Assembly (NCBI GenBank): GCA_030433275.1
Contig: JAUILK010000007.1
Coordinates: forward strand, 1-64,000
DNA length: 64,000 nt
DNA from: Gammaproteobacteria bacterium
GTDB taxonomy: Bacteria > Pseudomonadota > Gammaproteobacteria > Nitrococcales > Nitrococcaceae
Reading direction: 5' to 3'
Shown here: positions 1 through 64,000 of the stretch, piece after piece
Numbering within the stretch: position 1 is the stretch's first letter
How the letters are laid out: every line of letters begins with the position of its first letter
Made by a program: the position numbers and the translations under genes
Notes under the pieces: model-generated
The model's input: only the letters and a program-made list of their open reading frames with translations
Database searches by the model: none
Told to the model about the DNA's origin: nothing

Positions 1-23
1 AGCAGCACGATCGCGGTTACCAT
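1..23 (-). CDS. Start of a gene leaving the window, probably Lrp/AsnC ligand-binding protein (partial)
   Basis: Only seven codons and two bases are visible, reading MVTAIVL with Leu likely next. An AGGAG Shine-Dalgarno-like stretch lies at 36-40, about 12 nt before the ATG, which is rather far. The start MVTAIVL is, from memory, typical of small stand-alone Lrp/AsnC ligand-binding (RAM) domain proteins of about 80 residues in gammaproteobacteria. The identity therefore rests on a very short stretch. It follows gckA on the same strand after a gap of about 107 nt, so it may be the last gene of that operon or have its own promoter. Confidence 0.4.
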
Positions 24-130
24 GAGCTTTTTTGTCTCCTAAGTTGCCGAATGCAAGCCAACATTCCTCCTGAGTGTAGCTCAGAAAACCGCCTAGACCC
101 GTTTACTGTGATTACCCGCGCGGGCACCGC

Positions 131-1357
131 TCAGGCCGCCCGCAGCGCGATGATCAGATCCATTACATTAGTCCCCGTCGCACCGGTACGTATGAGATCG
201 CCGCTGCCGACCAGAAACCCCCCGGCATTGGCCTCGAGCAGGGCACAGTTAGCATGCCCCCCGACTGCCTCGCCCCGATTGACAGTTTGCCCGTCAATCA
301 AGGCACCCGCATCTTCGCTGAAACCATCGGCACCGTCGGTACCGGCCGCAAGCAGCCAAACGCCATCCCGCCCGTCGAGGGCCATGGCTGCTGCCAGCGC
401 CAAAGTCTGCATACGACCACCACGCCCCGGGCTCTCCGGCAAACTCACGGTCGGCTCCCCCCCCCAGATATGGACGCCCGGACTGAGATAGGCGAGTTCT
501 TCGGCAATACGCCGCCCCTCAACAGCCGCATCTCCACTGATGAACTCCTCATGATTGCTAACGGGTAAACCCAGCGCATGGGCCGCGTTCGCCGCCGCCG
601 TACGCGCTTGCCGATTACTGGCAATGACCTGCCATTGAATCGTCTGAAACAGGGTATCGGTTACTTTTGGAGCAGGATCGGCCGGTGTGCAAAGCTGGCG
701 CAGCGCAAACGGTAGAGTCTCTAGGCCGTTTTCCTGATTGTCCGGGAACAGCAATCCCGAACCAATAACCGCCGGATCATCGTCGCGCACATCCGAGATG
801 AGCAAAACCCGGGTGGAGCGCCCCGCGACCCACCGCGCCAGACGTCCACCCTTAATGCGCGAAACGGCCTTGCGGATGCGGTTGATCTCATGGATATCAC
901 GGCCACTCGCCAACAAACGCTGGTTGAGCTCGGTAAACCTTCCGAGACTGGTTCCCTCGGGGAGCAATTCCACGAGACTAGAAGCGCCACCGGAGATCAT
1001 GACCAACAAGCATGCCTGCTCTGGGATGTCCACCAGGAACCGAACCAGGTGTTCACCCGCCGCCAAGCTGCGGGCATCCGGTACCGGGTGCGCCGATTCC
1101 AACTGCTCAATCCGAGAATTGTTGACGAGTTCCGGATCCCCATATCCCGCGCGGGTGATCACCAAAGCACGCTCGATCGCGCGGTCACATGCCGCTAGGG
1201 CGCCGCGGGTCATAGCCGCAGCTGCCTTGCCGATAGCTATGGTGTACGTGGCATTATCACAAGGATGTTGCTGCAAACACCGGTGGACGCACTTCTCGCC
1301 CTGCACCGCGTCGACACCAGCCTGATAGATCGTCAATAGCGCCTCGCGAGGATTCAT
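131..1357 (-). CDS. gckA: Glycerate 2-kinase (GckA/TtuD, MOFRL family)
   Basis: Cytoplasmic kinase converting D-glycerate and ATP to 2-phosphoglycerate, feeding glycerate from the tartronate or serine routes into glycolysis. The 408 residues match the family length. Visible landmarks are the glycine-rich ISGGASSL stretch near residue 115, the DVRDDD loop in the middle, and the C-terminal MOFRL-type segment AAGTDGADGFSEDAGA. Its ATG overlaps the metZ stop codon in an ATGA junction (1354-1357), so the two are very likely co-transcribed and translationally coupled. Nothing looks degraded. Confidence 0.9.
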   Translation of the reverse strand: MNPREALLTIYQAGVDAVQGEKCVHRCLQQHPCDNATYTIAIGKAAAAMTRGALAACDRAIERALVITRAGYGDPELVNNSRIEQLESAHPVPDARSLAAGEHLVRFLVDIPEQACLLVMISGGASSLVELLPEGTSLGRFTELNQRLLASGRDIHEINRIRKAVSRIKGGRLARWVAGRSTRVLLISDVRDDDPAVIGSGLLFPDNQENGLETLPFALRQLCTPADPAPKVTDTLFQTIQWQVIASNRQARTAAANAAHALGLPVSNHEEFISGDAAVEGRRIAEELAYLSPGVHIWGGEPTVSLPESPGRGGRMQTLALAAAMALDGRDGVWLLAAGTDGADGFSEDAGALIDGQTVNRGEAVGGHANCALLEANAGGFLVGSGDLIRTGATGTNVMDLIIALRAA

Positions 1358-2553
1358 TCACTCCTCGCCGCTACCAGCCCACAGTCGAGATCAGCGCAGA
1401 GATCCGCTACGTCCTCCAGCCCCACTGACAGCCGTATCAAGCCTTCGGTGATTCCGGCGGCGGCGCGTTGTGCCGGCGGATTCCGCCCATGTGTGGTGCT
1501 CGCCGGATGAGTAATCGTGGTGCGTGCATCGCCCAAATTAGCAGTAATGGACAGCAACCGCGTGTGGTCGATCACGCGCCAGGCGGCCTCACGCCCCCCT
1601 TCGACCTCGAAGGATATGATCCCGCCAAAACCGCTTTGCTGGCGAGCGGCAAGCTCATGCTGCGCATGTGTTGCGAGCCCTGGATAGTGGACCCGACTCA
1701 CGCCAGGCTGCCGAGCGAGCCAGGTGGCGAGCGCTAGTGCATTCTCGCAATGGGCGCGCATCCGTAGAGCCAAAGTTTCGAGTCCCTTGAGAAATACCCA
1801 GGCATTGAACGGACTCATGCTAGGGCCCGCCGCGCGCAGAAAACCGAATACCTGCTTGCCTACTTGTTCGGCATCGCCAATCACCGCACCGCCCACACAC
1901 CGTCCTTGACCGTCCAGATATTTAGTGGCCGAGTGAATCACGATATCGGCACCGAGTCTCAACGGTCGCTGCAGCACGGGGGTGCAAAAGCAATTATCTA
2001 CCACCAAAATGGCATCGTTGGCATGGGCGAGTTCGGCCAAGCGGGCAATGTCGGCAATTTCAGTCAATGGGTTGGAGGGGGTTTCCAGAAACAGTAACTG
2101 CGTCTCGGGACGGATTGCCGCCTCCCAGGCGGCGTAGTCGGTGAGCGGAACGAAATCAGTATGTACACCAAACCGCCGAAGATGGTTGCCGAACAACGAA
2201 ACCGAAGTACCGAAAATGCCTATGGAAGAGACGATATGATCTCCGGCGTTAAGCAATGCCATACAGGTCGTGAGGATAGCGGACATACCAGATGCCGTGG
2301 CGACACAGGCCTCGCCACCCTCCATAATCGCCAAGCGATCCTGGAAAGCTCGCACCGTCGGATTGCTGAAACGCGAGTAGATGTTGCCCGGTTGCTGCTC
2401 GGAGAACTTGGCAGCCGCCTCGGCGGCGCTTTGAAACGTAAAACTGGAGGTGGGGAAAATCGGCTCGGAATGCTCTTGCTCGTTCGTTCGTCTCTGCCCT
2501 GCACGCAGGGCCTGCGTCGCAATTCCGAATTCCCGAAAATCGATGTCGCTCAT
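1354..2553 (-). CDS. metZ: O-succinylhomoserine sulfhydrylase
   Basis: PLP enzyme of the Cys/Met metabolism family that makes homocysteine directly from O-succinylhomoserine and sulfide, bypassing cystathionine. The 399 residues are typical. The PLP lysine is K211 in HSATKYLDGQGR, and the SRFSNPTV and ATASGMSA motifs of the family are present. The N-terminus (MSDIDFREFGIATQALRAG) resembles MetZ more than MetB/MetC as I recall them. A GCGAGG Shine-Dalgarno lies just upstream of the ATG. It follows purF after 198 nt holding a possible terminator, the purF-metZ order known from Pseudomonas. Assignment against cystathionine gamma-synthase rests on similarity and context. Confidence 0.88.
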   Translation of the reverse strand: MSDIDFREFGIATQALRAGQRRTNEQEHSEPIFPTSSFTFQSAAEAAAKFSEQQPGNIYSRFSNPTVRAFQDRLAIMEGGEACVATASGMSAILTTCMALLNAGDHIVSSIGIFGTSVSLFGNHLRRFGVHTDFVPLTDYAAWEAAIRPETQLLFLETPSNPLTEIADIARLAELAHANDAILVVDNCFCTPVLQRPLRLGADIVIHSATKYLDGQGRCVGGAVIGDAEQVGKQVFGFLRAAGPSMSPFNAWVFLKGLETLALRMRAHCENALALATWLARQPGVSRVHYPGLATHAQHELAARQQSGFGGIISFEVEGGREAAWRVIDHTRLLSITANLGDARTTITHPASTTHGRNPPAQRAAAGITEGLIRLSVGLEDVADLCADLDCGLVAARSE

Positions 2554-2628
2554 GGCTCAACCTCGCACTGACAATGGATTAGCTCGTGGCGGGCAGAGCG
2601 CAGCGAAGCCGGAGACTCGTAAACACAA

Positions 2629-2660
2629 GGCCCGCCATTGCGAAATCTACACGGCGGGCC
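2629..2660 (-). terminator. Probable intrinsic terminator after purF
   Basis: A perfect 8-bp GC-only inverted repeat (GGCCCGCC / GGCGGGCC) encloses a 16-nt loop. On the minus strand it is followed by TTGTGTTT, an imperfect U-tract. It lies about 90 nt beyond the purF stop and 75 nt before the metZ start, so it may end or attenuate purF transcription before metZ. The long loop and broken U-tract lower confidence. Confidence 0.45.
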
Positions 2661-2751
2661 GATCTCGCTTTAGCCGCATTTCTAGGGCGCCCGCAAGCTG
2701 AGAGTCAAACCAGCGCCGTTTGGTTATCTTTCCATCCTGCTGCCAGAGCTG

Positions 2752-4272
2752 TCAAATGGCCGTATTGGAGACCCCACAGAAACTCATGGCATCCTCGCTG
2801 CGCTCGCTGCACCGCCTAGCTTCCTCAGAGCGCAACATCGCAAGCATGCGAAGATAGTCGGGAGTAACATCACCCGCGACGTATTCACCCGTGAAACAGG
2901 AGCAGTCGAAACGCTCGATCTTGTCGTTGCCCTCGCGAACCGCCTCGATGAGATCCGGCAAATCTTGGTATATGAGGTGATCCGCACCGATCGCACAGCA
3001 GACCTCAAGCTCCGTACGCGCATAAGCGATAAGCTCCTTGGCCGCCGGCATGTCTATGCCATAGACATTGGGATAACGTACCGGCGGCGCTGCTGAGGCG
3101 AAATAGACTTTATTTGCGCCCACATCGCGAGCCATCTGAACGATCTTCCGCGAAGTGGTCCCGCGCACGACCGAGTCGTCAACCAACAGGACATTTTTGT
3201 TGCGGAATTCCAGCTCAATGGCGTTGAGTTTCTGGCGTACCGAGTATTGCCGCTGAGTTTGGCCCGGCATTATAAAGGTACGGCCAATATAGCGATTCTT
3301 GATAAAACCCTCGCGATAGACCACGCCCAATTCATTGGCGAGGTCCAAGGCCACTGTACGACTGGTATCGGGGATCGGGATGACGACGTCAATATCATGA
3401 CTCGCCCAGTCTCGAGCGATTTTGCGAGCGAGCATCCGACCCATTCTAAGTCGCGACTTGTACACCGAGACATCGTCAAGCATGGAATCGGGGCGCGCCA
3501 AATAGACGAATTCAAAAATGCAAGGGGTCAAAACAGCGTTGGTGGCGCATTGCCGAGTATAAAGCCGCCCATCCATATCGATGAATACAGCCTCACCAGG
3601 CGCCACATCGCGCACCAACTGAAAACCAAGAACATCTAACGCCACACTCTCGGAGGCGATCATGTATTCACTGCCATACTCGGTCTCACGCTTACCGAAG
3701 CATAACGGGCGAATGCCATGGGGGTCGCGAAAGCCGAGCACACCGTAACCGTTGATCATCACCACAGCGGCATAACCGCCGAACAGCCGCCGGTGGATTC
3801 CGGCCACGGCCGAGAAGATGTCGTTCTCATCGATCTTGAGTTTGCGCATCTCGCCCAGTTCGTGGGCTAAGACGTTGAGTAAAACCTCCGAGTCGGAATT
3901 CGTATTGATATGCCGTAAATCTTCGAGATAGAGTTCGCGCTTTATCTGCTCGGCATTGGTCAGATTGCCGTTGTGGGCAAGGCTGATACCGTACGGCGAG
4001 TTCACGTAAAATGGTTGCGCCTCCGCTAGGCTGGCGCAACCGGCGGTAGGATAGCGCACATGACCAATACCTACATTGCCGCGCAACTGTAACATATCCT
4101 GAGTTCGGAACACGTCCCGCACGAGACCGCTGCTCTTACGCAGATATAATCGCCCGTTGTCGTAGGTCATGATCCCAGCGGCATCCTGTCCTCGATGCTG
4201 AAGCACCGTAAGCCCATCGTAGAGCGCCTGATTGACGGGACCTCGGGCCACCATGCCGATTACACCGCACAT
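2752..4272 (-). CDS. purF: Amidophosphoribosyltransferase
   Basis: First committed step of purine synthesis: PRPP plus glutamine gives phosphoribosylamine. It has an N-terminal class II glutaminase domain whose nucleophile is Cys2 (MCGVIGMV, exposed after Met removal) and a C-terminal phosphoribosyltransferase domain with the PRPP loop [13 protein letters not shown] at 361-373. The 506 residues are full length. It lies downstream of cvpA with a 77-nt gap, the cvpA-purF order seen in many gammaproteobacteria. No Shine-Dalgarno precedes the ATG; an extended -10-like element sits 8 nt before it (see separate entry). Confidence 0.97.
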
Positions 4273-4280
4273 ATCAACTG

Positions 4281-4289
4281 ATTATCCCA
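4281..4289 (-). promoter_or_regulatory. Extended -10 element directly before purF
   Basis: On the minus strand TGGGATAAT fits an extended -10 box (TGn plus a TATAAT-like hexamer). Only 8 nt separate it from the purF ATG, so transcription would begin at or next to the start codon and give a leaderless or nearly leaderless mRNA. No good -35 box was recognised. The same arrangement occurs before psd and epmB. Confidence 0.35.
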
Positions 4290-4304
4290 TTCGATAAGAA
4301 ACCA

Positions 4305-4338
4305 TGCCGCCGCCGCGGCGACGACGACGACGACGATT
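4305..4338. repeat. Trinucleotide microsatellite between cvpA and purF
   Basis: A short simple-sequence tract: GCC-rich triplets run into five ACG triplets on the plus strand (CGT/GTC on the minus strand). It lies in the 77-nt gap between the purF start and the cvpA stop. It is not within a called coding region. Confidence 0.7.
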
Positions 4339-4349
4339 CCAAGCGCTGC

Positions 4350-4916
4350 TCAAAGCTCGGCAGCATGGCAGTATTCCCGCCAGTACTCGCGCAACGGAGT
4401 GCCGGCGACCGGGTCATCCTGGGTCGCGACCGGGCTATACAAGCGCAAACCTTGCAACCATTGCCCCACCCCGACGGTGCATACCCACGGGCGAAGCTGC
4501 GTTGCCAACACGGACTCCCGCCACCAACGCTCCCGTGGAACGCTGGTAAGTCCCGCCATGAGGACCAAAAGCCCCACGATCAACGCACCACGCAGGCCGC
4601 CGAATACCATTCCGAAGACTCGGTCCGTCCCGCTCAATCCGGTCTTACCGATCAAGACGCCGGCGAGATAATTCACAACTCCGCCCAGCATCAAAACACC
4701 GATGAACAGGCCGGCAAATGCAATCACTAAACGAAGTGTAGGCGAGTGGACATACTCATCGAGGTAGAATGCAAGCTCGCGAGCAAAATGCAGACTCACC
4801 CAAAATGCAGTAACCCAAACCACGATGGACAATACCTCGCGCACAAATCCCCGCACTAGGCTGATGCCTGCGGAGGCCGCGATAATACCGATGAAGAGGT
4901 AATCCAACCAGTTCAT
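4350..4916 (-). CDS. cvpA: CvpA family membrane protein (colicin V production protein)
   Basis: Inner-membrane protein with four predicted helices (about 5-25, 27-46, 60-82 and 96-117), typical of CvpA. The family is linked to colicin V export, envelope stress and biofilm phenotypes, with mechanism unclear. The start was set at MNWLDYLFIGII because CvpA homologues begin there. A GTG at 4934 would add six residues; neither has a strong Shine-Dalgarno. Length is 188 residues. Between dedD and purF it keeps the classical dedD-cvpA-purF order. Confidence 0.88.
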   Translation of the reverse strand: MNWLDYLFIGIIAASAGISLVRGFVREVLSIVVWVTAFWVSLHFARELAFYLDEYVHSPTLRLVIAFAGLFIGVLMLGGVVNYLAGVLIGKTGLSGTDRVFGMVFGGLRGALIVGLLVLMAGLTSVPRERWWRESVLATQLRPWVCTVGVGQWLQGLRLYSPVATQDDPVAGTPLREYWREYCHAAEL

Positions 4917-4993
4917 ATACGTCACAGCAAACACGCCACTTGCGACCTGAACGCACTACCAGAGCGCTAAAAGCGCTAATGTGGCCGCAGTCG

Positions 4994-5572
4994 TTATTTT
5001 CCCACCACCAGAGCCTTTATGCCACGTTGCTCACGCAACCGCGCGGCCAGCTGCTCGGCTTTGTCCCGATCGCTGACTGGGCCGATACGTACGCGGAAAA
5101 GCGGCTTATGTCGATATTCGGTCTGCTCGATATAAGAGCTAAAACCGCTCTGACGCAGCACTTGTTGCAAAGCGGTGGCATTATCCCGCCCTCGAAAACT
5201 ACCTACTTGCACAGCCCAGACTGCTGCCATCTGGTTGGCAGCACCGCCGGCGGAAACCTGTGGGGAGTTGCCACGTGCGCGTTCGCTGACCGACGTCGAT
5301 GCTGATCGATTCGCCGCAGCCAGCGAATCCGCCTGCGCTACCCCTATTGACGGAGGACGCTCAGCCAGCTGCTCGCCGGGAGCAGGCTCGTGCAGCATGG
5401 CGCCTTTGGGAATATCGGGGAGTGGTGTTATTTGTGGTCGTGGCGGAATTTCAACTGGGATACCAGCACGATCACGCTCGACGGGCCCTTGGAGCAACAT
5501 GGGGATAAAAATCACCCCCAACGCGACCAGGATCACCGCACCGATCAACCGTTGTTTGGCTCGCTGCTCCAC
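4994..5572 (-). CDS. dedD: SPOR domain protein, DedD-like
   Basis: Probable division protein: a bitopic inner-membrane protein whose periplasmic SPOR domain binds denuded septal peptidoglycan. A short basic N-terminus leads to one transmembrane helix (about 9-27), then a proline-rich linker (28-110) and a SPOR domain (about 115-190, starting AVWAVQVGSF and containing FRVRIGPV). The 192 residues are near the usual size. It sits between folC and cvpA, exactly as dedD does in related genomes. Confidence 0.88.
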   Translation of the reverse strand: MEQRAKQRLIGAVILVALGVIFIPMLLQGPVERDRAGIPVEIPPRPQITPLPDIPKGAMLHEPAPGEQLAERPPSIGVAQADSLAAANRSASTSVSERARGNSPQVSAGGAANQMAAVWAVQVGSFRGRDNATALQQVLRQSGFSSYIEQTEYRHKPLFRVRIGPVSDRDKAEQLAARLREQRGIKALVVGK

Positions 5573-5668
5573 GTTCCTTCTCCCCGAGGCGCTGGAACAT
5601 CCCTAGCATGTTACCTACCCCAAGCCGGGCCGCAAAGGACTAGGGCCGGACTGGCGATTATTCGGTAT

Positions 5669-6958
5669 CTATCGTAGGCGACCAGACACGCGCAGCTCGT
5701 GCTGCATTTCCGCAACTACTCGGAATGAGCCAAACGCAACGATGCAATCGGCCGCATCCGCCTCGCCGTGAACGCGGCCCACCAATTCATGCGCCGATCC
5801 AATCGCGGCGATCCGCGCCTCATAAGCTCGCAGCTGAGCGGCTACGTGCGCCGCCTCCAACGCTTCATCATCGGCTAGCTGGAGTAAATACCATCGGTCC
5901 ACCAACGTTAACAACGGCGCAACAACGCCAGCAAGATCCTTACGTCGCAATAGCCCGAAAACACAATGCACCCGACCCGAACCAGCTCTGTCGCGCACCA
6001 ACGCTGCAAGACGCGCGGTAGCCGCGGCATTATGCGCGACATCCAAAAGCCAATTCGGCGGGCCAGCAAGCCACTGAGCTCGCCCCGGCAAGCTAACTCG
6101 CGGCAAAGCGCGCCGCGCCGCGTCGGCTAAGCGCGTAGCTGACTCGCCGAATGCCTCTAATGCGGCCAGGGCGGCCGCAGCGTTAGCCAGCTGGTGATGC
6201 CCCGCCAAGCCCGGCAAAGGCAACCCTGATAATTGGGCGCTTCGGCCACGCCACCACCAGTGCGTCGCTCCAACTAACGCGCCGAAATCGAAGTCCCGCC
6301 CCAGACGACATGCGTCGCTTCCAAGACGTCTCGCATGGGCCGTCACTGTGCGCGGCATAGCCCCTGAGCCGAGGATCACGGGGCGACCCGGGCGCATGAT
6401 GCCAGCTTTCTCCCGGCCTATACTGTCACGATCAGGACCAAGCCAATCGGTATGATCAAGCTCGACATTGGTCAGCACGGCCACATCCGCGGCTAGAATA
6501 TTGACCGCATCCAACCGTCCACCCATCCCAACCTCAAGCAACCAGACATCGCATTCAGCAGCTCGAAAGAGGTGCAAAGCGGCCAGCGTGCCGAATTCGA
6601 AATACGTCAGCGGGATATCCGAGCGTGCCTCATCCACCGCCTCGAAGGCGGCAATGATGGCTTCATCCGTCGCTTCCCGGCCGTCGATACGGATACGCTC
6701 ATTGTAGCGCTGCATATGAGGGGAACTATACGTGCCCGGATGGTAGCCTAATGCCCAAAGCATCGCCTCCAGGTAGGCGACAGTAGAACCTTTACCGTTC
6801 GTACCGCCGACGGTAATAACCCGCGCACCGGTCCGGCCAACGCCCAAACGCTTGGCAACAGCCGCCACGCGGTGCAGCCCGAGCTCGATCGTTCGGGGAT
6901 GGAGCCGCTCCTGCCAACGCAGCCAATCTTGCAGACTGGAGCGGTGCATGCGATTCAA
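5669..6958 (-). CDS. folC: Bifunctional dihydrofolate synthase / folylpolyglutamate synthase
   Basis: Mur-ligase-type enzyme that adds glutamate to dihydropteroate and then to tetrahydrofolates. The ATP loop [10 protein letters not shown] is at 51-60. The motifs [11 protein letters not shown] and [13 protein letters not shown], with [11 protein letters not shown], are characteristic. The C-terminal Rossmann-like domain carries [10 protein letters not shown]. Length 429 residues, standard. Its ATG overlaps the accD stop (ATGA at 6955-6958), implying translational coupling. It is followed by dedD after 96 nt. Confidence 0.95.
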
Positions 6959-7866
6959 GTCACGGCTGCGAGAGGTTTGATCTTCGGCGGCGGCCTATGG
7001 GTCATGATGGCGAGCAGGCTTGCCAACCGCGGCCGCATCTCACGACGATCCACGATCAGATCGATGGCCCCGTGCTGCAATAGAAATTCACTGCGCTGAA
7101 AACCATCCGGTAGAGTCTCACGAACGGTCTGTTCGATGACCCGAGGGCCGGCAAAGCCGATCAGAGCCCCCGGCTCAGCGACGTTCACATCGCCGAGCAT
7201 GGCTAAGCTGGCCGAAACCCCTCCCATCGTGGGATCCGTCAAAACGGAGATAAAGGGGATGCCCGCATCGGACAACCGCCCCAATGCAGCGGCGGTCTTC
7301 GCCATCTGCATAAGCGAGAGCAGCGCCTCCTGCATCCGCGCTCCCCCACTTGCCGAAAAACAGATCAGCGGGATACGCTCCTGAAAGCTCGCATTGACGG
7401 CGCGAACAATTTTCTCGCCCACCACCGAGCCCATAGAACCGCCCATGAAACGGAATTCGAAAGCAGCGGCCACAACCGGGATGCCATATATCCCACCTTG
7501 CATAACTACCAGGGCATCCTTTTCGCCAGTCCCTTTTTGAGCCTGAGCCAAGCGCTCTTTGTATTTCCTACTGTCGCGAAAACGCAGCGCATCTACCGGT
7601 TGCACGTTTTCAGCCAGTTCGCTCAGCGCCCCCTCATCCAGAAACAATTCCAGGCGCCGCCGCGCCCCGATGCGCATGTGATAGCCGCATTTCGGACAGA
7701 CCTCGAAGCTGCGCTCCAACTCCGGTCGGTAGAGCGCGCTGTTGCAAGCATCACATTTGGTCCACAGCCCCTCGGGGACATTGCGGCTACGACGATTATT
7801 GGATTCCGTACGAATCCGGGAGGGCATCAGTTTCTGAAACCAACTCATATATGTGCCGTCGCTCAT
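6955..7866 (-). CDS. accD: Acetyl-CoA carboxylase carboxyltransferase subunit beta
   Basis: Beta subunit of the carboxyltransferase half of acetyl-CoA carboxylase, transferring CO2 from biotin to acetyl-CoA for fatty-acid synthesis. The N-terminal zinc ribbon is intact: C38, C41, C57, C60. The crotonase-like core follows ([39 protein letters not shown]). The called ATG overlaps the trpA stop (ATGA) and has a GGAGAG Shine-Dalgarno. An internal ATG at 7845 (MSWFQKL) matches the E. coli start better but lacks a Shine-Dalgarno. AccA must lie elsewhere. Confidence 0.96.
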
Positions 7867-8699
7867 CGCTCTCCGCCCAACGCGGTTTCTACCGCTGCGG
7901 CGTCCATCGCTCGACGCATATCGGCAATAAACTCCCGCACGACGGCATACATAACCTCCGGCTCGCTCTGATGGGCTTCAATTTGCGCAACCAGCGCACT
8001 ACCGACCACCACGGCATCGGCCACGCCGGCAATGCGACCCGCAGCCGCGGCATCACGAATACCAAATCCCACACCCACTGGCAGCCGCGTGGCCGCGCGG
8101 ATATTCGCCACATGCACGGCGACATCACTGACACTCAGGCTATCGGCTCCGGTGACTCCCTTAAGAGATACGTAATAGACAAAACCGCGGGCCACTTCGC
8201 AAATACGGCGAATGCGCTCGGCCTGGGTAGTCGGCGCAATCAGCCAGATCGGGTCGAGTTGGTTTTCCTGCAGCATCTCGACAAAAAACTGACTTTCCTC
8301 CGGCGGTAGATCCACGCACAGGATGCCATCCACACCCGCAGCAACTGCCTCCTGGGCAAAAGCCGCATAGCCCATTTGTTCGATAGGATTGAGGTAGCCC
8401 ATCAGAACCACTGGCGTGTGCACGTCATCCGTACGAAACTCGCGGACCATCTCTAGAATCCGTCGGATGTTGACGTGATGAACCAGCGCACGCTCGCAAG
8501 CCGCTTGAATGACCTGGCCGTCAGCCATGGGATCAGAAAAGGGGATGCCAATTTCCAGGATATCGGCCCCCCCCTCCACCAATGTCTGCAGCAGCGGCAC
8601 GGTGGCATCAGGCTGCGGATCTCCACCGGTAATATAAGGAATCAGCGCCTTACGGCCGTGCTCACGGCAAGCAGCGAAACGGCGCTCGATACGATTCAT
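7863..8699 (-). CDS. trpA: Tryptophan synthase alpha subunit
   Basis: Cleaves indole-3-glycerol phosphate to indole, which is channelled to TrpB. A TIM barrel of 278 residues. The conserved [11 protein letters not shown] start, the [14 protein letters not shown] catalytic segment, the [11 protein letters not shown] loop and PVGVGFGI phosphate-binding region are all visible. Its ATG overlaps the trpB stop by four bases, as expected for a tightly coupled alpha2beta2 pair, and its stop overlaps accD in the same way. Confidence 0.97.
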
Positions 8700-9913
8700 A
8701 GTTCCATCCCTTCCAGGGCGGCCACAGTATTGATATCTTTATCCCCCCGGCCTGATAGATTCGCCACGATAATTTGATCCGGCGTCATCTCTCGGGCTAA
8801 GCGATCAGCACAGGCCAAAGCATGCGCACTCTCCAAAGCCGGCATGATCCCCTCGGCCCGAGTCAACGCATGGAACGCTGCAAGCGCCTCCTGGTCGGTG
8901 GCATCGACGTATTCGGCCCGGCCGACGTCTTTGAGCCAAGCATGCTCAGGCCCCACCCCGGGGTAGTCCAAACCGGCCGAAATCGAATGCGTGGGCAGGA
9001 TTTGTCCGTCGGCGTCTTCCATTAGATAAGTTCTGTTGCCATGCAACACGCCTGGGCGGCCGGTCGCAAGCGGCGCCGCGTGCCGACCACCAGCCAACCC
9101 CTCGCCACCAGCCTCCACGCCATAGAGCCGGACCCCGGCGTCAGCGAGGAAAGGGTGAAACAGCCCCATGGCGTTGGAACCGCCGCCGACGCAGGCCACC
9201 AACGCATCCGGCAGACGACCTTCACGCTCAAGGATCTGCCGACGAGCCTCGTGCCCGATTACCGTCTGAAAATCCCGCACCATTGCTGGATAAGGATGCG
9301 GCCCCGCCACTGTGCCGATAATGTAAAAAGTATCGTCGACATTGGCGGCCCAATCTCGGAAGGCCTCGTTGAGGGCATCTTTAAGGGTGCGCGTACCGGC
9401 TTCGACGGCGATGACTTTAGCACCGAGCAGTCGCATCCGATAGACGTTCACAGACTGACGCTGTACATCCGCCGCGCCCATGTAGATCACGCATTCCAGA
9501 CCCAAGCGGGCTGCCACCGTAGCCGTTGCCACACCGTGCTGGCCGGCCCCGGTCTCCGCGACAAGGCGCGTTTTGCCCATTCGCGCCGCAAGCAATGCCT
9601 GCCCCATAGTGTTATTGATCTTGTGGGCACCAGTATGGTTGAGATCCTCACGTTTGAGATAGATCCGGGCCCCACCCAGTTGCTCCGACCAGCGCTGAGC
9701 ATAGTAAAGCGGGCTGGGTCGGCCCACGTAATGGACCAAATCGGCTTCAAGCTCCGCCAAAAACCGCGGATCCTCGCGGTAGCGGGCATAAGCTTCCGCC
9801 AGCTCTTCGAGCGGCGCCATCAGCAACTCCGGCACGAACCGACCGCCATAACGGCCAAAATGTCCGCCGGCATCCGGAAATTCGCCATAATTGATCGACA
9901 CCTTACTCGACAT
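8696..9913 (-). CDS. trpB: Tryptophan synthase beta subunit
   Basis: PLP enzyme condensing indole with serine to tryptophan. The start was set at [16 protein letters not shown] because the AAGG before it acts as a Shine-Dalgarno; an upstream ATG (9934) would add seven residues. PLP lysine K98 in HTGAHKINN and the phosphate-binding [10 protein letters not shown] motif are present. Length 405 residues. It overlaps the end of trpF by 11 nt. This is the classic TrpB1 form that pairs with TrpA. Confidence 0.96.
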
Positions 9914-10544
9914 AGCCACCTTGGACACGAGCAACCTCTTTGACGAATGCGCTCATGAGCGCGGGATCCTTGACACCAGGTCTCATCTCTACTCCACTAC
10001 TGACATCCACGCCCCACGGGCGCGTTGCCGTAATTGCCGCCGCGACATTGCCAACATGCAACCCTCCGGCCAACACGATGGGGCGCCCTAAATCCTGTGA
10101 CACCCGGTGCCAATCGAAAGCCCGGCCGCTGCCGCCGGCTTGCCCGAGCCGGTGGCTGTCCAGCAACAAACCGGTCGCATCCGGATAAGCGCGAACATAA
10201 GCGACTGGGTCGATAGCCGCACCCATGGGCACGGCCTTGATATAAGGGCGGCGGAACTGCACGCAATAGGCATGCTCCTCCGCGCCATGGAATTGCAGTA
10301 CATCCAGCGCCACGCCCGCAAGAACCTCTTCCACCTGGGCCGCTGGCGCATCGAGGAAAAGCCCGACTACCGTTACGAACGGCGGCAGCACCGCGACGAT
10401 TTCGCGGGCGCAGCGTAGCGATACCCGCCGCGGACTGCGCTCGTAGAAAACGAGCCCAACAGCATCAACACCCAGCTGCGCGGCCGCGACAGCGGCATCC
10501 GGGTGGGTCAGCCCGCAGATTTTGATGCGTGTACGCAACCGCAC
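9903..10544 (-). CDS. trpF: Phosphoribosylanthranilate isomerase
   Basis: Amadori rearrangement of phosphoribosylanthranilate in tryptophan synthesis; a small TIM barrel. The reading frame is open upstream to 10754, but that part overlaps truA and does not resemble TrpF. I place the start at the GTG (10544) giving [14 protein letters not shown]; a TTG at 10538 is also possible. Cys10 in KICGLTH and the distal Asp of [10 protein letters not shown] are the acid-base pair. The 213 residues match the family. truA-trpF is the Pseudomonas order, but here trpBA are inserted directly behind. Confidence 0.92.
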
Positions 10545-10612
10545 GGTCCCGTATGGATCGAGCCTAGGTCTGTGATTCGGGAAGCCATATAATGGTACTC
10601 TGTCAGCGAGAG

Positions 10613-11392
10613 TCACGCAAAAATCGGTAGCTCGCCGCGTTCGGGAATAGCAAACTGATCCGGGTAGCGCACCGCCACCAGATAAAGCCCTTCTGCCGGC
10701 GCGGTGACACCACCGGCCGTTCGATCTCGAGCCTGCAGGATCTCCCATGACCACTGCGGCGGCTGCACCCCAGAACCAATACTAATCAGCACCCCAGCGA
10801 TATTACGCACCATGTGGTGCAAAAACGCATTGGCTGTCACGTCGATATAGAAATAATCCCCGCTGCGAGTAATCTCCAGACGATGCACCGTGCGCATAGG
10901 GTGGCGCGCCTGGCAGGCCTGTGCCCGATAGGAGGAAAAATCATGCTCGCCCAGCAGGTATTGCGCTGCGGTGCGCATCGCGGATATTTGGAGCGTGCGG
11001 TAAGTCCATGCCACCCTTCGGCGGTGGAGCGCCGGCGGCACCGTTCGGGACAGGATCACGTAACGGTAGCTGCGGGCTGTTGCGGCAAACCGGGCGTGAA
11101 AAAGCGGCGGCACTGCACGCATCCAGATTACCCGGATATCGCTCGGCAGATTGGAGTTGACGCCACGGACCCAGGCCCGTGACGGACGCGGCGCGTCAGT
11201 ATCGAAATGAATGATCTGGTGAGTGGCATGCACACCCGCGTCGGTGCGTCCCGCGCAGATCACCGTGACCGAGTGGTCCGCTACCCGTGACAGCGCCTCC
11301 TCCAACGCCGCCTGCACAGAAGGTCCATGCGATTGGCGCTGCCAACCACTAAACCGGCTGCCATCATATTCAATGCCAAGCACAACACGCAT
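10613..11392 (-). CDS. truA: tRNA pseudouridine(38-40) synthase
   Basis: Makes pseudouridine at positions 38-40 of tRNA anticodon stems. The start is the ATG of MRVVLGIEYDGSRFSGWQ, the standard N-terminus; the longer open frame is not homologous. The catalytic aspartate is D51 in CAGRTDAGVHA. The C-terminal HHMVRNIAGVL motif is present. Length 259 residues. It heads the run truA-trpF-trpB-trpA-accD-folC. Only a weak ribosome site is visible, and a promoter should lie in the 321-nt gap upstream. Confidence 0.95.
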   Translation of the reverse strand: MRVVLGIEYDGSRFSGWQRQSHGPSVQAALEEALSRVADHSVTVICAGRTDAGVHATHQIIHFDTDAPRPSRAWVRGVNSNLPSDIRVIWMRAVPPLFHARFAATARSYRYVILSRTVPPALHRRRVAWTYRTLQISAMRTAAQYLLGEHDFSSYRAQACQARHPMRTVHRLEITRSGDYFYIDVTANAFLHHMVRNIAGVLISIGSGVQPPQWSWEILQARDRTAGGVTAPAEGLYLVAVRYPDQFAIPERGELPIFA

Positions 11393-11713
11393 GAGAAACG
11401 AGCCGTTCGCCAAGTTCAAAAAAGCGTTTGCTCGCACAGAATGCACAGAATAAGCGACTATGGAAAGCAGACAAGATGGCAATCCGAGAGGGCTTGAATT
11501 AGCGCTGTATGCAGACAAACGGTCGAAGACAGACGAGGCCGATACAGAACCAACCGGACAACTCAGCGCAGCAGCGGCTGAGCGTGGCCATCACTGCGCG
11601 CCTTTTCCGGCCGAGAAACGGGACAAGCAGACCCGCGCCGTATCCCGTCAAGAACTATGCCACATGGGACGAGAGCCTGCTGCGCAGGAGCAAAGATTAC
11701 ACGGAGCAAACGA
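11393..11713. other. Intergenic region between fimV and truA
   Basis: 321 nt with no gene I can support. The short open frames here have no recognisable start signals or family features. It should hold the 3' end of the fimV transcript and the promoter of the truA-trpF operon. A small hairpin (CCTGC/GCAGG, 3-nt loop) lies near 11675 but has no T-run. Confidence 0.5.
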
Positions 11714-14308
11714 TCATCCAACCTGACGTAACAAATCGTGCGCTTCACCCTGTTGAGCCTCATTACCTTCCGTCACGACTTCGTTGAGAAGGCTTCGCGC
11801 CCCAGCCATATCACCCATATCAAGGTAGGCACGCGCCAGATCGAGCTTCGTGCCCGCCTCATCCAAGCTGATCGAACCCTCCGGCGTTCTCGCCGCACTC
11901 TGCTCTTCCGGATCAGGCTCATTTTGCAAGGCGAAATCACCGCCCTGCGGTGCAGCGTGGTCATTGTCGCCACCCTTATCCGGCGTGCCCTCCGATTTAG
12001 CCGCCCAATCCTCGGGTAGAGAAAAATCCAGCGAGCCCAGCTCATCGATCGAACCCCCAGCGGAAGGGGATGCCGAAACCGCCATTGCATGTTGTGATGC
12101 AAACGCCTCTATCTCACCCAAATCAAACTCAAGCACGGCGCTTTCCTCGCGCTCAACCATCGGCTGCCGCCCTGCTTCACCCGAGCTACCGGACTGATCC
12201 AATGTCAGCTCGCTCACGCTGAGCTCAAAATCAGCTTCGCTAGCCTGCAGCTGCGTCATTGGCGTACCGGCCGATTCGGACGACGTGGGTGCTGCGCCAC
12301 GCTCCCCCTGCTCAGGCTGCGTTGTTGTGGTCTCTGTTTCCGCCTTGAGCGACCGCGCGCCGTTGAATAGCGGGTGGTCGGGAGCGATACGCTGCGCCAG
12401 CTCGATCGCCCGCTGCCAGTGCCAATCGGTTTCGTCGGCAAGCTGCGTATGTAGGACCTGTGCCTCGGCCTCGAAGCCACCGCGATCGCCTTGTACAACC
12501 AAAACCTCGAGCAGCTTCAGCCGAAGTTCTCGGTTATCGGGATGCTCGCCCAAGGCATGATCCAAAAGCTCCTGCGCTCGATCATAGCGACCGTATGCGA
12601 TGTAAGTCTCAGCCTCATCAAGCAGATCGCGCTCGTCTACCGTAGAGCCCGCCTGCGCCCGCACATCGGCGCGGCCAAGGCTCGCTCTGGTGCCGGCCGG
12701 CTCAACACTCGTTAGCGCCTGCGCCTCAGTCGAACCAACGGCTTCCGTCGAGAATGTGCGCCGCCCAGCGCCGACACTACGGCGGCGAACCGTCCATAGC
12801 AGCACCAGCACCGACAGCAAACCCATACCAAGCAAACCAGCCGTCTTGGCGTCCACCGGCAAATAGCCTAACAGCCGTGCTTTGAGCGAAGAGCCGGTCT
12901 GCGGATTGGCAGCGACCGCTGGTTCCGCGAGGCTTGCGCTCAGCTCGCTTTGGGGGGTATCCGCCACGGCCGCCGGCCGCGATCCGCCCGATCCATCTCT
13001 ACCAGACACCGCTTTCCCCCCGCCGTCGACCGCGTACTCGGCCGTTTCCTGGTGACTGGACGGCGGCATCCCGGAACCGCTCTCGCTGCCCGTGTCGACA
13101 GCACTTGTGTGCTGTGTCTCGCTTTCCGGTTCACCCTTCGATTCCCGTGCGGGTTCGGTCATAGGCAATGGAACAGCTTCATCGAACGGCAAATTGACAA
13201 TACTTTCTAGGCTAATCAACTCTTTTTTAAGCGAATTCGTCTGCTGTTGGAGTTGCTCGTTAGCGGATGCCAAATTAGCGTTGCGCTCTGCCACCAGGGC
13301 AAGTTGCTGCTGCAGCCGCAGGATGTTCTGCTGCGTCGGCGCCAACGCCTGATCGGCAAGCGAAGCGCTCGCCTGCGCTTCGGTATCCTGGGGGGCAGCC
13401 AGCACTTGCAAACGGCCCTTCACTAACGAGGTTGCTGAATTGGGCGCCCCAACCCTCCCGTCTTTACCTCGTTCCATAGGGGCATCCTGGACACTGGCTT
13501 GTACCGATAACGCCTCAGCACCTCCACCCGAATGATTCCTCTCCCAACGAGAGAGTTGCTCCTGCATTTGCAGCGCCGCTTGGTGGACATCGATACTGGC
13601 AATCTCAACGTGTGGCGGCACACGCAGCACCGACCCTTGCATTATGGCGTTGATGTTGCCATCAATGAACGCCTCCGGGTTGGCGAGCAAGATCGCTTGC
13701 ATCGTCTGATAGACGGTGACTGAATGGGATGAGCGAACCTCACCAGCAATGCCCCAGAGTGTCTGGTTGGCTCGCACAGGACCATAGCGAGTTGACCGGC
13801 TTGTCCATTCACCAATGACAGCGGCCTGCGGCGTCCGGGGCGGCGCATTCTGCGCTCTTGCCTGGGTGGCACTCGCATAATCACTCTGCTCCGTGGCAGA
13901 GGCTCCGGCTGCAGAGTACCGCGGTGGATCCAACAGCACCGTATACTCACGCTGAAGATTACCTTCCGGCCAACGCACATCGAGCAGAAAATCCAGGAAT
14001 GGTTCCTTGATGGGTTGCTCGGTCGAGATGAGGATATAGTGCTGCCCAGCCTCTTTCTTGATTTCGAACTTTAGCCTGGAAAGGTAAAAGGGGCGTGCCA
14101 AACCGGCATGCTCGAAGGCAGCCGGCGGAGCCAAAGAGACACGGAGCGAAGCGGCGTCCTTCTCTTCTATCGATAGCAGCGGAATCCGGACTAACAACGG
14201 TTCATTCAAGGCGGAATTTGCATCGAGCTTACCGAGACCCAATGCCGTAGTCGACGGCGGGGCCCCCATCAACACGATCATCAAGGCGGATGCCAGCTTC
14301 CGATCCAT
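11714..14308 (-). CDS. fimV: FimV/HubP-type polar landmark protein
   Basis: Large inner-membrane protein of the FimV family, which organises cell poles and type IV pilus function and binds peptidoglycan. In order: signal peptide (1-22, ALGLGKLD after it), conserved N-terminal FimV region (23-130), LysM-type domain (about 175-233), coiled coil (325-370), low-complexity linker, one transmembrane helix (about 488-506), TPR-like repeat (560-620), acidic cytoplasmic linker and the C-terminal FimV cap with LDLARAYLDMGDMAGA. The 864 residues are in the family range. The AGGGG Shine-Dalgarno is good. It lies between asd and truA as in Pseudomonas. Confidence 0.92.
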   Translation of the reverse strand: MDRKLASALMIVLMGAPPSTTALGLGKLDANSALNEPLLVRIPLLSIEEKDAASLRVSLAPPAAFEHAGLARPFYLSRLKFEIKKEAGQHYILISTEQPIKEPFLDFLLDVRWPEGNLQREYTVLLDPPRYSAAGASATEQSDYASATQARAQNAPPRTPQAAVIGEWTSRSTRYGPVRANQTLWGIAGEVRSSHSVTVYQTMQAILLANPEAFIDGNINAIMQGSVLRVPPHVEIASIDVHQAALQMQEQLSRWERNHSGGGAEALSVQASVQDAPMERGKDGRVGAPNSATSLVKGRLQVLAAPQDTEAQASASLADQALAPTQQNILRLQQQLALVAERNANLASANEQLQQQTNSLKKELISLESIVNLPFDEAVPLPMTEPARESKGEPESETQHTSAVDTGSESGSGMPPSSHQETAEYAVDGGGKAVSGRDGSGGSRPAAVADTPQSELSASLAEPAVAANPQTGSSLKARLLGYLPVDAKTAGLLGMGLLSVLVLLWTVRRRSVGAGRRTFSTEAVGSTEAQALTSVEPAGTRASLGRADVRAQAGSTVDERDLLDEAETYIAYGRYDRAQELLDHALGEHPDNRELRLKLLEVLVVQGDRGGFEAEAQVLHTQLADETDWHWQRAIELAQRIAPDHPLFNGARSLKAETETTTTQPEQGERGAAPTSSESAGTPMTQLQASEADFELSVSELTLDQSGSSGEAGRQPMVEREESAVLEFDLGEIEAFASQHAMAVSASPSAGGSIDELGSLDFSLPEDWAAKSEGTPDKGGDNDHAAPQGGDFALQNEPDPEEQSAARTPEGSISLDEAGTKLDLARAYLDMGDMAGARSLLNEVVTEGNEAQQGEAHDLLRQVG

Positions 14309-14507
14309 TAAAATCCCCTATTGTCCGTCATTCCAGCCGTGGGCGCTGCGCTGTCTTTGACGTACCCAGCAAGCGGAGTTTCGATTGCCTTTATGCCGTA
14401 TTAACCGGCCGAAAACTTCGACCTGGTTCGCAGCTTTGACAACCGATAGGGGATCTGAAAGACGGTCACCGGACAACCCGATGAACTGGAGCAGACTCAG
14501 ACGCCGT

Positions 14508-15620
14508 TTAGTCTTCGAGCAGGATCCGCAGCATACGCCGCAGTGGTTCGGCCGCACCCCACAGAAGTTGGTCGCCAGCGGTAAAAGCCGTTAAATATTG
14601 CGGCCCCATAGCGAGTTTGCGCAACCGACCCACCGCCACGGTGAGTGTACCCGTCACAGCCGCGGGGGTAAGCGCGCACTGCGAGGCCTCAGGCTCGTTA
14701 GGCACCACCCGCACCCAATCATTCGCCTGCGCCAGAATCTCCTCAATATCATTGATGGGCACATCCCTGCGCAGCTTAATCGTCAAAGCTTGGCAATGTG
14801 AACGCATCGCGCCAGTGCGCACACATACACCGTCAATGGGAACAGGACTCGCCTGACGAGCGAGAATTTTATTGGTCTCAGCACCGGCCTTCCACTCCTC
14901 GCGGGATTGCCCGGAATCCATCGCCCGATCAATCCACGGAATCAGGTTGCCGGCGAGCGGAACACCAAAATGCTCGCGCGGATAATCCTCGCTACGCAGC
15001 GCCTCAGAGATGGCTCGATCAATCTCCAAAATCCCTCTTGCTGGATCATCCAGCAACACACGGGCGGCACCATGCAAGAAACCCATTTGCTGGATCAGCT
15101 CCCGCATATGCTGCGCCCCGGCACCTGAAGCTGCCTGGTAGGTCATCGGGCTGATCCACTCCACCAAATCATGATGCAGCAAACCACCGATACCCATTAG
15201 CATCAAGCTCACTGTGCAATTGCCGCCCACGAAAGTCTTGATCCCGGCTTCGCGGGCCCGGTCGATGACCGCCCGGTTGATGGGGTCCAAAATGATTGCA
15301 CTGTCTTCCTGCATGCGCAGTGTGGAGGCAGCATCGATCCAATAGCCATTCCAACCGGCCGCGCGCAGCCCGCGATAGACGGGCTCGGTATAGACCCCAC
15401 CTTGGCACGTAATGATGACATCCTGCGCGGACAGGGCACGCAAATCATAGGCATCCTTGACTATGGGCGCCTCGCAACCTACATCCGGTGCAGGCTGGCC
15501 AGCCTGGGAAGTGGAGAAAAACTCAGGCGCAATGGCCGTGAAATCGTGTTCTTCACGCATTCGCTGCAGGAGAACCGAGCCCACCATGCCACGCCAACCG
15601 ACGAATCCAACACGTTTCAT
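14508..15620 (-). CDS. asd: Aspartate-semialdehyde dehydrogenase
   Basis: Reduces aspartyl phosphate to aspartate semialdehyde, the branch point to lysine/diaminopimelate, threonine and methionine. NADP-binding [10 protein letters not shown] at 8-17; catalytic cysteine C135 in GGNCTVSL; the later [12 protein letters not shown] segment carries the catalytic His. It is the long E. coli-type enzyme (370 residues). It lies 51 nt behind leuB on the same strand and 199 nt before fimV, the leuB-asd-fimV order of Pseudomonas. Confidence 0.97.
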
Positions 15621-15671
15621 AAAGCTGCTACCTTGTCGCTTTGCTTTTCAAAGTAACGGCCATCCCGACGA

Positions 15672-16763
15672 TCAGGAGGATGCTGCCATACGCAATGCGG
15701 TGGTAATCGCATCGCCCATCTCCCGAGTCCCCACCCGACGTGTTCCGGCCGTATAGATATCCGCCGTGCGGTGACCCTCGGCAAGCACACGCCGAACTGC
15801 GCTTTCCAACCGCTCGGCCAGCTTCGCTTGGTTAAGACTGTAGCGAAGCATCATCGCCACTGAGAGGATGGTGGCGATCGGATTGGCCACATCCTGCCCG
15901 GCGATGTCCGGCGCCGAACCGTGGACCGGCTCGTACATCCCCTTGCCCTGTTCGTCCAGCGCCGCCGATGGCAACATACCGATGGAGCCGGTCAGCATGG
16001 CGGCACAGTCCGAAAGGATGTCCCCGAACAGATTACCGGTGACTATGACATCGAACTGCTTCGGTGCACGCACCAGTTGCATCGCCGCATTGTCCACGTA
16101 GAGATGCGAGAGCTCGACCTGAGGGTATTCGCCCGAGAACTGCGTGAGCACTTCGCGCCAAAGCCCGCTCGACTCCAGCACATTTGCCTTGTCCACTGAG
16201 CATAGGCGGCCCTCGCGTTTACCGGCGATCTCGAACGCCAACCGCGCGATGCGCGCGATTTCCGATTCCCGGTAGAGGAGCGTATTGTATGCCTCACGCT
16301 CACCCGTGCCGAGGGTCCGCACCCCGCGTGGCTCACCGAAATAAATCCCCCCGGTCAATTCCCGAACAATCAAAATGTCCAAATCCGCTACAATTTCGGG
16401 CCGCAGGGTCGAGGCTCCAGCCAGTTCGGCATAGAGGATGGCGGGGCGCAAATTGCCGAACAGGCCAAGCGCCGAGCGGATGGCGAGCAGCCCTTGCTCC
16501 GGTCGGCACCGCCGCTCAAGGGTCTCCCACTTTGGCCCGCCGACCGCTCCCAACAGGATCGCGTCGGCCTGACGGGCGAGGCGCAACGTCGCCTCCGGCA
16601 ACGGTTCACCGCTGACATCGACCGCCGCCCCACCGATCTGGGCTTCTTCCAGCTCCACCTGAAAACCATAGTACTCGCGCAAGCAGCCGATGATTTTTAT
16701 CGCCTCGGCGACGATCTCGGGACCGATTCCATCGCCCGGGAGAATTGCGATTTTGGCCGTCAT
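15672..16763 (-). CDS. leuB: 3-isopropylmalate dehydrogenase
   Basis: NAD-dependent oxidative decarboxylation of 3-isopropylmalate in leucine synthesis. The start is [18 protein letters not shown]; the 27 extra upstream codons overlap leuD and are not conserved. [12 protein letters not shown] (substrate loop), DNAAMQL and [16 protein letters not shown] (cofactor site) are all visible. Length 363 residues. The gap to leuD is 25 nt, so leuCDB form one operon. Confidence 0.97.
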
Positions 16764-16788
16764 ACGCAAGCGCTTTCCTGTGTCTGGC

Positions 16789-17439
16789 TCATATATCGGG
16801 TGCCTGAAACAGCCAGGGGGCCTCGCGGCGGCGGCGCATCTCATAGGCCCGGATCTCGGCGGCGTGCTGGAGTGTCAGCCCGATCTCGTCGAGCCCATCG
16901 AGCAAGGCCTGCTTGCGGAAAGCATCGACCTCGAAATCAAACACCTCACCCGTGCGAGTGGCTACGGATTGACTCGGCAAATCCACTGTCAGCGTGTAAC
17001 CGATAGTCGCGGCGACCTCCCGGAACAGTTGCTCCACGACTTCCTCTCCGAGGACCACCGGCAAAATTCCGTTTTTAGTGCAGTTGTTATAGAAGATCTC
17101 GGCAAAGCTCGGTGCAATCAGAACCCGAAAGCCATAGTCCGCAAGCGCCCATGGAGCGTGCTCGCGAGAGGAGCCGCAACCGAAATTACGCCGTGCCAGC
17201 AAAATGCGAGCGCCCTGATAGCGTGGTTGATTAAGCACGAATTCCGGGTTTTTCGGCCGCCGGGCACAGTCCTGCCCAGGCTCACCGTGATCCAGATAAC
17301 GCCATTCGTCGAAAAGATTGGGACCAAAGCCAGTTCTCTTGATCGACTTCAAAAACTGCTTGGGAATGATCGCATCCGTATCCACATTAGCGCGATCGAT
17401 GGGCGCCACGATACCCTCGAACCGAGTGAGCGGCTGCAT
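16789..17439 (-). CDS. leuD: 3-isopropylmalate dehydratase small subunit
   Basis: Small subunit of isopropylmalate isomerase, providing part of the substrate-binding swivel domain. [22 protein letters not shown] at the N-terminus shows the family hallmark, and [15 protein letters not shown] carries the loop that closes over the substrate. The 216 residues are standard for the proteobacterial form. One base separates its start from the leuC stop, and the product must assemble with LeuC. Confidence 0.97.
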
Positions 17440-17440
17440 A

Positions 17441-18844
17441 TTAAAGCTTCCTCACATCGACGAAATGCCCGGTGATGGCAGCCGCGGCGGCCATGGCCGG
17501 ACTCAGCAAATGGGTCCGGCCACCATGGCCCTGACGCCCCTCGAAATTGCGGTTCGAGGTCGAGGCACAACGCTCACCGGGCTGTAAACGATCCGCATTC
17601 ATCGCCAGACACATCGAACAGCCCGGCTCCCGCCACTCAAAGCCTGCTGCCTGAAAAATTCGATCCAACCCTTCGTCCTCGGCCTGGCGTTTGACCAGCC
17701 CGGAGCCGGGCACGACCAGCGCCAGCTTGATAGTGTCCGCCACGCGTTGCCCTTGCACCACCGCGGCGGCCGAGCGCAAATCTTCGATGCGCGAGTTAGT
17801 GCAAGAACCGATAAACACCTTGTCCGGACGGATGCGCGTTATGGGCAATCCCGGCTCAAGCCCCATGTAGGCAAGCGCGCGCTCCATACCGGTACGCCGA
17901 GTGGGATCGCGCTCAGCGGCCGGATCCGGAACGTGAGCATCCACCTCCGCCACCATTTCGGGCGAAGTCCCCCAGGTGACCTGCGGCACAATTTCGGCAC
18001 CATCGAGTTCCACCACCCGATCGAACACCGCATCCGGCTCACTCACCAGCGTACGCCAGTAAGCAACAGCACGATCCCACATCGAGCCGCGCGGTGCGAA
18101 AGGTCGATCGCGCATATACTCGATCGTGGCATCGTCCACCGCCACCAACCCGCAGCGCGCGCCCGCCTCGATCGACATATTACACACCGTCATGCGCCCC
18201 TCCATCGACAGGGCACGTACGGCCGTACCGCCAAATTCGATAGCATAACCGGTCGCTCCGGCCGTACCGATCCGGCCGATCAATGCCAGCGCCAAATCCT
18301 TGGCGCTCACCCCGGTGCCGAGTTGCCCCGTCACCCTCACCAGCATGCGCTTGGATCGGGACTGAATCAGGGTCTGAGTAACGAGCACATGCTCGACTTC
18401 GGAAGTCCCAATGCCGAAGGCAAGCGCGCCCAGCGCGCCATGCGTCGAGGTATGGGAATCGCCACAGACCACGGTCATACCCGGCTGCGTGGCGCCCTGC
18501 TCAGGCCCGACAACATGGACAATGCCCTGCCGCGAATCGGCGAGGCGAAATTCGACGATTTTATATTCCGTGCAGTTACGGTCCAACGTTTCCACCTGCA
18601 ACCGTGAGACCGGGTCCGCAATTCCTCGGTCGCGGTTGAGAGTAGGCACATTGTGATCCGCCACCGCCAAATTGGCAGCCGATCGCCAGGGTCTGCGCCC
18701 AGCGAGCCGCATTCCCTCGAACGCTTGCGGCGAGGTGACCTCGTGCACCAGATGACGGTCGACATAGAGCAGCGAGGTACCATCTGCGGTGTCGCGCACG
18801 ACATGGGCATCCCAAAGCTTGTCGTAAAGAGTTGCGGCGACCAT
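17441..18844 (-). CDS. leuC: 3-isopropylmalate dehydratase large subunit
   Basis: Aconitase-family subunit that holds the 4Fe-4S cluster interconverting 2- and 3-isopropylmalate. The three cluster cysteines are C348 (GSCTNSR), C409 and C412 (GCSMCLAMN). Length 467 residues, complete. It is the first gene of leuCDB, with a leader of roughly 105 nt after a TATAAT box. I looked for a leucine-rich leader peptide in that stretch and did not find one. Confidence 0.97.
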
Positions 18845-18953
18845 ACGGCACCCCTGTTATGCAACTGGATAAAGCATTACAGCGACTGGAACCCGGCCGG
18901 TTCGAGGCATCAGCGGTGCTTTCCGAGAGGCAAGAGCTTGCAAATAGAGTTCT

Positions 18954-18959
18954 ATTATA
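18954..18959 (-). promoter_or_regulatory. Candidate -10 box of the leuCDB operon
   Basis: A perfect TATAAT on the minus strand overlaps the stop codon of the upstream MFS gene. A TTAGCC hexamer about 18 nt upstream is a weak -35 match. It would give a 5' leader of about 100 nt before leuC, containing a GAACC/GGTTC inverted repeat near 18895. Confidence 0.45.
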
Positions 18960-20151
18960 CTGAACGCTGACCTGGCAGGCTAACCACCCAGCCACCCTGC
19001 GGCAGACTGCGGGAGACGAGCACCGCACCAGCAGCAGCCAGCGCGGCGGCCATATACCAGGTCGGGGCCGCACCGAAAGTCGACCAAAGATAACCGCTGG
19101 CAAGGCTGCCGGAGGCGACTCCGGCACCGAAGGTCAGACTGCTGTAGAGCGCTTGACCGCGTCCCTGGTTAGGGCCTGTGAAAAAACGGTTGATTAGCGT
19201 GATCGCCACCGCATGGTAAACGCCGAAGGTACCCGCGTGCAGAAACTGCGCCAGGCTCTGCAGCGAGATCCAATCCGGAAAAGCACCGACGAGAGTCCAA
19301 CGCACCACCGCCAGCACCAGCGCCGCAGTCATCAGACGGCGCGGACCGAACTGCGGCAACCAGCGGTGCATCTTCAGAAACACCATGATTTCGGCGAGAA
19401 CCCCCAATGCCCAAAGAACGCCGATCGCCGCCCCGCTATAGCCGTGGTCGGCCAAATAAATACTGTAGAAGGCATAAAAAGGACCATGGCTTGCTTGGAG
19501 CAGAAAGCAGGCCACCAGAAAACCTAGAACATTGGGCCGTAGCAAAATTCGCCGAAACGGCTCGTGATACGCGTCACCGCACTGCGCCGATGCACTCGGC
19601 GCTACCAAACTCGCGACGGCCAATACGGTAACCAGCAGCAGCAGCGCGCAAGGTACGACTTGCAGACCCATGCGGTCAGTGAGCTCCCCGAGTCCTGTCA
19701 CCGCAGCGATGAAACCCATCGAACCCCACAACCGAATACGGCTGTAGTAATGGTCGTTTGCCCCCAGATGGTTCATGGTATTGGCCTCGAACTGAGGCAG
19801 CGCCGCGTTCCAGAAAAAACCGAACAGTGCCATTAACAGTGCGAGGTATCCATAGCTTTGGCCAAACAGCATGCCGGCGAAAGCCACCGTAGCCATGAGG
19901 CAGGCGAAGCGCACCGTTGCCATACGTCGCCCACTGCGGTCCGCCAACCACCCCCAAATATTGGGTGCGATAATCTTGGTGGCATAGAGTATGGCGATGA
20001 GCTCACCGATCGCGGGGGCACCAAACCCCAGCGAGCGCAGATAAGCGCCCCAATAGGGCGCCAACCCTCCAACCACAGCGAAAAAGAAAAAATAAAATGC
20101 CGCCAACCGCCAGTACGGCGTTACCGCCGTACCCGTGAAATCAACCGCCAT
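18955..20151 (-). CDS. MFS transporter, LacY/HcaT-like (PPP family type)
   Basis: Twelve-helix inner-membrane transporter; substrate unknown. The N-terminus ([25 protein letters not shown]) and [10 protein letters not shown], the loop 2-3 MFS signature, resemble the MFS_1-like group containing HcaT and YcaD. I place the start at [14 protein letters not shown], overlapping the aroC end by 11 nt, rather than at 20193. Length 398 residues. A similar transporter follows aroC in Pseudomonas as I recall, so the association is conserved, but no aromatic substrate can be claimed. Confidence 0.82.
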
Positions 20152-21244
20152 GGCCGCTTGGGATGACCGGCGTGACTCCATGCACATCGGCACACTGTGC
20201 GCGGTGGCGCAGATAGTGATCCATGAGCACCAAGGCGAGCATGGCCTCGGCGATGGGCGTGGCGCGAATACCTACGCACGGGTCGTGCCGACCGGTAGTC
20301 ACCACCTCCTCGGGCTCGCCGCGCGTGTTCACGGAACGCCCGGGAACGCGGATACTGGAAGTCGGCTTGAGGGCGATGCTAGCGACAATATCCTGACCGG
20401 TGGAAATCCCGCCCAATATGCCACCGGCATTGTTCGACAAAAACCCCGCCCGCGTAATCTCATCGCGATGGCTACTTCCAAGCTGCTCCACCGCCGCAAA
20501 ACCGGCTCCGATTTCGACACCCTTTACCGCATTGATTCCCATCAGGGCTCGACCTATTTCAGCATCCAGGCGATCGAAGACCGGCTCTCCAAGCCCTACT
20601 GGCACATTCTCCGCCACAACAGTTACCCGCGCACCGACCGAATCACCTTTGCGGCGCAGTTCATCCAGGTAATGCTCCAACTCCGGTAAGCGCTCAGGCT
20701 CGGGACAAAAGAAGGGGTTTGCCTCCACCGCATCCCAATTTTGCAGCTCCAGGCGGATCGGCCCGAGCTGCGCTAAGTAGCCGCGGATACGAACACCCAG
20801 CCGCTCCGCCAAATACTTCCGGGCGATGCCTCCCGCGGCCACACGCATCGCGGTCTCCCGGGCCGAGGACCGCCCTCCGCCGCGATAATCGCGCACGCCG
20901 TACTTCTGCTGATAGGTATAGTCCGCATGACCTGGACGAAAACTCGCCTTGATCTTGGCGTAATCCTTGGACCGTTGATCGGCGTTTTCGATCACCAGCC
21001 CGATGGGCGTCCCGGTGGAGCGCCCCTCGAACACACCCGAGAGAATGCTTACTCGATCGGGCTCTTGGCGCTGTGAGGTATGCCTGGAAGTCCCCGGCTT
21101 GCGCCGATCGAGATCCCTCTGTAGATCCGCCTCGCTAAGCGCCAAACCTGGAGGACAACCATCGACGATCGCGCCAAGCGCCGGCCCATGACTCTCGCCG
21201 AATGTGGTCACCGTAAAGGATTTGCCGAAAGTATTGCCCGACAT
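20141..21244 (-). CDS. aroC: Chorismate synthase
   Basis: Last shikimate-pathway step: EPSP to chorismate, with reduced FMN. The signatures [15 protein letters not shown] (near residue 10), [12 protein letters not shown] (about 125) and the FMN-binding [14 protein letters not shown] region are present. Length 367 residues. It is first in the minus-strand run followed by the MFS gene and is divergent from psd across 128 nt. Confidence 0.97.
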
Positions 21245-21355
21245 TTGTCTCTACCATCTCTTTATAAAGCTAACTGCGTGCACAGACCTTTTGCAGAGCA
21301 ACGCGCTGCGCCCACTCAATCCGAGCTCACGGCTAATGCGCAATCCGTGGGCCTA

Positions 21356-21364
21356 TGTGATAAT
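21356..21364 (+). promoter_or_regulatory. Extended -10 element directly before psd
   Basis: TGTGATAAT (TGn plus GATAAT) ends 8 nt before the psd ATG, with only CCGCCGCC between and no Shine-Dalgarno. Transcription from it would start at about the A of the ATG. It has no clear -35 box. It is the same layout as before purF and epmB. Confidence 0.38.
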
Positions 21365-21372
21365 CCGCCGCC

Positions 21373-22308
21373 ATGTCCAATCTCATCGGCTCACGACCAA
21401 TACAACGCATTTTGAACGCCGCGAAACCCAAACGGGCCACTCTGAGCGACTGGCTCAAGGCGTTGCCGCTCTACCCACTGCCGCAACACGCCCTCTCACG
21501 CCTTGTGCTGCATGCCACCCGAGCACGCAACAAACATTGGAAAAATGCGCTTATACGCTGGTTCGTACGGGCTTACCAAGTGAATTTGGAGGAAGCAAAG
21601 GAACCCGATACAACAGCGTACCCGGATTTCAACAGCTTTTTTACCCGGGCACTGCGTTCCGATGCCCGCCCTTTGCCGGAAGATCCTGCGACGCTTATCT
21701 GCCCGGCCGACGGTACAATCAGCGAAATCGGCCAAATTGACGGTATACACCTCTTACAGGCCAAGGGACGCCGCTTCAGTGTAGGCGAACTCCTCGGCAG
21801 CGAGGATGGCGATAATCGACTAGCGGCACGCTTTCAGGGCGGCCATTTCGTAACGGTGTATCTCTCCCCACGGGATTACCATCGGGTACACATGCCAGCC
21901 GCTGGCGAGCTACGCACCATGATCCATGTTCCGGGCCGATTATTCAGCGTAGCCCCCCACACCGTGCGCACAATACCGCGCTTGTTCAGCCGCAACGAAC
22001 GGGTGGTCAGCCTGTTCGATACCGCACACGGTCCACTCGCCGTAATTCTCGTGGGGGCGATCTGTGTCGCGAGCATCGAGACCGTCTGGGCCGGCGTGGT
22101 GACCCCGCCCCGTGGCCGCCAGTTGCGGCGCTGGCACTATCCGCCATCCAGATATCGGCTGGCACGGGGCGAAGAGCTGGGCCGTTTCAACATGGGGTCA
22201 ACTGTGATCGTACTGTTCGGACCCGACCAGATCAGTTGGCAGGACGCGCTGACCGCCGCACAACCGGTACGCATGGGTCAGGTATTGGGCCGCTTCCGAA
22301 ATGTTTGA
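21373..22308 (+). CDS. psd: Phosphatidylserine decarboxylase proenzyme
   Basis: Membrane enzyme converting phosphatidylserine to phosphatidylethanolamine; the proenzyme self-cleaves to create a pyruvoyl group. The maturation site reads MGST (274-277), so S276 would become the pyruvoyl residue; the E. coli motif is LGST. D113 in PADGTIS and H170 in SPRDYHRVHMP are the likely partners in the processing triad. Length 311 residues, full. It stands divergent from aroC and convergent with epmA. In Pseudomonas psd also lies near fimX. Confidence 0.94.
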   Translation: MSNLIGSRPIQRILNAAKPKRATLSDWLKALPLYPLPQHALSRLVLHATRARNKHWKNALIRWFVRAYQVNLEEAKEPDTTAYPDFNSFFTRALRSDARPLPEDPATLICPADGTISEIGQIDGIHLLQAKGRRFSVGELLGSEDGDNRLAARFQGGHFVTVYLSPRDYHRVHMPAAGELRTMIHVPGRLFSVAPHTVRTIPRLFSRNERVVSLFDTAHGPLAVILVGAICVASIETVWAGVVTPPRGRQLRRWHYPPSRYRLARGEELGRFNMGSTVIVLFGPDQISWQDALTAAQPVRMGQVLGRFRNV

Positions 22309-22335
22309 AACGACACAACCAACCGAGCCGCGCAT

Positions 22336-23307
22336 TCAGGCGCGCTCGATCGGGAAGGCGATCACCTCATCGATGTGCCGAACCCCGCAAACGCGCATAA
22401 CCAGTCGATCCAAGCCGAGGGCCACCCCAGCGCAGGGTGGCAACCCAGCCTCCATGGCGGCCAAAAGGCGCGCATCGGCATCCGGCAGTGGCAAACCCAG
22501 ATGGGCGCGAGTAGCGCGCTCGCGCTCGAAGCGCCGACGCTGCTCGGACGCGTCGGTGAGTTCATGGTAGCCGTTGGCAAGCTCGACACCGTTGTTGAAC
22601 AACTCGAAGCGCTCGGCGACTCGAGGATCATCCGGACGCAAACGGGCCAGCGCCGCCTGCGACGCCGGGAAGTCATAAACAAACGTCAACCGGCCGCTTC
22701 CCAACGCCGGCACGACCCGATGACTCAACAGAAGGTCCAACAGCCCATCCCGATCAAGGGTTCTCAAGGCGGCGCGGCCGAAACCGAGCCCGCCAGCACT
22801 TGCCTCCAACGCTTGCCGAGGCGCCTCGAGGGGATCCATACCGATGTGAGCGCGAAACACCTGTCTATAGGTCAGCCGTTCAACCGCACAATCACCCAGC
22901 AAGTACCGGCACAAATCCGCCACCTCGTCCATCAGCGCGTGCTGTTCCCAGCCGGGCCGATACCATTCGAGCAAGGCAAATTCGGGATTATGCAGCCGCC
23001 CACGCTCGCCGGCGCGAAAAGCATGCGTGATCTGGTAGATTGGTCCGGCGCCTGCCGCGAGCAGACGCTTCATGGCATGCTCAGGCGAACTCTGTAGCCA
23101 CAGACGCCCCTCCGGTGGCGCACCTGGACCGCCACAAGCGACATAGAAACTCGGCACGTTCGGATCCGTTGCGCCGGCGCTAGCCAGACAGGGCGTATCC
23201 ACCTCCAATACTTCACGCTCGGCGAAAAAACCGCGTATGGCTGCAAGGATATTCGCCCGCTGGCGCAAGGCGTTGCGACTCGCCGAAGGGCGCCAATCGT
23301 CACGCAC
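22336..23307 (-). CDS. epmA: Elongation factor P (R)-beta-lysine ligase
   Basis: Lysyl-tRNA-synthetase-like class II enzyme (also called GenX, PoxA, YjeA) that ligates (R)-beta-lysine to Lys34 of EF-P. It lacks the anticodon-binding domain; the 323 residues are only the catalytic core. Class II motifs are visible: motif 2 around LQSSPEHAMKRLL...FRAGE and motif 3 around AGVALGLDRLVM. It begins with GTG 9 nt after the efp stop, forming an efp-epmA operon. epmB lies just across the divergent promoter. Confidence 0.94.
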   Translation of the reverse strand: MRDDWRPSASRNALRQRANILAAIRGFFAEREVLEVDTPCLASAGATDPNVPSFYVACGGPGAPPEGRLWLQSSPEHAMKRLLAAGAGPIYQITHAFRAGERGRLHNPEFALLEWYRPGWEQHALMDEVADLCRYLLGDCAVERLTYRQVFRAHIGMDPLEAPRQALEASAGGLGFGRAALRTLDRDGLLDLLLSHRVVPALGSGRLTFVYDFPASQAALARLRPDDPRVAERFELFNNGVELANGYHELTDASEQRRRFERERATRAHLGLPLPDADARLLAAMEAGLPPCAGVALGLDRLVMRVCGVRHIDEVIAFPIERA

Positions 23308-23316
23308 TTGCGCAGC

Positions 23317-23886
23317 TCACTCCTTGGCGCGGGAGATGTACGCTCCGCTACGGGTATCGACCCGTACCAGCTCACCCTCCTCAATGAACAGCGGCACCTG
23401 CACCACCGCGCCGGTTTCCAGGGTTGCAGGCTTGCCCCCACCCCCACTGGTATCGCCGCGCAGGCCGGGGTCGGTCTCGACCACGGCAAGATTGACGTGC
23501 GCGGGCGGCTCGACCGAGAGCGGCTCATTATTCCAGAGCGTGACCTTACACAAATCCTGCTCTTTGAGCCATTTGGCCCCGTCGCCAATCACAGTTTGGC
23601 CGGCCGCGTACTGTTCGAAACTATCCGGCTTCATGAAATGCCAGAATTCGCCATCCGTGTAGAGATATTGCATCTCCGTCTCGACCACGTCCGCGGCTTC
23701 AACGCTGTCACCGGATTTGAACGTCCGCTCGACCACTCGGCCAGAGCGCAGATTGCGTACTTTGACACGGTTAAAGGCCTGACCCTTGCCAGGCTTTACG
23801 AACTCGTTCTCAACAATGGTATAAGGATCACCGTCGAGTAGAATTTTGAGTCCCGCCTTGAACTGGCTGGTGGTATAACTGGCCAT
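23317..23886 (-). CDS. efp: Elongation factor P
   Basis: Ribosome factor that relieves stalling at polyproline stretches. Three beta-barrel domains in 189 residues. The tip of domain I reads VKPGKGQAF, placing a lysine exactly at position 34, the site modified by EpmA/EpmB; rhamnosylated EF-Ps carry Arg there. The AGGGG Shine-Dalgarno is good. It is first in an efp-epmA transcript, divergent from epmB. Confidence 0.97.
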
Positions 23887-23991
23887 GAAACCCCTGCTTG
23901 GCGCTGAAATTCAGATACTGTTCTGGGCGTTCGATGGACCTGCACTTGCTCTGCACGTCCCGAAGCGCGAATACTAACGGAAAACCACGGC

Positions 23992-24000
23992 TGTTAGAAT
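23992..24000 (+). promoter_or_regulatory. Extended -10 element directly before epmB
   Basis: TGTTAGAAT (TGn plus TAGAAT) ends 7 nt before the epmB ATG, and the intervening AATTGCT has no Shine-Dalgarno. It would give a leaderless or nearly leaderless epmB transcript. No good -35 box was seen. Same layout as purF and psd. Confidence 0.38.
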
Positions 24001-24007
24001 AATTGCT

Positions 24008-25027
24008 ATGAGTGGGTCCTCACTCGCGGTACCGCCCGCCATCACCCGCCTTTCCTGGCAGCAGGAAATGGCGCGGGCCGTTCGTGATCCGGCGGAACTG
24101 GTGCGTTTGCTGGAGCTGCCCTCCTCTCTATTGGAGCCTGCCCGACGGGCCTGTCGACAGTTTCCGCTGCGCGTGCCGCATAGCTATGTCGCGCGCATGG
24201 AGCGCGGCAACCCCAAAGACCCTCTGTTGCGTCAGGTGCTTCCCCTCACAGTGGAACTGACTCCCGCACCCGATTTTGTTGCCGACCCGGTCGGCGATCT
24301 GAGTGCCTCCAAAGGCGCGGGCGTGTTGCACAAATATCATGGTCGAGTGTTGTTGATTACCACCGGTGCCTGCGCCATCAACTGCCGCTACTGTTTCCGC
24401 CGGCACTTCCCTTATGACCAAGCAAACGCTTCGACCGAGCGATGGCGCCCCGCTCTGCGCTATATCGCCCAGCATCCCGAAGTCGAAGAAGTCATCTTAA
24501 GCGGTGGGGATCCCTTGACTCTAACGGACCGCCGCTTGGCTCAACTCGTTACCCAGTTGGCCGATATTCCCCATATCCGGCGTCTGCGAATACACACTCG
24601 CCTACCCGTAGTGCTGCCCGCACGGATCACGGACGAACTGATCAAGTGGCTTGCGGGCAGCCGGTTGCAACCGGTCATGGTGGTACATGCCAACCATGCC
24701 AACGAATTGGACGCAGCGGTGGCGAGCGCGGTAAAGCGCTTGCGCGATGCCGGAGTCACCGTGCTCAACCAAACGGTGTTGCTGCGGGGAGTCAATGACG
24801 AAGCAAGGGCGCTGACGATGCTCCATCAGCGGTTGTTCGATAACGGAATATTACCCTATTACCTTCACGTGCTCGATCGAGTTGCGGGCGCCCGTCATTT
24901 TGCGATTACGCAAAATCGCGCCCGTGAGCTGCACCGGCAGATGGCTGCATGGCTGCCGGGATACCTAGTACCCAGGCTAGTACAAGAGATCGAAGGCGCG
25001 CCGGGCAAGCGTTGGCTGCCACCCTAA
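24008..25027 (+). CDS. epmB: EF-P beta-lysylation protein, lysine 2,3-aminomutase
   Basis: Radical SAM enzyme (YjeK) turning (S)-alpha-lysine into (R)-beta-lysine for EF-P. The cluster motif is C122-x3-C126-x2-C129 in ACAINCRYCFRRHFPY. The SGGDPL motif and the PLP lysine region near the C-terminus are present. Length 339 residues, the EpmB rather than the larger catabolic aminomutase size. It faces efp across 121 nt. No ribosome-binding site is evident before the ATG. Confidence 0.94.
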   Translation: MSGSSLAVPPAITRLSWQQEMARAVRDPAELVRLLELPSSLLEPARRACRQFPLRVPHSYVARMERGNPKDPLLRQVLPLTVELTPAPDFVADPVGDLSASKGAGVLHKYHGRVLLITTGACAINCRYCFRRHFPYDQANASTERWRPALRYIAQHPEVEEVILSGGDPLTLTDRRLAQLVTQLADIPHIRRLRIHTRLPVVLPARITDELIKWLAGSRLQPVMVVHANHANELDAAVASAVKRLRDAGVTVLNQTVLLRGVNDEARALTMLHQRLFDNGILPYYLHVLDRVAGARHFAITQNRARELHRQMAAWLPGYLVPRLVQEIEGAPGKRWLPP

Positions 25028-25127
25028 GCACGACGTTCAAACTGAATGGGGCGGCAGTCCATGCCTATCGCTAAGCTGCGAACAGGGAAGACGCCCGAAC
25101 GGCACCGAGCCAAGCGAAAGGAACGCT

Positions 25128-26882
25128 ATGAAACACTCGACGGCCAACCACCTTCCGATACCACAGCAAGAATCGGCGAGCCCAGGCAGCTTCGATTATC
25201 GGCCCCAGTCGGTGAAAATTTGGCTGCAGAATCTTCCCGTTGCTAATCTAGGCATTACCAGCCGCGCCGTATACGAGTCACTACACACTTGCAATCGCCA
25301 GAAGCTGCACCCGAGGCTGCGGCTGCGCTACCTAGAACAGCTCCGTGAGATCGTTTGCTATATCGGCAATGGGCTGCGCAGACAATATCTGGGTCGCGCT
25401 CTTCCCTTGCGCCCCAAGCCCAAGCGCATCGTCACACTTGCACTGCTGCTGCTGCAAGAAATGGCGTTGGGCTATGAGATCTTAGTCGAGACGCCTCCCC
25501 CTCAATTTCGCCCCGCGTTTGGCCACCGCCATCGCCTAGGCTGCGCGCTTGATCGAGCTATCCGCTACCGCTCCCGGGTTTTGCTCGAGAGCTGGACCGT
25601 CTATCAAACACCCCCTGCGGATACTTGGCGCCGACTGCACACCCTCTATGCCATCGCCGAGGAAACCGGGCTCAGCGAACAGCGAGTAACCGACTCACAA
25701 CTTGCCAGCCCGCACCGGCGCAGCACGCCCGGACGCGCCTATCGGCAGGTGGTGCTACTTGCCGCCGCAGGCCCACAGCGGATGCATTACAGTGAAATTT
25801 TAGATGCGTATCGGCTGCTCGGACAATGGGCCGCGGCCGCACGGCTCGTAACACCGGCAGACCCGGCGGCTAGCGAAGCGCTGTTCTGCGTCCCGCATGC
25901 TTTGGACGCACCGCCGCAACCCTACCCGACAAGTTCGGCTGGACCACAGGATAGGCTTGTGCTTACTGATGAGCTACTACGGCTCATCGAGCGGGAGTTC
26001 TCCACCACAGCCAAGCGGACGTTTTGGCGGCGTAAGCCGCTGGCGGATATCCATCCGGAGCTCTCCCATCGCCTCTCGCTAGCCCTAGGCGCGGTGGCAA
26101 ATCGGCGGCGCCAATCGCGCATGAAAATCACGGCGCGGCTCCAGGCGGTCCTTGGATTGACGGCAATCCATCACGCGCTGTCCCGTGAGATCGGCCAGGA
26201 TATCGAAACGATCGACCCAACGCATGACCGATTTCAATGCCGCAACACGCGCTCGGCTAATCACGGAACACAGGACGTTTGGGATCTGATCTATCCGACC
26301 GATCTGCTGGACGCAACACCGCAAGAGCCGCAGCACCACATACATGACCAACCCCACCAGCTCCGCCACGAAGAGATCCTCGACTGGAGCCTGATCAACG
26401 TCAGCGCCGGTGGTTATTGCCTCGTCTCGGGACCGCAGCAAAACTCGAGCGCTCGTGTGGGCGAACTCATCGCCATGCGGGAGATGACAGATCGCAAACC
26501 GCCTTGGCAACTGGGCGCGATCCGCTGGATGCGCGTACTACCGGAGCAAACGCTTCAGGTTGGCGTGCAAATCCTGGCGTCGAACCCAAGCCCCATCCAG
26601 TTGCGGACCGAGCACACGGATTACCGATTTGGCCCCTTGGAATGGGGGCTCTTGCTACCGGCCGTCACGGCGAACGATCAACCGGCGACGTTGATCGCAC
26701 CGGGACGCCACTATGTAACGCAGCGGCGAGCGCGGATGCGGTACGGACAGCGCGAGACCGTAGTGGAACTCAGCCGTGAGCTCGATACCACCGCACATTA
26801 TGTGCAGCTCGAATTCCGCTGCAGCGATCTCTTGGAAGCGGAGCAGGCGGCACCGAACGAATTGTGCCCACAGCATGAATGA
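25128..26882 (+). CDS. Uncharacterised 584-residue protein with PilZ-like C-terminal region
   Basis: Function unknown. No signal peptide; a mostly helical, arginine-rich first 380 residues with no motif I recognise. Around 418-483, WSLINVSAGGYCL followed by LGAIRWMR and VGVQIL resembles a PilZ beta-barrel (N-x-S-x-x-G then G-x-x-x-W). The RxxxR c-di-GMP switch expected before NVSAGG is missing, as in the pilus protein PilZ. A good AAAGGAA ribosome site precedes the ATG. fimX follows after 31 nt, so they are probably co-transcribed. I recall a hypothetical gene of similar size (PA4958) between psd and fimX in P. aeruginosa. A role with FimX in pilus control is inference. Confidence 0.75.
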   Translation: MKHSTANHLPIPQQESASPGSFDYRPQSVKIWLQNLPVANLGITSRAVYESLHTCNRQKLHPRLRLRYLEQLREIVCYIGNGLRRQYLGRALPLRPKPKRIVTLALLLLQEMALGYEILVETPPPQFRPAFGHRHRLGCALDRAIRYRSRVLLESWTVYQTPPADTWRRLHTLYAIAEETGLSEQRVTDSQLASPHRRSTPGRAYRQVVLLAAAGPQRMHYSEILDAYRLLGQWAAAARLVTPADPAASEALFCVPHALDAPPQPYPTSSAGPQDRLVLTDELLRLIEREFSTTAKRTFWRRKPLADIHPELSHRLSLALGAVANRRRQSRMKITARLQAVLGLTAIHHALSREIGQDIETIDPTHDRFQCRNTRSANHGTQDVWDLIYPTDLLDATPQEPQHHIHDQPHQLRHEEILDWSLINVSAGGYCLVSGPQQNSSARVGELIAMREMTDRKPPWQLGAIRWMRVLPEQTLQVGVQILASNPSPIQLRTEHTDYRFGPLEWGLLLPAVTANDQPATLIAPGRHYVTQRRARMRYGQRETVVELSRELDTTAHYVQLEFRCSDLLEAEQAAPNELCPQHE

Positions 26883-26913
26883 CAATGGGTGGCCAGAGAG
26901 TTCAGGATAAGGG

Positions 26914-28995
26914 ATGACAACCGAAAAAAACCTGCTGCGGCTGGTAATTGCCGAAGAATCACGTAATGACGCCGAACACCTGATCAATGTCCTGCGCAAT
27001 GCCGGTTTCGCCGTGCGCGCCACCTCGATAGAGGATGAAGAGACGCTGCAGACAGCGCTATCCGAACGCGACCATGATCTGTTTATCTGCTCGTCGCAGT
27101 TGGAACAACTGCCCCTGGAGAGCGCAGCCCAAATCGCATTGCAATCCGACCGAGATGCCCCGTTGCTCGTCCTCAACGAGCGCCCTGATCCGGAACTGCG
27201 CCTTCAGGTGATGCGCATTGGTGCGGCAGATTTGGTCGATAAAGGCGATGCCGAGCACTTCCGCTTAGTGATCGAGCGAGAGTTCCAAAACCTCCGCGAG
27301 CGCCGCCGGCTACGCCAGCTCGAAACCGCACTGCGCGAGACTGAGCGACGTTGCCATGCTCTGCTGGATAACTCCCGGGATGCCATCGCCTACGTCCACG
27401 AGGGAATGCATATTTACGCCAATGCAGCCTACCTAGAGCGGTTCGATATGGCTCGTGGCGAAGCCATCGAGGGCATGCCCATCCTCGATCTGATCGCCAC
27501 TGAGGATCAGATCCACTTCAAAGATTTCTTGCGGCGCTACAGCCAGGGGAAACACAACGAAGACCACCTGGAGATAAACATCCGTGGCCCCGAAGGAGAA
27601 ACCCAAGCAGTGATCATGCATTTCTCCGGCGCCAACATCGACGGCGAACCGTGCACCCAGATCCTCATGCGCAACAAAGACACCAGACTGGAGCAGGAAT
27701 TGGCCAGCCTCAGCCGCCGCGACATGCTAACCGGCTTGTTCAACCGAAAATATTTCCTCGAGCAACTCGATCGGAGCCTCGCCGAGCGGACCATCGCAGG
27801 CGATGGAAAGAGCTTGGGACTGCTCTACCTCCAGACCGATAATTTAGAGGCTACCCATACGAGCTTAGGGGTCACGTCGGTGGAACTCGTCCTCAACGAC
27901 ATCGCCAGGCTCATCGAAGGGCAGACCGGCGAAGACGACGTAGCCGCGCACTATGCGGATACCGTATTTACCATTCTGCTGCCGAACCGTACCGTTCACG
28001 ACACGATTGGGTTGGCCGAGGCGCTACGCCAAAGCATCGGGGAACATGTCTCGGAGATCGGCAACCGCACGATAACAAAATCTTGCAGCATCGGCATTGC
28101 AATGCTAAGTGAAGGCATGGCCACCGCCCCCCAGGCCATCAACCTGGCCGCCGAGGCGAGCGAAGCAGCGCGCCTTGAAGGAGGCAACCGCGTCCACCTT
28201 CATGCCACCGCCGAGCACAGTGGGAACGAGAGCGGCAGTGACTGGAAGAGCCGGATCGAACACGCACTCGCCGATGAAGCTTTCTATCTCGTATACCAGC
28301 CAATGGTCTCACTATCCGGGGATCAAACTGAGCGCTATGAAGCGCGCATGCGATTGAGCGACGATAACGGTCAATTCTTAGCGCCGCGCGATTTCATGCC
28401 GTTTGCGGATCAATGCGGCCTAACTCCGGCCATCGATCGTTGGCTGACGCGAACCGTGCTCACTGCGATCGCCCAGCGCCACGCAGCTGGGCATGAGCCC
28501 AACGTGTTCATCAAAATCACTGGCTGCACCCTCGGCGACCCGGAATTCTTGCCGTTTCTTACCTCTGAGTTGGAGCGCCTGGACGTGGGGGCCACGAGCC
28601 TCGTATTCGAACTCAGCGAATCAGTGGCAATGACCCAACTCAAGCAGGCAAAGGCCTTCTATCAAGGGGCCAAGGATCTTGGCTGCGGCTTTGCCTTGGA
28701 TCAGTTCGGCCGCGAGCTCAACTCCTTTCAGCTGCTCCAACACATCCCAGCCGATTATCTGAAACTCGACCGCAGTCTATGCGTCGATCTCGCGAATAGT
28801 GTGGAAACCCAACGCAAGCTTCGACAAATCGTTGATACCGCCCACACCATGGACAAGCAAATCATCGCCGGCTTTCTCGAGGAGGCCACCGCACTCGCGA
28901 CGCTCTGGCAATATAAGGTGGACTTGGTCCAAGGCCATTTTCTGCATGAGCCAGCCCCGGAGATGAACTACGATTTCAGCGGCATGGTGATCTAA
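26914..28995 (+). CDS. fimX: FimX-like c-di-GMP receptor (REC-like, PAS, degenerate GGDEF and EAL)
   Basis: Domain order and length (693 residues; about 690 in P. aeruginosa FimX as I recall) match FimX, which promotes type IV pilus assembly. REC-like domain 7-125 lacks a clear phosphoacceptor; PAS 140-260; GGDEF 262-430 with YADTV (347-351) in place of GGDEF; EAL 445-685 with EAR (476-478) in place of EAL and DQFGR (596-600) in place of the DDFG metal site. It is therefore predicted to be inactive as cyclase and phosphodiesterase, but able to bind c-di-GMP through the EAL domain, as FimX does. An AAGGG ribosome site precedes the ATG. Confidence 0.88.
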   Translation: MTTEKNLLRLVIAEESRNDAEHLINVLRNAGFAVRATSIEDEETLQTALSERDHDLFICSSQLEQLPLESAAQIALQSDRDAPLLVLNERPDPELRLQVMRIGAADLVDKGDAEHFRLVIEREFQNLRERRRLRQLETALRETERRCHALLDNSRDAIAYVHEGMHIYANAAYLERFDMARGEAIEGMPILDLIATEDQIHFKDFLRRYSQGKHNEDHLEINIRGPEGETQAVIMHFSGANIDGEPCTQILMRNKDTRLEQELASLSRRDMLTGLFNRKYFLEQLDRSLAERTIAGDGKSLGLLYLQTDNLEATHTSLGVTSVELVLNDIARLIEGQTGEDDVAAHYADTVFTILLPNRTVHDTIGLAEALRQSIGEHVSEIGNRTITKSCSIGIAMLSEGMATAPQAINLAAEASEAARLEGGNRVHLHATAEHSGNESGSDWKSRIEHALADEAFYLVYQPMVSLSGDQTERYEARMRLSDDNGQFLAPRDFMPFADQCGLTPAIDRWLTRTVLTAIAQRHAAGHEPNVFIKITGCTLGDPEFLPFLTSELERLDVGATSLVFELSESVAMTQLKQAKAFYQGAKDLGCGFALDQFGRELNSFQLLQHIPADYLKLDRSLCVDLANSVETQRKLRQIVDTAHTMDKQIIAGFLEEATALATLWQYKVDLVQGHFLHEPAPEMNYDFSGMVI

Positions 28996-29019
28996 TCCGC
29001 GCCGTCTCATACAACGAGG

Positions 29020-29041
29020 GCGGCGACCGAAGAACCGCCGC
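29020..29041. terminator. Weak hairpin between convergent fimX and parC
   Basis: GCGGCG and CGCCGC pair across a 10-nt loop in the 51-nt gap between two convergent genes. There is no T-run on either side, so it is at best a weak bidirectional transcription end. Confidence 0.25.
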
Positions 29042-29046
29042 GGCTG

Positions 29047-31320
29047 CTAGAGGTTTTCGTCACCACCCACCCATAGGTGCTGAACCCGCTGAAACCCTCG
29101 CGGGAGAGCGTCTCCACGACGGCCTCGTTGGCCGAAATAGCGCTCCAGATCACTTGGGTGCAGTGTGAATGTACGCTTACCCGCCTGCAGGATAAGCGCA
29201 CGCTCGGGAGGCACGGCCAATACCCCGACAACCACCTCCTCTCGCGTACTCAACCGTGGCGCTGGTATCTGGATAAGCTTGTTGCCTTTGCCCTTACCAA
29301 GCTCCGGGACCTCCCGCAGCGGAAAGACCAACAGCCGACCGGCCGTAGTAATCGCAACGAGACGGTCCTGGGCCAGCGTATACACCCGAGCCGGCTTGAG
29401 CACCTCCGCCCCGCCGGTGATGCTCAACGCAGCTTTACCCGATCGGTTCTTGCTGTAGAGGTTACCTAGACGGGTAACAAATCCGTAGCCGTGATCACTT
29501 GCCAACAGCCAAAGCGAGTCCGGATCGCCGAGCAGCACGTAACTGAACTCGCCCCCCCCCGGCAGCGACAAGCGTCCTGTCAGCGGCTCTCCCTGGCCCC
29601 GTGCCGAGGGCAGCGTATGAGCCGGCAGAGAATAGGCGCGGCCTTGCGAATCGAGGAAAACCGCCTGTTGATTGCTGCGGCCGATGGCCGCATCACGATA
29701 ACCATCGCCCGCTTTATAGCTCAGGCGCTGCACATCCATATCGTGGCCTTTGGCCGCCCGGATCCAGCCCTTCTGCGAGAGCACCAGGGTCACAGGCTCG
29801 CTCGGCACGAGTTCCGTATCGCGCAACGCGCGGGCCGAGTCACGCTGCACCAATGGCGAGCAACGCGGGTCGCCGTATTTCTGGGCATCCTCTTGCAGCT
29901 CCGATTTGATCAGTGACTTCAGCCGTGCCTCCGAGCTCAAGATGGAATGGAGCCGGTCCCGTTCGCGCTGCAACTCCTCCTGCTCGGCCTGAATCCTGGT
30001 CTCCTCGAGCTTCGCCAGATGACGTAGGCGCAGCTCCAGAATAGCCTCGGCCTGGCGGTCGCTCAGCGCAAAGCGATCCATTAGCATAGGCTTGGGTTTG
30101 TCCTCGAATCGAATGATCGCGATCACCTCATCGATATTGAGAAATGCGACCAAATAGCCGTTGAGAATATGCAACCGCGCCTCGACCTTATCCAAGCGCC
30201 ACTGCAAGCGCCGGCGTACCGTCTCGGTGCGAAAGCACAACCACTCGGTCAGAATTTCCCGCAGATTACGCACCCGTGGCCGAGCATCCAAGCCGATGAC
30301 GTTCAAATTCACCCGGTAGGTCTTCTCCAGGTCCGTAGTAGCAAACAAATGCTGCATCAGCGGCTCGGCGTCCACTCGGGCGCTGCGCGGGGTGATAATC
30401 AATCGTGTGGGGCTATCATGGTCGGACTCGTCGCGCAGATCCTCCACCATAGGCAGCTTTTTGTTCTGCATCTGTGCGGCGATCTGTTCCAGGACCTTGC
30501 TGCCAGAGACCTGGTAGGGCAGCGCGGTGATCACAATATCGAGCCCGTCGCGCTCCCAACATGCGCGCTGGCGCAGACCACCGTAACCAATTTCGTAGAG
30601 GTGGCGGATATCTTCGGCCGGAGTGATGATCTCCGCTCGAGTTGGAAAATCCGGACCCAAAATCGCTTCACAAAGGTCGGCCACGCTGGCATCCGGCTGG
30701 TCGAGCAGGCGAATGCAGGCGGCGACCACCTCACGCAGGTTATGCGGCGGGATATCGGTGGCCATACCCACCGCGATACCGGTACTGCCGTTGAGCAACA
30801 GATTGGGAAGCCGCGCTGGTAGAATTCGAGGTTCCTCCAAGGTTCCGTCGAAATTCGGCATCCACTCCACTGTACCCTCGCCCAACTCGGCCAACAGGAG
30901 CTGCGCGTAGCGCGTCAACCGGGCTTCGGTATAACGCATGGCCGCAAACGACTTAGGGTCGTCAGCCGAACCCCAGTTGCCCTGCCCATCCACCAACGGA
31001 TAACGATAAGAGAATGGCTGCGCCATGAGCACCATAGCCTCATAGCAAGCGGAATCGCCGTGCGGGTGGTATTTTCCGAGCACATCGCCGACGGTGCGGG
31101 CAGATTTTTTATACTTGGCGGCAGCAGAAATGCCGAGTTCGGACATGGCGTAGACAATGCGACGCTGGACCGGCTTTAAACCATCGCCGAGATGGGGTAG
31201 CGCCCGGTCCAGGATGACGTACATCGAGTAGTCCAAATACGCCTTCTCGGTGAATTCCAGCAGCGACTGGGTTTCGTAATCGGCATCATGTACAGGCAAT
31301 TCGTGTCCACCCCTTTGCAC
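29047..31320 (-). CDS. parC: DNA topoisomerase IV subunit A
   Basis: Breakage-reunion subunit that decatenates replicated chromosomes with ParE. The active tyrosine is Y130 in MRYTEARL. The quinolone-determining segment [13 protein letters not shown] keeps the Ser (S90) and Glu (E94) of sensitive enzymes. The C-terminal beta-pinwheel follows. The open frame starts at a GTG, but a TTG at 31299 has a much better ribosome site (AGGGGTGG, 7-nt spacing), so the true start may be there. Length up to 757 residues. It lies 24 nt behind parE. Confidence 0.95.
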
Positions 31321-31344
31321 GGCGCCTAACTATCGGTCGGTGCC

Positions 31345-33237
31345 TCAAAGCAGCACCTCGGCTCGATCACCTTTTGCTTCCAACCAGGCACGGCGCTGTG
31401 CCGCCGCCCGCCGGCCGAGCAGCATGCCCAGCAACTGCTCGGCGGCATCCTCGGAGTCCACTGTAAGCCGTACCAAGCGCCGAGTTTCTGCCGCCATGGT
31501 GGTTTCCCGCAACTGCTTCGGATTCATCTCGCCAAGCCCCTTAAAACGCGTAATTTGCGGTTTTGCCTTATTGCTCTCGGCGGCGATACGATCGAGAATG
31601 CCCCGCCGCTCCTCGCTGTCGAGGGCATAGAAAGTCTGCTTGCCCACGTCGATACGATACAGCGGCGGCATGGCGACATAGACGTGACCTTGGCGAACCA
31701 GCGCCGGGAAATGGCGCAGGAACAAAGCACAGAGCAACGTAGCAATGTGCGCACCGTCCGGATCTGCATCAGCCAGGATGCAAACCTTGCCATAACGCAA
31801 CCGGGAGAGATCCGCCGAACCGGGCTCCACACCCAAAGCAACGGCAATGTCGTGCACTTCCTGCGAGCCCATCACCTCAGCGGGATCTACCTCCCATGTG
31901 TTCAGGATTTTGCCCCGCAGGGGCATAACCGCCTGATACTCACGCGAGCGAGCCTGCTTCGCAGAACCGCCTGCCGAATCCCCCTCCACTAGAAACAACT
32001 CGGTCTGGCGCAGATCCTGGCTGGTGCAATCGGCGAGCTTGCCGGGCAACGCCGGCCCGCTCGTCACCCGCTTGCGCGCCACCTTCTTACTCGTGCGCAA
32101 CCGGCGCTGGGCATTTTGAATGATCAACGCGACGATCTGCTGCGCCGGCGCGATATGTTGATTCAACCACAGACTGAATGTGTCTTTGACGACGCCGGAA
32201 ACAAAAGCGGCGCACTCGCGCGAGGACAAACGCTCTTTGGTCTGCCCGGTGAATTGAGGGTTTTCGAGTTTGACCGAGAGTATAAAACTCAACCGCTCCC
32301 AAACATCATCCGGTGCGATCCGCAAGCCCCGTGGTAGCAGATTACGAAATTCGCAGAACTCGCGAATCGCTTCTGTCAACCCGGCGCGCAAGCCATTGAC
32401 ATGGGTCCCACCTTGCGGCGTGGGAATCAGATTTACGTAGCTCTCTTGCACCGCCTCCCCAGCATCGGGCAGCCAGACGAGCGCCCACTCCGCAGTTTCC
32501 TGAGCGGCGCTCATCCGGCCTAGAAAGGGTGGTTCCGGTAATCGCTCGAGCGGCTCCAGCGCATCGCAGAGATAATCCGCCAAGCCATCTTCGTAATACC
32601 AAACGAGCTCTTCCTGCGCCGCCTCGTCATAGAAGCGAACGCGCAGCCCGGGGCAGAGCACGGCCTTGGCCCGCAGGGTGTACTGCAAGCGCGACACGGA
32701 AAAACGCGGCGAGTCGAAATACCGGGCATCGGGCCAAAACCGCAAAGTTGTACCAGTTTCAGCCTTATTGAGCGCGCCGATCAGCTCAAGTTCAGAACAT
32801 TTCTCACCCTCGACGAAGTGCATCCGCCACTGCTTACCATCGCGCCGAATCGTCACTTCAAGCCGGCGCGAGAGCGCATTCACCACGGAGACACCGACTC
32901 CATGCAAGCCACCGGAGAATTGATAGCTGCGCTGCGAGAACTTACCGCCAGCATGCAGTCGACTGAGAATGAGCTCCACCCCCGGCAACCCCTCTTCCGG
33001 GTGGATATCCACCGGCATACCGCGACCGTTATCGCTAACGGACAGTGACCCGTCACAATGTAGCACGACCTCGATTCGGTCGGCGAAACCGGCCAGAGCT
33101 TCATCGACGCCATTGTCGATCACCTCCCGGGCCAGATGGTTGGGACGCGTGGTATCCGTGTACATGCCCGGGCGGCGGCGCACTGGATCCAACCCGGTTA
33201 GAACCTCGATCGAAGCGGCATTATAATTTCTCGTCAT
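31345..33237 (-). CDS. parE: DNA topoisomerase IV subunit B
   Basis: ATPase subunit of topoisomerase IV. Start set at [20 protein letters not shown]; the extra upstream codons are not conserved. The GHKL ATPase ([40 protein letters not shown]), transducer and TOPRIM domains ([27 protein letters not shown]) are all visible. It is shorter than GyrB (630 residues) and lacks the GyrB insertion, supporting ParE. It is transcribed with parC and divergent from xseB. Confidence 0.96.
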
Positions 33238-33402
33238 CTTGCGGCGGACTGCGTCCCTCCCGATCTCTGCAATAGTCGCTGCGGCCAGCGCAGTTCGGAC
33301 CAAAGTTGGCAGTGTATCGTGTGCCCCAAACGACTGCGAGTGCGTTGCCGACCGTCACAAGTTACACTAAGCGCGTTCACTCGCCGCGCCAAGCGAGGCA
33401 AC

Positions 33403-33654
33403 ATGACCCAGCCAAGTAATGCCGAGTTCGACTTCGAATACGCCTTACAGGAACTCGAAGGACTGGTCGGCCGCATGGAGTCGGGAGAACTCTCGCTCGA
33501 AGACTCGCTGAAGTCCTTCGAACGGGGAATCGAACTGACACGGGCTTGCCAAAAGGCGCTGCGTGAAGCCGAACAGAAGATCGAAATTCTCCTGGGTCAG
33601 GATGAAAACGCCGTGACCATGCCGTTCGAGGCGATCAACCATGACGGTTCTTAA
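33403..33654 (+). CDS. xseB: Exodeoxyribonuclease VII small subunit
   Basis: Small helical subunit of the single-strand-specific exonuclease VII. The start is [16 protein letters not shown], with GCGAGG just upstream; the longer frame (33319) adds an unconserved arginine-rich stretch. [16 protein letters not shown] is the family signature. Length 83 residues. Its end overlaps the ispA start by 14 nt, the standard xseB-ispA pairing. The large subunit XseA is not in the window. Confidence 0.94.
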
Positions 33655-34537
33655 GCGTTGCCTGCCTGAGTACCAGGCTCGGGTGGAAGCCGCCTTAGAG
33701 CGCTGGCTGCCGCCGGCGCAAACGCATCCGGCCCGGCTGCACGAAGCCATGCGTTACGCAGTGCTCGGCGGCGGTAAGCGGATGCGCCCGCTGTTGGTCT
33801 ATGCAACCGGCGACGCCCTGCGACTACCACGGCAGGTCCTGGATGCTCCGGCTTGTGCCGTGGAGCTCATCCACTGCTACTCGCTCGTGCACGACGACCT
33901 ACCGGCCATGGACGACGATGACCTGCGCCGGGGCCGCGCCACGTGCCACCGTGCCTACGATGAAGTCACAGCCATTCTCGTCGGCGATGCGCTGCAAAGC
34001 CTGGCCTTTCGAGTGTTGAGCCATTGCCCCGATGGGGAGGCTGAGCCGACCCTGGAGCGCCTACGTATGATCGACGTTCTCAGCTTGGCCGCTGGGTCGC
34101 GCGGTATGGCCGGCGGCCAGAGCCTAGACTATGAAGCCGTGGGTCGTCAGGTTACAGTACCGGAGTTGGAGGACATGCACATTCATAAGACGGGCGCGCT
34201 CATCCGCGCCAGCGTCATGCTCGGTGCGTTGGCGGACACTACCGCTGAGACGGCCTGTCTGGAACGCCTCGATCATTATGCAAAATGCGTCGGCCTCGCC
34301 TTCCAGGTACAGGATGACGTATTAGATGTGATCGGCGACGAGACGCGGCTGGGAAAGAGCCAGGGTGCCGATGCTCGGCTCAATAAGCCAACCTACCCCG
34401 CGTTGCTCGGACTCGACGAGGCGCGCGATTTCGCCCGTCAGCTCTGCCAAGATGCCGTCGCCAGTTTACGGGACTTCGGCCCCGAGGCCGACTGCCTGCG
34501 AGGCGTCGCTGAATACATCGTAGCGCGCGATCACTGA
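33641..34537 (+). CDS. ispA: Farnesyl diphosphate synthase (geranyltranstransferase)
   Basis: Condenses DMAPP/GPP with IPP to farnesyl diphosphate for undecaprenyl carriers, quinones and other isoprenoids. The first aspartate-rich motif is DDLPAMD (85-91) and the second lies in FQVQDDVLD (near 225). LGGGKRMRP binds IPP. Length 298 residues. It overlaps xseB. dxs, the usual next gene in this operon in many relatives, is not here; queD follows instead after 57 nt. Confidence 0.95.
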
Positions 34538-34594
34538 CGTTGCTGATTCCGCCGCGTTACCCTAATATGCCATCGCGCAAGTCAGGATTCACCC

Positions 34595-34978
34595 ATGAGC
34601 GGGCACTACCTGCTGAGTGTAGTCACCGACTTTTCGGCCTCCCATATTCTGGAGGGCCATCCTGGCAAATGCAGCCACCTGCATGGCCACAACTGGTCGG
34701 TGGAAGTAGAAGTCGAAGCACGTAAGCTGGACCGGCTAGGAATGGCGATCGACTTCGCCGAGCTCAAAGCGGCGACACGACAGATCGTTGCAACGATGGA
34801 TCATCGCCATCTCAACGACTTACCTGAATTCGCCGGCATCAATCCCACGGCGGAACATGTGGCTGGCGCAATCTACCAAGCGCTTCGCGTGTGGCTTGAT
34901 GGACACCACGCTCGGCTCACCGCCGTAACCGTCTGGGAAACCGCGCACGCTCGCGTTCGATATACAGAGGAAGACTGA
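34595..34978 (+). CDS. queD: 6-carboxytetrahydropterin synthase
   Basis: QueD (6-pyruvoyltetrahydropterin synthase family) makes 6-carboxytetrahydropterin from dihydroneopterin triphosphate for queuosine in tRNA. Zinc ligands H17, H30 and H32 and catalytic C26 are visible in FSASHILEG and CSHLHGHNW; the later MDHRHLND and PTAEHVA motifs complete the site. Length 127 residues. folE2, whose product is its substrate, begins 3 nt later, so the two act in series. A role in another pterin pathway cannot be excluded. Confidence 0.9.
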   Translation: MSGHYLLSVVTDFSASHILEGHPGKCSHLHGHNWSVEVEVEARKLDRLGMAIDFAELKAATRQIVATMDHRHLNDLPEFAGINPTAEHVAGAIYQALRVWLDGHHARLTAVTVWETAHARVRYTEED

Positions 34979-34981
34979 AGC

Positions 34982-35806
34982 ATGGCCGAGGCGACCAAAG
35001 GCGCACTAACTCTGCCCATTGAGGATGTCCAGGGGCGGCAGGATACCCGACGCATTCCGATCAACAAAGTGGGTATCAAGGACATCCGACACCCAGTCCG
35101 GGTGCGGGCTCGCAATGGCGAGGAGCAGCATACCGTTGCGACGTTCAACATGTACGTGGACTTGCCGCATCACTTCAAAGGCACGCACATGTCACGGTTC
35201 GTGGAAATCCTGGAAGGCCATAATCGAGAGATCACCATCGCCTCGTTCAAAGCGATGCTCCGCGAGGTGGCGCAGCGCCTGAAAGCGGCATCGGGTCACA
35301 TAGAAATGCGCTTCCCCTTCTTCATTTGCAAACGCGCACCGATCTCCGGCGTGGAAAGCCTGCTGGACTATGAAGTGGCCTTCATAGGGGAAACTCAGGA
35401 TGATCACATCGAACTGAGCTTAGAAGTTCTGGTGCCGGTCACCAGTCTATGCCCTTGCTCGAAGTCCATATCCGAACAAGGGGCGCACAACCAGCGCTCC
35501 CGCGTGACCATTCGTGCACGCACCGGCGGCTTCATCTGGCTCGAAGAGCTGATTCAGATCGCCGAGGACAGCGCCTCGTGTGAGCTTTACGGGCTACTCA
35601 AACGCCCTGATGAAAAATATGTTACCGAACGGGCCTATAACAATCCCAAATTTGTCGAAGACATTGTGCGCGAGGCGGCGGCGCGCCTTGAGGCCGACGA
35701 TCGCATTCTCGCCTATAGCGTTGCCTCGGAAAACTTCGAATCGATTCATAATCACTCGGCCTACGCCCTCATCGAGCGTGACAAACAGCTCGCCTGCGGG
35801 GAGTAG
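34982..35806 (+). CDS. folE2: GTP cyclohydrolase FolE2 (type IB)
   Basis: Converts GTP to dihydroneopterin triphosphate. It is the type IB enzyme, unrelated in sequence motif to FolE and less dependent on zinc; such copies are often expressed under zinc limitation. The metal/catalytic motif CPCSK has C157 and C159, and EQGAHNQRS follows. Length 274 residues. Good GAGGAA ribosome site. It lies directly after queD. I did not identify a Zur site. Product feeds folate and QueD. Confidence 0.94.
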
Positions 35807-35807
35807 C

Positions 35808-35942
35808 ATGGAACTGATCGGCGCCAGCACGCGACGAGCAATGTGTACAGGTCGAACGCCGCACGCAAGATGCGGCAGAAAGAATTATAGCGGCGCAGAA
35901 CGGAGATCGCTCGGAGCGCGGCCCCTGGGCACAATGCAATAA
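35808..35942 (+). CDS. Possible 44-residue ORF coupled to folE2
   Basis: The ATG begins one base after the folE2 stop and has GGGGAG (the last folE2 codons) as a Shine-Dalgarno. The predicted peptide is basic, with two cysteines (MELIGASTRRAMCTGR at the start), no transmembrane helix and no family I know. It may be only a chance frame in the 275-nt folE2/PA2779 gap. Confidence 0.25.
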   Translation: MELIGASTRRAMCTGRTPHARCGRKNYSGAERRSLGARPLGTMQ

Positions 35943-36081
35943 AGCAGTGATCCACGGGCTGATCCTCGGCGTGGCGGTCAGTGAGCTCTTCTCAACGTCA
36001 TGGCAAACAGCACCGGTGATCATCGGCAATACGCACGCACAGGGATACACCTAACCGAGGCCGGATATCAAGGAGGGAACT

Positions 36082-36498
36082 ATGCTGGAGCTCCAACGTC
36101 GCTTCCGCTGGCTTTGCAGCCTCATCGCGATCGTTTTCGCGCTTACGGCAATACCCGTTCCAGCGGCTCAAGCCAAGCTGGTCAGCACCCAAACATTAGC
36201 CGCCGGCGCGGCTGCCGACAATGCTCGGGCAAGAATCGAAGCTATGTTGGAGCGCGCCGAGGTGCAAGCGCAACTCGTTGCGCTGGGCGTCGACCCACAG
36301 GCCGCGCACGATCGCGTGGCCGCCTTGTCCGACGCACAGGCCAAAACACTGGCAAAGCACATCGACAATACGCCAGCAGGCGGTAGCACCCTTACTTTTC
36401 TCGTTGGAATCGGGCTCGTTGTCTTCCTTGTGCTGCTGGTGACGGACATTCTCGGGTTCACGGACGTATTTCCATTCGTGAAAAAAACCGTGCATTGA
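36082..36498 (+). CDS. PA2779-family small membrane protein
   Basis: Function unknown. A signal-peptide-like N-terminal helix (about 10-31, ending PAAQAK), a helical periplasmic stretch with LGVDPQAAHDRVAALSD, and a C-terminal transmembrane helix (about 103-125) followed by a short tail. It has a near-perfect AAGGAGG ribosome site. The stop overlaps the next gene's ATG by one base (TGATG), so the two are translationally coupled. The pairing of a PA2779-like with a PA2778-like gene recurs in proteobacteria, and suggests one functional unit at the envelope. Confidence 0.75.
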   Translation: MLELQRRFRWLCSLIAIVFALTAIPVPAAQAKLVSTQTLAAGAAADNARARIEAMLERAEVQAQLVALGVDPQAAHDRVAALSDAQAKTLAKHIDNTPAGGSTLTFLVGIGLVVFLVLLVTDILGFTDVFPFVKKTVH

Positions 36499-37490
36499 TG
36501 AGGGATTTTGGCCGAACGACAGCGGCCTTGCCACGGCCATTATCCGTTTTATGCGCGGGATTGCTCACGCTGGTCGGATGTGCCTCGCAGAACGGTCTGC
36601 AACCGCCGGCCCTCGTGCGCACCATGCCGCCCGTCGAACTGTTCGATGTGCCGTTCTACCCCCAAACTGCTTATCATTGCGGCCCGGCCACGCTGGCCAT
36701 GGTGCTGGGGTGGAGCGGGGTGAACGCCGACCCCCAGCACCTCAGTACCGAACTCTACATTCCGGCCAAACAAGGCACACTACAGGCCGAACTCCTGGCC
36801 CGCGCGCGTAGCAACCACCGTCTCGCTTATGTCATTCCACCGCAACTATCCGAACTACTGCGCGAGTTGGAGGCCGGACACCCGGTGCTGGTATTGCAAA
36901 ACCTGGGGCCCGACTGGTATCCAATCTGGCACTATGCGGTGGTGGTCGGAGTTCAACCGGCAAACGGCAATCTGGTGCTACGCTCGGGCGATGAGCGCCG
37001 GCACGTGGTGGCGATCGGGACCTTCGAGAGAACCTGGGCGCGCGGGAAGCGTTGGGGAATCGTCGTGCTACCGCCTGGAGAGTTGCCGACAACAGCGACC
37101 GCCGCACGATTGTTCCAATTACTGGCGGAGTTGGAAACACAGCATGAGCCAATGACGACCTTACCAAGCTGGCAGGCCGGCGTAAAACGGTTTCCGAAAG
37201 ACGGCCGCCTCGCTCTGGGACTGGCCAATGCGCTATACAAAACTGAACGCTTGGGGAGTGCAGCCGCAGCGCTCGAAGCGGCGCTCGAGCGCCAAACCGA
37301 CCAGAGCGCAGTGCTTTATAACAATCTGGCACAGATCGAAGCCGATCAAGGTAATTGGGCGGAGGCCCAAGCAGCAGCCGCCGAAGCTGTGCGTCTGGGT
37401 GGCCCATTTTTATCCACCTTCCAGGTGACTCTGCGAACAATCCAGTGCCGCCGCTCTGGCAAGCCTACGGATTGTGGGCCAGCTTTATAG
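36498..37490 (+). CDS. PA2778-family lipoprotein, C39-like cysteine peptidase with TPR
   Basis: Predicted lipoprotein: lipobox LTLVGC with C28. A C39-like papain-fold domain follows, with catalytic C61 in YHCGPATLAMVL, H145 in WHYAVVVG and a likely Asp at 165. The C-terminal part (about 215-300) looks like TPR repeats. Residues for proteolysis appear intact, but substrate is unknown; C39 domains usually cleave leader peptides at double-glycine sites. A TTG three bases upstream is an alternative start. Coupled to the PA2779-like gene. Length 330 residues. Confidence 0.78.
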   Translation: MRDFGRTTAALPRPLSVLCAGLLTLVGCASQNGLQPPALVRTMPPVELFDVPFYPQTAYHCGPATLAMVLGWSGVNADPQHLSTELYIPAKQGTLQAELLARARSNHRLAYVIPPQLSELLRELEAGHPVLVLQNLGPDWYPIWHYAVVVGVQPANGNLVLRSGDERRHVVAIGTFERTWARGKRWGIVVLPPGELPTTATAARLFQLLAELETQHEPMTTLPSWQAGVKRFPKDGRLALGLANALYKTERLGSAAAALEAALERQTDQSAVLYNNLAQIEADQGNWAEAQAAAAEAVRLGGPFLSTFQVTLRTIQCRRSGKPTDCGPAL

Positions 37491-37629
37491 CATCAAGGGT
37501 AATCTGTATGCGCTTGATCATTGTAGAAACAAGCATCGGCGGATCCGCGGCTGCGCACGAAACACTCGACAGCTGTAGCCGCTTTCGACGATCATACGCG
37601 CCGAACAGCAGACTTCATCAGTATCAGAC

Positions 37630-39447
37630 GTGATCGAAAAACTTCGCAATATCGCCATAATCGCCCACGTCGACCACGGTAAAACGACCCTGGTCGACCG
37701 CCTTCTGCAAGACTCCGGCAGTCTTCAGAACCGGGGCGCTCTGCCCGAGCGCGTCATGGATTCCAACGAAATCGAACGCGAGCGCGGCATTACCATCCTC
37801 TCGAAGAACACGGCAATCGAGTGGCAAAACCATCGCATCAATATCGTCGACACCCCCGGGCACGCCGACTTCGGTGGCGAGGTGGAGCGGGTGTTGTCGA
37901 TGGTCGACAGCGTGCTGCTATTGGTCGATGCTGTCGATGGGCCTATGCCGCAAACCCGGTTCGTCACCGACAAAGCGCTGGCACAGGGCTTTCGGCCAAT
38001 CGTAGTGATCAACAAGATCGATCGGCCGCAGGCACGCCCGAACTGGGTCTTAGACCAAACCTTTGATCTGTTCGCCGAACTGGGCGCGAGTGACGAGCAA
38101 CTGGACTTTCCCGTGGTCTATTGCTCCGCCTTGAACGGCTATGCGAGCCTAACACCGACCGTTCAAACGGGAGACATGACCGCCTTGTTCGAAATCATTC
38201 GAGATCATGTGCCGCCGCCAGCCGTCGATCCCGAGGGGCCGTTTCAGATGCAAGTCAGCGCGCTCGATTACAGCAGCTACGTGGGCCTTATCGGCATCGG
38301 GCGGATCAAGCGCGGGCGCGTATGGACCAACAGACCGGTAATGGTGATTGATCGCACAGGCGGTTGCCGTGCAGGCCGCATCCTTCAAGTGCTCGGCTTC
38401 CTCGGACTGAACCGCATCGAAGTAAGTGCGGCGCAAGCCGGTGATATCATCGCGTTCTCGGGTGTGCCAGACGTACAGATTTCGGACACTCTCTGCGATC
38501 CGGGTGCCGTCGAAGCGTTACCACCGCTGAGTGTCGACGAGCCCACAATCGCCATGACATTCCAGGTGAACACCTCACCGCTTGCTGGGCGCGATGGACG
38601 CTACATCACCGCCCCGCAGATCCGCGAGCGCCTTGAGCGCGAACTCCAACACAATGTCGCTCTACGGGTAACGGAAACCGAGGATCCTGATAAACTACGC
38701 GTCTGCGGTCGCGGCGAGTTGCACCTATCCATCCTGATCGAGAATATGCGTCGTGAAGGCTACGAGCTCGGTGTCTCCCGCCCCGAGGTGATCGTCCGAG
38801 AGATCGATGGTGAACGCCAGGAACCTTGGGAGCGGGTGAGCGTGGATGTAGCCGAACTCCACCAGGGCCCTGTTATGGAGAAACTCGGGGCGCGAGGTGG
38901 TGCGTTACAGAATATGTATCCCCCCAGCCAGGGCCGCGTCCGCCTGGACTACTTGATACCGGCCCGGGGGCTCATCGGTTTTCGCACCCAGTTCTTAAGC
39001 GCAACCTCGGGTAGCGGGCTGCTGTACCACGTCTTCGATCATTACGCTCCCGTCAAACCAGGATCCTACGGACAGCGTTCAAATGGAGCCATGATTTCCA
39101 ATGCCAGTGGCCGTGCGCTTGGCTACGCGCTGTTCAATCTCCAGGAGCGCGGCCGGCTGATGATCGGCCCCGGCGAGGAAGTCTACGAAGGCATGGTGAT
39201 CGGCATTCACAGCCGCGACAACGACTTGCTCGTGAACCCACTGAAAGCCAAGCAGCTGACCAACATCCGGGCCGCCGGCAGCGACGAGAGCATCATTCTA
39301 ACACCACCGCTGCGACTCACGCTGGAGCAGGCACTGGAGATCATCGACCAAGACGAAGTAGTGGAAGTAACTCCGAGCGCCATCCGGGTGCGCAAAAAGC
39401 TCCTGCGTGAACACGAACGCAAGCGCGCCGCGCGCGTTTCAGCGTAA
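37630..39447 (+). CDS. typA: Translational GTPase TypA/BipA
   Basis: Ribosome-associated GTPase related to EF-G, needed for efficient 50S assembly and growth at low temperature or stress. G-domain motifs: [22 protein letters not shown] and NKIDRPQA. Domains II, III, V and the BipA-specific C-terminal domain follow. Length 605 residues. The only reasonable start is a GTG with no strong ribosome site, which is unusual for such a gene. It converges with the ygjP-like gene, 20 nt apart. Confidence 0.96.
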
Positions 39448-39467
39448 CGCGACCACCTGCTCCCATA

Positions 39468-40190
39468 TTAAATTGGCTCCAAAGCTCGGTGACGCCGGCG
39501 CCAGTCCGGCAACACCTTATCCAACAATGCATAGAATCTGGCCGAGTGCTCGAACACCCGCAGGTGACAGAGCTCATGGACGATAACGTAATCGATCAGC
39601 TCCAGGCGCTGCTCCACTAAGCCGGTGTTGAGGGTAATGACACCTTGAGAGGAGCAACTGCCCCAACGACGCGACATACGCCGCAACCTTAACGACGGCG
39701 GCTCTAGCCCTCCATAGACGGGATGCTCACTCCAGTACGCTAAGCGCTCGGCAAAGACTTCGCTCGCTCGATCTCGGTACCATTGCTCCAAAAGCCGCTT
39801 GACCCGCATGGGATCGCTGGGCTCGCGCAACATGAGTAGCAACCGCCCATCGATTAGTCGGCACTGCCTAGGCGAACCCGAGCGCAGGGCAAGCACCATC
39901 CACTCACCAAGATAACGATGGTGTTCACCTTGCGTATACTGCAATGCTCGTGCTGGCGGATAGGTCGCCACCCGCTCAAGCTGCCGCTTAACCCAAACTC
40001 GGCGCCGACGCACGAAATCCAGCACCGTCGCGATCGGGCACGCAATCGGGGCGCGCACCTCAATTGTGGCATCGCGATACACGTGAATAGCCAACGTGCG
40101 GCGACGGCAGCGCCGCAAAAGAACACTCAAAGACCGCCCAGACGCCAGCGCCACAACCAAACTCTGGCTATTCTCACCATGGCAGCGCAT
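39468..40190 (-). CDS. YgjP-like metallopeptidase domain protein (DUF45/M48-like)
   Basis: Putative zinc metallopeptidase. HELCHLRVFEHS gives the HExxH motif with a downstream Glu/His, and MSRRWGSCSSQGVITLN is the characteristic upstream segment of YgjP/DUF45 proteins. Start chosen at the ATG of MRCHGENSQSLV (240 residues); the frame opens further upstream into srkA. Function of this family in bacteria is poorly known. It follows srkA by 41 nt. Confidence 0.82.
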   Translation of the reverse strand: MRCHGENSQSLVVALASGRSLSVLLRRCRRRTLAIHVYRDATIEVRAPIACPIATVLDFVRRRRVWVKRQLERVATYPPARALQYTQGEHHRYLGEWMVLALRSGSPRQCRLIDGRLLLMLREPSDPMRVKRLLEQWYRDRASEVFAERLAYWSEHPVYGGLEPPSLRLRRMSRRWGSCSSQGVITLNTGLVEQRLELIDYVIVHELCHLRVFEHSARFYALLDKVLPDWRRRHRALEPI

Positions 40191-40231
40191 TACAGTGGCT
40201 ACTGGGCGCTTTGCGCTCACGGTTAGACCGG

Positions 40232-41215
40232 TTAGACCACTAATGGCGGTTCGTCGAGCGCGGCAGCTTGCTCGCGCAACGCCAATATATGTTCTTCCCA
40301 ATAACGATCGTTGCCAAACCACGGGAAGGCGAATGGAAAAGCCGGATCGGACCAGCGCCGCGCGAGCCAACCCGAATAATTCATCATCCGCAGCGTGCGT
40401 AACGCTTCCAGCAACCCCAACTCCCGCCGATCGAGTTCATAAAAATCCTCGTAGCCAGCTAGCAAATCCGAGAGTTGCAGCATCATCTCCGCTCGGCTTC
40501 CCGAGAGCAGCATCCAGAGATCCTGTATCGCGGGACCGCAAAGGCAGTCGTCCAAGTCCACAAAGTGTGGCCCTGCCTCCGTCCAAAGGATGTTGCCCAG
40601 ATGGCAGTCACCATGCAGCCGCAGCTGCCCAAATTCACCAACGCGGGCATAGCAGCGACGGATCATCGCCAATAGATCTCGGCTTAGTGTCTCGTAGGCA
40701 CTCACCAAGTGAGCCGGTATAAAACCCTGCTCAAGCAGGTAGCGGCGCGGTGCCTCGCCATACTCGGTAATCCCCAGGGCCGGGCGATGGACGAATGACC
40801 GGCTAGCACCGACCGCATGAATGCGCCCGAGAAATCGACCCAGGCGCACCCGGGTATCCGGATCATCCAGCTCTGGCGAGCGCCCACCGCGACGCGGGAA
40901 AACGGCGTAGCGAAAACCTTGATGATAATGCAAGGTCGCGCCGTTGAAAGGCAGCGGTGCTACCACCGGAATCTCGCACCTGACCAATTCCGCCGCGAAG
41001 GCGTGCTCTTCGAGAATAGCCTGATCACTCCAGCGTCCTGGACGATAGAATTTGACTACCAGCGGCTCGGCGTCGTCGAGGCCGACTTGATAGACTCGGT
41101 TCTCATAGCTGTTCAATGCCAGCAGCCGGCCATTGCTGGTTACCCCCAACGCCTCCACGGCCGTGAGCACGATTTCGGGCGCTAAGGCTGCATAGGGATG
41201 TGGACTCGGGTTCAC
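40232..41215 (-). CDS. srkA: Stress response kinase A
   Basis: APH-fold Ser/Thr protein kinase (YihE/RdoA) that counters programmed death signalling under stress in E. coli. The catalytic loop LHGDCHLGNILW and metal-binding FVDLDDC are intact. The start is a GTG with GAGG upstream (41215), giving 327 residues, the E. coli length; the longer frame is unconserved. A TATAGT hexamer at 41250-41255 (minus strand) could be its -10 box. Confidence 0.9.
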   Translation of the reverse strand: MNPSPHPYAALAPEIVLTAVEALGVTSNGRLLALNSYENRVYQVGLDDAEPLVVKFYRPGRWSDQAILEEHAFAAELVRCEIPVVAPLPFNGATLHYHQGFRYAVFPRRGGRSPELDDPDTRVRLGRFLGRIHAVGASRSFVHRPALGITEYGEAPRRYLLEQGFIPAHLVSAYETLSRDLLAMIRRCYARVGEFGQLRLHGDCHLGNILWTEAGPHFVDLDDCLCGPAIQDLWMLLSGSRAEMMLQLSDLLAGYEDFYELDRRELGLLEALRTLRMMNYSGWLARRWSDPAFPFAFPWFGNDRYWEEHILALREQAAALDEPPLVV

Positions 41216-41349
41216 CTTGCCTCTTCGGTGTCGCAATGACAAGGTTAGTACTATAAGGTGCCCGACCGAGGAGGTGAAGCGAGCAACGCAGCGCGGCAAT
41301 AGTTGCACTGATTCGAGCCACAGCACCGACTCGGTGCGGGCAATCCGGT

Positions 41350-41355
41350 TATACT
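41350..41355 (+). promoter_or_regulatory. Candidate -10 box for the small membrane protein gene
   Basis: A TATACT hexamer on the plus strand in the 289-nt gap divergent from srkA. It would leave a 5' untranslated leader of about 140 nt before the ATG at 41505. No convincing -35 box is visible. Confidence 0.3.
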
Positions 41356-41504
41356 AAAAAAGTTGACTTGCCGGCTAACCAAACCGCCGAGAGAAGGGTG
41401 ATGGCTTGGCGACCACTCGTGCGTTTGCGCTATACCCGATATCGGAGCTGGAACTCCAGCGGGTCAACGGGGTCGATTAGTTAAAGTATTTGGATGAGAG
41501 AGCA

Positions 41505-41762
41505 ATGCGTACGCAATACTACCTACCGACCCGCAACCCACTGGCGCAAATATTCGCCACTCTGGCCTTCGTGGCAGTAGCCGCAGTGGCGGCCATATTT
41601 GGCGCGTTTATACTCGCGGCGGTCATCGGTTTGGGAGCCATATTGACCCTGATCGTCGCCGCGCGAGTATGGTGGCTGCGCCGGCGACTGCGGCACGGAA
41701 AAGCGGAACCAGGCACAAATGTTGGCACCACCATCGAAGGGGAGTATCGGCGTTATCGTTAA
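41505..41762 (+). CDS. Small membrane protein of unknown function
   Basis: 85 residues. Two hydrophobic helices (about 14-32 and 36-57), then a basic stretch WWLRRRLRHG and a C-terminal tail ending IEGEYRRYR. The ATG has a purine-rich GAGAGAG ribosome site. A TTG at 41490 would add five residues. A clean intrinsic terminator overlaps the stop codon, which makes a one-gene transcription unit likely. I recall similar short proteins ending in IEGEY in other gammaproteobacteria, none characterised. Confidence 0.65.
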   Translation: MRTQYYLPTRNPLAQIFATLAFVAVAAVAAIFGAFILAAVIGLGAILTLIVAARVWWLRRRLRHGKAEPGTNVGTTIEGEYRRYR

Positions 41763-41784
41763 AGCGCGTTACGAGTGCTTTTTT
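41761..41784 (+). terminator. Intrinsic terminator of the small membrane protein gene
   Basis: A 7-bp stem (AAAGCGC / GTGCTTT, one G-T pair) with a 7-nt loop runs into a T-run at 41779-41784. It begins inside the TAA stop codon. It is a good Rho-independent terminator. Confidence 0.75.
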
Positions 41785-41935
41785 CTGCCTGAGTGCTTCG
41801 AACTCTCCGAGCAAGGCCCTACAATTCGGTATGCTGGAGAGGGCGGGGGTATATATAGCACCATCTGCCTTGCGGGTTCATAGGAAACCGGATAAGGGCG
41901 TGAGGCCTCCAAGTCGCAAGGCAACGCAGGGCACT

Positions 41936-42820
41936 TCAGTTCGGAGCGTCAATCTCAGCGGGAACAACGGATGCTGTATGTGGCAGCAAGCCCCCCCGCT
42001 CCCAGATAGGCACCACCCCTTGCGGCAGCGGCCTGATATTCCCTAAGTCGTTCCAAGGCGGGTCGACGGTATGAAAATCCGATCCCAGCGAACCCGCCAA
42101 ACCCAAACGCCGGGCATAAGCTGCCGCAGTTGAAATCTGCTCCGCGGTGCTACCGCCGGTGACGATCTCGAGCGCATCCCCACCCGCTGTGGCAAATGCC
42201 GCCACCATCCGTCTTAGAAAAGCACGTGGATAGCGATATTGTAACGGATGCGCCAAGACGGCAAAGCCGCCTGCCTGATGCACCCAACCCACAGCCTCAT
42301 CGAGGCTCACCCATTGGGCTTGGACATAGCCGGGTCGGCCGCGGCTTAGATAACGGTGGAAGGCCTCGCTTGGGTCCGTTACCAAACCGCGCAAAACCAA
42401 TAGCCGAGCATAATGGGCGCGCCCAACGACATCACCCTGAGCAAGCCTGCGCACGCCCTCCCAGGCATCCTCGAGCCCGACACGTTCCAACAACCGCGCC
42501 ATTTCCTGGGCGCGCTGCAACCGGGCTGACCGAAGCTTGGTCAAGCCGCGCTGCAACAATGCGTTTTCTGCATCCACGCCGAGTCCCACGATGTGGAACG
42601 TCCGACCAGCCCAAGTAACTGAGACTTCGACTCCCGAGATCAATACCACCCCCTTGAGTTGAGCGCTGCGACGCGCCGCCACCAAGCCAGCAGTCGTGTC
42701 GTGATCGGTCAGCGCCAGCACCCGTACCCCACGCTCGACTGCACGCGCCACCAAAGAGGCCGGCGGCAAAACTCCATCCGAGGCGGTCGAATGAGTATGC
42801 AGATCGATAGGACTGCTCAT
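41936..42820 (-). CDS. rnm: PHP-domain exonuclease RNase AM (YciV/TrpH type)
   Basis: Member of the PHP phosphoesterase family; the E. coli protein (RNase AM) trims 5' ends of 5S, 16S and 23S rRNA. Metal-binding motifs DLHTHSTASDG near the N-terminus, LTDHDT, and the later AVLAHP and GSDFH segments are present. Start set at MSSPIDLHTHS, 294 residues; the open frame extends 44 codons upstream without family similarity. It follows the GGDEF gene on the same strand after 186 nt. Confidence 0.87.
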   Translation of the reverse strand: MSSPIDLHTHSTASDGVLPPASLVARAVERGVRVLALTDHDTTAGLVAARRSAQLKGVVLISGVEVSVTWAGRTFHIVGLGVDAENALLQRGLTKLRSARLQRAQEMARLLERVGLEDAWEGVRRLAQGDVVGRAHYARLLVLRGLVTDPSEAFHRYLSRGRPGYVQAQWVSLDEAVGWVHQAGGFAVLAHPLQYRYPRAFLRRMVAAFATAGGDALEIVTGGSTAEQISTAAAYARRLGLAGSLGSDFHTVDPPWNDLGNIRPLPQGVVPIWERGGLLPHTASVVPAEIDAPN

Positions 42821-43006
42821 GCTTAGGGGGGCTCCTTGGCCTCGTCGGCAGGCACACGTGCATTGGCGCTGAACCGAGCGTGATCGAAAACTTTGTATCT
42901 TTGCGCAAACGCGGGCGGGCAGTGAATACCACTTTCGATTGTAAGTCCACAAAAGTTGTGGCGACGGCTCTATTGATATCTGCCCTGTCGCTGATGTAGG
43001 CGAGCT

Positions 43007-44167
43007 TCAATCAGCCAACATGGGGGTTTCGACCGGACTGAGCTTTACGCTTTCATCTGTGACCCACTCCACCGCACCGCCGCGCCCCGGCCGGCGCTTG
43101 CCACGATAAAGTGCTTCATCTATGGCTTTGAGCAGGACCGGCAGCGAAGTGCCATGGCGCGGCGCTGCAGCTAGCCCAAAGGTCACTGTGCAGCACAAAG
43201 CGTTTTCCCGCGCCCATACGGATACAGACTCCTGAATGCGCCGGGCTACCCGCTCAGCGCCGGACAGATCTATATCCAGCAGGATAAGCACAAACTCATC
43301 GCCGCCGTAACGGGCGGCGATGTCGTGGCCACGAATCGAGCGCTGTAGGATACGGGCGCAACGTCGCAGCACCAAATCCCCGACAGCATGGCCATGGCGA
43401 TCGTTGATCTGTTTGAAATCGTCCATATCGGCGAACATCACCGCAACCTCGCCACCATGCTCCAAGAGACTTTTTAGCAGAGCATCGGCCGCCTCTTCCA
43501 AAGCACGCCGGTTAACCAGCCCCGTCAAGCTGTCCAATCGGCTGCGTTCTTCCAATTTGAACCGTGAACGCTCGATACGGCTCATGAGAACGTAGGTGTA
43601 GAGCAAAATGATGCCACCGAAAAGGTTTAGGAAGACCACACCAGGGGTAATCTGGGTAATTCCTCCGGCGCCATTCACCGACAGCGCTACCATTGCCCCA
43701 GCGAAGGTTCCGACGATTGCCTCGGCGAACAGCGCCATGCCATAGCGCATGCCGTTACCGAGCACAACCATGATAAAGGCAAGGGCCGAAGGTGGAACCT
43801 GGTAAGGGTCATTGGCGACACAAAGCGAGACCGCTACGAGGTCCAGCCACATGGCCAACCGATAGCGTGCCGGGCAGATCGGCCGGTGCACTGCATGCCA
43901 AAGCAGAATCGTATTGAGGACACCGTGGCCGAGCAACATAGCGGTAATCGTTGAGGCGGGCAACCACAGTGCTCCAGGCACCGGGGAGTAGTTAAAAAAT
44001 ACGATTCCCAGCACCATGAACAAATACCGGGTTAAAAACTGCAGCAACTGCTCCCGCCAGCCCGGATACCGGATACACTCAAATTGCGTGACTGAACGCC
44101 AGCTCGGCGATCGACGGCGATCTCTACCCGAGCGACGCTCCCTCGCCTTGCGCGCGTATCTTCCCAT
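43007..44167 (-). CDS. Membrane-anchored diguanylate cyclase (GGDEF)
   Basis: Makes c-di-GMP. An arginine-rich N-terminus (1-23) precedes six or so hydrophobic helices (about 44-60, 68-92, 104-118, 127-140, 150-163 and 177-196), a MASE-like sensor of unknown ligand, then a GGDEF domain from about 210. The active site is intact (GGDEF at 288-292), and an inhibitory RxxD I-site (R279-D282) lies five residues before it. Start at MGRYARKARE gives 386 residues; the frame stays open to 44350. It is the only predicted active c-di-GMP enzyme in the window, and may supply the signal read by FimX. Confidence 0.88.
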   Translation of the reverse strand: MGRYARKARERRSGRDRRRSPSWRSVTQFECIRYPGWREQLLQFLTRYLFMVLGIVFFNYSPVPGALWLPASTITAMLLGHGVLNTILLWHAVHRPICPARYRLAMWLDLVAVSLCVANDPYQVPPSALAFIMVVLGNGMRYGMALFAEAIVGTFAGAMVALSVNGAGGITQITPGVVFLNLFGGIILLYTYVLMSRIERSRFKLEERSRLDSLTGLVNRRALEEAADALLKSLLEHGGEVAVMFADMDDFKQINDRHGHAVGDLVLRRCARILQRSIRGHDIAARYGGDEFVLILLDIDLSGAERVARRIQESVSVWARENALCCTVTFGLAAAPRHGTSLPVLLKAIDEALYRGKRRPGRGGAVEWVTDESVKLSPVETPMLAD

Positions 44168-44781
44168 GACGGCAATGTTGCCTTTTGTTGGTAATCCTGC
44201 CGGCCTGCCTATCCAGCTAATAGCCAAATCACACTCGGGTAGCCGATGCTCGATTCTAAAGCTAGATCTATAGCTTAGCCGCCTACTCCCTGCAAGATGG
44301 CGGTATCGCTTTTGCTCAATTGTCTCATCCCCGAGCGGCTTTTCCCACAACAGCGCAAATCGCTTCTCCTGGGGAGAAAGGTTTTGTGCATAGTGCCTCG
44401 CGTTGTCGATGCACAGCCGGCGGCTGGCCGAAAGAGGCCTGTTGCGGCACGCTGTTGAAACATACGGCAGCGGTGTTTAGACTGCTTTGACTCGGTGGCG
44501 AAGACGTTCTGCTTTCCCCTTAAAGGTCGAAATGCTCCGTACTCGAATAGAGGAATGGAAACATTTTTGCCCGTTTGTTCGCCGATTTTTATGGGCCGTG
44601 GTACGACGCGGCGGATCAAACAAGGGATCTGCATCACGTAGCTGCGACCGTTCTCCCCAATGCCCGACGGACCCAGCCCCTCCCTGTAGGGTCATGCAGA
44701 GGAATCGTACTGGCGGCGATTGCTAGCGGTTCTCTGTGCCGGCATCTAAATAGCAACAACCACTCAGAGGAGTAGTAATCC
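44168..44781. other. Intergenic region between the GGDEF gene and sodB
   Basis: 614 nt, the longest gap in the window. The short frames on both strands lack conserved features and good start signals. The left end may encode an extended N-terminus of the GGDEF protein. The right end should hold the sodB promoter and leader; the sodB ribosome site is GAGGAG at 44767-44772. I saw no tRNA, repeat array or clear riboswitch. Confidence 0.5.
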
Positions 44782-45369
44782 ATGAAAATCGAACTGCCTG
44801 AACTGCCTTATGCACTAAATGCCTTGGAGCCGTATATTTCCCGTGAGACCCTGGAATACCATCACGGCAAACACCACAAAGCGTATGTAGATAAGACCAA
44901 TCAGCTCATCGAAGGCACCGAATACGCGAACATGGAACTCGAGGCCATTATCAAGAAAGCCACCGGCGGGCTCTTCAATCAGTCTGCCCAGATCTGGAAT
45001 CACACCTTTTACTGGAACAGCATGGCTCCCAACGCCGGCGGTGACCCCAATGGGCCCATTGCGGACGCGATTCGGGAAAGCTTCGGCTCGTTCGAGGAGT
45101 TCCGCAAGCAGTTCAACGAGAAGACGGCCGCCAATTTCGGCTCTGGCTGGGGCTGGCTCGTTAAAAATAAATCTGATAACAAGCTCGCTATTGTCGAAAC
45201 CGACGATGCTAAAACCGCGCTGACCGATGAGAACGTCGTGCCCCTGATGACCTGTGATGTCTGGGAACACGCTTACTACATCGATTACCGCAATGCACGG
45301 CCTAAGTACCTAGAAGCTTTTTGGAACCTAGTCAACTGGGATTTCGTCAATCGAAATTTCGAGAAATAA
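44782..45369 (+). CDS. sodB: Superoxide dismutase [Fe]
   Basis: Converts superoxide to oxygen and peroxide in the cytoplasm. Metal ligands H27, H74, D159 and H163 are in place (YHHGKHH, IWNHTFYW, DVWEHAYYIDY). Gln70 and the AQIWNHTFYW context, with GSGWGWLV, favour the iron type. Length 195 residues. Strong GAGGAG ribosome site. It stands alone, followed by a 9-bp GC hairpin and argD. Confidence 0.95.
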   Translation: MKIELPELPYALNALEPYISRETLEYHHGKHHKAYVDKTNQLIEGTEYANMELEAIIKKATGGLFNQSAQIWNHTFYWNSMAPNAGGDPNGPIADAIRESFGSFEEFRKQFNEKTAANFGSGWGWLVKNKSDNKLAIVETDDAKTALTDENVVPLMTCDVWEHAYYIDYRNARPKYLEAFWNLVNWDFVNRNFEK

Positions 45370-45382
45370 CGCTGGAACCCTC

Positions 45383-45405
45383 CGCGGGCGCTTGCTGCGC
45401 CCGCG
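45383..45405 (+). terminator. GC-rich hairpin after sodB (no U-tract)
   Basis: CGCGGGCGC and GCGCCCGCG form a perfect 9-bp stem with a TTGCT loop, 14 nt after the sodB stop. No T-run follows, so it may protect the sodB 3' end or cause pausing rather than act as a complete intrinsic terminator. Confidence 0.5.
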
Positions 45406-45417
45406 CCGGCTATTCGG

Positions 45418-45423
45418 TATAAT
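45418..45423 (+). promoter_or_regulatory. TATAAT box between the two hairpins
   Basis: A perfect TATAAT hexamer just after the sodB hairpin. Transcription from it would begin near 45430 and meet the terminator at 45438-45461 almost at once. No strong -35 was found at the usual spacing. It may be accidental or part of an attenuated argD promoter. Confidence 0.35.
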
Positions 45424-45437
45424 TGTAAAGTACAGAA

Positions 45438-45461
45438 AGCAGCCGTGAGGCTGTTTTTTTT
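45438..45461 (+). terminator. Intrinsic terminator between sodB and argD
   Basis: CAGCC/GGCTG stem extended by flanking A-T and G-T pairs, GTGA tetraloop, followed by eight T residues. A textbook Rho-independent terminator for sodB, 33 nt before the argD start. Confidence 0.85.
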
Positions 45462-45494
45462 ATTTTACGGGTACCGCTGACGAGGATGGACGGC

Positions 45495-46691
45495 ATGTCG
45501 GACGCACTGATGCGGACTTATGCTCGGCTCCCAGTCGCCTTCGAATGCGGCGAGGGCGCTTGGCTGATAGACAACGAGGGCGAACGGTATTTGGACGCGT
45601 TGAGCGGCCTCGGGGTCTGCAACCTCGGACACGCCCACCCGGTGATTACTCAAACCATAGCAGAACAGGCCCGAACCCTGCTGCACACCTCGAACCTTTA
45701 TCGCATTCCGCTGCAAGAGCGGCTCGCCGCAAAACTCTGCGAACTCGCTGACATGGCCACGGTTTTTTTTACCAACTCCGGCGCCGAGGCCAATGAAGCG
45801 GCACTCAAGCTCGCTCGTCTGTATGGCCGCAAGCGCAACATCGATATCCCCACTGTAATGGTGATGGATGGCGGCTTTCACGGTCGCACCCTGGCTACCC
45901 TCAGCGCAACCGGTAATCGGCGAGTACAAGCCGGTTTTGACCCCCTAGTCAATGGCTTTGTACGCGTTCCATATGACGATTTGGAGGCTGTCGAACGTGC
46001 CGGCAACAACAGCAATCGCATTGCCGCCATCTTAGTGGAGCCGATTCAAGGCGAGGCTGGAGTGGTAGTGCCAAATAAAGGCTACCTCACCGGGCTGCGC
46101 CGTATATGTGACGAGCGCGGCTGGCTGCTCATGCTCGACGAGGTCCAAACGGGCCTGGGGCGAACCGGCGCCTGGTTCGCCCATCAACAGTTGGAAATAA
46201 AACCAGACGTGCTCACGCTCGCCAAAGCACTGGGCAATGGGTACCCTATCGGCGCTTGCCTAGCGCGAGGCGAAGCCACAGGACTGTTCGAACCCGGCTC
46301 ACACGGTTCCACATTCGGCGGCAACCCTTTGGCTTGCCGGGTCGGCCTGGCGGTGCTGCAAATTTTGCAGACCCAGCGCCTGCTGCAACGGGCTAGCCGG
46401 CTCGGCGAGCATATGCTTGCGGAACTTCAGGCAGGGTTAGTTGGGCGGCCTGGAGTACGGGCCGTACGCGGTCTTGGTCTGATGCAAGGTATTGCACTGG
46501 AGCGGCCTTGCGCAGAGCTTGTTTACCAAGCGCTCGATCGGCAACTGCTGATCAACGTCACCGGCCAAAGTGTACTCCGCCTATTGCCACCGCTGATCCT
46601 CACGGACGAGGAGGCACAACGGATCACTCATACTGTGATCGACCTCGTCACCTCCTTCCTCTCCAATAGCGGCACCACGTGCAGAGGATGA
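45495..46691 (+). CDS. argD: Acetylornithine aminotransferase (aspartate aminotransferase family)
   Basis: PLP-dependent class III aminotransferase forming N-acetylornithine in arginine synthesis, and possibly acting also as succinyldiaminopimelate aminotransferase. PLP lysine K244 in LAKALGNGYPIGA, the cofactor motif TNSGAEANEAALK and LLMLDEVQTGLGRTG are present. The start MSDALMRTYARLPV uses GAGG 9 nt upstream; an ATG at 45486 is too near the same site. Length 398 residues. argF follows after 3 nt, which supports the arginine role. Confidence 0.93.
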   Translation: MSDALMRTYARLPVAFECGEGAWLIDNEGERYLDALSGLGVCNLGHAHPVITQTIAEQARTLLHTSNLYRIPLQERLAAKLCELADMATVFFTNSGAEANEAALKLARLYGRKRNIDIPTVMVMDGGFHGRTLATLSATGNRRVQAGFDPLVNGFVRVPYDDLEAVERAGNNSNRIAAILVEPIQGEAGVVVPNKGYLTGLRRICDERGWLLMLDEVQTGLGRTGAWFAHQQLEIKPDVLTLAKALGNGYPIGACLARGEATGLFEPGSHGSTFGGNPLACRVGLAVLQILQTQRLLQRASRLGEHMLAELQAGLVGRPGVRAVRGLGLMQGIALERPCAELVYQALDRQLLINVTGQSVLRLLPPLILTDEEAQRITHTVIDLVTSFLSNSGTTCRG

Positions 46692-46694
46692 TTG

Positions 46695-47606
46695 ATGAAC
46701 CCGCGTCACTTTCTAACCTTAACAGACTGCACCGCCGAAGAGCTGCATGCGCTCATCCGTCGCGGTATAGAACTCAAACGCATGCACCGCGATGGGCTGG
46801 TCCACGAACCGCTCAAGAGCCGCGTCCTTGCAATGATCTTCGAGAAGGCATCGACCCGCACCCGCGTATCGTTTGAAGCCGGAATGGTTCAGCTCGGCGG
46901 GCACGCCATGTTCCTATCTCACCGCGATACTCAGCTCGGCCGTGGCGAGACCATCGAAGATACGGCGCGGGTGATTTCGAGCATGGTGGATGCGGTCATG
47001 ATCCGCACTTTTGGACATGAAACCCTGACGCGTTTCGCTGAATACTCGCAGGTACCGGTCATCAACGGCCTCAGCGACGCGTTTCATCCCTGCCAGCTGC
47101 TGGCCGACATGCAAACTTATTGGGAGCACCGGGACGATATCCGAGGACGAACCGTCGTCTGGGTAGGCGATGGCAACAACATGTGCCGTTCTTATGTCAA
47201 TGCCGCCCGCCTGCTCGACTTTCAGCTACGCGTATGTTGCCCACCCGGCTATGCGCCAGGCCCACAATGGCTCGCCGATCCACGCATCGAGCTCATTCCC
47301 GAACCTAGCGAAGCCCTGCGTGGAGCCCACTTGGTAGTAACCGATGTCTGGGCCAGCATGGGCCAAGAACGCGAGCGCGAGCAGCGCCTGCGTGATCTAG
47401 CGCCTTATCGGATCACGGATGGCCTGATGGAACTCGCCGATCCGCAAGCGCTATTCATGCACTGTCTGCCAGCACATCGCGGCGAAGAGGTCGAGACAGA
47501 AGTTATTGACGGCGCCCAGAGCGTGGTATGGGACGAGGCGGAGAATCGACTCCATGCCCAAAAAGCACTCTTGGAATTTCTGCTGCTCAACGGCGATCAC
47601 CGGTAG
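46695..47606 (+). CDS. argF: Ornithine carbamoyltransferase
   Basis: Converts ornithine and carbamoyl phosphate to citrulline. The carbamoyl phosphate motif STRTRVSFE, the ornithine-side HPCQLLADM and [11 protein letters not shown] are all intact. Length 303 residues, the anabolic ArgF size. GAGG ribosome site. Coupled to argD. Its 3' end overlaps the convergent phoU end by 20 nt. argG and argH are not in the window. Confidence 0.96.
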
Positions 47607-48309
47607 CCTCCGCTGCCATCTGCTCGAAACTGGTATGACGCACATCCTTGCCGCGCACGAAGTAGACCACGTACTCGCAGATATTGCGCGATCGATCGCC
47701 GATGCGCTCGAGTGAGCGTACCGACCAGAGGATATCCATAATCGGCGATACGGATTTGGGATTGTCCTCCATGTATTGCATCAGGTTGCGTACGATCGCC
47801 TCGTACTGCGCGTCGGCTTTGATATCCTCTTGTGCCACCTTGACGGCCTGCTCCGTATCCATCCGGGCAAAGGCATCCAGTGCCCCGTGGAGCATTTTCT
47901 TCACCAACTCTCCGAGAGCGGCCACCGCTTCTATCGGGCTGCGACGACGATCCGCTTCCAGCAGATGCAACGCCATTCGGCCAATACGCTCCGCCTCATC
48001 GCCGATTCGCTCTAAATCGGTAATCGTCTTGACCACAGCAATGATCAGGCGCAAGTCGCTAGCAGCCGGTTGCCGACGGGCCAGCACATGGATACATTCC
48101 TCGTCGAGGCGCACCTCAAAAGCATTGACTTTGTAGTCACTGGTCACCACCAGTTCGCCGCGCTCATTGTCCCCCTCTACCAACGCCACCAGTGCATCGG
48201 AGAGCTGTTGCTCCACCAGCCCACCCATGCGCATGACGTTGTCGAGAATCCCCCAAAGCTCTTCATTGTACTGTTGCGAAATATGATGGGAGAAGCTCAT
48301 TTTATCCAT
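47587..48309 (-). CDS. phoU: Phosphate transport system regulator PhoU
   Basis: Helical cytoplasmic protein that links the Pst transporter to PhoR, keeping the regulon off when phosphate is plentiful. Two copies of a three-helix bundle in 240 residues, with the metal-binding [11 protein letters not shown] and [16 protein letters not shown] motifs of the family, one in each half. AGGAAA ribosome site. Last gene of the pst cluster, 56 nt behind pstB. Confidence 0.96.
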
Positions 48310-48365
48310 AGCGTATTTCCTCGGACCCGTCCCTGTTCAGTGTATCTTGCGCGGCGGCTACGAGG

Positions 48366-49286
48366 TCAGCCGTAGCGACCGGTAATGTAGTCCTCCGTTT
48401 CCTTCTCGCGCGGGCGGGTGAAGATCGTATCGGTACCGGCAAACTCCACTAGTTTACCCAGATACATGAATGCCGTGTAATCCGAAACACGAGCCGCCTG
48501 CTGCATATTATGGGTCACGATAATGATCGTGTACTCACCCTTGAGCTCCTCGATGAGTTCCTCGATTTTCAACGTCGAGATCGGGTCAAGCGCCGAGGCC
48601 GGTTCATCGAGCAGCAAAATCTCCGGTTTGACCGCCACAGCCCGTGCCAGACAAAGCCTTTGCTGCTGACCACCCGAGAGCAAGGTGCCGCTCTGCTTGA
48701 GCTTGTCCTTGACTTCCTCCCACAATGCGGCCTTTCTTAGAGCCCACTCTACCCGCTCATCCATATCATACCGGCTGAGGCGCTGGTAAAGTTTGACGCC
48801 GAAGGCGATGTTGTCGTAGATGGACATGGGAAACGGGGTTGGCTTCTGGAATACCATTCCGACCCGTGCCCGCAGGAGGTTCAGATCCTGGCGCTTATCC
48901 AGAATATTGTTACCGTCAATGAGGATCTGCCCGGTCGCGTACTGGCCCGGATAGAGCTCGTAGATGCGGTTGAATGTTCTCAACAAGGTCGATTTGCCAC
49001 AACCGGAGGGGCCGATGAATGCGGTCACCCGACGCGCCTGCAACTCCAAATTGATTGCTTGCAGTGCCTGGTAGCGGCCATAGAAAAAACTCAAGTCGCG
49101 GACCTCGATACACGTGGTCGCTGATGACCCGCAGGCCGCTTGTTCAGCGGATTCTCCGGCTTCGGCTACCCGGCCCTGGCGCGCACACTCGCCCTCGACG
49201 GTTTGTTCTCGTTTGTACGAACCCGTTAGCCGCAAGTCGACACGGCCGCGTGCACTCGATCCATCGTAGGCCATGGCCCAGCTCAC
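48366..49286 (-). CDS. pstB: Phosphate ABC transporter ATP-binding protein
   Basis: ATPase of the high-affinity phosphate importer. Walker [12 protein letters not shown], signature LSGGQQQRL and Walker [14 protein letters not shown] are intact. The start is a GTG overlapping the pstA stop (GTGA), giving 306 residues. About 58 residues precede the usual first strand ([12 protein letters not shown]), many more than in E. coli PstB, and they are low in complexity. An ATG at 49274 removes only four of them. Confidence 0.96.
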
Positions 49287-50122
49287 TCTATGTTGCGTGC
49301 TCTACCGAGGACGCGTGCGATAATGTTCAGTGTCAAAATCCCCCCCGTGATCAACAGCGCGCCCGCCCACGCCAAATGTTGCCAGTCCTCGTAGGGGCTC
49401 ATGGCGAACTGGAAGATCACTACCGGCAAATTGGCAAGGGCGCCACCCATATCTAGGCTCCAGAACTGGTTATTGAGCGCCGTAAATAATAATGGCGCCG
49501 TCTCGCCGCTTATGCGAGCCACCGCCAACAATACCCCAGTCAGTATACCTGCCCGTGACGCTCGATAGACGACGGCGAAGATCACTCGCCAGCGGGGAGC
49601 GCCCAGTGCCGCCGCTGCCTCTCGCAAACTTACGGGCACGAGGCAGAGCATATCTTCAGTCGTTCGCACGGCGATTGGAATGACAATGAGAGCCAACGCC
49701 ATACTGCCCGCCCAACCTGAAAAATGGCCCGTACGCAAGACGACCAGTTCATAGACGAACACGCCGATAACGATCGATGGCGCACTGAGCAGAATATCGT
49801 TCACGAACCGAACCACCGCAGCAAAACGGGTCTTGCGCCCGAACTCGGATAGATAGGTCCCGGCCAAAATGCCAATCGGCGTGCCGATGACGATGCCGCT
49901 GCCAGTAAGCAATAGACTGCCGACGATAGCATTGGCGAGCCCTCCCGCATCGCCCGGCGGCGGCGTAGGTTGCGAAAATACGCTCAGATCGATCCAAGGT
50001 AAGCCTTGCGCCACTAGCGTCCAGAGTAACCAGCCCAGCCAAAACAGGCCGAATGCGGTGGCGAGCATCGACAAGGCCAGTCCCAGAGCGTTAACGATAC
50101 GGCGACGGACATACAAACTCAT
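49283..50122 (-). CDS. pstA: Phosphate ABC transporter permease PstA
   Basis: Inner-membrane permease forming the channel with PstC. Six hydrophobic helices, with the BPD-type loop [16 protein letters not shown] (near residue 190) that docks on PstB. Length 279 residues. It starts 13 nt after the pstC stop and overlaps pstB at its end, so pstCAB are one translational unit. Confidence 0.95.
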
Positions 50123-50135
50123 AGGCTGCGCGGCC

Positions 50136-51128
50136 TCAGGTACGCTCGCCTTCCCGCGCCGTCAGCCGCAACAGCAGCAACTTAGCGAGTGCAAGCACCA
50201 GAAAGGTGATAAAAAAGAGCACCAGCCCGAGTTCGATCAGTGCGGCGGTGTAAAGCTCGCCCGTCGCTTCGGTGAATTCATTGGCAAGGGTTGAGGAGAT
50301 CGTATTGCCGGGCATGAACAATGAGCTATTGAGCTGATGAGCATTGCCGATCACGAAAGTCACCGCCATGGTCTCGCCCAACGCCCGACCTAGACCGAGC
50401 ATGATACCGCCAGCAACGCCTACCTTGGTATAAGGCAGCACGACATAACGGAGCACCTCCCAAGTGGTAGCACCAAGCCCGTAAGCGGATTCTTTGAGCA
50501 CGGCCGGAACCAGGTCGAAGACATCGCGCATCACAGCCGTGACGAAAGGAATGACCATGATGGCCAGAATTATGCCAGCCGTGAATACACCGATCCCCAG
50601 CGGAGGGCCTGAGAATAAACCGCCGATCAATGGCAAGCGGCCAATGTACTCAATTACCCAGGGTTGGAAATGTTCGGCGAATAGGGGCGCGAACACGAAC
50701 AGACCCCACATGCCGTAGATAATGCTCGGAATAGCCGCCAGCAGCTCAACTGCGGTGCCGATGGGACGGCGCAGCCAACGTGGCGCGAGCTCGGTGATAA
50801 ACACGGCAATACCGAAGCTGACCGGTACGGCGATAATCATCGCAATCACCGAGGTCACCAACGTGCCCGTAATAGGCACCACGGCACCGTAAGTATCCGT
50901 CACCGGGTTCCAGTCGGCGCTCGTCAGAAAGCCAACACCAAACTTGCGGATGGCGGGCCACGCGCCGACCAGCAGGGCTACACTGATCGCCAATACGAGA
51001 GCCAATACCACTCCGGCGAACAGCCACGTAGTATAGGCGAATAGCCGATCTGCCAGATAACCCCGGCGCAGTCTCCGCTGCAGGATTCGTTCGGCGACCG
51101 TCGCCGGTATGCTGGCAACCTGCTCCAT
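50136..51128 (-). CDS. pstC: Phosphate ABC transporter permease PstC
   Basis: Second permease of the phosphate importer. The start [13 protein letters not shown] is preferred over 51191, whose extra codons lie in the intercistronic region. Six main helices; the coupling loop reads [18 protein letters not shown], as in PstC. Length 330 residues. It is separated from pstS by 125 nt containing a hairpin that could lower permease expression relative to the binding protein. Confidence 0.95.
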
Positions 51129-51189
51129 CACGCACTCCGCGCATGGTGTATTAACAAAAGTACCGCCGCCACGCTGTAAGACGCAGCCC

Positions 51190-51214
51190 AAAGGCGCCTT
51201 GCTGGGCGGCCTTT
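51190..51214 (-). terminator. Intercistronic hairpin between pstS and pstC
   Basis: An inverted repeat of 6 + 3 bp with one bulged G (AAAGGC/GCCTTT outer, GCC/GGC inner) and a six-base loop. The minus-strand sequence after it is GGGCTGC, with no U-run. Probably a stabilising or partial termination element downstream of pstS. Confidence 0.4.
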
Positions 51215-51253
51215 GTGTACCAGCTTAGTTCAATCGGGTCAAACCCTATGCTT

Positions 51254-52327
51254 TTACTCAGCCGACTCAGCTCGGGTCCATAGCGACTGATGTTTCGATC
51301 CTACAAACCTTTTTTGCCAAACATTTTGGACTTGATCGACCACGCTTCGCGGCAATGGCACATAGTGCAGATCCACCGCCATCTCGTTCCCATGCTCGAA
51401 GCACCAAGCGAAAAACTCGAGCGCCGTTCGACCCGCTGTGCGGTCATCTTGGATCTTGTGCATCAGGATGAAACTCGCCCCGCTGATCGGCCAGCTCTGT
51501 CGGCCGGGCTGATTGGTCAACACCAGGTAAAAACCCGGCGCATGAACCCAATCGGCGCCTGCTGCAGCGGCCTGAAAAGTCTCGATGCTCGGCCTGGTAA
51601 AATTACCCGCGCGGTTACGCAAGAGCACATAGTTCATCTGGTTTTGCAGCGCGTAGGCGAACTCGACGTAACCGATCCCACCCTTCAGCCGAGCCACATA
51701 GGAGGCCACGCCTTCATTGCCTTTACCGCCAATCCCGGTGGGCCAGCTCACGGCCTTGGCATTCCCTACCTGGCGTTGCCAATTCGAGCTGACTTTGCTC
51801 AGATAATTGGTAAAAACCCAAGTCGTACCCGAACCATCAGAGCGATGAACCACCGTGATCGGCCGCCCGGGCAAGGTCAACTCGGGATTGAGCTCCTGCA
51901 GCGCAGGATCGTCCCAGCGTTTGATCCGACCTAGGAAAATTCCAGCGAGCGTCTGTGGCGTCAGCTTCAGCATACCGGATTTGACGCCCGGCAAATTAAC
52001 CACCGGCACCACCCCACCGATAATCATCGGAAATTGCACCAACCCAGCCGCGTCAAGCTCCTGTTTGGTCAACGGCGCATCCGAGGCACCAAAATCCACC
52101 GTTCCCGCCTTGATCTGTTTGATCCCGCCGCCAGAGCCAATGGACTGATAATTCACTCTGACCCCGGTCGCCTTATAATAGGCCATAGCCCACTTACTAT
52201 AGATGGGGTAAGGGAAAGTCGCGCCGGCCCCGTTGATCTGCTTGCTCTCACTCGCCACGGCGGCGTTCGCCGCACCGGCAATCATCACGGCAGCGACCAC
52301 AAGTGCTCGCATCAATGTTTTTCGCAT
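51254..52327 (-). CDS. pstS: Phosphate-binding periplasmic protein
   Basis: Periplasmic receptor of the Pst importer. Signal peptide 1-25 (cleavage near AASES). The mature part starts with INGAGATFPYPIYSKW, and SIGSGGG, FGASDAPL and RSDGSGTTWVF are the phosphate-binding loops. Length 357 residues. GGGAG ribosome site. phoR lies 151 nt upstream. I searched that gap for the CTGTCAT pho box repeats and did not find them. Confidence 0.96.
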   Translation of the reverse strand: MRKTLMRALVVAAVMIAGAANAAVASESKQINGAGATFPYPIYSKWAMAYYKATGVRVNYQSIGSGGGIKQIKAGTVDFGASDAPLTKQELDAAGLVQFPMIIGGVVPVVNLPGVKSGMLKLTPQTLAGIFLGRIKRWDDPALQELNPELTLPGRPITVVHRSDGSGTTWVFTNYLSKVSSNWQRQVGNAKAVSWPTGIGGKGNEGVASYVARLKGGIGYVEFAYALQNQMNYVLLRNRAGNFTRPSIETFQAAAAGADWVHAPGFYLVLTNQPGRQSWPISGASFILMHKIQDDRTAGRTALEFFAWCFEHGNEMAVDLHYVPLPRSVVDQVQNVWQKRFVGSKHQSLWTRAESAE

Positions 52328-52478
52328 TCTGATCTCCCAGGCGTTGAACTGAATGGCAACCTCGCCCTTGAAATTGCGGCGCCCGGCCTGAGGTTGCCGT
52401 ATGAACGACGAATCCGGTAGGGACCTAGCGTACTGGGGCCGCGATACACAGCCACGGCAACCACCGATAACGCGGATG

Positions 52479-53834
52479 TCAGCCGCTGCGCTCGCTGCTG
52501 CTCCGGCGGTTTGCCCCTGGCGATGCGCTCACAGCCAGCCCGCGCACGCTCAGTTTGACGGGAAACAAACAATCAAAGGTGCTGCCCTTATTCAGCTGGC
52601 TGCGGATATCCAGCCGTGCATCATGACGGCTAAGCACGTGTTTGACGATGGCCAATCCAAGACCGGTACCCGCGGTTGCACTACTTCGCCCACCGTCCAC
52701 ACGATAGAAGCGCTCGGTTAACCGCGGTAGGTGGTGCGGCGGGATGCCTGAGCCGGTATCTACCACTTGCATGTGCACGGCATCGTCATCGACAAACCAA
52801 CGGATGACGATCCGGCCGTCGGCTGGCGTGTATTTCACCGCGTTCACCACCAGATTCGAAAAAGCGCTACGCAATTCAGTTTGATCGCCACACAATTGTA
52901 GGTCTCTGTCAATATCGAGCTCGATGCGGTGCCGGCCACCGCTCAATGCACTGGCTTCCACTGCGAGCACCTCCAGCATAGCTGCAACATCGACCGGCAC
53001 CGCAGCCGACTTGCGCTCACCGGTCTCCAGACGAGAAAGTAACAATAGATCATCAACTAACCGGTTCATCCGCCGGCTCTGCTCCTGGATCAGCCCCAGC
53101 GATCGCTGAAAATTCTTTGGGTCGGCCTCGTCTTGCTCGGAGAGTGTTTCGGCCACTCCTTGAATCACGGTCAGTGGAGTACGCAACTCGTGAGTGATAT
53201 TGGCGACGAAATCGCGCCGCATTGTCTCCAAGCGATGCAGGCGGGTCACGTCACGGGCGAGCAGCAACTTACGTTCCTGCCCATAAGGTACGATGCGGAT
53301 TTCCAGTACCAGATGCTCGTCGAGTGGTGAAGGAACCTTGACCGAACCATGCCAGTCGCCACGCGCCAAAAATTCGCTGAAGACCGGATGGCGTAACAGA
53401 TTAGCAATCCGCTGGCCTTGATCACGCGGCCACTCAAGCCCCAGATAGCGAGCGGCCATAGCGTTCCACCACTGCATCTCCCCCATTCCACGCAACACCA
53501 CAGTGGCATCTGGCATGGCATTGGCTGACTCTTTGAAACGTCGCAGCAACTCGGCAAGGCGTTGGCGACGCTCCCTGTGGCGGCGCTGCAATCGGTAGAG
53601 ATGCTCGAAAAGCGTACCCCATGGTCCTTCCGACTGCGGCGGCTGAAACTGACGCCCCCTCCGTAACCAACGCTCGAAACGAACCAAACTGCGAACCTGG
53701 ACGCCAAGAAAAAGCACGAATGCGAGCAACAATGCCAGCAAAAGATGACCACTGATTAGACCAACCAGGGCCGCAACCAGCAAGAGCAAAGCGAGTCGCA
53801 TCGCCGCTCCGGGCCAAGGGTTACTAATCAACAT
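52479..53834 (-). CDS. phoR: Phosphate regulon sensor histidine kinase
   Basis: Sensor kinase for phosphate starvation. N-terminal hydrophobic hairpin (about 13-45), short basic linker, PAS domain (about 100-195), dimerisation domain with H215 in FVANITHELRTPL, and an ATPase domain with the N box FSNLVVNAVKYTP. Length 451 residues. An ATG at 53801 has a better ribosome site (GGAG), but the longer start fits Pseudomonas PhoR as I recall it. The usual phoB neighbour upstream is missing. Confidence 0.94.
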   Translation of the reverse strand: MLISNPWPGAAMRLALLLLVAALVGLISGHLLLALLLAFVLFLGVQVRSLVRFERWLRRGRQFQPPQSEGPWGTLFEHLYRLQRRHRERRQRLAELLRRFKESANAMPDATVVLRGMGEMQWWNAMAARYLGLEWPRDQGQRIANLLRHPVFSEFLARGDWHGSVKVPSPLDEHLVLEIRIVPYGQERKLLLARDVTRLHRLETMRRDFVANITHELRTPLTVIQGVAETLSEQDEADPKNFQRSLGLIQEQSRRMNRLVDDLLLLSRLETGERKSAAVPVDVAAMLEVLAVEASALSGGRHRIELDIDRDLQLCGDQTELRSAFSNLVVNAVKYTPADGRIVIRWFVDDDAVHMQVVDTGSGIPPHHLPRLTERFYRVDGGRSSATAGTGLGLAIVKHVLSRHDARLDIRSQLNKGSTFDCLFPVKLSVRGLAVSASPGANRRSSSERSG

Positions 53835-54119
53835 GCAAGATTACGGTTCCGCATCAGCGCAGTCAGAGTCCGTTTAGGTATTCAAGCAGCTCTCAGCGCA
53901 TGGACTCCCCCATTGGGGCCATCGGGCCAGGACAAAGAAAACAACCGCCAACCGGAAACTGAATGCTCGATTCGAAAAAGCGCCCTCAATCCCCCTCAGC
54001 AAGACCCGCCCACACCAGATCATGCCTACGCTGGGAACCAGCGTTTACGGCACCCCCGCACCGAAGTAGCTTAAATCTGCCGAGCAGGCACCGGCGAGCC
54101 AGCATAGCGACAACTCGCG
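53835..54119. other. Gap between pdxH and phoR, where phoB would be expected
   Basis: 285 nt, no gene supported. It contains an ACGCTGG/CCAGCGT hairpin with a 3-nt loop at 54028-54044 and no U-tract. It should contain the promoter of phoR. No remnant of a response regulator is seen. Confidence 0.5.
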
Positions 54120-54704
54120 TTATGGCTGGACTTGTCCACAACGCCACCCATCCCCTTCGAACCAATAGCGGCAACGCTCATGCAGCCGCCCAGGACGAGA
54201 ATGCCAGAATTCAATCAGATCCGGCATCAACCGATAACCCGTCCAGTACGGCGGCCTAGGCACCGGCTGATCGGCAAAACGCGCCTCCAATTCCTTGACC
54301 CGATTTTCAAGCCATGCCCGGCTCTCCAACGGCTCAGACTGCTGCGATGCCCATGCGCCGATCTGACTGGCCCGCGCCCGCGTGGCCCAATAGCTATCCG
54401 CCTCTTGCGGAGTCACCAATTGCACACCTCCTTCGATGAGAACCTGCTCCAGCAACGGCTGCCAAAACAAGCAGAGTGCGGCTCGCGGGTTTTCGCTGAG
54501 CTGCCGGCCCTTCCGGCTATGAGCGTTGGTATAAAATACCAACCCAGTCTCGCTCACATGCTTGAGAAGGACAGTGCGCGCAGTGGGTCGCCCATACCGA
54601 TCGGCCGTCGCCAAAGTCATCGCCGCCGGCTCGGTCAAACTTGTATTCTGGGCGCGCTCGAACAGGCGTTGAAACCGCTCGATCGCCTCACGATAGAGTT
54701 CCAT
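54120..54704 (-). CDS. pdxH: Pyridoxamine 5'-phosphate oxidase (short N-terminus)
   Basis: FMN enzyme producing pyridoxal 5'-phosphate. The core is well conserved: RTVLLKHVSETGLVFYTN, SRKGRQLSENPRAAL, SQIGAWASQQS and IEFWHSRPGRLHER. With the ATG at 54704 it has 194 residues, compared with 218 in E. coli. The missing part is the N-terminal arm (HLRREYTKGG in E. coli) thought to cover the active site. In-frame TAG and TAA codons stand directly upstream of the alternative TTG (54716), so no longer start exists. Confidence 0.92.
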   Translation of the reverse strand: MELYREAIERFQRLFERAQNTSLTEPAAMTLATADRYGRPTARTVLLKHVSETGLVFYTNAHSRKGRQLSENPRAALCLFWQPLLEQVLIEGGVQLVTPQEADSYWATRARASQIGAWASQQSEPLESRAWLENRVKELEARFADQPVPRPPYWTGYRLMPDLIEFWHSRPGRLHERCRYWFEGDGWRCGQVQP

Positions 54705-54753
54705 GTAGATCCGCAATTACTAATGTGCGGCGTAGTGTAGCACTGCAACGATA

Positions 54754-56100
54754 CTAACGATTCGGTTCCTCGACAGGCTCCACCCGCAGCAGCAGACCAT
54801 TCAACTCGGCAACCCGCACTCGCTGACCAGCCCGCAGGGGCACAGCGCACTGCGCCCGCCAACGTTCGCCGTGGATGCGGATCCAGCCGGTCTCCTGAAA
54901 ATCGGCCACTACGATGCCTTCGTTTCCCAACATCTGCTGGCGTCCCGATACGACAGGCCGTTTATGAGCCCGTATCGCAAAGCTCGCACTTGCCATCAGC
55001 AGCAGCAAACTGGCGGCAGCGAAACCGATGATGAGCATAATCGAAAGCTGGAAACCGGGCACATCGGTATCGATCAACATAACTGACCCGATCACGAAAG
55101 CGACCACGCCGCCCAGCCCCAAAGCACCGAAACTGGGTGCAAAAGCCTCGGCGATCATGAAGATGATGCCGAGCAATATCAACCCCAAGCCAGCGTAGTT
55201 GATCGGCAAGGCCTGAAAGGCGAACAACGCGAGCAGCAGGGCAATTCCACCTAACACACCCGGCAGAATCGCACCTGGATTAGCGAGTTCAAAGAAAAGC
55301 CCGTAAATGCCAAGCAACATCAGAACATAAGCGACATTCGGGTTAGTAAGCACCGCCAAAATTCGGGTACGCCAACCCGGCTCGACCCGCTCCACGCTCA
55401 GCTGCGCCGTAGCCAAGGTCACCTTGCCGGTTGCAAGTTTCACCGTCCGGCCATCGATTTTGCGCAGCAACTGCGTGACATCGTCAGCCATTACGTCGAT
55501 GACCTTCATTTCCAAAGCTTGATGAGCCGGCAGACTTGCCGCTTCCCGCACTGCTTTTTCCGCCCAGCCCGCATTCCGGCCCCGCAGCTCGGCAAGCGAG
55601 CGGATGTAAGCGACGGCGTCATTTACCATTTTACGCTCCATCGACGTAGCCGGCGCAGGCTCGTCCTTTTCCCGATCCCCTTTGTTCGGCCTGGGCGAGG
55701 GCATGCCTGGCATTCCACCAATTTGCACCGGCGTTGCAGCGCCAAGATTAGTTCCTGGAGCCATGGCGGCCACGTGGGAAGCATACAAAATGTAGGTGCC
55801 GGCGCTGGCCGCACGTGAGCCGCTCGGCGCAACATAACTGACAACCGGCACCGATGAGCTTAGAATGGCCTGTATGATGCTCCGCATCGAGGTGTCCAGC
55901 CCACCGGGGGTATCCATCTCCAAAATCACGAGCGCCGCATCCTGCTGCTCCGCTTGGGTCAGTTCAGTGGTGATGTGGTCACTTATCGCCGGACCGATCG
56001 CATCATCGATCCTCAATAACAAGGCGCGCTCATTCGCTGCATCAGCTGCCGGCACAGCCGTCAGCGACCAGAGTAGACATGCCAACGCGATGGCGCGCAT
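54754..56100 (-). CDS. NfeD-type membrane-bound serine protease (ClpP-like)
   Basis: Envelope protease of the NfeD/STOPP group, usually partnered with stomatin-like proteins. Signal peptide 1-21; ClpP-like domain with Ser99 in SRAASAGTY and Lys157 in ERKMVNDA as a Ser-Lys dyad; four to five membrane helices (about 255-370); C-terminal soluble NfeD OB domain. Length 448 residues. No stomatin gene is adjacent in the window. It lies between pdxH and adk. Confidence 0.87.
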   Translation of the reverse strand: MRAIALACLLWSLTAVPAADAANERALLLRIDDAIGPAISDHITTELTQAEQQDAALVILEMDTPGGLDTSMRSIIQAILSSSVPVVSYVAPSGSRAASAGTYILYASHVAAMAPGTNLGAATPVQIGGMPGMPSPRPNKGDREKDEPAPATSMERKMVNDAVAYIRSLAELRGRNAGWAEKAVREAASLPAHQALEMKVIDVMADDVTQLLRKIDGRTVKLATGKVTLATAQLSVERVEPGWRTRILAVLTNPNVAYVLMLLGIYGLFFELANPGAILPGVLGGIALLLALFAFQALPINYAGLGLILLGIIFMIAEAFAPSFGALGLGGVVAFVIGSVMLIDTDVPGFQLSIMLIIGFAAASLLLLMASASFAIRAHKRPVVSGRQQMLGNEGIVVADFQETGWIRIHGERWRAQCAVPLRAGQRVRVAELNGLLLRVEPVEEPNR

Positions 56101-56178
56101 ACCACAATCTCCCGGATATCCGCACAGCTATGATTTGCAAGCTCCGTTCACCGAGTACGCAAACTCCTTACCGGCACT

Positions 56179-56835
56179 CTAGGCACCAAGCGCTGCCTGG
56201 ATCCGCGCCTGGATCTGATCAACTCGCCCTTGACCGTCGATGACCAAATAACGAGGCCCTGCAGAACCATTCTGTACGGCCCAATTGCTATAATACGCCA
56301 CCAGAGGTTGGGTTTGCTCGCGGTAGACGCGGAGTCGCTCACGCACGGTCTCTTCTCGATCGTCATCGCGCTGCACGAGCGGCTCGCCGGTCACATCGTC
56401 CCGATCATTCAGCTTAGGTGGGTTATGGAGGCGGTGATAAACTCGCCCCGAACCCGGATGAACGCGCCGCCCACTCAAGCGGCGCACGATTTCTTCATCC
56501 TCAAGGCGCAGCTCGATGACGTAGTCGATGCAAACGCCCTCATCCCGCAACGCATCCGCCTGGGCAAGAGTCCGCGGGAAGCCATCGAAAAGGAAACCGT
56601 TCACACAATCCGGCTGCGCAATACGTTCTTTGACCAGCTCGATGATAAGGTCATCACAAACCAGCCCACCGCTATCCATCACGGCTTTCGCCTCCCGACC
56701 GAGCGGTGTGCCCTCTTTCACTGCAGCGCGCAACATATCACCGGTGGAGATCTGAGGTATGCCATGGCTTCGGCACACATCGGCGGCTTGCGTACCTTTC
56801 CCAGCCCCTGGCGGGCCCAATAAAATGATTCGCAT
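56179..56835 (-). CDS. adk: Adenylate kinase
   Basis: Interconverts ATP, AMP and ADP. The P-loop [11 protein letters not shown] is at residues 7-17; the [13 protein letters not shown] and [15 protein letters not shown] segments mark the long form with a full LID domain without zinc cysteines. Length 218 residues. AGGAGA ribosome site. Confidence 0.97.
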
Positions 56836-56918
56836 ACAAGCAATCTCCTGCGGTTCTTTTGGCGAGGTCGCACACGGCGACTCATTCTATGCGCTAACAA
56901 GCGCGCCGCACGGCGAAT

Positions 56919-57680
56919 CTAAGCAGCTAAAGCCCACTCACGCACCTCCCCAACCGGATCGCCTCGGCGATCGAAAGTGCGTTCGGCGAAAAGGGTTTCA
57001 TTCTGCTCATTCATGATAATAGCGGTCGAGCAACGGGTGCCGTAACGGTGCGAGATAATGAACATGGGTGCAAGCAATCGTTCCCACTCCAAACCGATAC
57101 CGGTATCAGGCAAAGCCGTATCGGCCGGGCGATGCCGATCACGAAGCACTTCGAACAAGCCTTCGGGGGCGGGCCGGCCACGCCCCCGCAGATAGTCGAA
57201 CAGTCGTGCTTTACCACGAATGACCTTGGGCCAAGGGGTATCGAGCACATGATTGCTCAGAGCGTAAATTCCCGCTGCAAGCTCAAGCCGCTGCGTGCTG
57301 CGATTGGATAGGCAGAACAGCCGCGCTGGTGACCCGAACAAGAGATTAAAGCCATTGTAGCGTTGACCCTCATGTTGGAAATGCCACAGCAGATCGTCAT
57401 CGTCATCGCGGGCCAGCGCCGTCACCGGCAACTCACCACGCGAAGCGACACCCGGCGCGGTGAAACAAGGATCCCGATAGTTGGTCACCGCGGCCATTCG
57501 TCCGTTGCGGCTAACACCAATCCAGGTGCCGCCACCTTCCAGATCACGCCCAGCGAAGATATCTGGCTCCGCCCACCAATGCGCGGGCTCGGCGGCACGC
57601 TCATGAAATTCATCACGATTGGCGGCAACGATGATCGGATAGTCGGCGTGGATCCGGTAAGCGAGCAGCAACAAGCACAT
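56919..57680 (-). CDS. NRDE/TANGO2 family protein
   Basis: Uncharacterised family with the motif NRDE (AANRDEFHERAA at about 21-32). The start at MCLLLLAYRIHADYP places Cys at position 2, exposed after Met removal, as expected for an N-terminal nucleophile hydrolase fold; the 27 extra upstream codons overlap bamB. Eukaryotic TANGO2 is linked to haem or lipid handling, but no function can be assigned here. Length 253 residues. It begins 16 nt after the bamB stop. Confidence 0.85.
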   Translation of the reverse strand: MCLLLLAYRIHADYPIIVAANRDEFHERAAEPAHWWAEPDIFAGRDLEGGGTWIGVSRNGRMAAVTNYRDPCFTAPGVASRGELPVTALARDDDDDLLWHFQHEGQRYNGFNLLFGSPARLFCLSNRSTQRLELAAGIYALSNHVLDTPWPKVIRGKARLFDYLRGRGRPAPEGLFEVLRDRHRPADTALPDTGIGLEWERLLAPMFIISHRYGTRCSTAIIMNEQNETLFAERTFDRRGDPVGEVREWALAA

Positions 57681-57696
57681 AGGGCCTCCGTCGGCG

Positions 57697-58848
57697 TCAA
57701 TCGCGGCTCGTTTCGAGTTCATAGGCGGCCAGCCGGCCGCCCATCGACTGCACGTAGACACGATCCCCGACGATCAACGGAGTCACATTGAGCCGTGTAT
57801 CATCCACATCCTGCCGCGCCACAAGTCGGCCATCGTCGACAGCAAGCCAATTCAGATAGCCGTCCGACCCACCGATGACCACGTAATCCGAATAAGCTGC
57901 CGGCCCACTCATCCGCTCACCCTGAAACACATCTTGGCGCCACACGGAGGCTCCGCTAAAACGGTCGAAAGCCCAAATACGGCCTTTGGCATCGCTTGCA
58001 TAGACATTGTTCGAATCGAGTGCAACGCCAGTGTATACCGAAATCTCGCGCGCCCAGGCGACCTGGCCATCGCGCAAACTCAGTCCGGCGATACGCCCCT
58101 GATAAGTGGCGGCAAACACGGCACCTCCCACGACCACCGGATCCGCATCCACATCCACCATCTGCTCCAACTCGGAGCGTCCCTGTGCGATTGCGACATT
58201 TTGCTCCCAAGCCGGCGTTCCATCCGTCAAACTCAGCGCCGCGACCCGACCATTGTCAAACCCCACGAGCACGCCACCCGGCACAAGCACCGGCGAACCG
58301 TGACCGCGCAATGAAAGCACTGGAACGTTACGGTCATAGATCCAGCGCCGCTCTCCCGTCTTGGCATCGAGCGCAAAAACGCGCCCATCATTGGTTCGCA
58401 CAACCACCACGCCTTGCCCAATGGCCGCCGGTGCGAGCACCTCGCTGGTCACGCCGGAGATCCACAGCAGCTCACCGTCAGCCGCAGCCAGCCCCAACAC
58501 CTCGCCCTTACGCGTGCCAACGACTACCAAATCATCGGCTACCGTCGGCCCCCCAGAAATCGGCCGATCCAGCTCTTTACGCCAGATCCGTTTGCCATCT
58601 TTCACATCCAGCGCTGTCACAGCACCGTCGCTCGCGGCCGCATAAAGGCGGCCTGCGGCCGAACTCGGTCGAAGCCGCTCGCTCACCAGATCGGTACGCC
58701 CGACATCGGCGTGCCATACAAGCCCCACGCCCTGAACAGTTGCAGCATCAGCCAGCTTGGCCGGAGCCGGAGTCGACTTCAAAAGCTCCGAACTGGCACA
58801 AGCGGTTAAAGTGAGCAGTACCGACGTTAGCAGAAAGGCTCGCCTCAC
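57697..58848 (-). CDS. bamB: Outer membrane assembly lipoprotein BamB
   Basis: Beta-propeller lipoprotein of the BAM complex. Lipobox LTLTAC with C17, then eight PQQ-like repeats (for example RLYAAASDGAVTALD and GRVFALDAKTGERRW). Length 383 residues. It starts with GTG, overlapping the yfgM stop (GTGA at 58845-58848). In many gammaproteobacteria der follows bamB; here an NRDE gene and adk do. Confidence 0.95.
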   Translation of the reverse strand: MRRAFLLTSVLLTLTACASSELLKSTPAPAKLADAATVQGVGLVWHADVGRTDLVSERLRPSSAAGRLYAAASDGAVTALDVKDGKRIWRKELDRPISGGPTVADDLVVVGTRKGEVLGLAAADGELLWISGVTSEVLAPAAIGQGVVVVRTNDGRVFALDAKTGERRWIYDRNVPVLSLRGHGSPVLVPGGVLVGFDNGRVAALSLTDGTPAWEQNVAIAQGRSELEQMVDVDADPVVVGGAVFAATYQGRIAGLSLRDGQVAWAREISVYTGVALDSNNVYASDAKGRIWAFDRFSGASVWRQDVFQGERMSGPAAYSDYVVIGGSDGYLNWLAVDDGRLVARQDVDDTRLNVTPLIVGDRVYVQSMGGRLAAYELETSRD

Positions 58849-59486
58849 AATGCGGACTCCGCCGGTCCAAGATCATTGAGCTTAGCCTGAATCAGATCGT
58901 GACGTTGACTGTTGGATTCATCGGCCAGCGCCGCCTGATACGCTTTGATGGCGGCCGCCCCATCGGACTGCGCGGTACGGATATCCCCGATAAGTTCCTG
59001 GAACTGACCGGCGAATGCGTCTTTCGGTACAGGCTGTGCCACCTGCAACGCCGCCTTGGCATCACCGGCACCCAGCAACACCCGCGCCAGACGCAAGCGC
59101 GCGACAGCCTGCAAGGCGGGCACTTGGGCATGCTCCACCGCCCAGCGCAACGCTTTACCCGCCGCCTGCAGGTTATTCTGTTTGACATGGTGACCAGCCA
59201 TCTGGAAAGCAGCCAGTACAGTATAGGCGCTACTCTCGTGCTCGCTTTGCAATTGCTCAACTTGGCTCTTTGCCGCCGCCGCATTGCCATCTCCTAGATC
59301 GGCGACCAAGGCTTGATAGGCCGCAGCGGCCGCCAACTCCTGGCGATCGCGGTAACCCTGCCATTGCTGCCAACCCAAGATACCTACCAGCGCTATGATC
59401 ACCCCGGCGATAACCGACCGACCGTACTCGCCCCACCAGCGCCGAATCTGATCGATCTGCTCTTCTTCCGACCTATAACCAACCAC
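58845..59486 (-). CDS. yfgM: YfgM family protein (SecYEG-associated TPR protein)
   Basis: Bitopic inner-membrane protein that works with PpiD at the Sec translocon. A cytosolic start (GYRSEEEQIDQIRRWW), one transmembrane helix (23-40) and a periplasmic TPR-like region follow. GTG start with GAGGAA upstream. Length 213 residues. Between hisS and bamB, as in E. coli. Confidence 0.92.
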   Translation of the reverse strand: MVGYRSEEEQIDQIRRWWGEYGRSVIAGVIIALVGILGWQQWQGYRDRQELAAAAAYQALVADLGDGNAAAAKSQVEQLQSEHESSAYTVLAAFQMAGHHVKQNNLQAAGKALRWAVEHAQVPALQAVARLRLARVLLGAGDAKAALQVAQPVPKDAFAGQFQELIGDIRTAQSDGAAAIKAYQAALADESNSQRHDLIQAKLNDLGPAESAL

Positions 59487-59528
59487 GCTTTGCTTCCTCG
59501 TTTCAGGCCTGCTCGCGACCGAACCGTA

Positions 59529-60800
59529 TTATCTGGCGATGCACTCCGCCAACAACACGACCAAATCGGCCTCACTCAGGCGCCGTTGTTCGGTGCGCTC
59601 GCGCAGGTCCTTGACCGAGACGCACGTACTCGCGAGTTCCTCGGCCGCGAAGATTAACGCGTACCGCGCACCGCTGCGATCAGCCCGCTTGAATTGACTC
59701 TTGAACGACCCGCCACCACTGTTCACACGCAACCGCAATCGAGGCAAACAATCACGTAGGCGTTCCGCCAATCGATAAGCCGGCGCAACGGCCTCCTCGC
59801 CGACGACCACAAGATACGCATGCAAAGTCGGTTCCGATGGTGCATGATCGGCGGCGGCCAACGCGACGAGGCGCTCAATTCCGGTCGCAAAGCCGATCGC
59901 CGGCGTAGGCGGCCCGCCTATCTGCTCGATCAACCCATCATAACGCCCTCCCGCGCAGACAGTACCCTGCGCGCCGAGCCGCTCGGTCGTCCATTCGAAC
60001 ACGGTGCGAGTATAATAATCCAAGCCCCGCACCAGGCGAGGATTGAGGGTGTAGGGTATTCCGGCGGTGTCCAAAATGGCCGTGATCTGCTCGATATGTG
60101 TCTTCGAGGCCGCATCCAAGTGCTCCAGAATACTCGGAGCCGCGGCGATCAGCCCTTGCATTGCCGGGCTCTTGCTATCCAAAATGCGCAGGGGATTGGT
60201 ATGCAGACGCCGCTGCGCATCTTCGTCCAACTGCTCATGATGCCGCCGGAAGTAACTAACCAGTTGCTCACGATAGCTGGCACGTGCCTGCGGTGTCCCC
60301 AGCGAATTGATTTGGAGCTGAAGGTCGACAAGCCCGAGCGAGCGCAACATACGCCCGGTCATGAGAATCATCTCCGCATCAATGTCCGGCCCCGGGGCAC
60401 CGAAGACCTCAGCGCCGATTTGGTGAAATTGCCGATAACGGCCCTTCTGCGGCCGTTCATAGCGGAACATCGGCCCACTGTACCAAACCCGCGGCTGACC
60501 TTTGTGCAGTAGTCCGTGCTGAAGGCAGGCACGCACGCAACCCGCCGTTCCCTCCGGACGTAGCGTAAAGCTCTCACCATTGCGATCTTCGAAGGTATAC
60601 ATTTCCTTCTCGACAATGTCGGTCACTTCGCCGATAACGCGTGCAAATAGAGCCGTTTTCTCCACAACCGGCAGGCGAATCTCCTCATAGCCATATGAGT
60701 CTAGAATTTCGCATACGGTGGTCTCGACGAAGCGCCAAGTCGAGGTCGCCTCACAAAGAATGTCGTTGAAACCGCGAATGCCCTGGATCAATTTTCCCAA
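59529..60800 (-). CDS. hisS: Histidyl-tRNA synthetase
   Basis: Class II synthetase charging tRNA-His. Motif 2 (FRYERPQKGRYRQFHQIGAEV), the histidine A motif LVRGLDYYTRTVFEW and AGGRYDGL, and motif 3 FATGIERL are intact; a C-terminal anticodon-binding domain closes it. Length 423 residues. The start is a rare TTG supported by GGGAG seven bases upstream; another TTG lies nine bases on. In E. coli ispG precedes it, but not here. Confidence 0.96.
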   Translation of the reverse strand: MGKLIQGIRGFNDILCEATSTWRFVETTVCEILDSYGYEEIRLPVVEKTALFARVIGEVTDIVEKEMYTFEDRNGESFTLRPEGTAGCVRACLQHGLLHKGQPRVWYSGPMFRYERPQKGRYRQFHQIGAEVFGAPGPDIDAEMILMTGRMLRSLGLVDLQLQINSLGTPQARASYREQLVSYFRRHHEQLDEDAQRRLHTNPLRILDSKSPAMQGLIAAAPSILEHLDAASKTHIEQITAILDTAGIPYTLNPRLVRGLDYYTRTVFEWTTERLGAQGTVCAGGRYDGLIEQIGGPPTPAIGFATGIERLVALAAADHAPSEPTLHAYLVVVGEEAVAPAYRLAERLRDCLPRLRLRVNSGGGSFKSQFKRADRSGARYALIFAAEELASTCVSVKDLRERTEQRRLSEADLVVLLAECIAR

Positions 60801-60871
60801 CAGCCTACTCCCAGTAACCGGATGCCAACCCGCTTCCTTGTTCCCAGCGGCGATGGCATAACTGTCCGCCC

Positions 60872-60889
60872 CTGCCTCTTGCGAGGCAG
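60872..60889. repeat. Inverted repeat between rodZ and hisS
   Basis: CTGCCTC and GAGGCAG form a perfect 7-bp stem with a TTGC loop inside the 170-nt rodZ-hisS gap. It has no U-tract on either strand, so it is not a clear terminator. Confidence 0.4.
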
Positions 60890-60970
60890 AATATTGGTCC
60901 GATGGCAGCTTGGCAATGGATCCGCGCCCGGCAGGTCGCTTTCGTGCGCGTAGGGAAATGCCACGTACAG

Positions 60971-62101
60971 CTAATCGTGCGTGGCCCTCAGCGTAAAGCG
61001 CGCCACATTGGCGTTGGTATAGGGAGCAAGATCTACGCGAACACCGTTGTGGTGCAGCATCACCTGTGCGGCATCACCAATCGTAATTCTGAAGGGTGGC
61101 CGTCCCGATACCCGTCGGGTCTCGCCCCGCTCGAGCAGGCCGTAGATCAGTCGTTGACCGCCAGCGGCCTCAACAGCAACCCACGATTTACCACCGGCAT
61201 CGAACTTGAGCGTCTCCAGTGTTCCCACCCGCTGTGCGGCGACCGATTCAGGGGCAGCCCCTAACGTTGCAGCTCCATCCTCGGCTGGCTGGCGATCGGC
61301 AACGCTGACGGTACTGCTCGCCGCTGCTGAGATGAGCGGATCTTCGTGCTGCAACATCGGTGGCGCAGTGCCGATTTCCCCAGCTGTTTCAGCGCTGTTC
61401 GTATGCGGGTGCGATAGCCGCTCCATCGGCAGCGCCGCCGACTGCGTAGTGAGAGAGGCGGTTTCGGCGCGCTGCGCCGGCAACGCCGTATCGGCTCCAG
61501 CCGGCACCGTTAAAATCTCCGGCCCGTTAGCGAAGGCGGCTGCATCCGGCTCGCTCGTCGGGTCAGCCGTCGTATCCGAACTGGCCTCGGCCGGTCCCGC
61601 CTGACCGGTCATCCCGACCTCAACCTCATCATTTTCATTCGGAGGCGCAACCTCTGGCGTGGACTGCCCTTGCGTCCAAAACATCCAGCCACTGATCAAT
61701 ACAACGACGAATGCCAAAGTAAGCAGCCAGGAGGAGCCGATGGAGAAATGGGCCGCCCTGCGATTTCTGGTGTGACCCGCATTCAAAGTCAGTGGTCGGC
61801 TGCGCTCCTCCCCACCCACACGCTCGAATGCCTGCAATACATTTGCTACCGGAAGGTTCACGAGCCTTGCATACGCACCGAGATAGCCGCGTACATAAGT
61901 AACTGGCGGGAGCTGACTATAGTCATCGGCCTCCAGCGCTTCGATTACGCGCGGCTCCAAATGCAGCGTATCGGCAATCGAGGCTACGCTGAGCCGACAA
62001 CGCTCGCGCGCCTGGCGTAAACTGAGTCCAGGACCATGCCGCTCTTTGGACAACGACTCAATTTCCACGGCGGTATGTAAATGCTCAGAGCCTTCCATCA
62101 T
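60971..62101 (-). CDS. rodZ: Cytoskeletal protein RodZ
   Basis: Membrane link between MreB and the elongation machinery, maintaining rod shape. HTH_25 domain (about 26-92), one transmembrane helix (123-142), a long Ala/Pro/Thr-rich periplasmic linker and a C-terminal beta domain (DUF4115, about 300-372). Length 376 residues. It overlaps the pilF end by 17 nt. The pilF-rodZ pairing is the E. coli order. Confidence 0.93.
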   Translation of the reverse strand: MMEGSEHLHTAVEIESLSKERHGPGLSLRQARERCRLSVASIADTLHLEPRVIEALEADDYSQLPPVTYVRGYLGAYARLVNLPVANVLQAFERVGGEERSRPLTLNAGHTRNRRAAHFSIGSSWLLTLAFVVVLISGWMFWTQGQSTPEVAPPNENDEVEVGMTGQAGPAEASSDTTADPTSEPDAAAFANGPEILTVPAGADTALPAQRAETASLTTQSAALPMERLSHPHTNSAETAGEIGTAPPMLQHEDPLISAAASSTVSVADRQPAEDGAATLGAAPESVAAQRVGTLETLKFDAGGKSWVAVEAAGGQRLIYGLLERGETRRVSGRPPFRITIGDAAQVMLHHNGVRVDLAPYTNANVARFTLRATHD

Positions 62102-62858
62102 TTTCCCACTCCAGAAGCTGGCGCGTCTGTATCGAATCGGGAAACCTTCGCTTCAATAGCAGCTTGTAGCTGGCAACGGCATCCTTGTTGCCTAGCGCGT
62201 GCCCGAGGCGGATACCCAACCAAAGTGTACTCGCGGACTGCGGAGCCACGGCGAGATAGCGCTGGTAATACCCATGAGCCGACAAGAAATGCCCGCCGTC
62301 GAAGCGCAATTGCGCCATATGGGCCAAAGCCGGCGGGAAACGCGGCTTATACTTGAGCGCACGCAGGAAGAAATCCTCGGCGTGCGTGGTCTCGCCTTGC
62401 TGGATGGCGCAAACCCCCGCATTGGCAAGCGGCACCTGGGGAGACTCGTAGGTCGGATTCTCCGCGGAACGCATGAATAAATGCTCCGCCCGGTCGTACT
62501 CGCCATGCTCACAGAGAAACCGACCGTAATTGTTTAAAGCGGAGGAATTGTTCGGCTGCAGCTCGATCGCTCGCCGATAATTTGCGCGTGCTTGCTCAGT
62601 CTCGTCGAGGCGTTCGTAGACAACCCCAAGCGTCATATGAGCATCCGCATTCTCCGCATCTTGCTTGAGCGCCTTCTCCAACTTGCGCATCGCCTGCTGC
62701 AGCTCACCGGTCTGCAGGTAGCGAATTCCAATTTGCGTATTGATCTCGGACGCCTTTCGCAAGGCCTCAGGACTCGGCCGAGACTCCGAGTCCGTCGCAC
62801 AACCCACCGCTAACAGAATGTTGCATACCATAAGCAGCACTGCTGCATACCGCCTCAT
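62085..62858 (-). CDS. pilF: Type IV pilus biogenesis lipoprotein PilF/PilW
   Basis: TPR lipoprotein that helps PilQ secretin localise and oligomerise in the outer membrane. Lipobox LLAVGC with C20, followed by about six TPRs (for example GIRYLQTGELQQAMRKLEKA and AHMTLGVVYERLDETEQA). Length 257 residues. ATGA overlap with rlmN. Together with FimV and FimX it argues for a functional type IV pilus. Confidence 0.93.
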   Translation of the reverse strand: MRRYAAVLLMVCNILLAVGCATDSESRPSPEALRKASEINTQIGIRYLQTGELQQAMRKLEKALKQDAENADAHMTLGVVYERLDETEQARANYRRAIELQPNNSSALNNYGRFLCEHGEYDRAEHLFMRSAENPTYESPQVPLANAGVCAIQQGETTHAEDFFLRALKYKPRFPPALAHMAQLRFDGGHFLSAHGYYQRYLAVAPQSASTLWLGIRLGHALGNKDAVASYKLLLKRRFPDSIQTRQLLEWENDGRL

Positions 62859-63991
62859 GCGCGCCCCATCGGCCAGTGCGGCGGGTCAACACGCAAACGG
62901 CGCATACGGTTGCGTACCTGCCCCACTAACTGTCCACAGGCACCGTCGATGTCCTCGCCACGGGTCTTGCGCACCGTCGTTATATAACCCGCCCGCTGCA
63001 GGAGCTCGGCAAAGCGCGCAATGCGCTGAGGCGGCGAACAGCGATAGCCCGCGCCCGGAAATGCATTAAACGGAATAAGATTGACTTTGGACGGGATACC
63101 TTTCAACAATCGCACCAGCGCCTGAGCATGCCCCTCAGTGTCGTTAACCGCATCGAGCATTACATACTCCCAGGTGATTCGATGATGCGGAGTACGCTCA
63201 ACGTAGTTGCGACATGCCGCTAGCAGCTCTGCTATAGGATATTTGCGATTAATCGGCACTAACTCGTCGCGCAGAGCGTCGTCCGGCGCATGCAAGGACA
63301 CGGCCAGACTAATCCGGCTCACCTCGGCAAGCCGATACAATGCTGGGACAATGCCTGAAGTGCTAAGCGTTACACGCCGCCGGGACAAGTTATAGGCGTG
63401 CTCGTCCACCATAAGGTTGCTCGCTCTGAGCACGCTGGTGAAATTGGCAAGCGGCTCGCCCATGCCCATGAATACCACGTTGGTAACCCGGTCGGTGACA
63501 CCGTCCGCTTCGAGGGCCTGCGTGACAAACAACAATTGACCGGCGATCTCCGCAGTCGTGAGATTACGGTTAAAGCCCTGCTGGCCGGTCGAACAGAACG
63601 TGCAAGCCAAAGGGCAACCCAGCTGCGAAGATACGCATAACGTGCCTCGGCTGAGCTCGGGGATGAACACCGTCTCAATAGCGTTATCCCCGTCGATGGT
63701 GAGCAGCCACTTGCGAACCCCGTCGGTCGACCTTCGGTGAAAAACCGCTGTTGGCAGGCGAATCTCCGCGATCTCGGCAAGCCGAGCCCGCAGCGGCTTG
63801 CCGAGGTCAGTCATACGGTCGAAGTCGATAATCCGGCGTTGGTGTATCCACTTGATGAGCTGGACGGCCCGGAAAGACGGCTCGCCAAGCTGAGCAAACC
63901 ACTTTTGCAGCGCTTGCCGGTCGAAATTGAGCAGATTGACTTTACCGGGTGACTCGCGCGCGGCCGTATTAATTACGCGGGAAGATCTCAT
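62855..63991 (-). CDS. rlmN: 23S rRNA/tRNA (adenine-C2) methyltransferase RlmN
   Basis: Radical SAM enzyme methylating A2503 of 23S rRNA and A37 of some tRNAs. Cluster cysteines C126, C130 and C133 (GCPLACTFCSTG); the methyl-carrying Cys lies in EDIDGACGQL near the C-terminus. Length 378 residues. Complete: its ATG is nine bases from the window edge. The order rlmN-pilF-rodZ is conserved. Confidence 0.96.
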   Translation of the reverse strand: MRSSRVINTAARESPGKVNLLNFDRQALQKWFAQLGEPSFRAVQLIKWIHQRRIIDFDRMTDLGKPLRARLAEIAEIRLPTAVFHRRSTDGVRKWLLTIDGDNAIETVFIPELSRGTLCVSSQLGCPLACTFCSTGQQGFNRNLTTAEIAGQLLFVTQALEADGVTDRVTNVVFMGMGEPLANFTSVLRASNLMVDEHAYNLSRRRVTLSTSGIVPALYRLAEVSRISLAVSLHAPDDALRDELVPINRKYPIAELLAACRNYVERTPHHRITWEYVMLDAVNDTEGHAQALVRLLKGIPSKVNLIPFNAFPGAGYRCSPPQRIARFAELLQRAGYITTVRKTRGEDIDGACGQLVGQVRNRMRRLRVDPPHWPMGRA

Positions 63992-64000
63992 CTTGCTCGA

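Follow-up and report, generated by a model that had tools for sequence, protein, structure and literature searches.

A probable Nitrococcus fimW gene upstream of fimX, encoding a putatively split PilZ domain

Introduction

What is the function of a long gene, without any match to a named protein model, that lies immediately upstream of fimX? The window analysed here is a stretch of 64,000 nucleotides from a gammaproteobacterial genome (Nitrococcaceae; assembly GCA_030433275.1, contig JAUILK010000007.1). It contains an open frame of 584 codons followed, after 31 nt, by a FimX-like frame of 693 codons. The earlier note on this DNA had described both frames and their spacing, which were recovered in full; it had also given no named family for the helical N-terminus of the first product and suggested that this protein may be a non-binding adaptor for FimX.

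Gene neighbourhood and the FimX partner

The gene order in the window is elongation factor P (reverse strand), epmB, the 584-aa gene, fimX and topoisomerase IV subunit A (reverse strand), and the three genes of the forward strand are the following:

24008-25027, forward strand: epmB, conserved upstream neighbour, outside the pathway (TIGR03821, 491.6 bits)
25128-26882, forward strand: fimW homologue (assigned by homology and position), 584 aa
26914-28995, forward strand: fimX, 693 aa, with degenerate GGDEF and EAL motifs

The 584-aa gene is present as a single copy in the genome, and a promoter and terminator scan gave results at about chance level. The presence of a same-strand epmB-like ORF 5' of the fimW-like gene is very conserved, being found at 71 related loci, and in the window elongation factor P is divergent from it (23317-25027); to our knowledge, no functional connection links epmB and the fimW-like gene.

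The 693-aa product matches the Pfam EAL (1e-58), GGDEF (1e-20) and PAS models and, weakly, REC (0.0085), while its top PDB match is P. aeruginosa FimX (4j40, 6e-76). The GGDEF signature reads ADTVF and the EAL signature reads EAR; the protein has the REC-PAS-GGDEF-EAL architecture, with a weak REC, and degenerate catalytic motifs. Judging from these sequence features it is FimX, degenerate as FimX elsewhere. No relatives of fimX were found in the viral contigs searched.

Searched as a single sequence, the native 584-aa protein gave no match in Pfam, NCBIfam or PDB, and a PDB profile search with its family retrieved only Fur, at chance level. Relatives were identified in 23 of 54 genomes of its order in a search of related genomes, and in 174 of 370 gammaproteobacterial genomes with a profile search; in a phylum-wide draw, the family was present in just 24 of 299 genomes, 21 of which belong to the same class. 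The family alignment comprises 178 different full-length members. Tandem copies occur in several genomes (L091, L190, L199); the pair at L091 adjoins an ORF of 335 aa, comparable in size to epmB, and this locus had no called fimX-like ORF. Weak relatives of about 500 aa were also found in three genomes of the same phylum outside the class (L263-L265), with a match mostly in the PilZ half.

A predicted PilZ domain interrupted by an insert

The layout of the 584-aa protein is as follows:

25128-26027, forward strand: N-terminal 300 residues (1-300), probably helical and unmatched in Pfam, NCBIfam and PDB (helices in the low-confidence model only)
26106-26597, forward strand: predicted split PilZ domain, residues 327-490
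26106-26120, forward strand: RxxxR, R327-R331, predicted c-di-GMP switch of the PilZ domain
26178-26369, forward strand: insert in the PilZ domain, residues 351-414, with a D-V-W385 motif
26397-26414, forward strand: NxSxxG, N424-G429
26598-26879, forward strand: conserved C-terminal tail, residues 491-584, probably beta-rich (L508, P511, P525 and L548 conserved; no family match)

The PilZ-like N-x-S-x-x-G and the downstream G and W residues, which the earlier note had placed at 418-483, are indeed present and conserved: N424-x-S426-x-x-G429 (D/N in 174/178, S in 154/178 and G in 178/178 relatives) is followed by G445 (177/178), W467 (164/178) and G479 (178/178). The same note had stated that RxxxR is absent, as it is in the pilus protein PilZ. 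This statement proved wrong: the window protein contains R327-R-Q-S-R331, with R331 kept in all 178 relatives and R327 in 169. The motif had been missed because a long insert puts it 92 residues before N424, outside the region considered. The distance between RxxxR and D/N has medians of 102-110 in the family groups (range 39-138), as compared with 21-49, and mostly 21-25, in 24 PF07238 proteins of the same order; RxxxR is thus set apart from the rest of the domain by an insert (approximately 351-414), in which the W385 of the D-V-W motif is kept in 135/178 relatives.

The family profile was aligned one to one (hhalign) against the 24 PilZ proteins from the order, so that the E-values are not database E-values. 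The probability was 62.6% for the native 300-584 region and 81.8% (score 31.2) for residues 415-490 alone; joining residues 322-350 to 415-490 gave a probability of 89.9 and a score of 37.4, with RxxxR aligned on RxxxR, and the probabilities with the RxxxR segment joined ranged from 89.9 to 93.0%. The values were 0.1 for the N-terminal 290 residues, a region with no similarity to PilZ, and 1.6 for the tail after residue 488.

These alignments bear on a different reading, according to which residues 327-331 would have no relation to the PilZ domain, serving for instance as a basic patch that binds membranes or proteins, and 415-490 would be a truncated PilZ with another function. The length of the insert is in line with it, and so are the native Pfam matches: no relative exceeded the curated cut-off of PF07238 (22.5 bits), the matches (13.8-18.2 bits) covering the C-terminal part only, and the window protein had none. 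The structural models, which can also be counted on its side, were of low confidence, with pLDDT of 35 and 45 in the two AlphaFold models; a PDB fold search with the latter gave matches at chance level, among which 4xrn, a PilZ domain with bound c-di-GMP, ranked sixth (E 2.0), and these matches were given no weight. However, in a sliding control, where 51 segments of 29 residues (one start entered twice) were each joined to 415-490, the top seven rows started at 310-326 and all contained RxxxR, with scores of 36.9-40.9, against 35.2 for the best segment devoid of it and a median of 32.0. Moreover, when the insert 351-414 was taken out, for comparison only, 8 of 10 members aligned to PF07238 from profile position 1-3, which corresponds to RxxxR onwards; 3 of 9 relatives then passed the cut-off (24.3, 24.5 and 25.5 bits), and the window protein reached 18.4 bits. 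An RxxxR unconnected with the domain is therefore unlikely.

The comparisons argue strongly for a PilZ domain in the 584-aa protein, predicted from motifs and profile alignments rather than from a formal Pfam match. The insert would leave the PilZ fold intact, and the splitting of the domain probably explains why no model matches in the Pfam and NCBIfam releases that were searched.

Linkage to fimX and type IV pili

FimX was counted at a strict limit (E <= 1e-90), and weaker FimX-like neighbours exist at L094, L104 and L105. The family is present in 91 of 122 FimX genomes (Fisher odds ratio 5.8, p 9e-14, with related genomes treated as independent). In at least 56 of these 122 genomes the family gene lies on the same strand as fimX, which follows within 1.5 kb downstream; the genomes with such a pair fall in at least 32 families, and at least 31 of the same-strand pairs, all from gammaproteobacterial genomes, have a gap of less than 300 nt. 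The linkage is underestimated, owing to the strict FimX limit and to counts made from the matches listed. The pairing described in the earlier note is supported by this conservation. At one locus from the same family as the window (L071, genome G031), fimX comes straight after an epmB-like ORF, the fimW homologue being lost.

Some genomes depart from the pairing: 83 of 174 family-bearing genomes have no FimX at 1e-90, and 31 FimX genomes do not contain the family. As to pili, pilB above the TIGR02538 cut-off is found in 156 of the 174 family-bearing genomes versus 108 of 196 others, in agreement with the type IV pilus setting already suggested. PilB is encoded in the genome of the window; the same genome also codes, at L035, for a protein of 119 aa that matches the PilZ domain, does not contain RxxxR and looks like the pilus protein PilZ.

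Relationship to FimW

To link the gene with Pseudomonas, close relatives of FimX were sought with the PDB chain of P. aeruginosa FimX as the query. A FimX 67-71% identical to that of P. aeruginosa is encoded in seven genomes, all from one family, which on account of this identity is taken to be the Pseudomonadaceae. In all seven, the relative of the 584-aa gene is the gene located 66-73 nt upstream of fimX; for the one at L256, 68 nt upstream, blastp gave an E-value of 9.7e-38 and 25% identity over 602 columns with the window protein. Both motifs are kept in the Pseudomonadaceae relative, for example as RTFQR and NHSPGGY. An eighth Pseudomonadaceae genome (G529) contains a fimW relative and had no FimX match.

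FimW of P. aeruginosa, which we take to be PA4958, has Laventie et al. 2019 reportedly as its primary paper. The operon is listed as fimWfimX in P. aeruginosa (PMC7314104), and the protein is described as c-di-GMP-binding, polar and "encoded with" FimX (PMC11656802), and is counted among the PilZ-domain effectors (PMC12564702); the family that the earlier note had left nameless therefore has a published homologue. Upon c-di-GMP binding FimW dimerises and moves to the poles, where pilus assembly is stimulated (PMC10212136). In one study, plate twitching of fimW mutants was comparable to the wild type (PMC12288467). Contact of FimW with FimX or PilB is so far without evidence (PMC11656802).

On the basis of homology and of its position at fimX, the 584-aa gene was assigned as fimW; the assignment goes through the Pseudomonadaceae relative at the fimW position, P. 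aeruginosa FimW itself being known by description. It is highly probable that the gene is the Nitrococcus fimW and that it encodes a cytoplasmic c-di-GMP effector, predicted to consist of a helical N-terminal region and a PilZ domain split by some 65 inserted residues. Several points were counted against this identification: the identity of only 25% to the Pseudomonas protein, the lack of a PilZ match for the native window sequence and of any native relative above the Pfam cut-off, the low confidence of both structural models together with the uninformative fold search, the genomes with FimX or the family but not both, and the normal plate twitching of the fimW mutants.

A second clade, including 44 of the 178 sequences (L022, L030-L033, L188, L212 and others), never adjoins fimX in the loci seen and keeps RxxxR in 44/44 members; it looks like an uncharacterised paralogue of FimW, as far as sequences indicate. 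A second, weak relative of 508 aa, with RRHER at residue 332, is found in the Pseudomonadaceae at L266, L267 and L268, and no same-strand fimX-like gene lies downstream in the stretch fetched.

Proposed function

The ORF, its homology, the linkage to fimX and both PilZ motifs are observed for the window gene. By analogy with P. aeruginosa, the split PilZ domain of FimW would bind c-di-GMP; FimW would then go to the pole and promote the PilB-driven extension of the pilus, in parallel to or together with FimX. The 584-aa protein would thus most likely be a c-di-GMP-binding activator of type IV pilus extension that is recruited to the pole. Ligand binding, dimerisation, polar recruitment and pilus stimulation are drawn from the P. 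aeruginosa FimW papers; that the Nitrococcus protein does likewise, as well as any role of the insert and any contact with FimX or PilB, we infer.

A purely structural, non-binding PilZ-like adaptor between FimX and PilB, which had been deduced from a supposed lack of RxxxR, would also account for the conserved pairing with fimX, and it has a precedent in Xanthomonas, where a non-binding PilZ bridges FimX and PilB (PMC8389850); in addition, the strict [DN]xSxxG is not kept in 10 of 81 fimX-adjacent members. Yet RxxxR occurs in the window protein and in 80 of these 81 members, its homologue is reported to bind c-di-GMP (PMC11656802), and a distinct small protein, PilZ-like and devoid of RxxxR, is encoded at L035. 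As the motif is present and conserved, the adaptor was rejected, and we consider it very unlikely.

With FimW as the preferred identity, the gene resembles that of P. aeruginosa in being directly upstream of fimX, as in the operon (PMC7314104), with a homologous Pseudomonadaceae gene at the same position, and its product would likewise act on type IV pili as a c-di-GMP effector of the PilZ type (PMC12564702). It differs in its identity of about 25% to the Pseudomonadaceae relative and in its host, a nitrite oxidiser. A PilZ-like fold is expected for it, as for the pilus PilZ (about 120 aa), which acts with FimX and PilB; unlike PilZ, a small protein with no c-di-GMP binding (PMC11656802), it has 584 residues and RxxxR. 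With the canonical PilZ receptors (PF07238: MapZ, YcgR and others) it shares RxxxR, [DN]xSxxG and the downstream G/W/G, in the same order, whereas it departs from them in the wide separation of the motifs and in the additional N-terminal 300 residues and C-terminal tail.

What may be new is limited to the split PilZ domain and the unlinked paralogue clade. There is about an even chance that FimW proteins are gammaproteobacterial split PilZ receptors, in which a spacer of 40-140 residues, itself bearing a conserved aromatic motif, sets RxxxR apart from the remaining barrel and may link the binding of c-di-GMP to docking at the pole or the pilus motor, accompanied by a second, fimX-independent and uncharacterised clade with the same RxxxR. 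The proposal of a new non-binding adaptor is replaced by a known c-di-GMP effector, and the FimW-FimX pairing is widespread in Gammaproteobacteria, beyond Pseudomonas. Without a matching Pfam or NCBIfam model, members of the family can go unnamed in genome annotation; the conservation of the pairing makes an interaction of FimW with FimX or with PilB worth looking for.

Follow-up and report, generated by a model that had tools for sequence, protein, structure and literature searches.

The PA2779 and PA2778 gene pair: a candidate membrane-anchored substrate beside an exported C39-like lipoprotein

PA2779 and PA2778 form a very well supported partnership, in which co-occurrence with PA2778 is near-obligate for PA2779. 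We hypothesize, giving the idea about an even chance, that PA2779 is the dedicated membrane-anchored substrate of PA2778, a lipoprotein with a C39-like cysteine peptidase domain, and that it would be cut at a conserved juxtamembrane motif. Both families are already catalogued, and the novelty is in the mechanism, not in the genes. Our search of the open-access literature found no functional study of PA2779 or PA2778, only the gene names. In the accessible parts of these papers, PA2779 is the divergent neighbour of PA2780, across a 407-bp gap, in work on BswR (PMC3985676), a change in the PA2778 start codon is listed for P. aeruginosa clone CHA (PMC3697988), and the promoter of a P. stutzeri PA2779-family gene is among the strong constitutive ones screened, where it equals the reference promoter Pgenta (PMC10155442). 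The C39 peptidase of PMC12005307 was rejected as a relevant report because it is a Staphylococcus gene.

Layout, co-occurrence and linkage of the two genes

The pair lies in the window, the whole stretch of 64,000 nucleotides that was analysed, which belongs to contig C24 of a genome of 3.4 Mb, presumably gammaproteobacterial since genomes assigned to its class include Pseudomonas-like ones. The first product (P0001) scored 135.6 bits against the PA2779-family model NF033919 (cut-off 40) and 92.5 bits against PF20332 (DUF6627; cut-off 27), and an NCBIfam scan up to E 1 returned the PA2779 family, one weak unrelated match and nothing else. The second product (P0002) reached 303.4 bits against the PA2778-family model NF033920 (cut-off 150) and 39.8 bits against PF13529 (cut-off 24), and with 17.7 bits stayed below the cut-off of 22 of PF03412, the model for the C39 peptidases of ABC transporters. 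Since both proteins score far above the curated cut-offs and the families co-occur across many genera, a chance family match is excluded. The sequence-only reading had described a one-base TGATG overlap of the genes and a strong ribosome site before the first of them, and both are present (Table 1), the stop TGA (36496-36498) and the start ATG (36498-36500) having a single base in common. No ribosome site is visible before the PA2778 gene, which together with the overlap suggests coupled translation from one message. The neighbours in the window resemble, by translation, what we take to be QueD, FolE2 and TypA; neither a transporter gene nor Fap-like genes flank the pair within the window.

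Table 1. Features of the PA2779/PA2778 pair (positions in the window)
Feature	Positions	Strand	Basis
Shine-Dalgarno AAGGAGGG of the first gene	36070..36077	+	direct sequence reading; 4 bases before ATG
PA2779-family protein (DUF6627), 138 aa	36082..36498	+	NF033919 and PF20332 scores
PA2779: predicted Sec signal peptide, residues 1-31, AxA site (Ala29, Ala31)	36082..36174	+	homologue conservation; cleavage inferred
PA2779: helical domain, residues 32-97, with Gly69, Arg78 and the E86 column	36175..36372	+	AlphaFold helices
PA2779: candidate cleavage motif Pro98-Ala99-Gly100-Gly101	36373..36384	+	homologue conservation
PA2779: predicted transmembrane helix, residues 104-123	36391..36450	+	AlphaFold helix and hydrophobic sequence
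PA2779: tail LGFTDVFPFVKKTVH, residues 124-138	36451..36495	+	conserved where present; absent from some homologues
TGATG stop/start overlap	36496..36500	+	sequence
PA2778-family cysteine peptidase, lipoprotein with TPR domain, 330 aa	36498..37490	+	NF033920; AlphaFold model
PA2778: lipobox Leu25-Val-Gly-Cys28 (LVGC), Ala at +2	36570..36581	+	sequence
PA2778: C39-like peptidase domain, residues ~45-195	36630..37082	+	structure matches; PF13529 39.8 bits
PA2778: Gln56 codon, oxyanion-hole Gln by analogy	36663..36665	+	alignment conservation
PA2778: Cys61 codon, nucleophile by analogy	36678..36680	+	alignment conservation
PA2778: His145 codon	36930..36932	+	alignment conservation
PA2778: Ser163 codon, column of the C39 Asp	36984..36986	+	hhalign column match
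PA2778: TPR domain, residues 199-330	37092..37487	+	AlphaFold helices and structure matches

Among 299 genomes of the phylum, 35 carry both families over the cut-offs (about 12% of the sample), none carries PA2779 alone, one carries PA2778 alone and 263 carry neither. The single PA2778 of that lone genome (G214) is a short relative without Cys and His; most of the 299 genomes also give weaker PA2778 matches, mainly to TPR proteins. The E. coli control genome gave no PA2779 match, and no PA2778 match above threshold. Every one of the 37 PA2779 matches over the cut-off is followed on the same strand by a PA2778 match, with 108-206 bases between the two profiles, and two genomes (G108 and G112) have two complete pairs each. 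The pair is also found in records titled Desulfobacteraceae, Desulfobacterales or Deltaproteobacteria. Named genomes gave 80 peptidase loci, of which 74 have PA2779 adjacent, two end at a contig edge and four are unlinked. The coupled unit proposed from the sequence thus recurs in all 35 PA2779 genomes and in adjacent order in 37/37 copies, and the concern that the genes might usually be unlinked is answered by these copies together with the 74/80 loci.

The six genomes with contig-edge or unlinked loci all encode PA2779 as well, and in them copy numbers of the two families are equal (2 and 2, 3 and 3, and 1 and 1 four times). A comparison of 40 relatives of the window's genome, two of which (G000 and G228) also belong to the sample of 299, found both families in 22 and none in 18, so that presence agrees in 40/40; two of the 40 (G299 and G327) are apparently one genome, and 14 of the 18 pairless relatives are of one genus (g182). 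Copy numbers are equal in 38 of the 40, or 20 of the 22 carriers, and the other two have one extra PA2779 each, G333 with 3 to 2 (one with an in-frame stop) and G342 with 2 to 1. Copies in the six genomes and the 40 relatives were counted at E 1e-3 for PA2779 and 1e-30 for PA2778. The single-contig genome G329 has its second PA2779 and its second PA2778 about 1.26 Mb apart. Retention of both families even where they are unlinked suggests that the proteins, not just the locus, are interdependent. A mirror-tree comparison of 72 pairs gave a correlation of the distance matrices of r 0.64, which 0 of 2000 permutations reached, and which is not proof of interaction because shared ancestry alone can produce such a correlation.

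Open reading frames of at least 80 aa flanking the 80 loci, many of which have short flanks, were clustered and revealed no third conserved gene family, the pair forming the one stable cluster. GGDEF proteins (16 loci), an ABC ATPase (12) and a lipoamide dehydrogenase-like protein (6) were rejected as a third gene for their scattered offsets or few loci, and a 13-locus cluster was judged artefactual because it overlies the peptidase gene on the opposite strand.

The C39-like lipoprotein and its active site

PA2778 is a stand-alone protein of 330 aa with a lipobox and a TPR domain, not fused to an ABC transporter. The lipobox expected from the sequence is there as LVGC at residues 25-28, and the pattern recurs in 75 of 79 homologues, with Asp at +2 in none of the 75. 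The AlphaFold model (mean pLDDT 92.1) has as its best structural match 3erv (Z 18.9, rmsd 2.1 over 151 residues, 24% identity), and also matches 6mpz, the LahT double-glycine peptidase with leader (Z 17.4), 3k8u, the ComA peptidase domain (Z 17.1), and 8vp5, PCAT1 (Z 16.6), so the peptidase domain has, on the predicted model, the papain-like C39 fold. The best match, a C39-like peptidase of Bacillus anthracis of the PF13529 type, differs from PA2778 in being a chain of 200 residues with no room for a TPR domain, and we know of no PA2779 partner for it. The TPRs that had been read from the sequence stand as a TPR-like helical domain at about residues 199-330 of the AlphaFold model, whereas by sequence no single TPR model reaches its cut-off on P0002 (TPR_16 scores best, 30.9 vs 32.7). 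A PDB search with the whole PA2778 alignment (A1) was swamped by TPR proteins, and the peptidase domain alone gave weak matches only. The sequence-only reading had called a stand-alone C39 peptidase unusual, which is fair, but the exported FapD (PMC5557850) and single-domain C39_2 peptidases (PMC10318531) are described in the available text of two papers.

Cys61 and His145 are intact in the window's protein, as claimed. Gln56, Cys61, Trp144 and His145 are invariant in 29/29 aligned PA2778 homologues (A1), and all 79 sequences of a second set retain Gln56 and Cys61; His145 is likewise kept in 79/79, a count biased by the search pattern for that set, which contained WH. In one genus, three relatives carry Asp at the Gln56 position and retain Cys and His. 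At the C39 Asp position the homologues have Ser in 23 and Thr in 6 of the 29, and Ser in 79/79 of the second set, the match of that column to Ser163 coming from one hhalign alignment with FapD-like proteins, not from superposed structure. Transporter C39 domains of the PCAT/AMS type have Asp in the triad, and Ser or Thr in place of this third catalytic residue is, as far as the alignment indicates, a departure from the textbook triad. Alignment A1 leaves out the copy with an in-frame stop (L016) and has several rows that start after the lipobox, starts having been picked by script in both A1 and the PA2779 alignment A2. The window's own pair stands in place of L030 and L046 (as P0002/P0001), L214 and L215 are repeats of L031 and L029, and L062 is missing from the 79 sequences for want of a peptidase ORF with a listed start.

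Of the 37 copies that are paired in the phylum sample, 36 (the 29 in A1 and L207-L213) have Gln56, Cys61 and His145 intact, and the other is the copy with the in-frame stop; the doubt whether the catalytic Cys and His are conserved is thus answered where PA2779 is present. Six genomes of one family (f7) have a TPR-less PA2778 relative and no PA2779. All six relatives (G232, G198, G256, G127, G290 and G214; 136-156 bits) are without both residues, Cys being replaced by Ser (5) or Gly (1) and His by Arg (5) or Gln (1). Their identity with FapD was ruled out by neighbourhoods and sequences; they are relatives that have lost Cys and His. Across the 299 genomes such a dead relative lies below the cut-off in five, and a rearranged one occurs in G101. 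Loss of the active site goes with loss of the PA2779 partner.

Anatomy of PA2779 and its juxtamembrane motif

The C-terminal transmembrane anchor proposed for the partner agrees with a helix at residues 104-123 predicted from the AlphaFold model, which is of moderate confidence (mean pLDDT 70.4), and from the hydrophobic sequence. Foldseek with this model found no match at E 0.001 or better. Conservation was counted in 105 PA2779 homologues, 30 from alignment A2 and 75 from the loci of named genomes. At the signal-peptide site A29 is kept in 85/105 and A31 in 101/105, and in the helical domain R78 is present in 105/105, G69 in 104/105 and E86 in 103/105, the window's protein having Gln86.

A conserved cleavage motif was to be looked for in these homologues, and P-A-G-[G/A/S] is present just before the transmembrane helix, with P98 in 105/105, A99 in 100/105 and G100 in 101/105. 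The position after Gly100 holds G in 71, A in 22, E in 9 and S in 3, which makes G/A/S in 96/105; Ala stands instead of Gly100 in four, single homologues read PAGQ or NAGA, L97 precedes the motif in 72/105, and strict GG after P-[A/S] is found in 66/105 only. The mean frequency of the top residue, counting letters only, is 0.90 in the motif and 0.74 in tail columns 122-133; residues 82-97 average 0.54, the membrane helix 0.50 and residues 32-81 0.47.

The tail reads TDILGxTDVFPF and starts 14-20 residues from the motif, measured to TD, in 92 of 99 sequences; six of the 105 were unmeasurable, and the 7/99 with distances of 0-4 are likely false TD matches. This varying distance argues that the motif is not simply part of the membrane helix. 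Column 122 is empty in 7 and column 132 in 20 of the 105. Nine short PA2779 proteins of relatives, each adjoining PA2778, close with P-x-G-[G/A/S] followed by nothing but a hydrophobic stretch and a terminal Arg (9/9), for example ...LPAGGSTVALLLVIIILLLLLR, and seven further tail-less ones have P-A-[G/A] in 7/7 and a final Arg or Lys in 4/7. The helical domain and the motif are, judging from the aligned homologues, the common core of the family, and the tail is not universal.

Proposed cleavage of PA2779 and its alternatives

If PA2779 is the substrate of PA2778, both proteins would be made from one message by coupled translation. Their sequence signals suggest that both would be exported by Sec, that PA2779, once its signal peptide is removed, would remain anchored in the inner membrane through the C-terminal helix and expose its helical domain to the periplasm, and that PA2778 would be lipidated at Cys28 and face the periplasm. 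The C39-like domain would then take the PA2779 helix that ends near residue 95, the TPR domain being a likely docking surface, and would cut after P-A-G or P-A-G-[G/A/S], just outside the membrane, releasing the helical domain from its anchor. The freed helical domain is the likelier product, since domain and motif are in all homologues and the tail is missing in some. We rejected the idea that the tail or membrane piece is at least as important, because the tail is absent in some homologues, even beside an intact PA2778; the conserved tail of most homologues may have a second function. A second protein with motif, helix and tail was not found in the genome by a search that would miss tail-less targets, and one dedicated substrate is therefore probable.

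C39 enzymes also use GS as a cleavage site. By analogy, the PA2779 motif agrees with what the accessible parts of two papers report, namely that cleavage by C39 enzymes follows G(-2)-G(-1), with hydrophobic contact made by the leader leucines -7 and -12 (PMC6959990), and that GA is used as well (PMC5557850). PA2779 has hydrophobic residues at -15, -12, -8 and -5 and Pro at -4, unlike the L(-12)xxxE(-8)L(-7)xxxxGG leader, and this differing pattern points to recognition that is related to but distinct from the classical one; its L-[ST]-x-x-E-[VL] segment may simply cap a helix. Glu after the Gly (9/105), Ala for Gly100 (4/105), PAGQ and NAGA would speak against a strict C39 rule. The apparent replacement of the triad Asp, the change of Gln56 to Asp in three relatives and the extra PA2779 copy in G333 and G342 count against the substrate reading, and the conserved PAG could be a hinge instead. 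The E. coli rule sends a lipoprotein without Asp at +2 to the outer membrane. A predicted outer-membrane PA2778 would be far from an inner-membrane site, which is a difficulty for substrate readings, and cutting might take place before PA2778 leaves the inner membrane.

Substrate or adaptor, as put forward by the sequence-only reading, was the right pair of options, and we prefer the substrate. The main rival, possible though doubtful, is that PA2779 serves as an adaptor or activator whose periplasmic helices bind the TPR or C39 domain, hold PA2778 at the inner membrane and switch it on, while PA2778 cuts some other protein, with the PAG motif acting as a hinge or docking site. Co-occurrence data cannot separate these two, as copy numbers matched even where the genes are unlinked fit a two-subunit enzyme equally well; the conservation of R78 (105/105) and G69 (104/105) in the helical domain equals that of the motif, and a membrane-anchored PA2779 would ease the distance problem. 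Against an adaptor speaks a motif made of the residues that C39 enzymes cut after, whose spacing from the tail varies and which tail-less homologues retain, and the flanks of the 80 loci offer no third gene family as another substrate, which could be encoded elsewhere. The tail-less homologues take weight from the adaptor and add it to a sortase-like reaction, which is still unlikely, in which a thioester of Cys61 on L-P-A-G would be resolved by an amine of another molecule, not by water, and the helical domain transferred from its membrane anchor onto another target. In sortase/LPXTG and rhombosortase/GlyGly-CTERM systems the signal is a motif of small residues followed by a C-terminal membrane helix and basic residues, and the enzymes have folds other than C39. 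PA2779 has this layout of a sorting signal, with signal peptide, L-P-A-G-[G/A] and hydrophobic helix; the tail-less homologues resemble such signals closely and, with their motif, hydrophobic helix and Arg, look like a stripped-down form of them, 9/9 of the short ones ending after the helix with Arg and 4/7 of the further ones with Arg or Lys. Most PA2779 proteins, however, carry a conserved tail after the helix (98/105 have column 122), which a plain sorting signal lacks; the NCBIfam scan of the tailed P0001 gave no sorting-signal family, and the genome has one protein with motif, helix and tail, although tail-less targets would escape that search.

The remaining alternatives transfer known C39 systems to the pair. 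A classical double-glycine role, in which PA2779 would be a bacteriocin- or microcin-like precursor, or PA2778 would mature what a C39 ABC transporter exports, is very unlikely. The genome does encode two long C39-domain proteins (1034 and 772 aa), which are putative ABC transporters judging by size, but PA2779 has a Sec-type signal, no transporter gene lies beside the pair in the window, and GG is not strict. The double-glycine substrates that were to be sought did not appear: the TIGR01847 leader model found nothing over its cut-off of 15.7 in the genome, its one 14.1-bit match being on contig C26 and not at this locus, and the 66/105 with strict GG and the Ser/Thr in the Asp column weigh the same way. 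The PCAT/AMS domains (ComA, LahT, PCAT1) share with PA2778 the fold, Cys and His, and with the candidate site G at -2 and G/A at -1. In the available text of PMC6959990, though, they are cytosolic, fused to ABC transporters and cut N-terminal leaders, whereas PA2778 is exported as a lipoprotein, and PA2779 has a C-terminal candidate site, before a membrane anchor. Action of PA2778 on amyloid components in the manner of FapD is extremely unlikely, even though FapD is, by analogy, the nearest studied system: both are stand-alone exported C39-like cysteine peptidases, and the accessible parts of PMC5557850 describe FapD, of the Pseudomonas fap operon, as exported to the periplasm, with an active Cys needed for amyloid secretion and GG/GA motifs suspected. 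The C39 domains of PA2778 and FapD-like proteins align by hhalign (probability 94). However, with filters off, 16 overlapping FapD-like sequences (13 of them domains, 3 complete proteins) scored 2.9-11.7 bits with the PA2778 model, whereas paired members score above 230, and a default PA2778 search had no match at E 10 among the FapD-like proteins of L190 and L194. FapD-like proteins, so named from sequence and for L194 also from neighbours, differ in keeping the Asp (DPA or DPV), in their length of 251-272 aa and in matching PF03412 rather than PF13529; the pair has no Fap-like flanking genes, and the genome's own FapD-like protein lies elsewhere (C46, L190).

A sortase-like reaction, if true, would mean a Gram-negative sortase-like system built on a C39-fold enzyme with Ser/Thr for the triad Asp, and a C39 branch outside the cell membrane that acts at a C-terminal juxtamembrane site. 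If PA2778 instead cuts PA2779, as we prefer to think, the two would be a dedicated periplasmic enzyme-substrate pair, which would take the C39 family beyond the removal of leaders by ABC transporters. The pair would then also offer a tractable comparison for FapD, whose target was unclear in 2017 according to the available text of PMC5557850.

Two PA2779 types and unusual arrangements of the pair

Six of the related genomes (G327, G329, G332, G335, G340 and G342) each carry two PA2779 types. In the longer type, the profile match extends to about position 122 of 123, while the shorter type is tailless and ends with the motif, the hydrophobic helix and then Arg. PA2778 neighbours the shorter type in 6/6 genomes and the longer type in none of the six; in G335, 630 bases separate the shorter PA2779 gene from PA2778.

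At locus L067, two PA2779 genes stand in tandem upstream of a single PA2778 gene. Locus L089 holds an unlinked PA2778 copy, whose start overlaps the end of the upstream gene for a 502-aa exported protein that looks TolC-like; the nearby genes appear zinc-transport-like, both names resting on sequence reading only.

Coordinates of the features discussed
Feature	Locus	Position	Strand
TPR-less PA2778 relative	L146	5428-6090	-
TPR-less PA2778 relative	L147	5277-5939	-
TPR-less PA2778 relative	L148	5558-6445	-
TPR-less PA2778 relative	L149	5026-5754	+
TPR-less PA2778 relative	L150	4972-5634	+
TPR-less PA2778 relative	L151	5374-6066	-
Three-gene stretch	L152	4116-7765	+
PA2779 tandem copies	L067	9042-9488 and 9536-9946	+
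502-aa exported protein, then PA2778	L089	8400-9908 and 9905-10909	+
FapD-like stand-alone C39 protein and neighbours	L190 (contig C46, window's genome)	973-4808	-
Same-strand gene run with C39 ORF	L191 (contig C88, window's genome)	152-9412	+

C39-type proteins with altered active sites or domain order

Both the catalytic Cys and His are gone from the TPR-less, lipoprotein-like PA2778 relatives of six genomes that lack PA2779, and these proteins are apparent pseudo-enzymes with ORFs still intact. The Gln five residues N-terminal to the catalytic Cys is replaced by Asp in three PA2778 proteins (L228, L230 and L231), all of one genus. The stretch at L152 encodes a lipoprotein-like protein with reversed domain order (TPR N-terminal to C39), a caspase-domain protein and a 296-aa protein matching DUF6627 weakly (16.4 bits, below the cut-off of 27).

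Other C39 proteins in the window's genome

At L191, the C39 domain lies within a 1034-aa ORF (PF03412, 146 bits) and the gene run is possibly a peptide export system. An apparent FHA-domain protein and an HlyD-like protein, named by sequence reading, are also encoded there. At L190, a FapD-like C39 protein adjoins an Asn/Gly-rich repeat protein of 541 aa, and two further proteins there look exported. Judged by sequence reading only, the set suggests a second, amyloid-like system in this genome.
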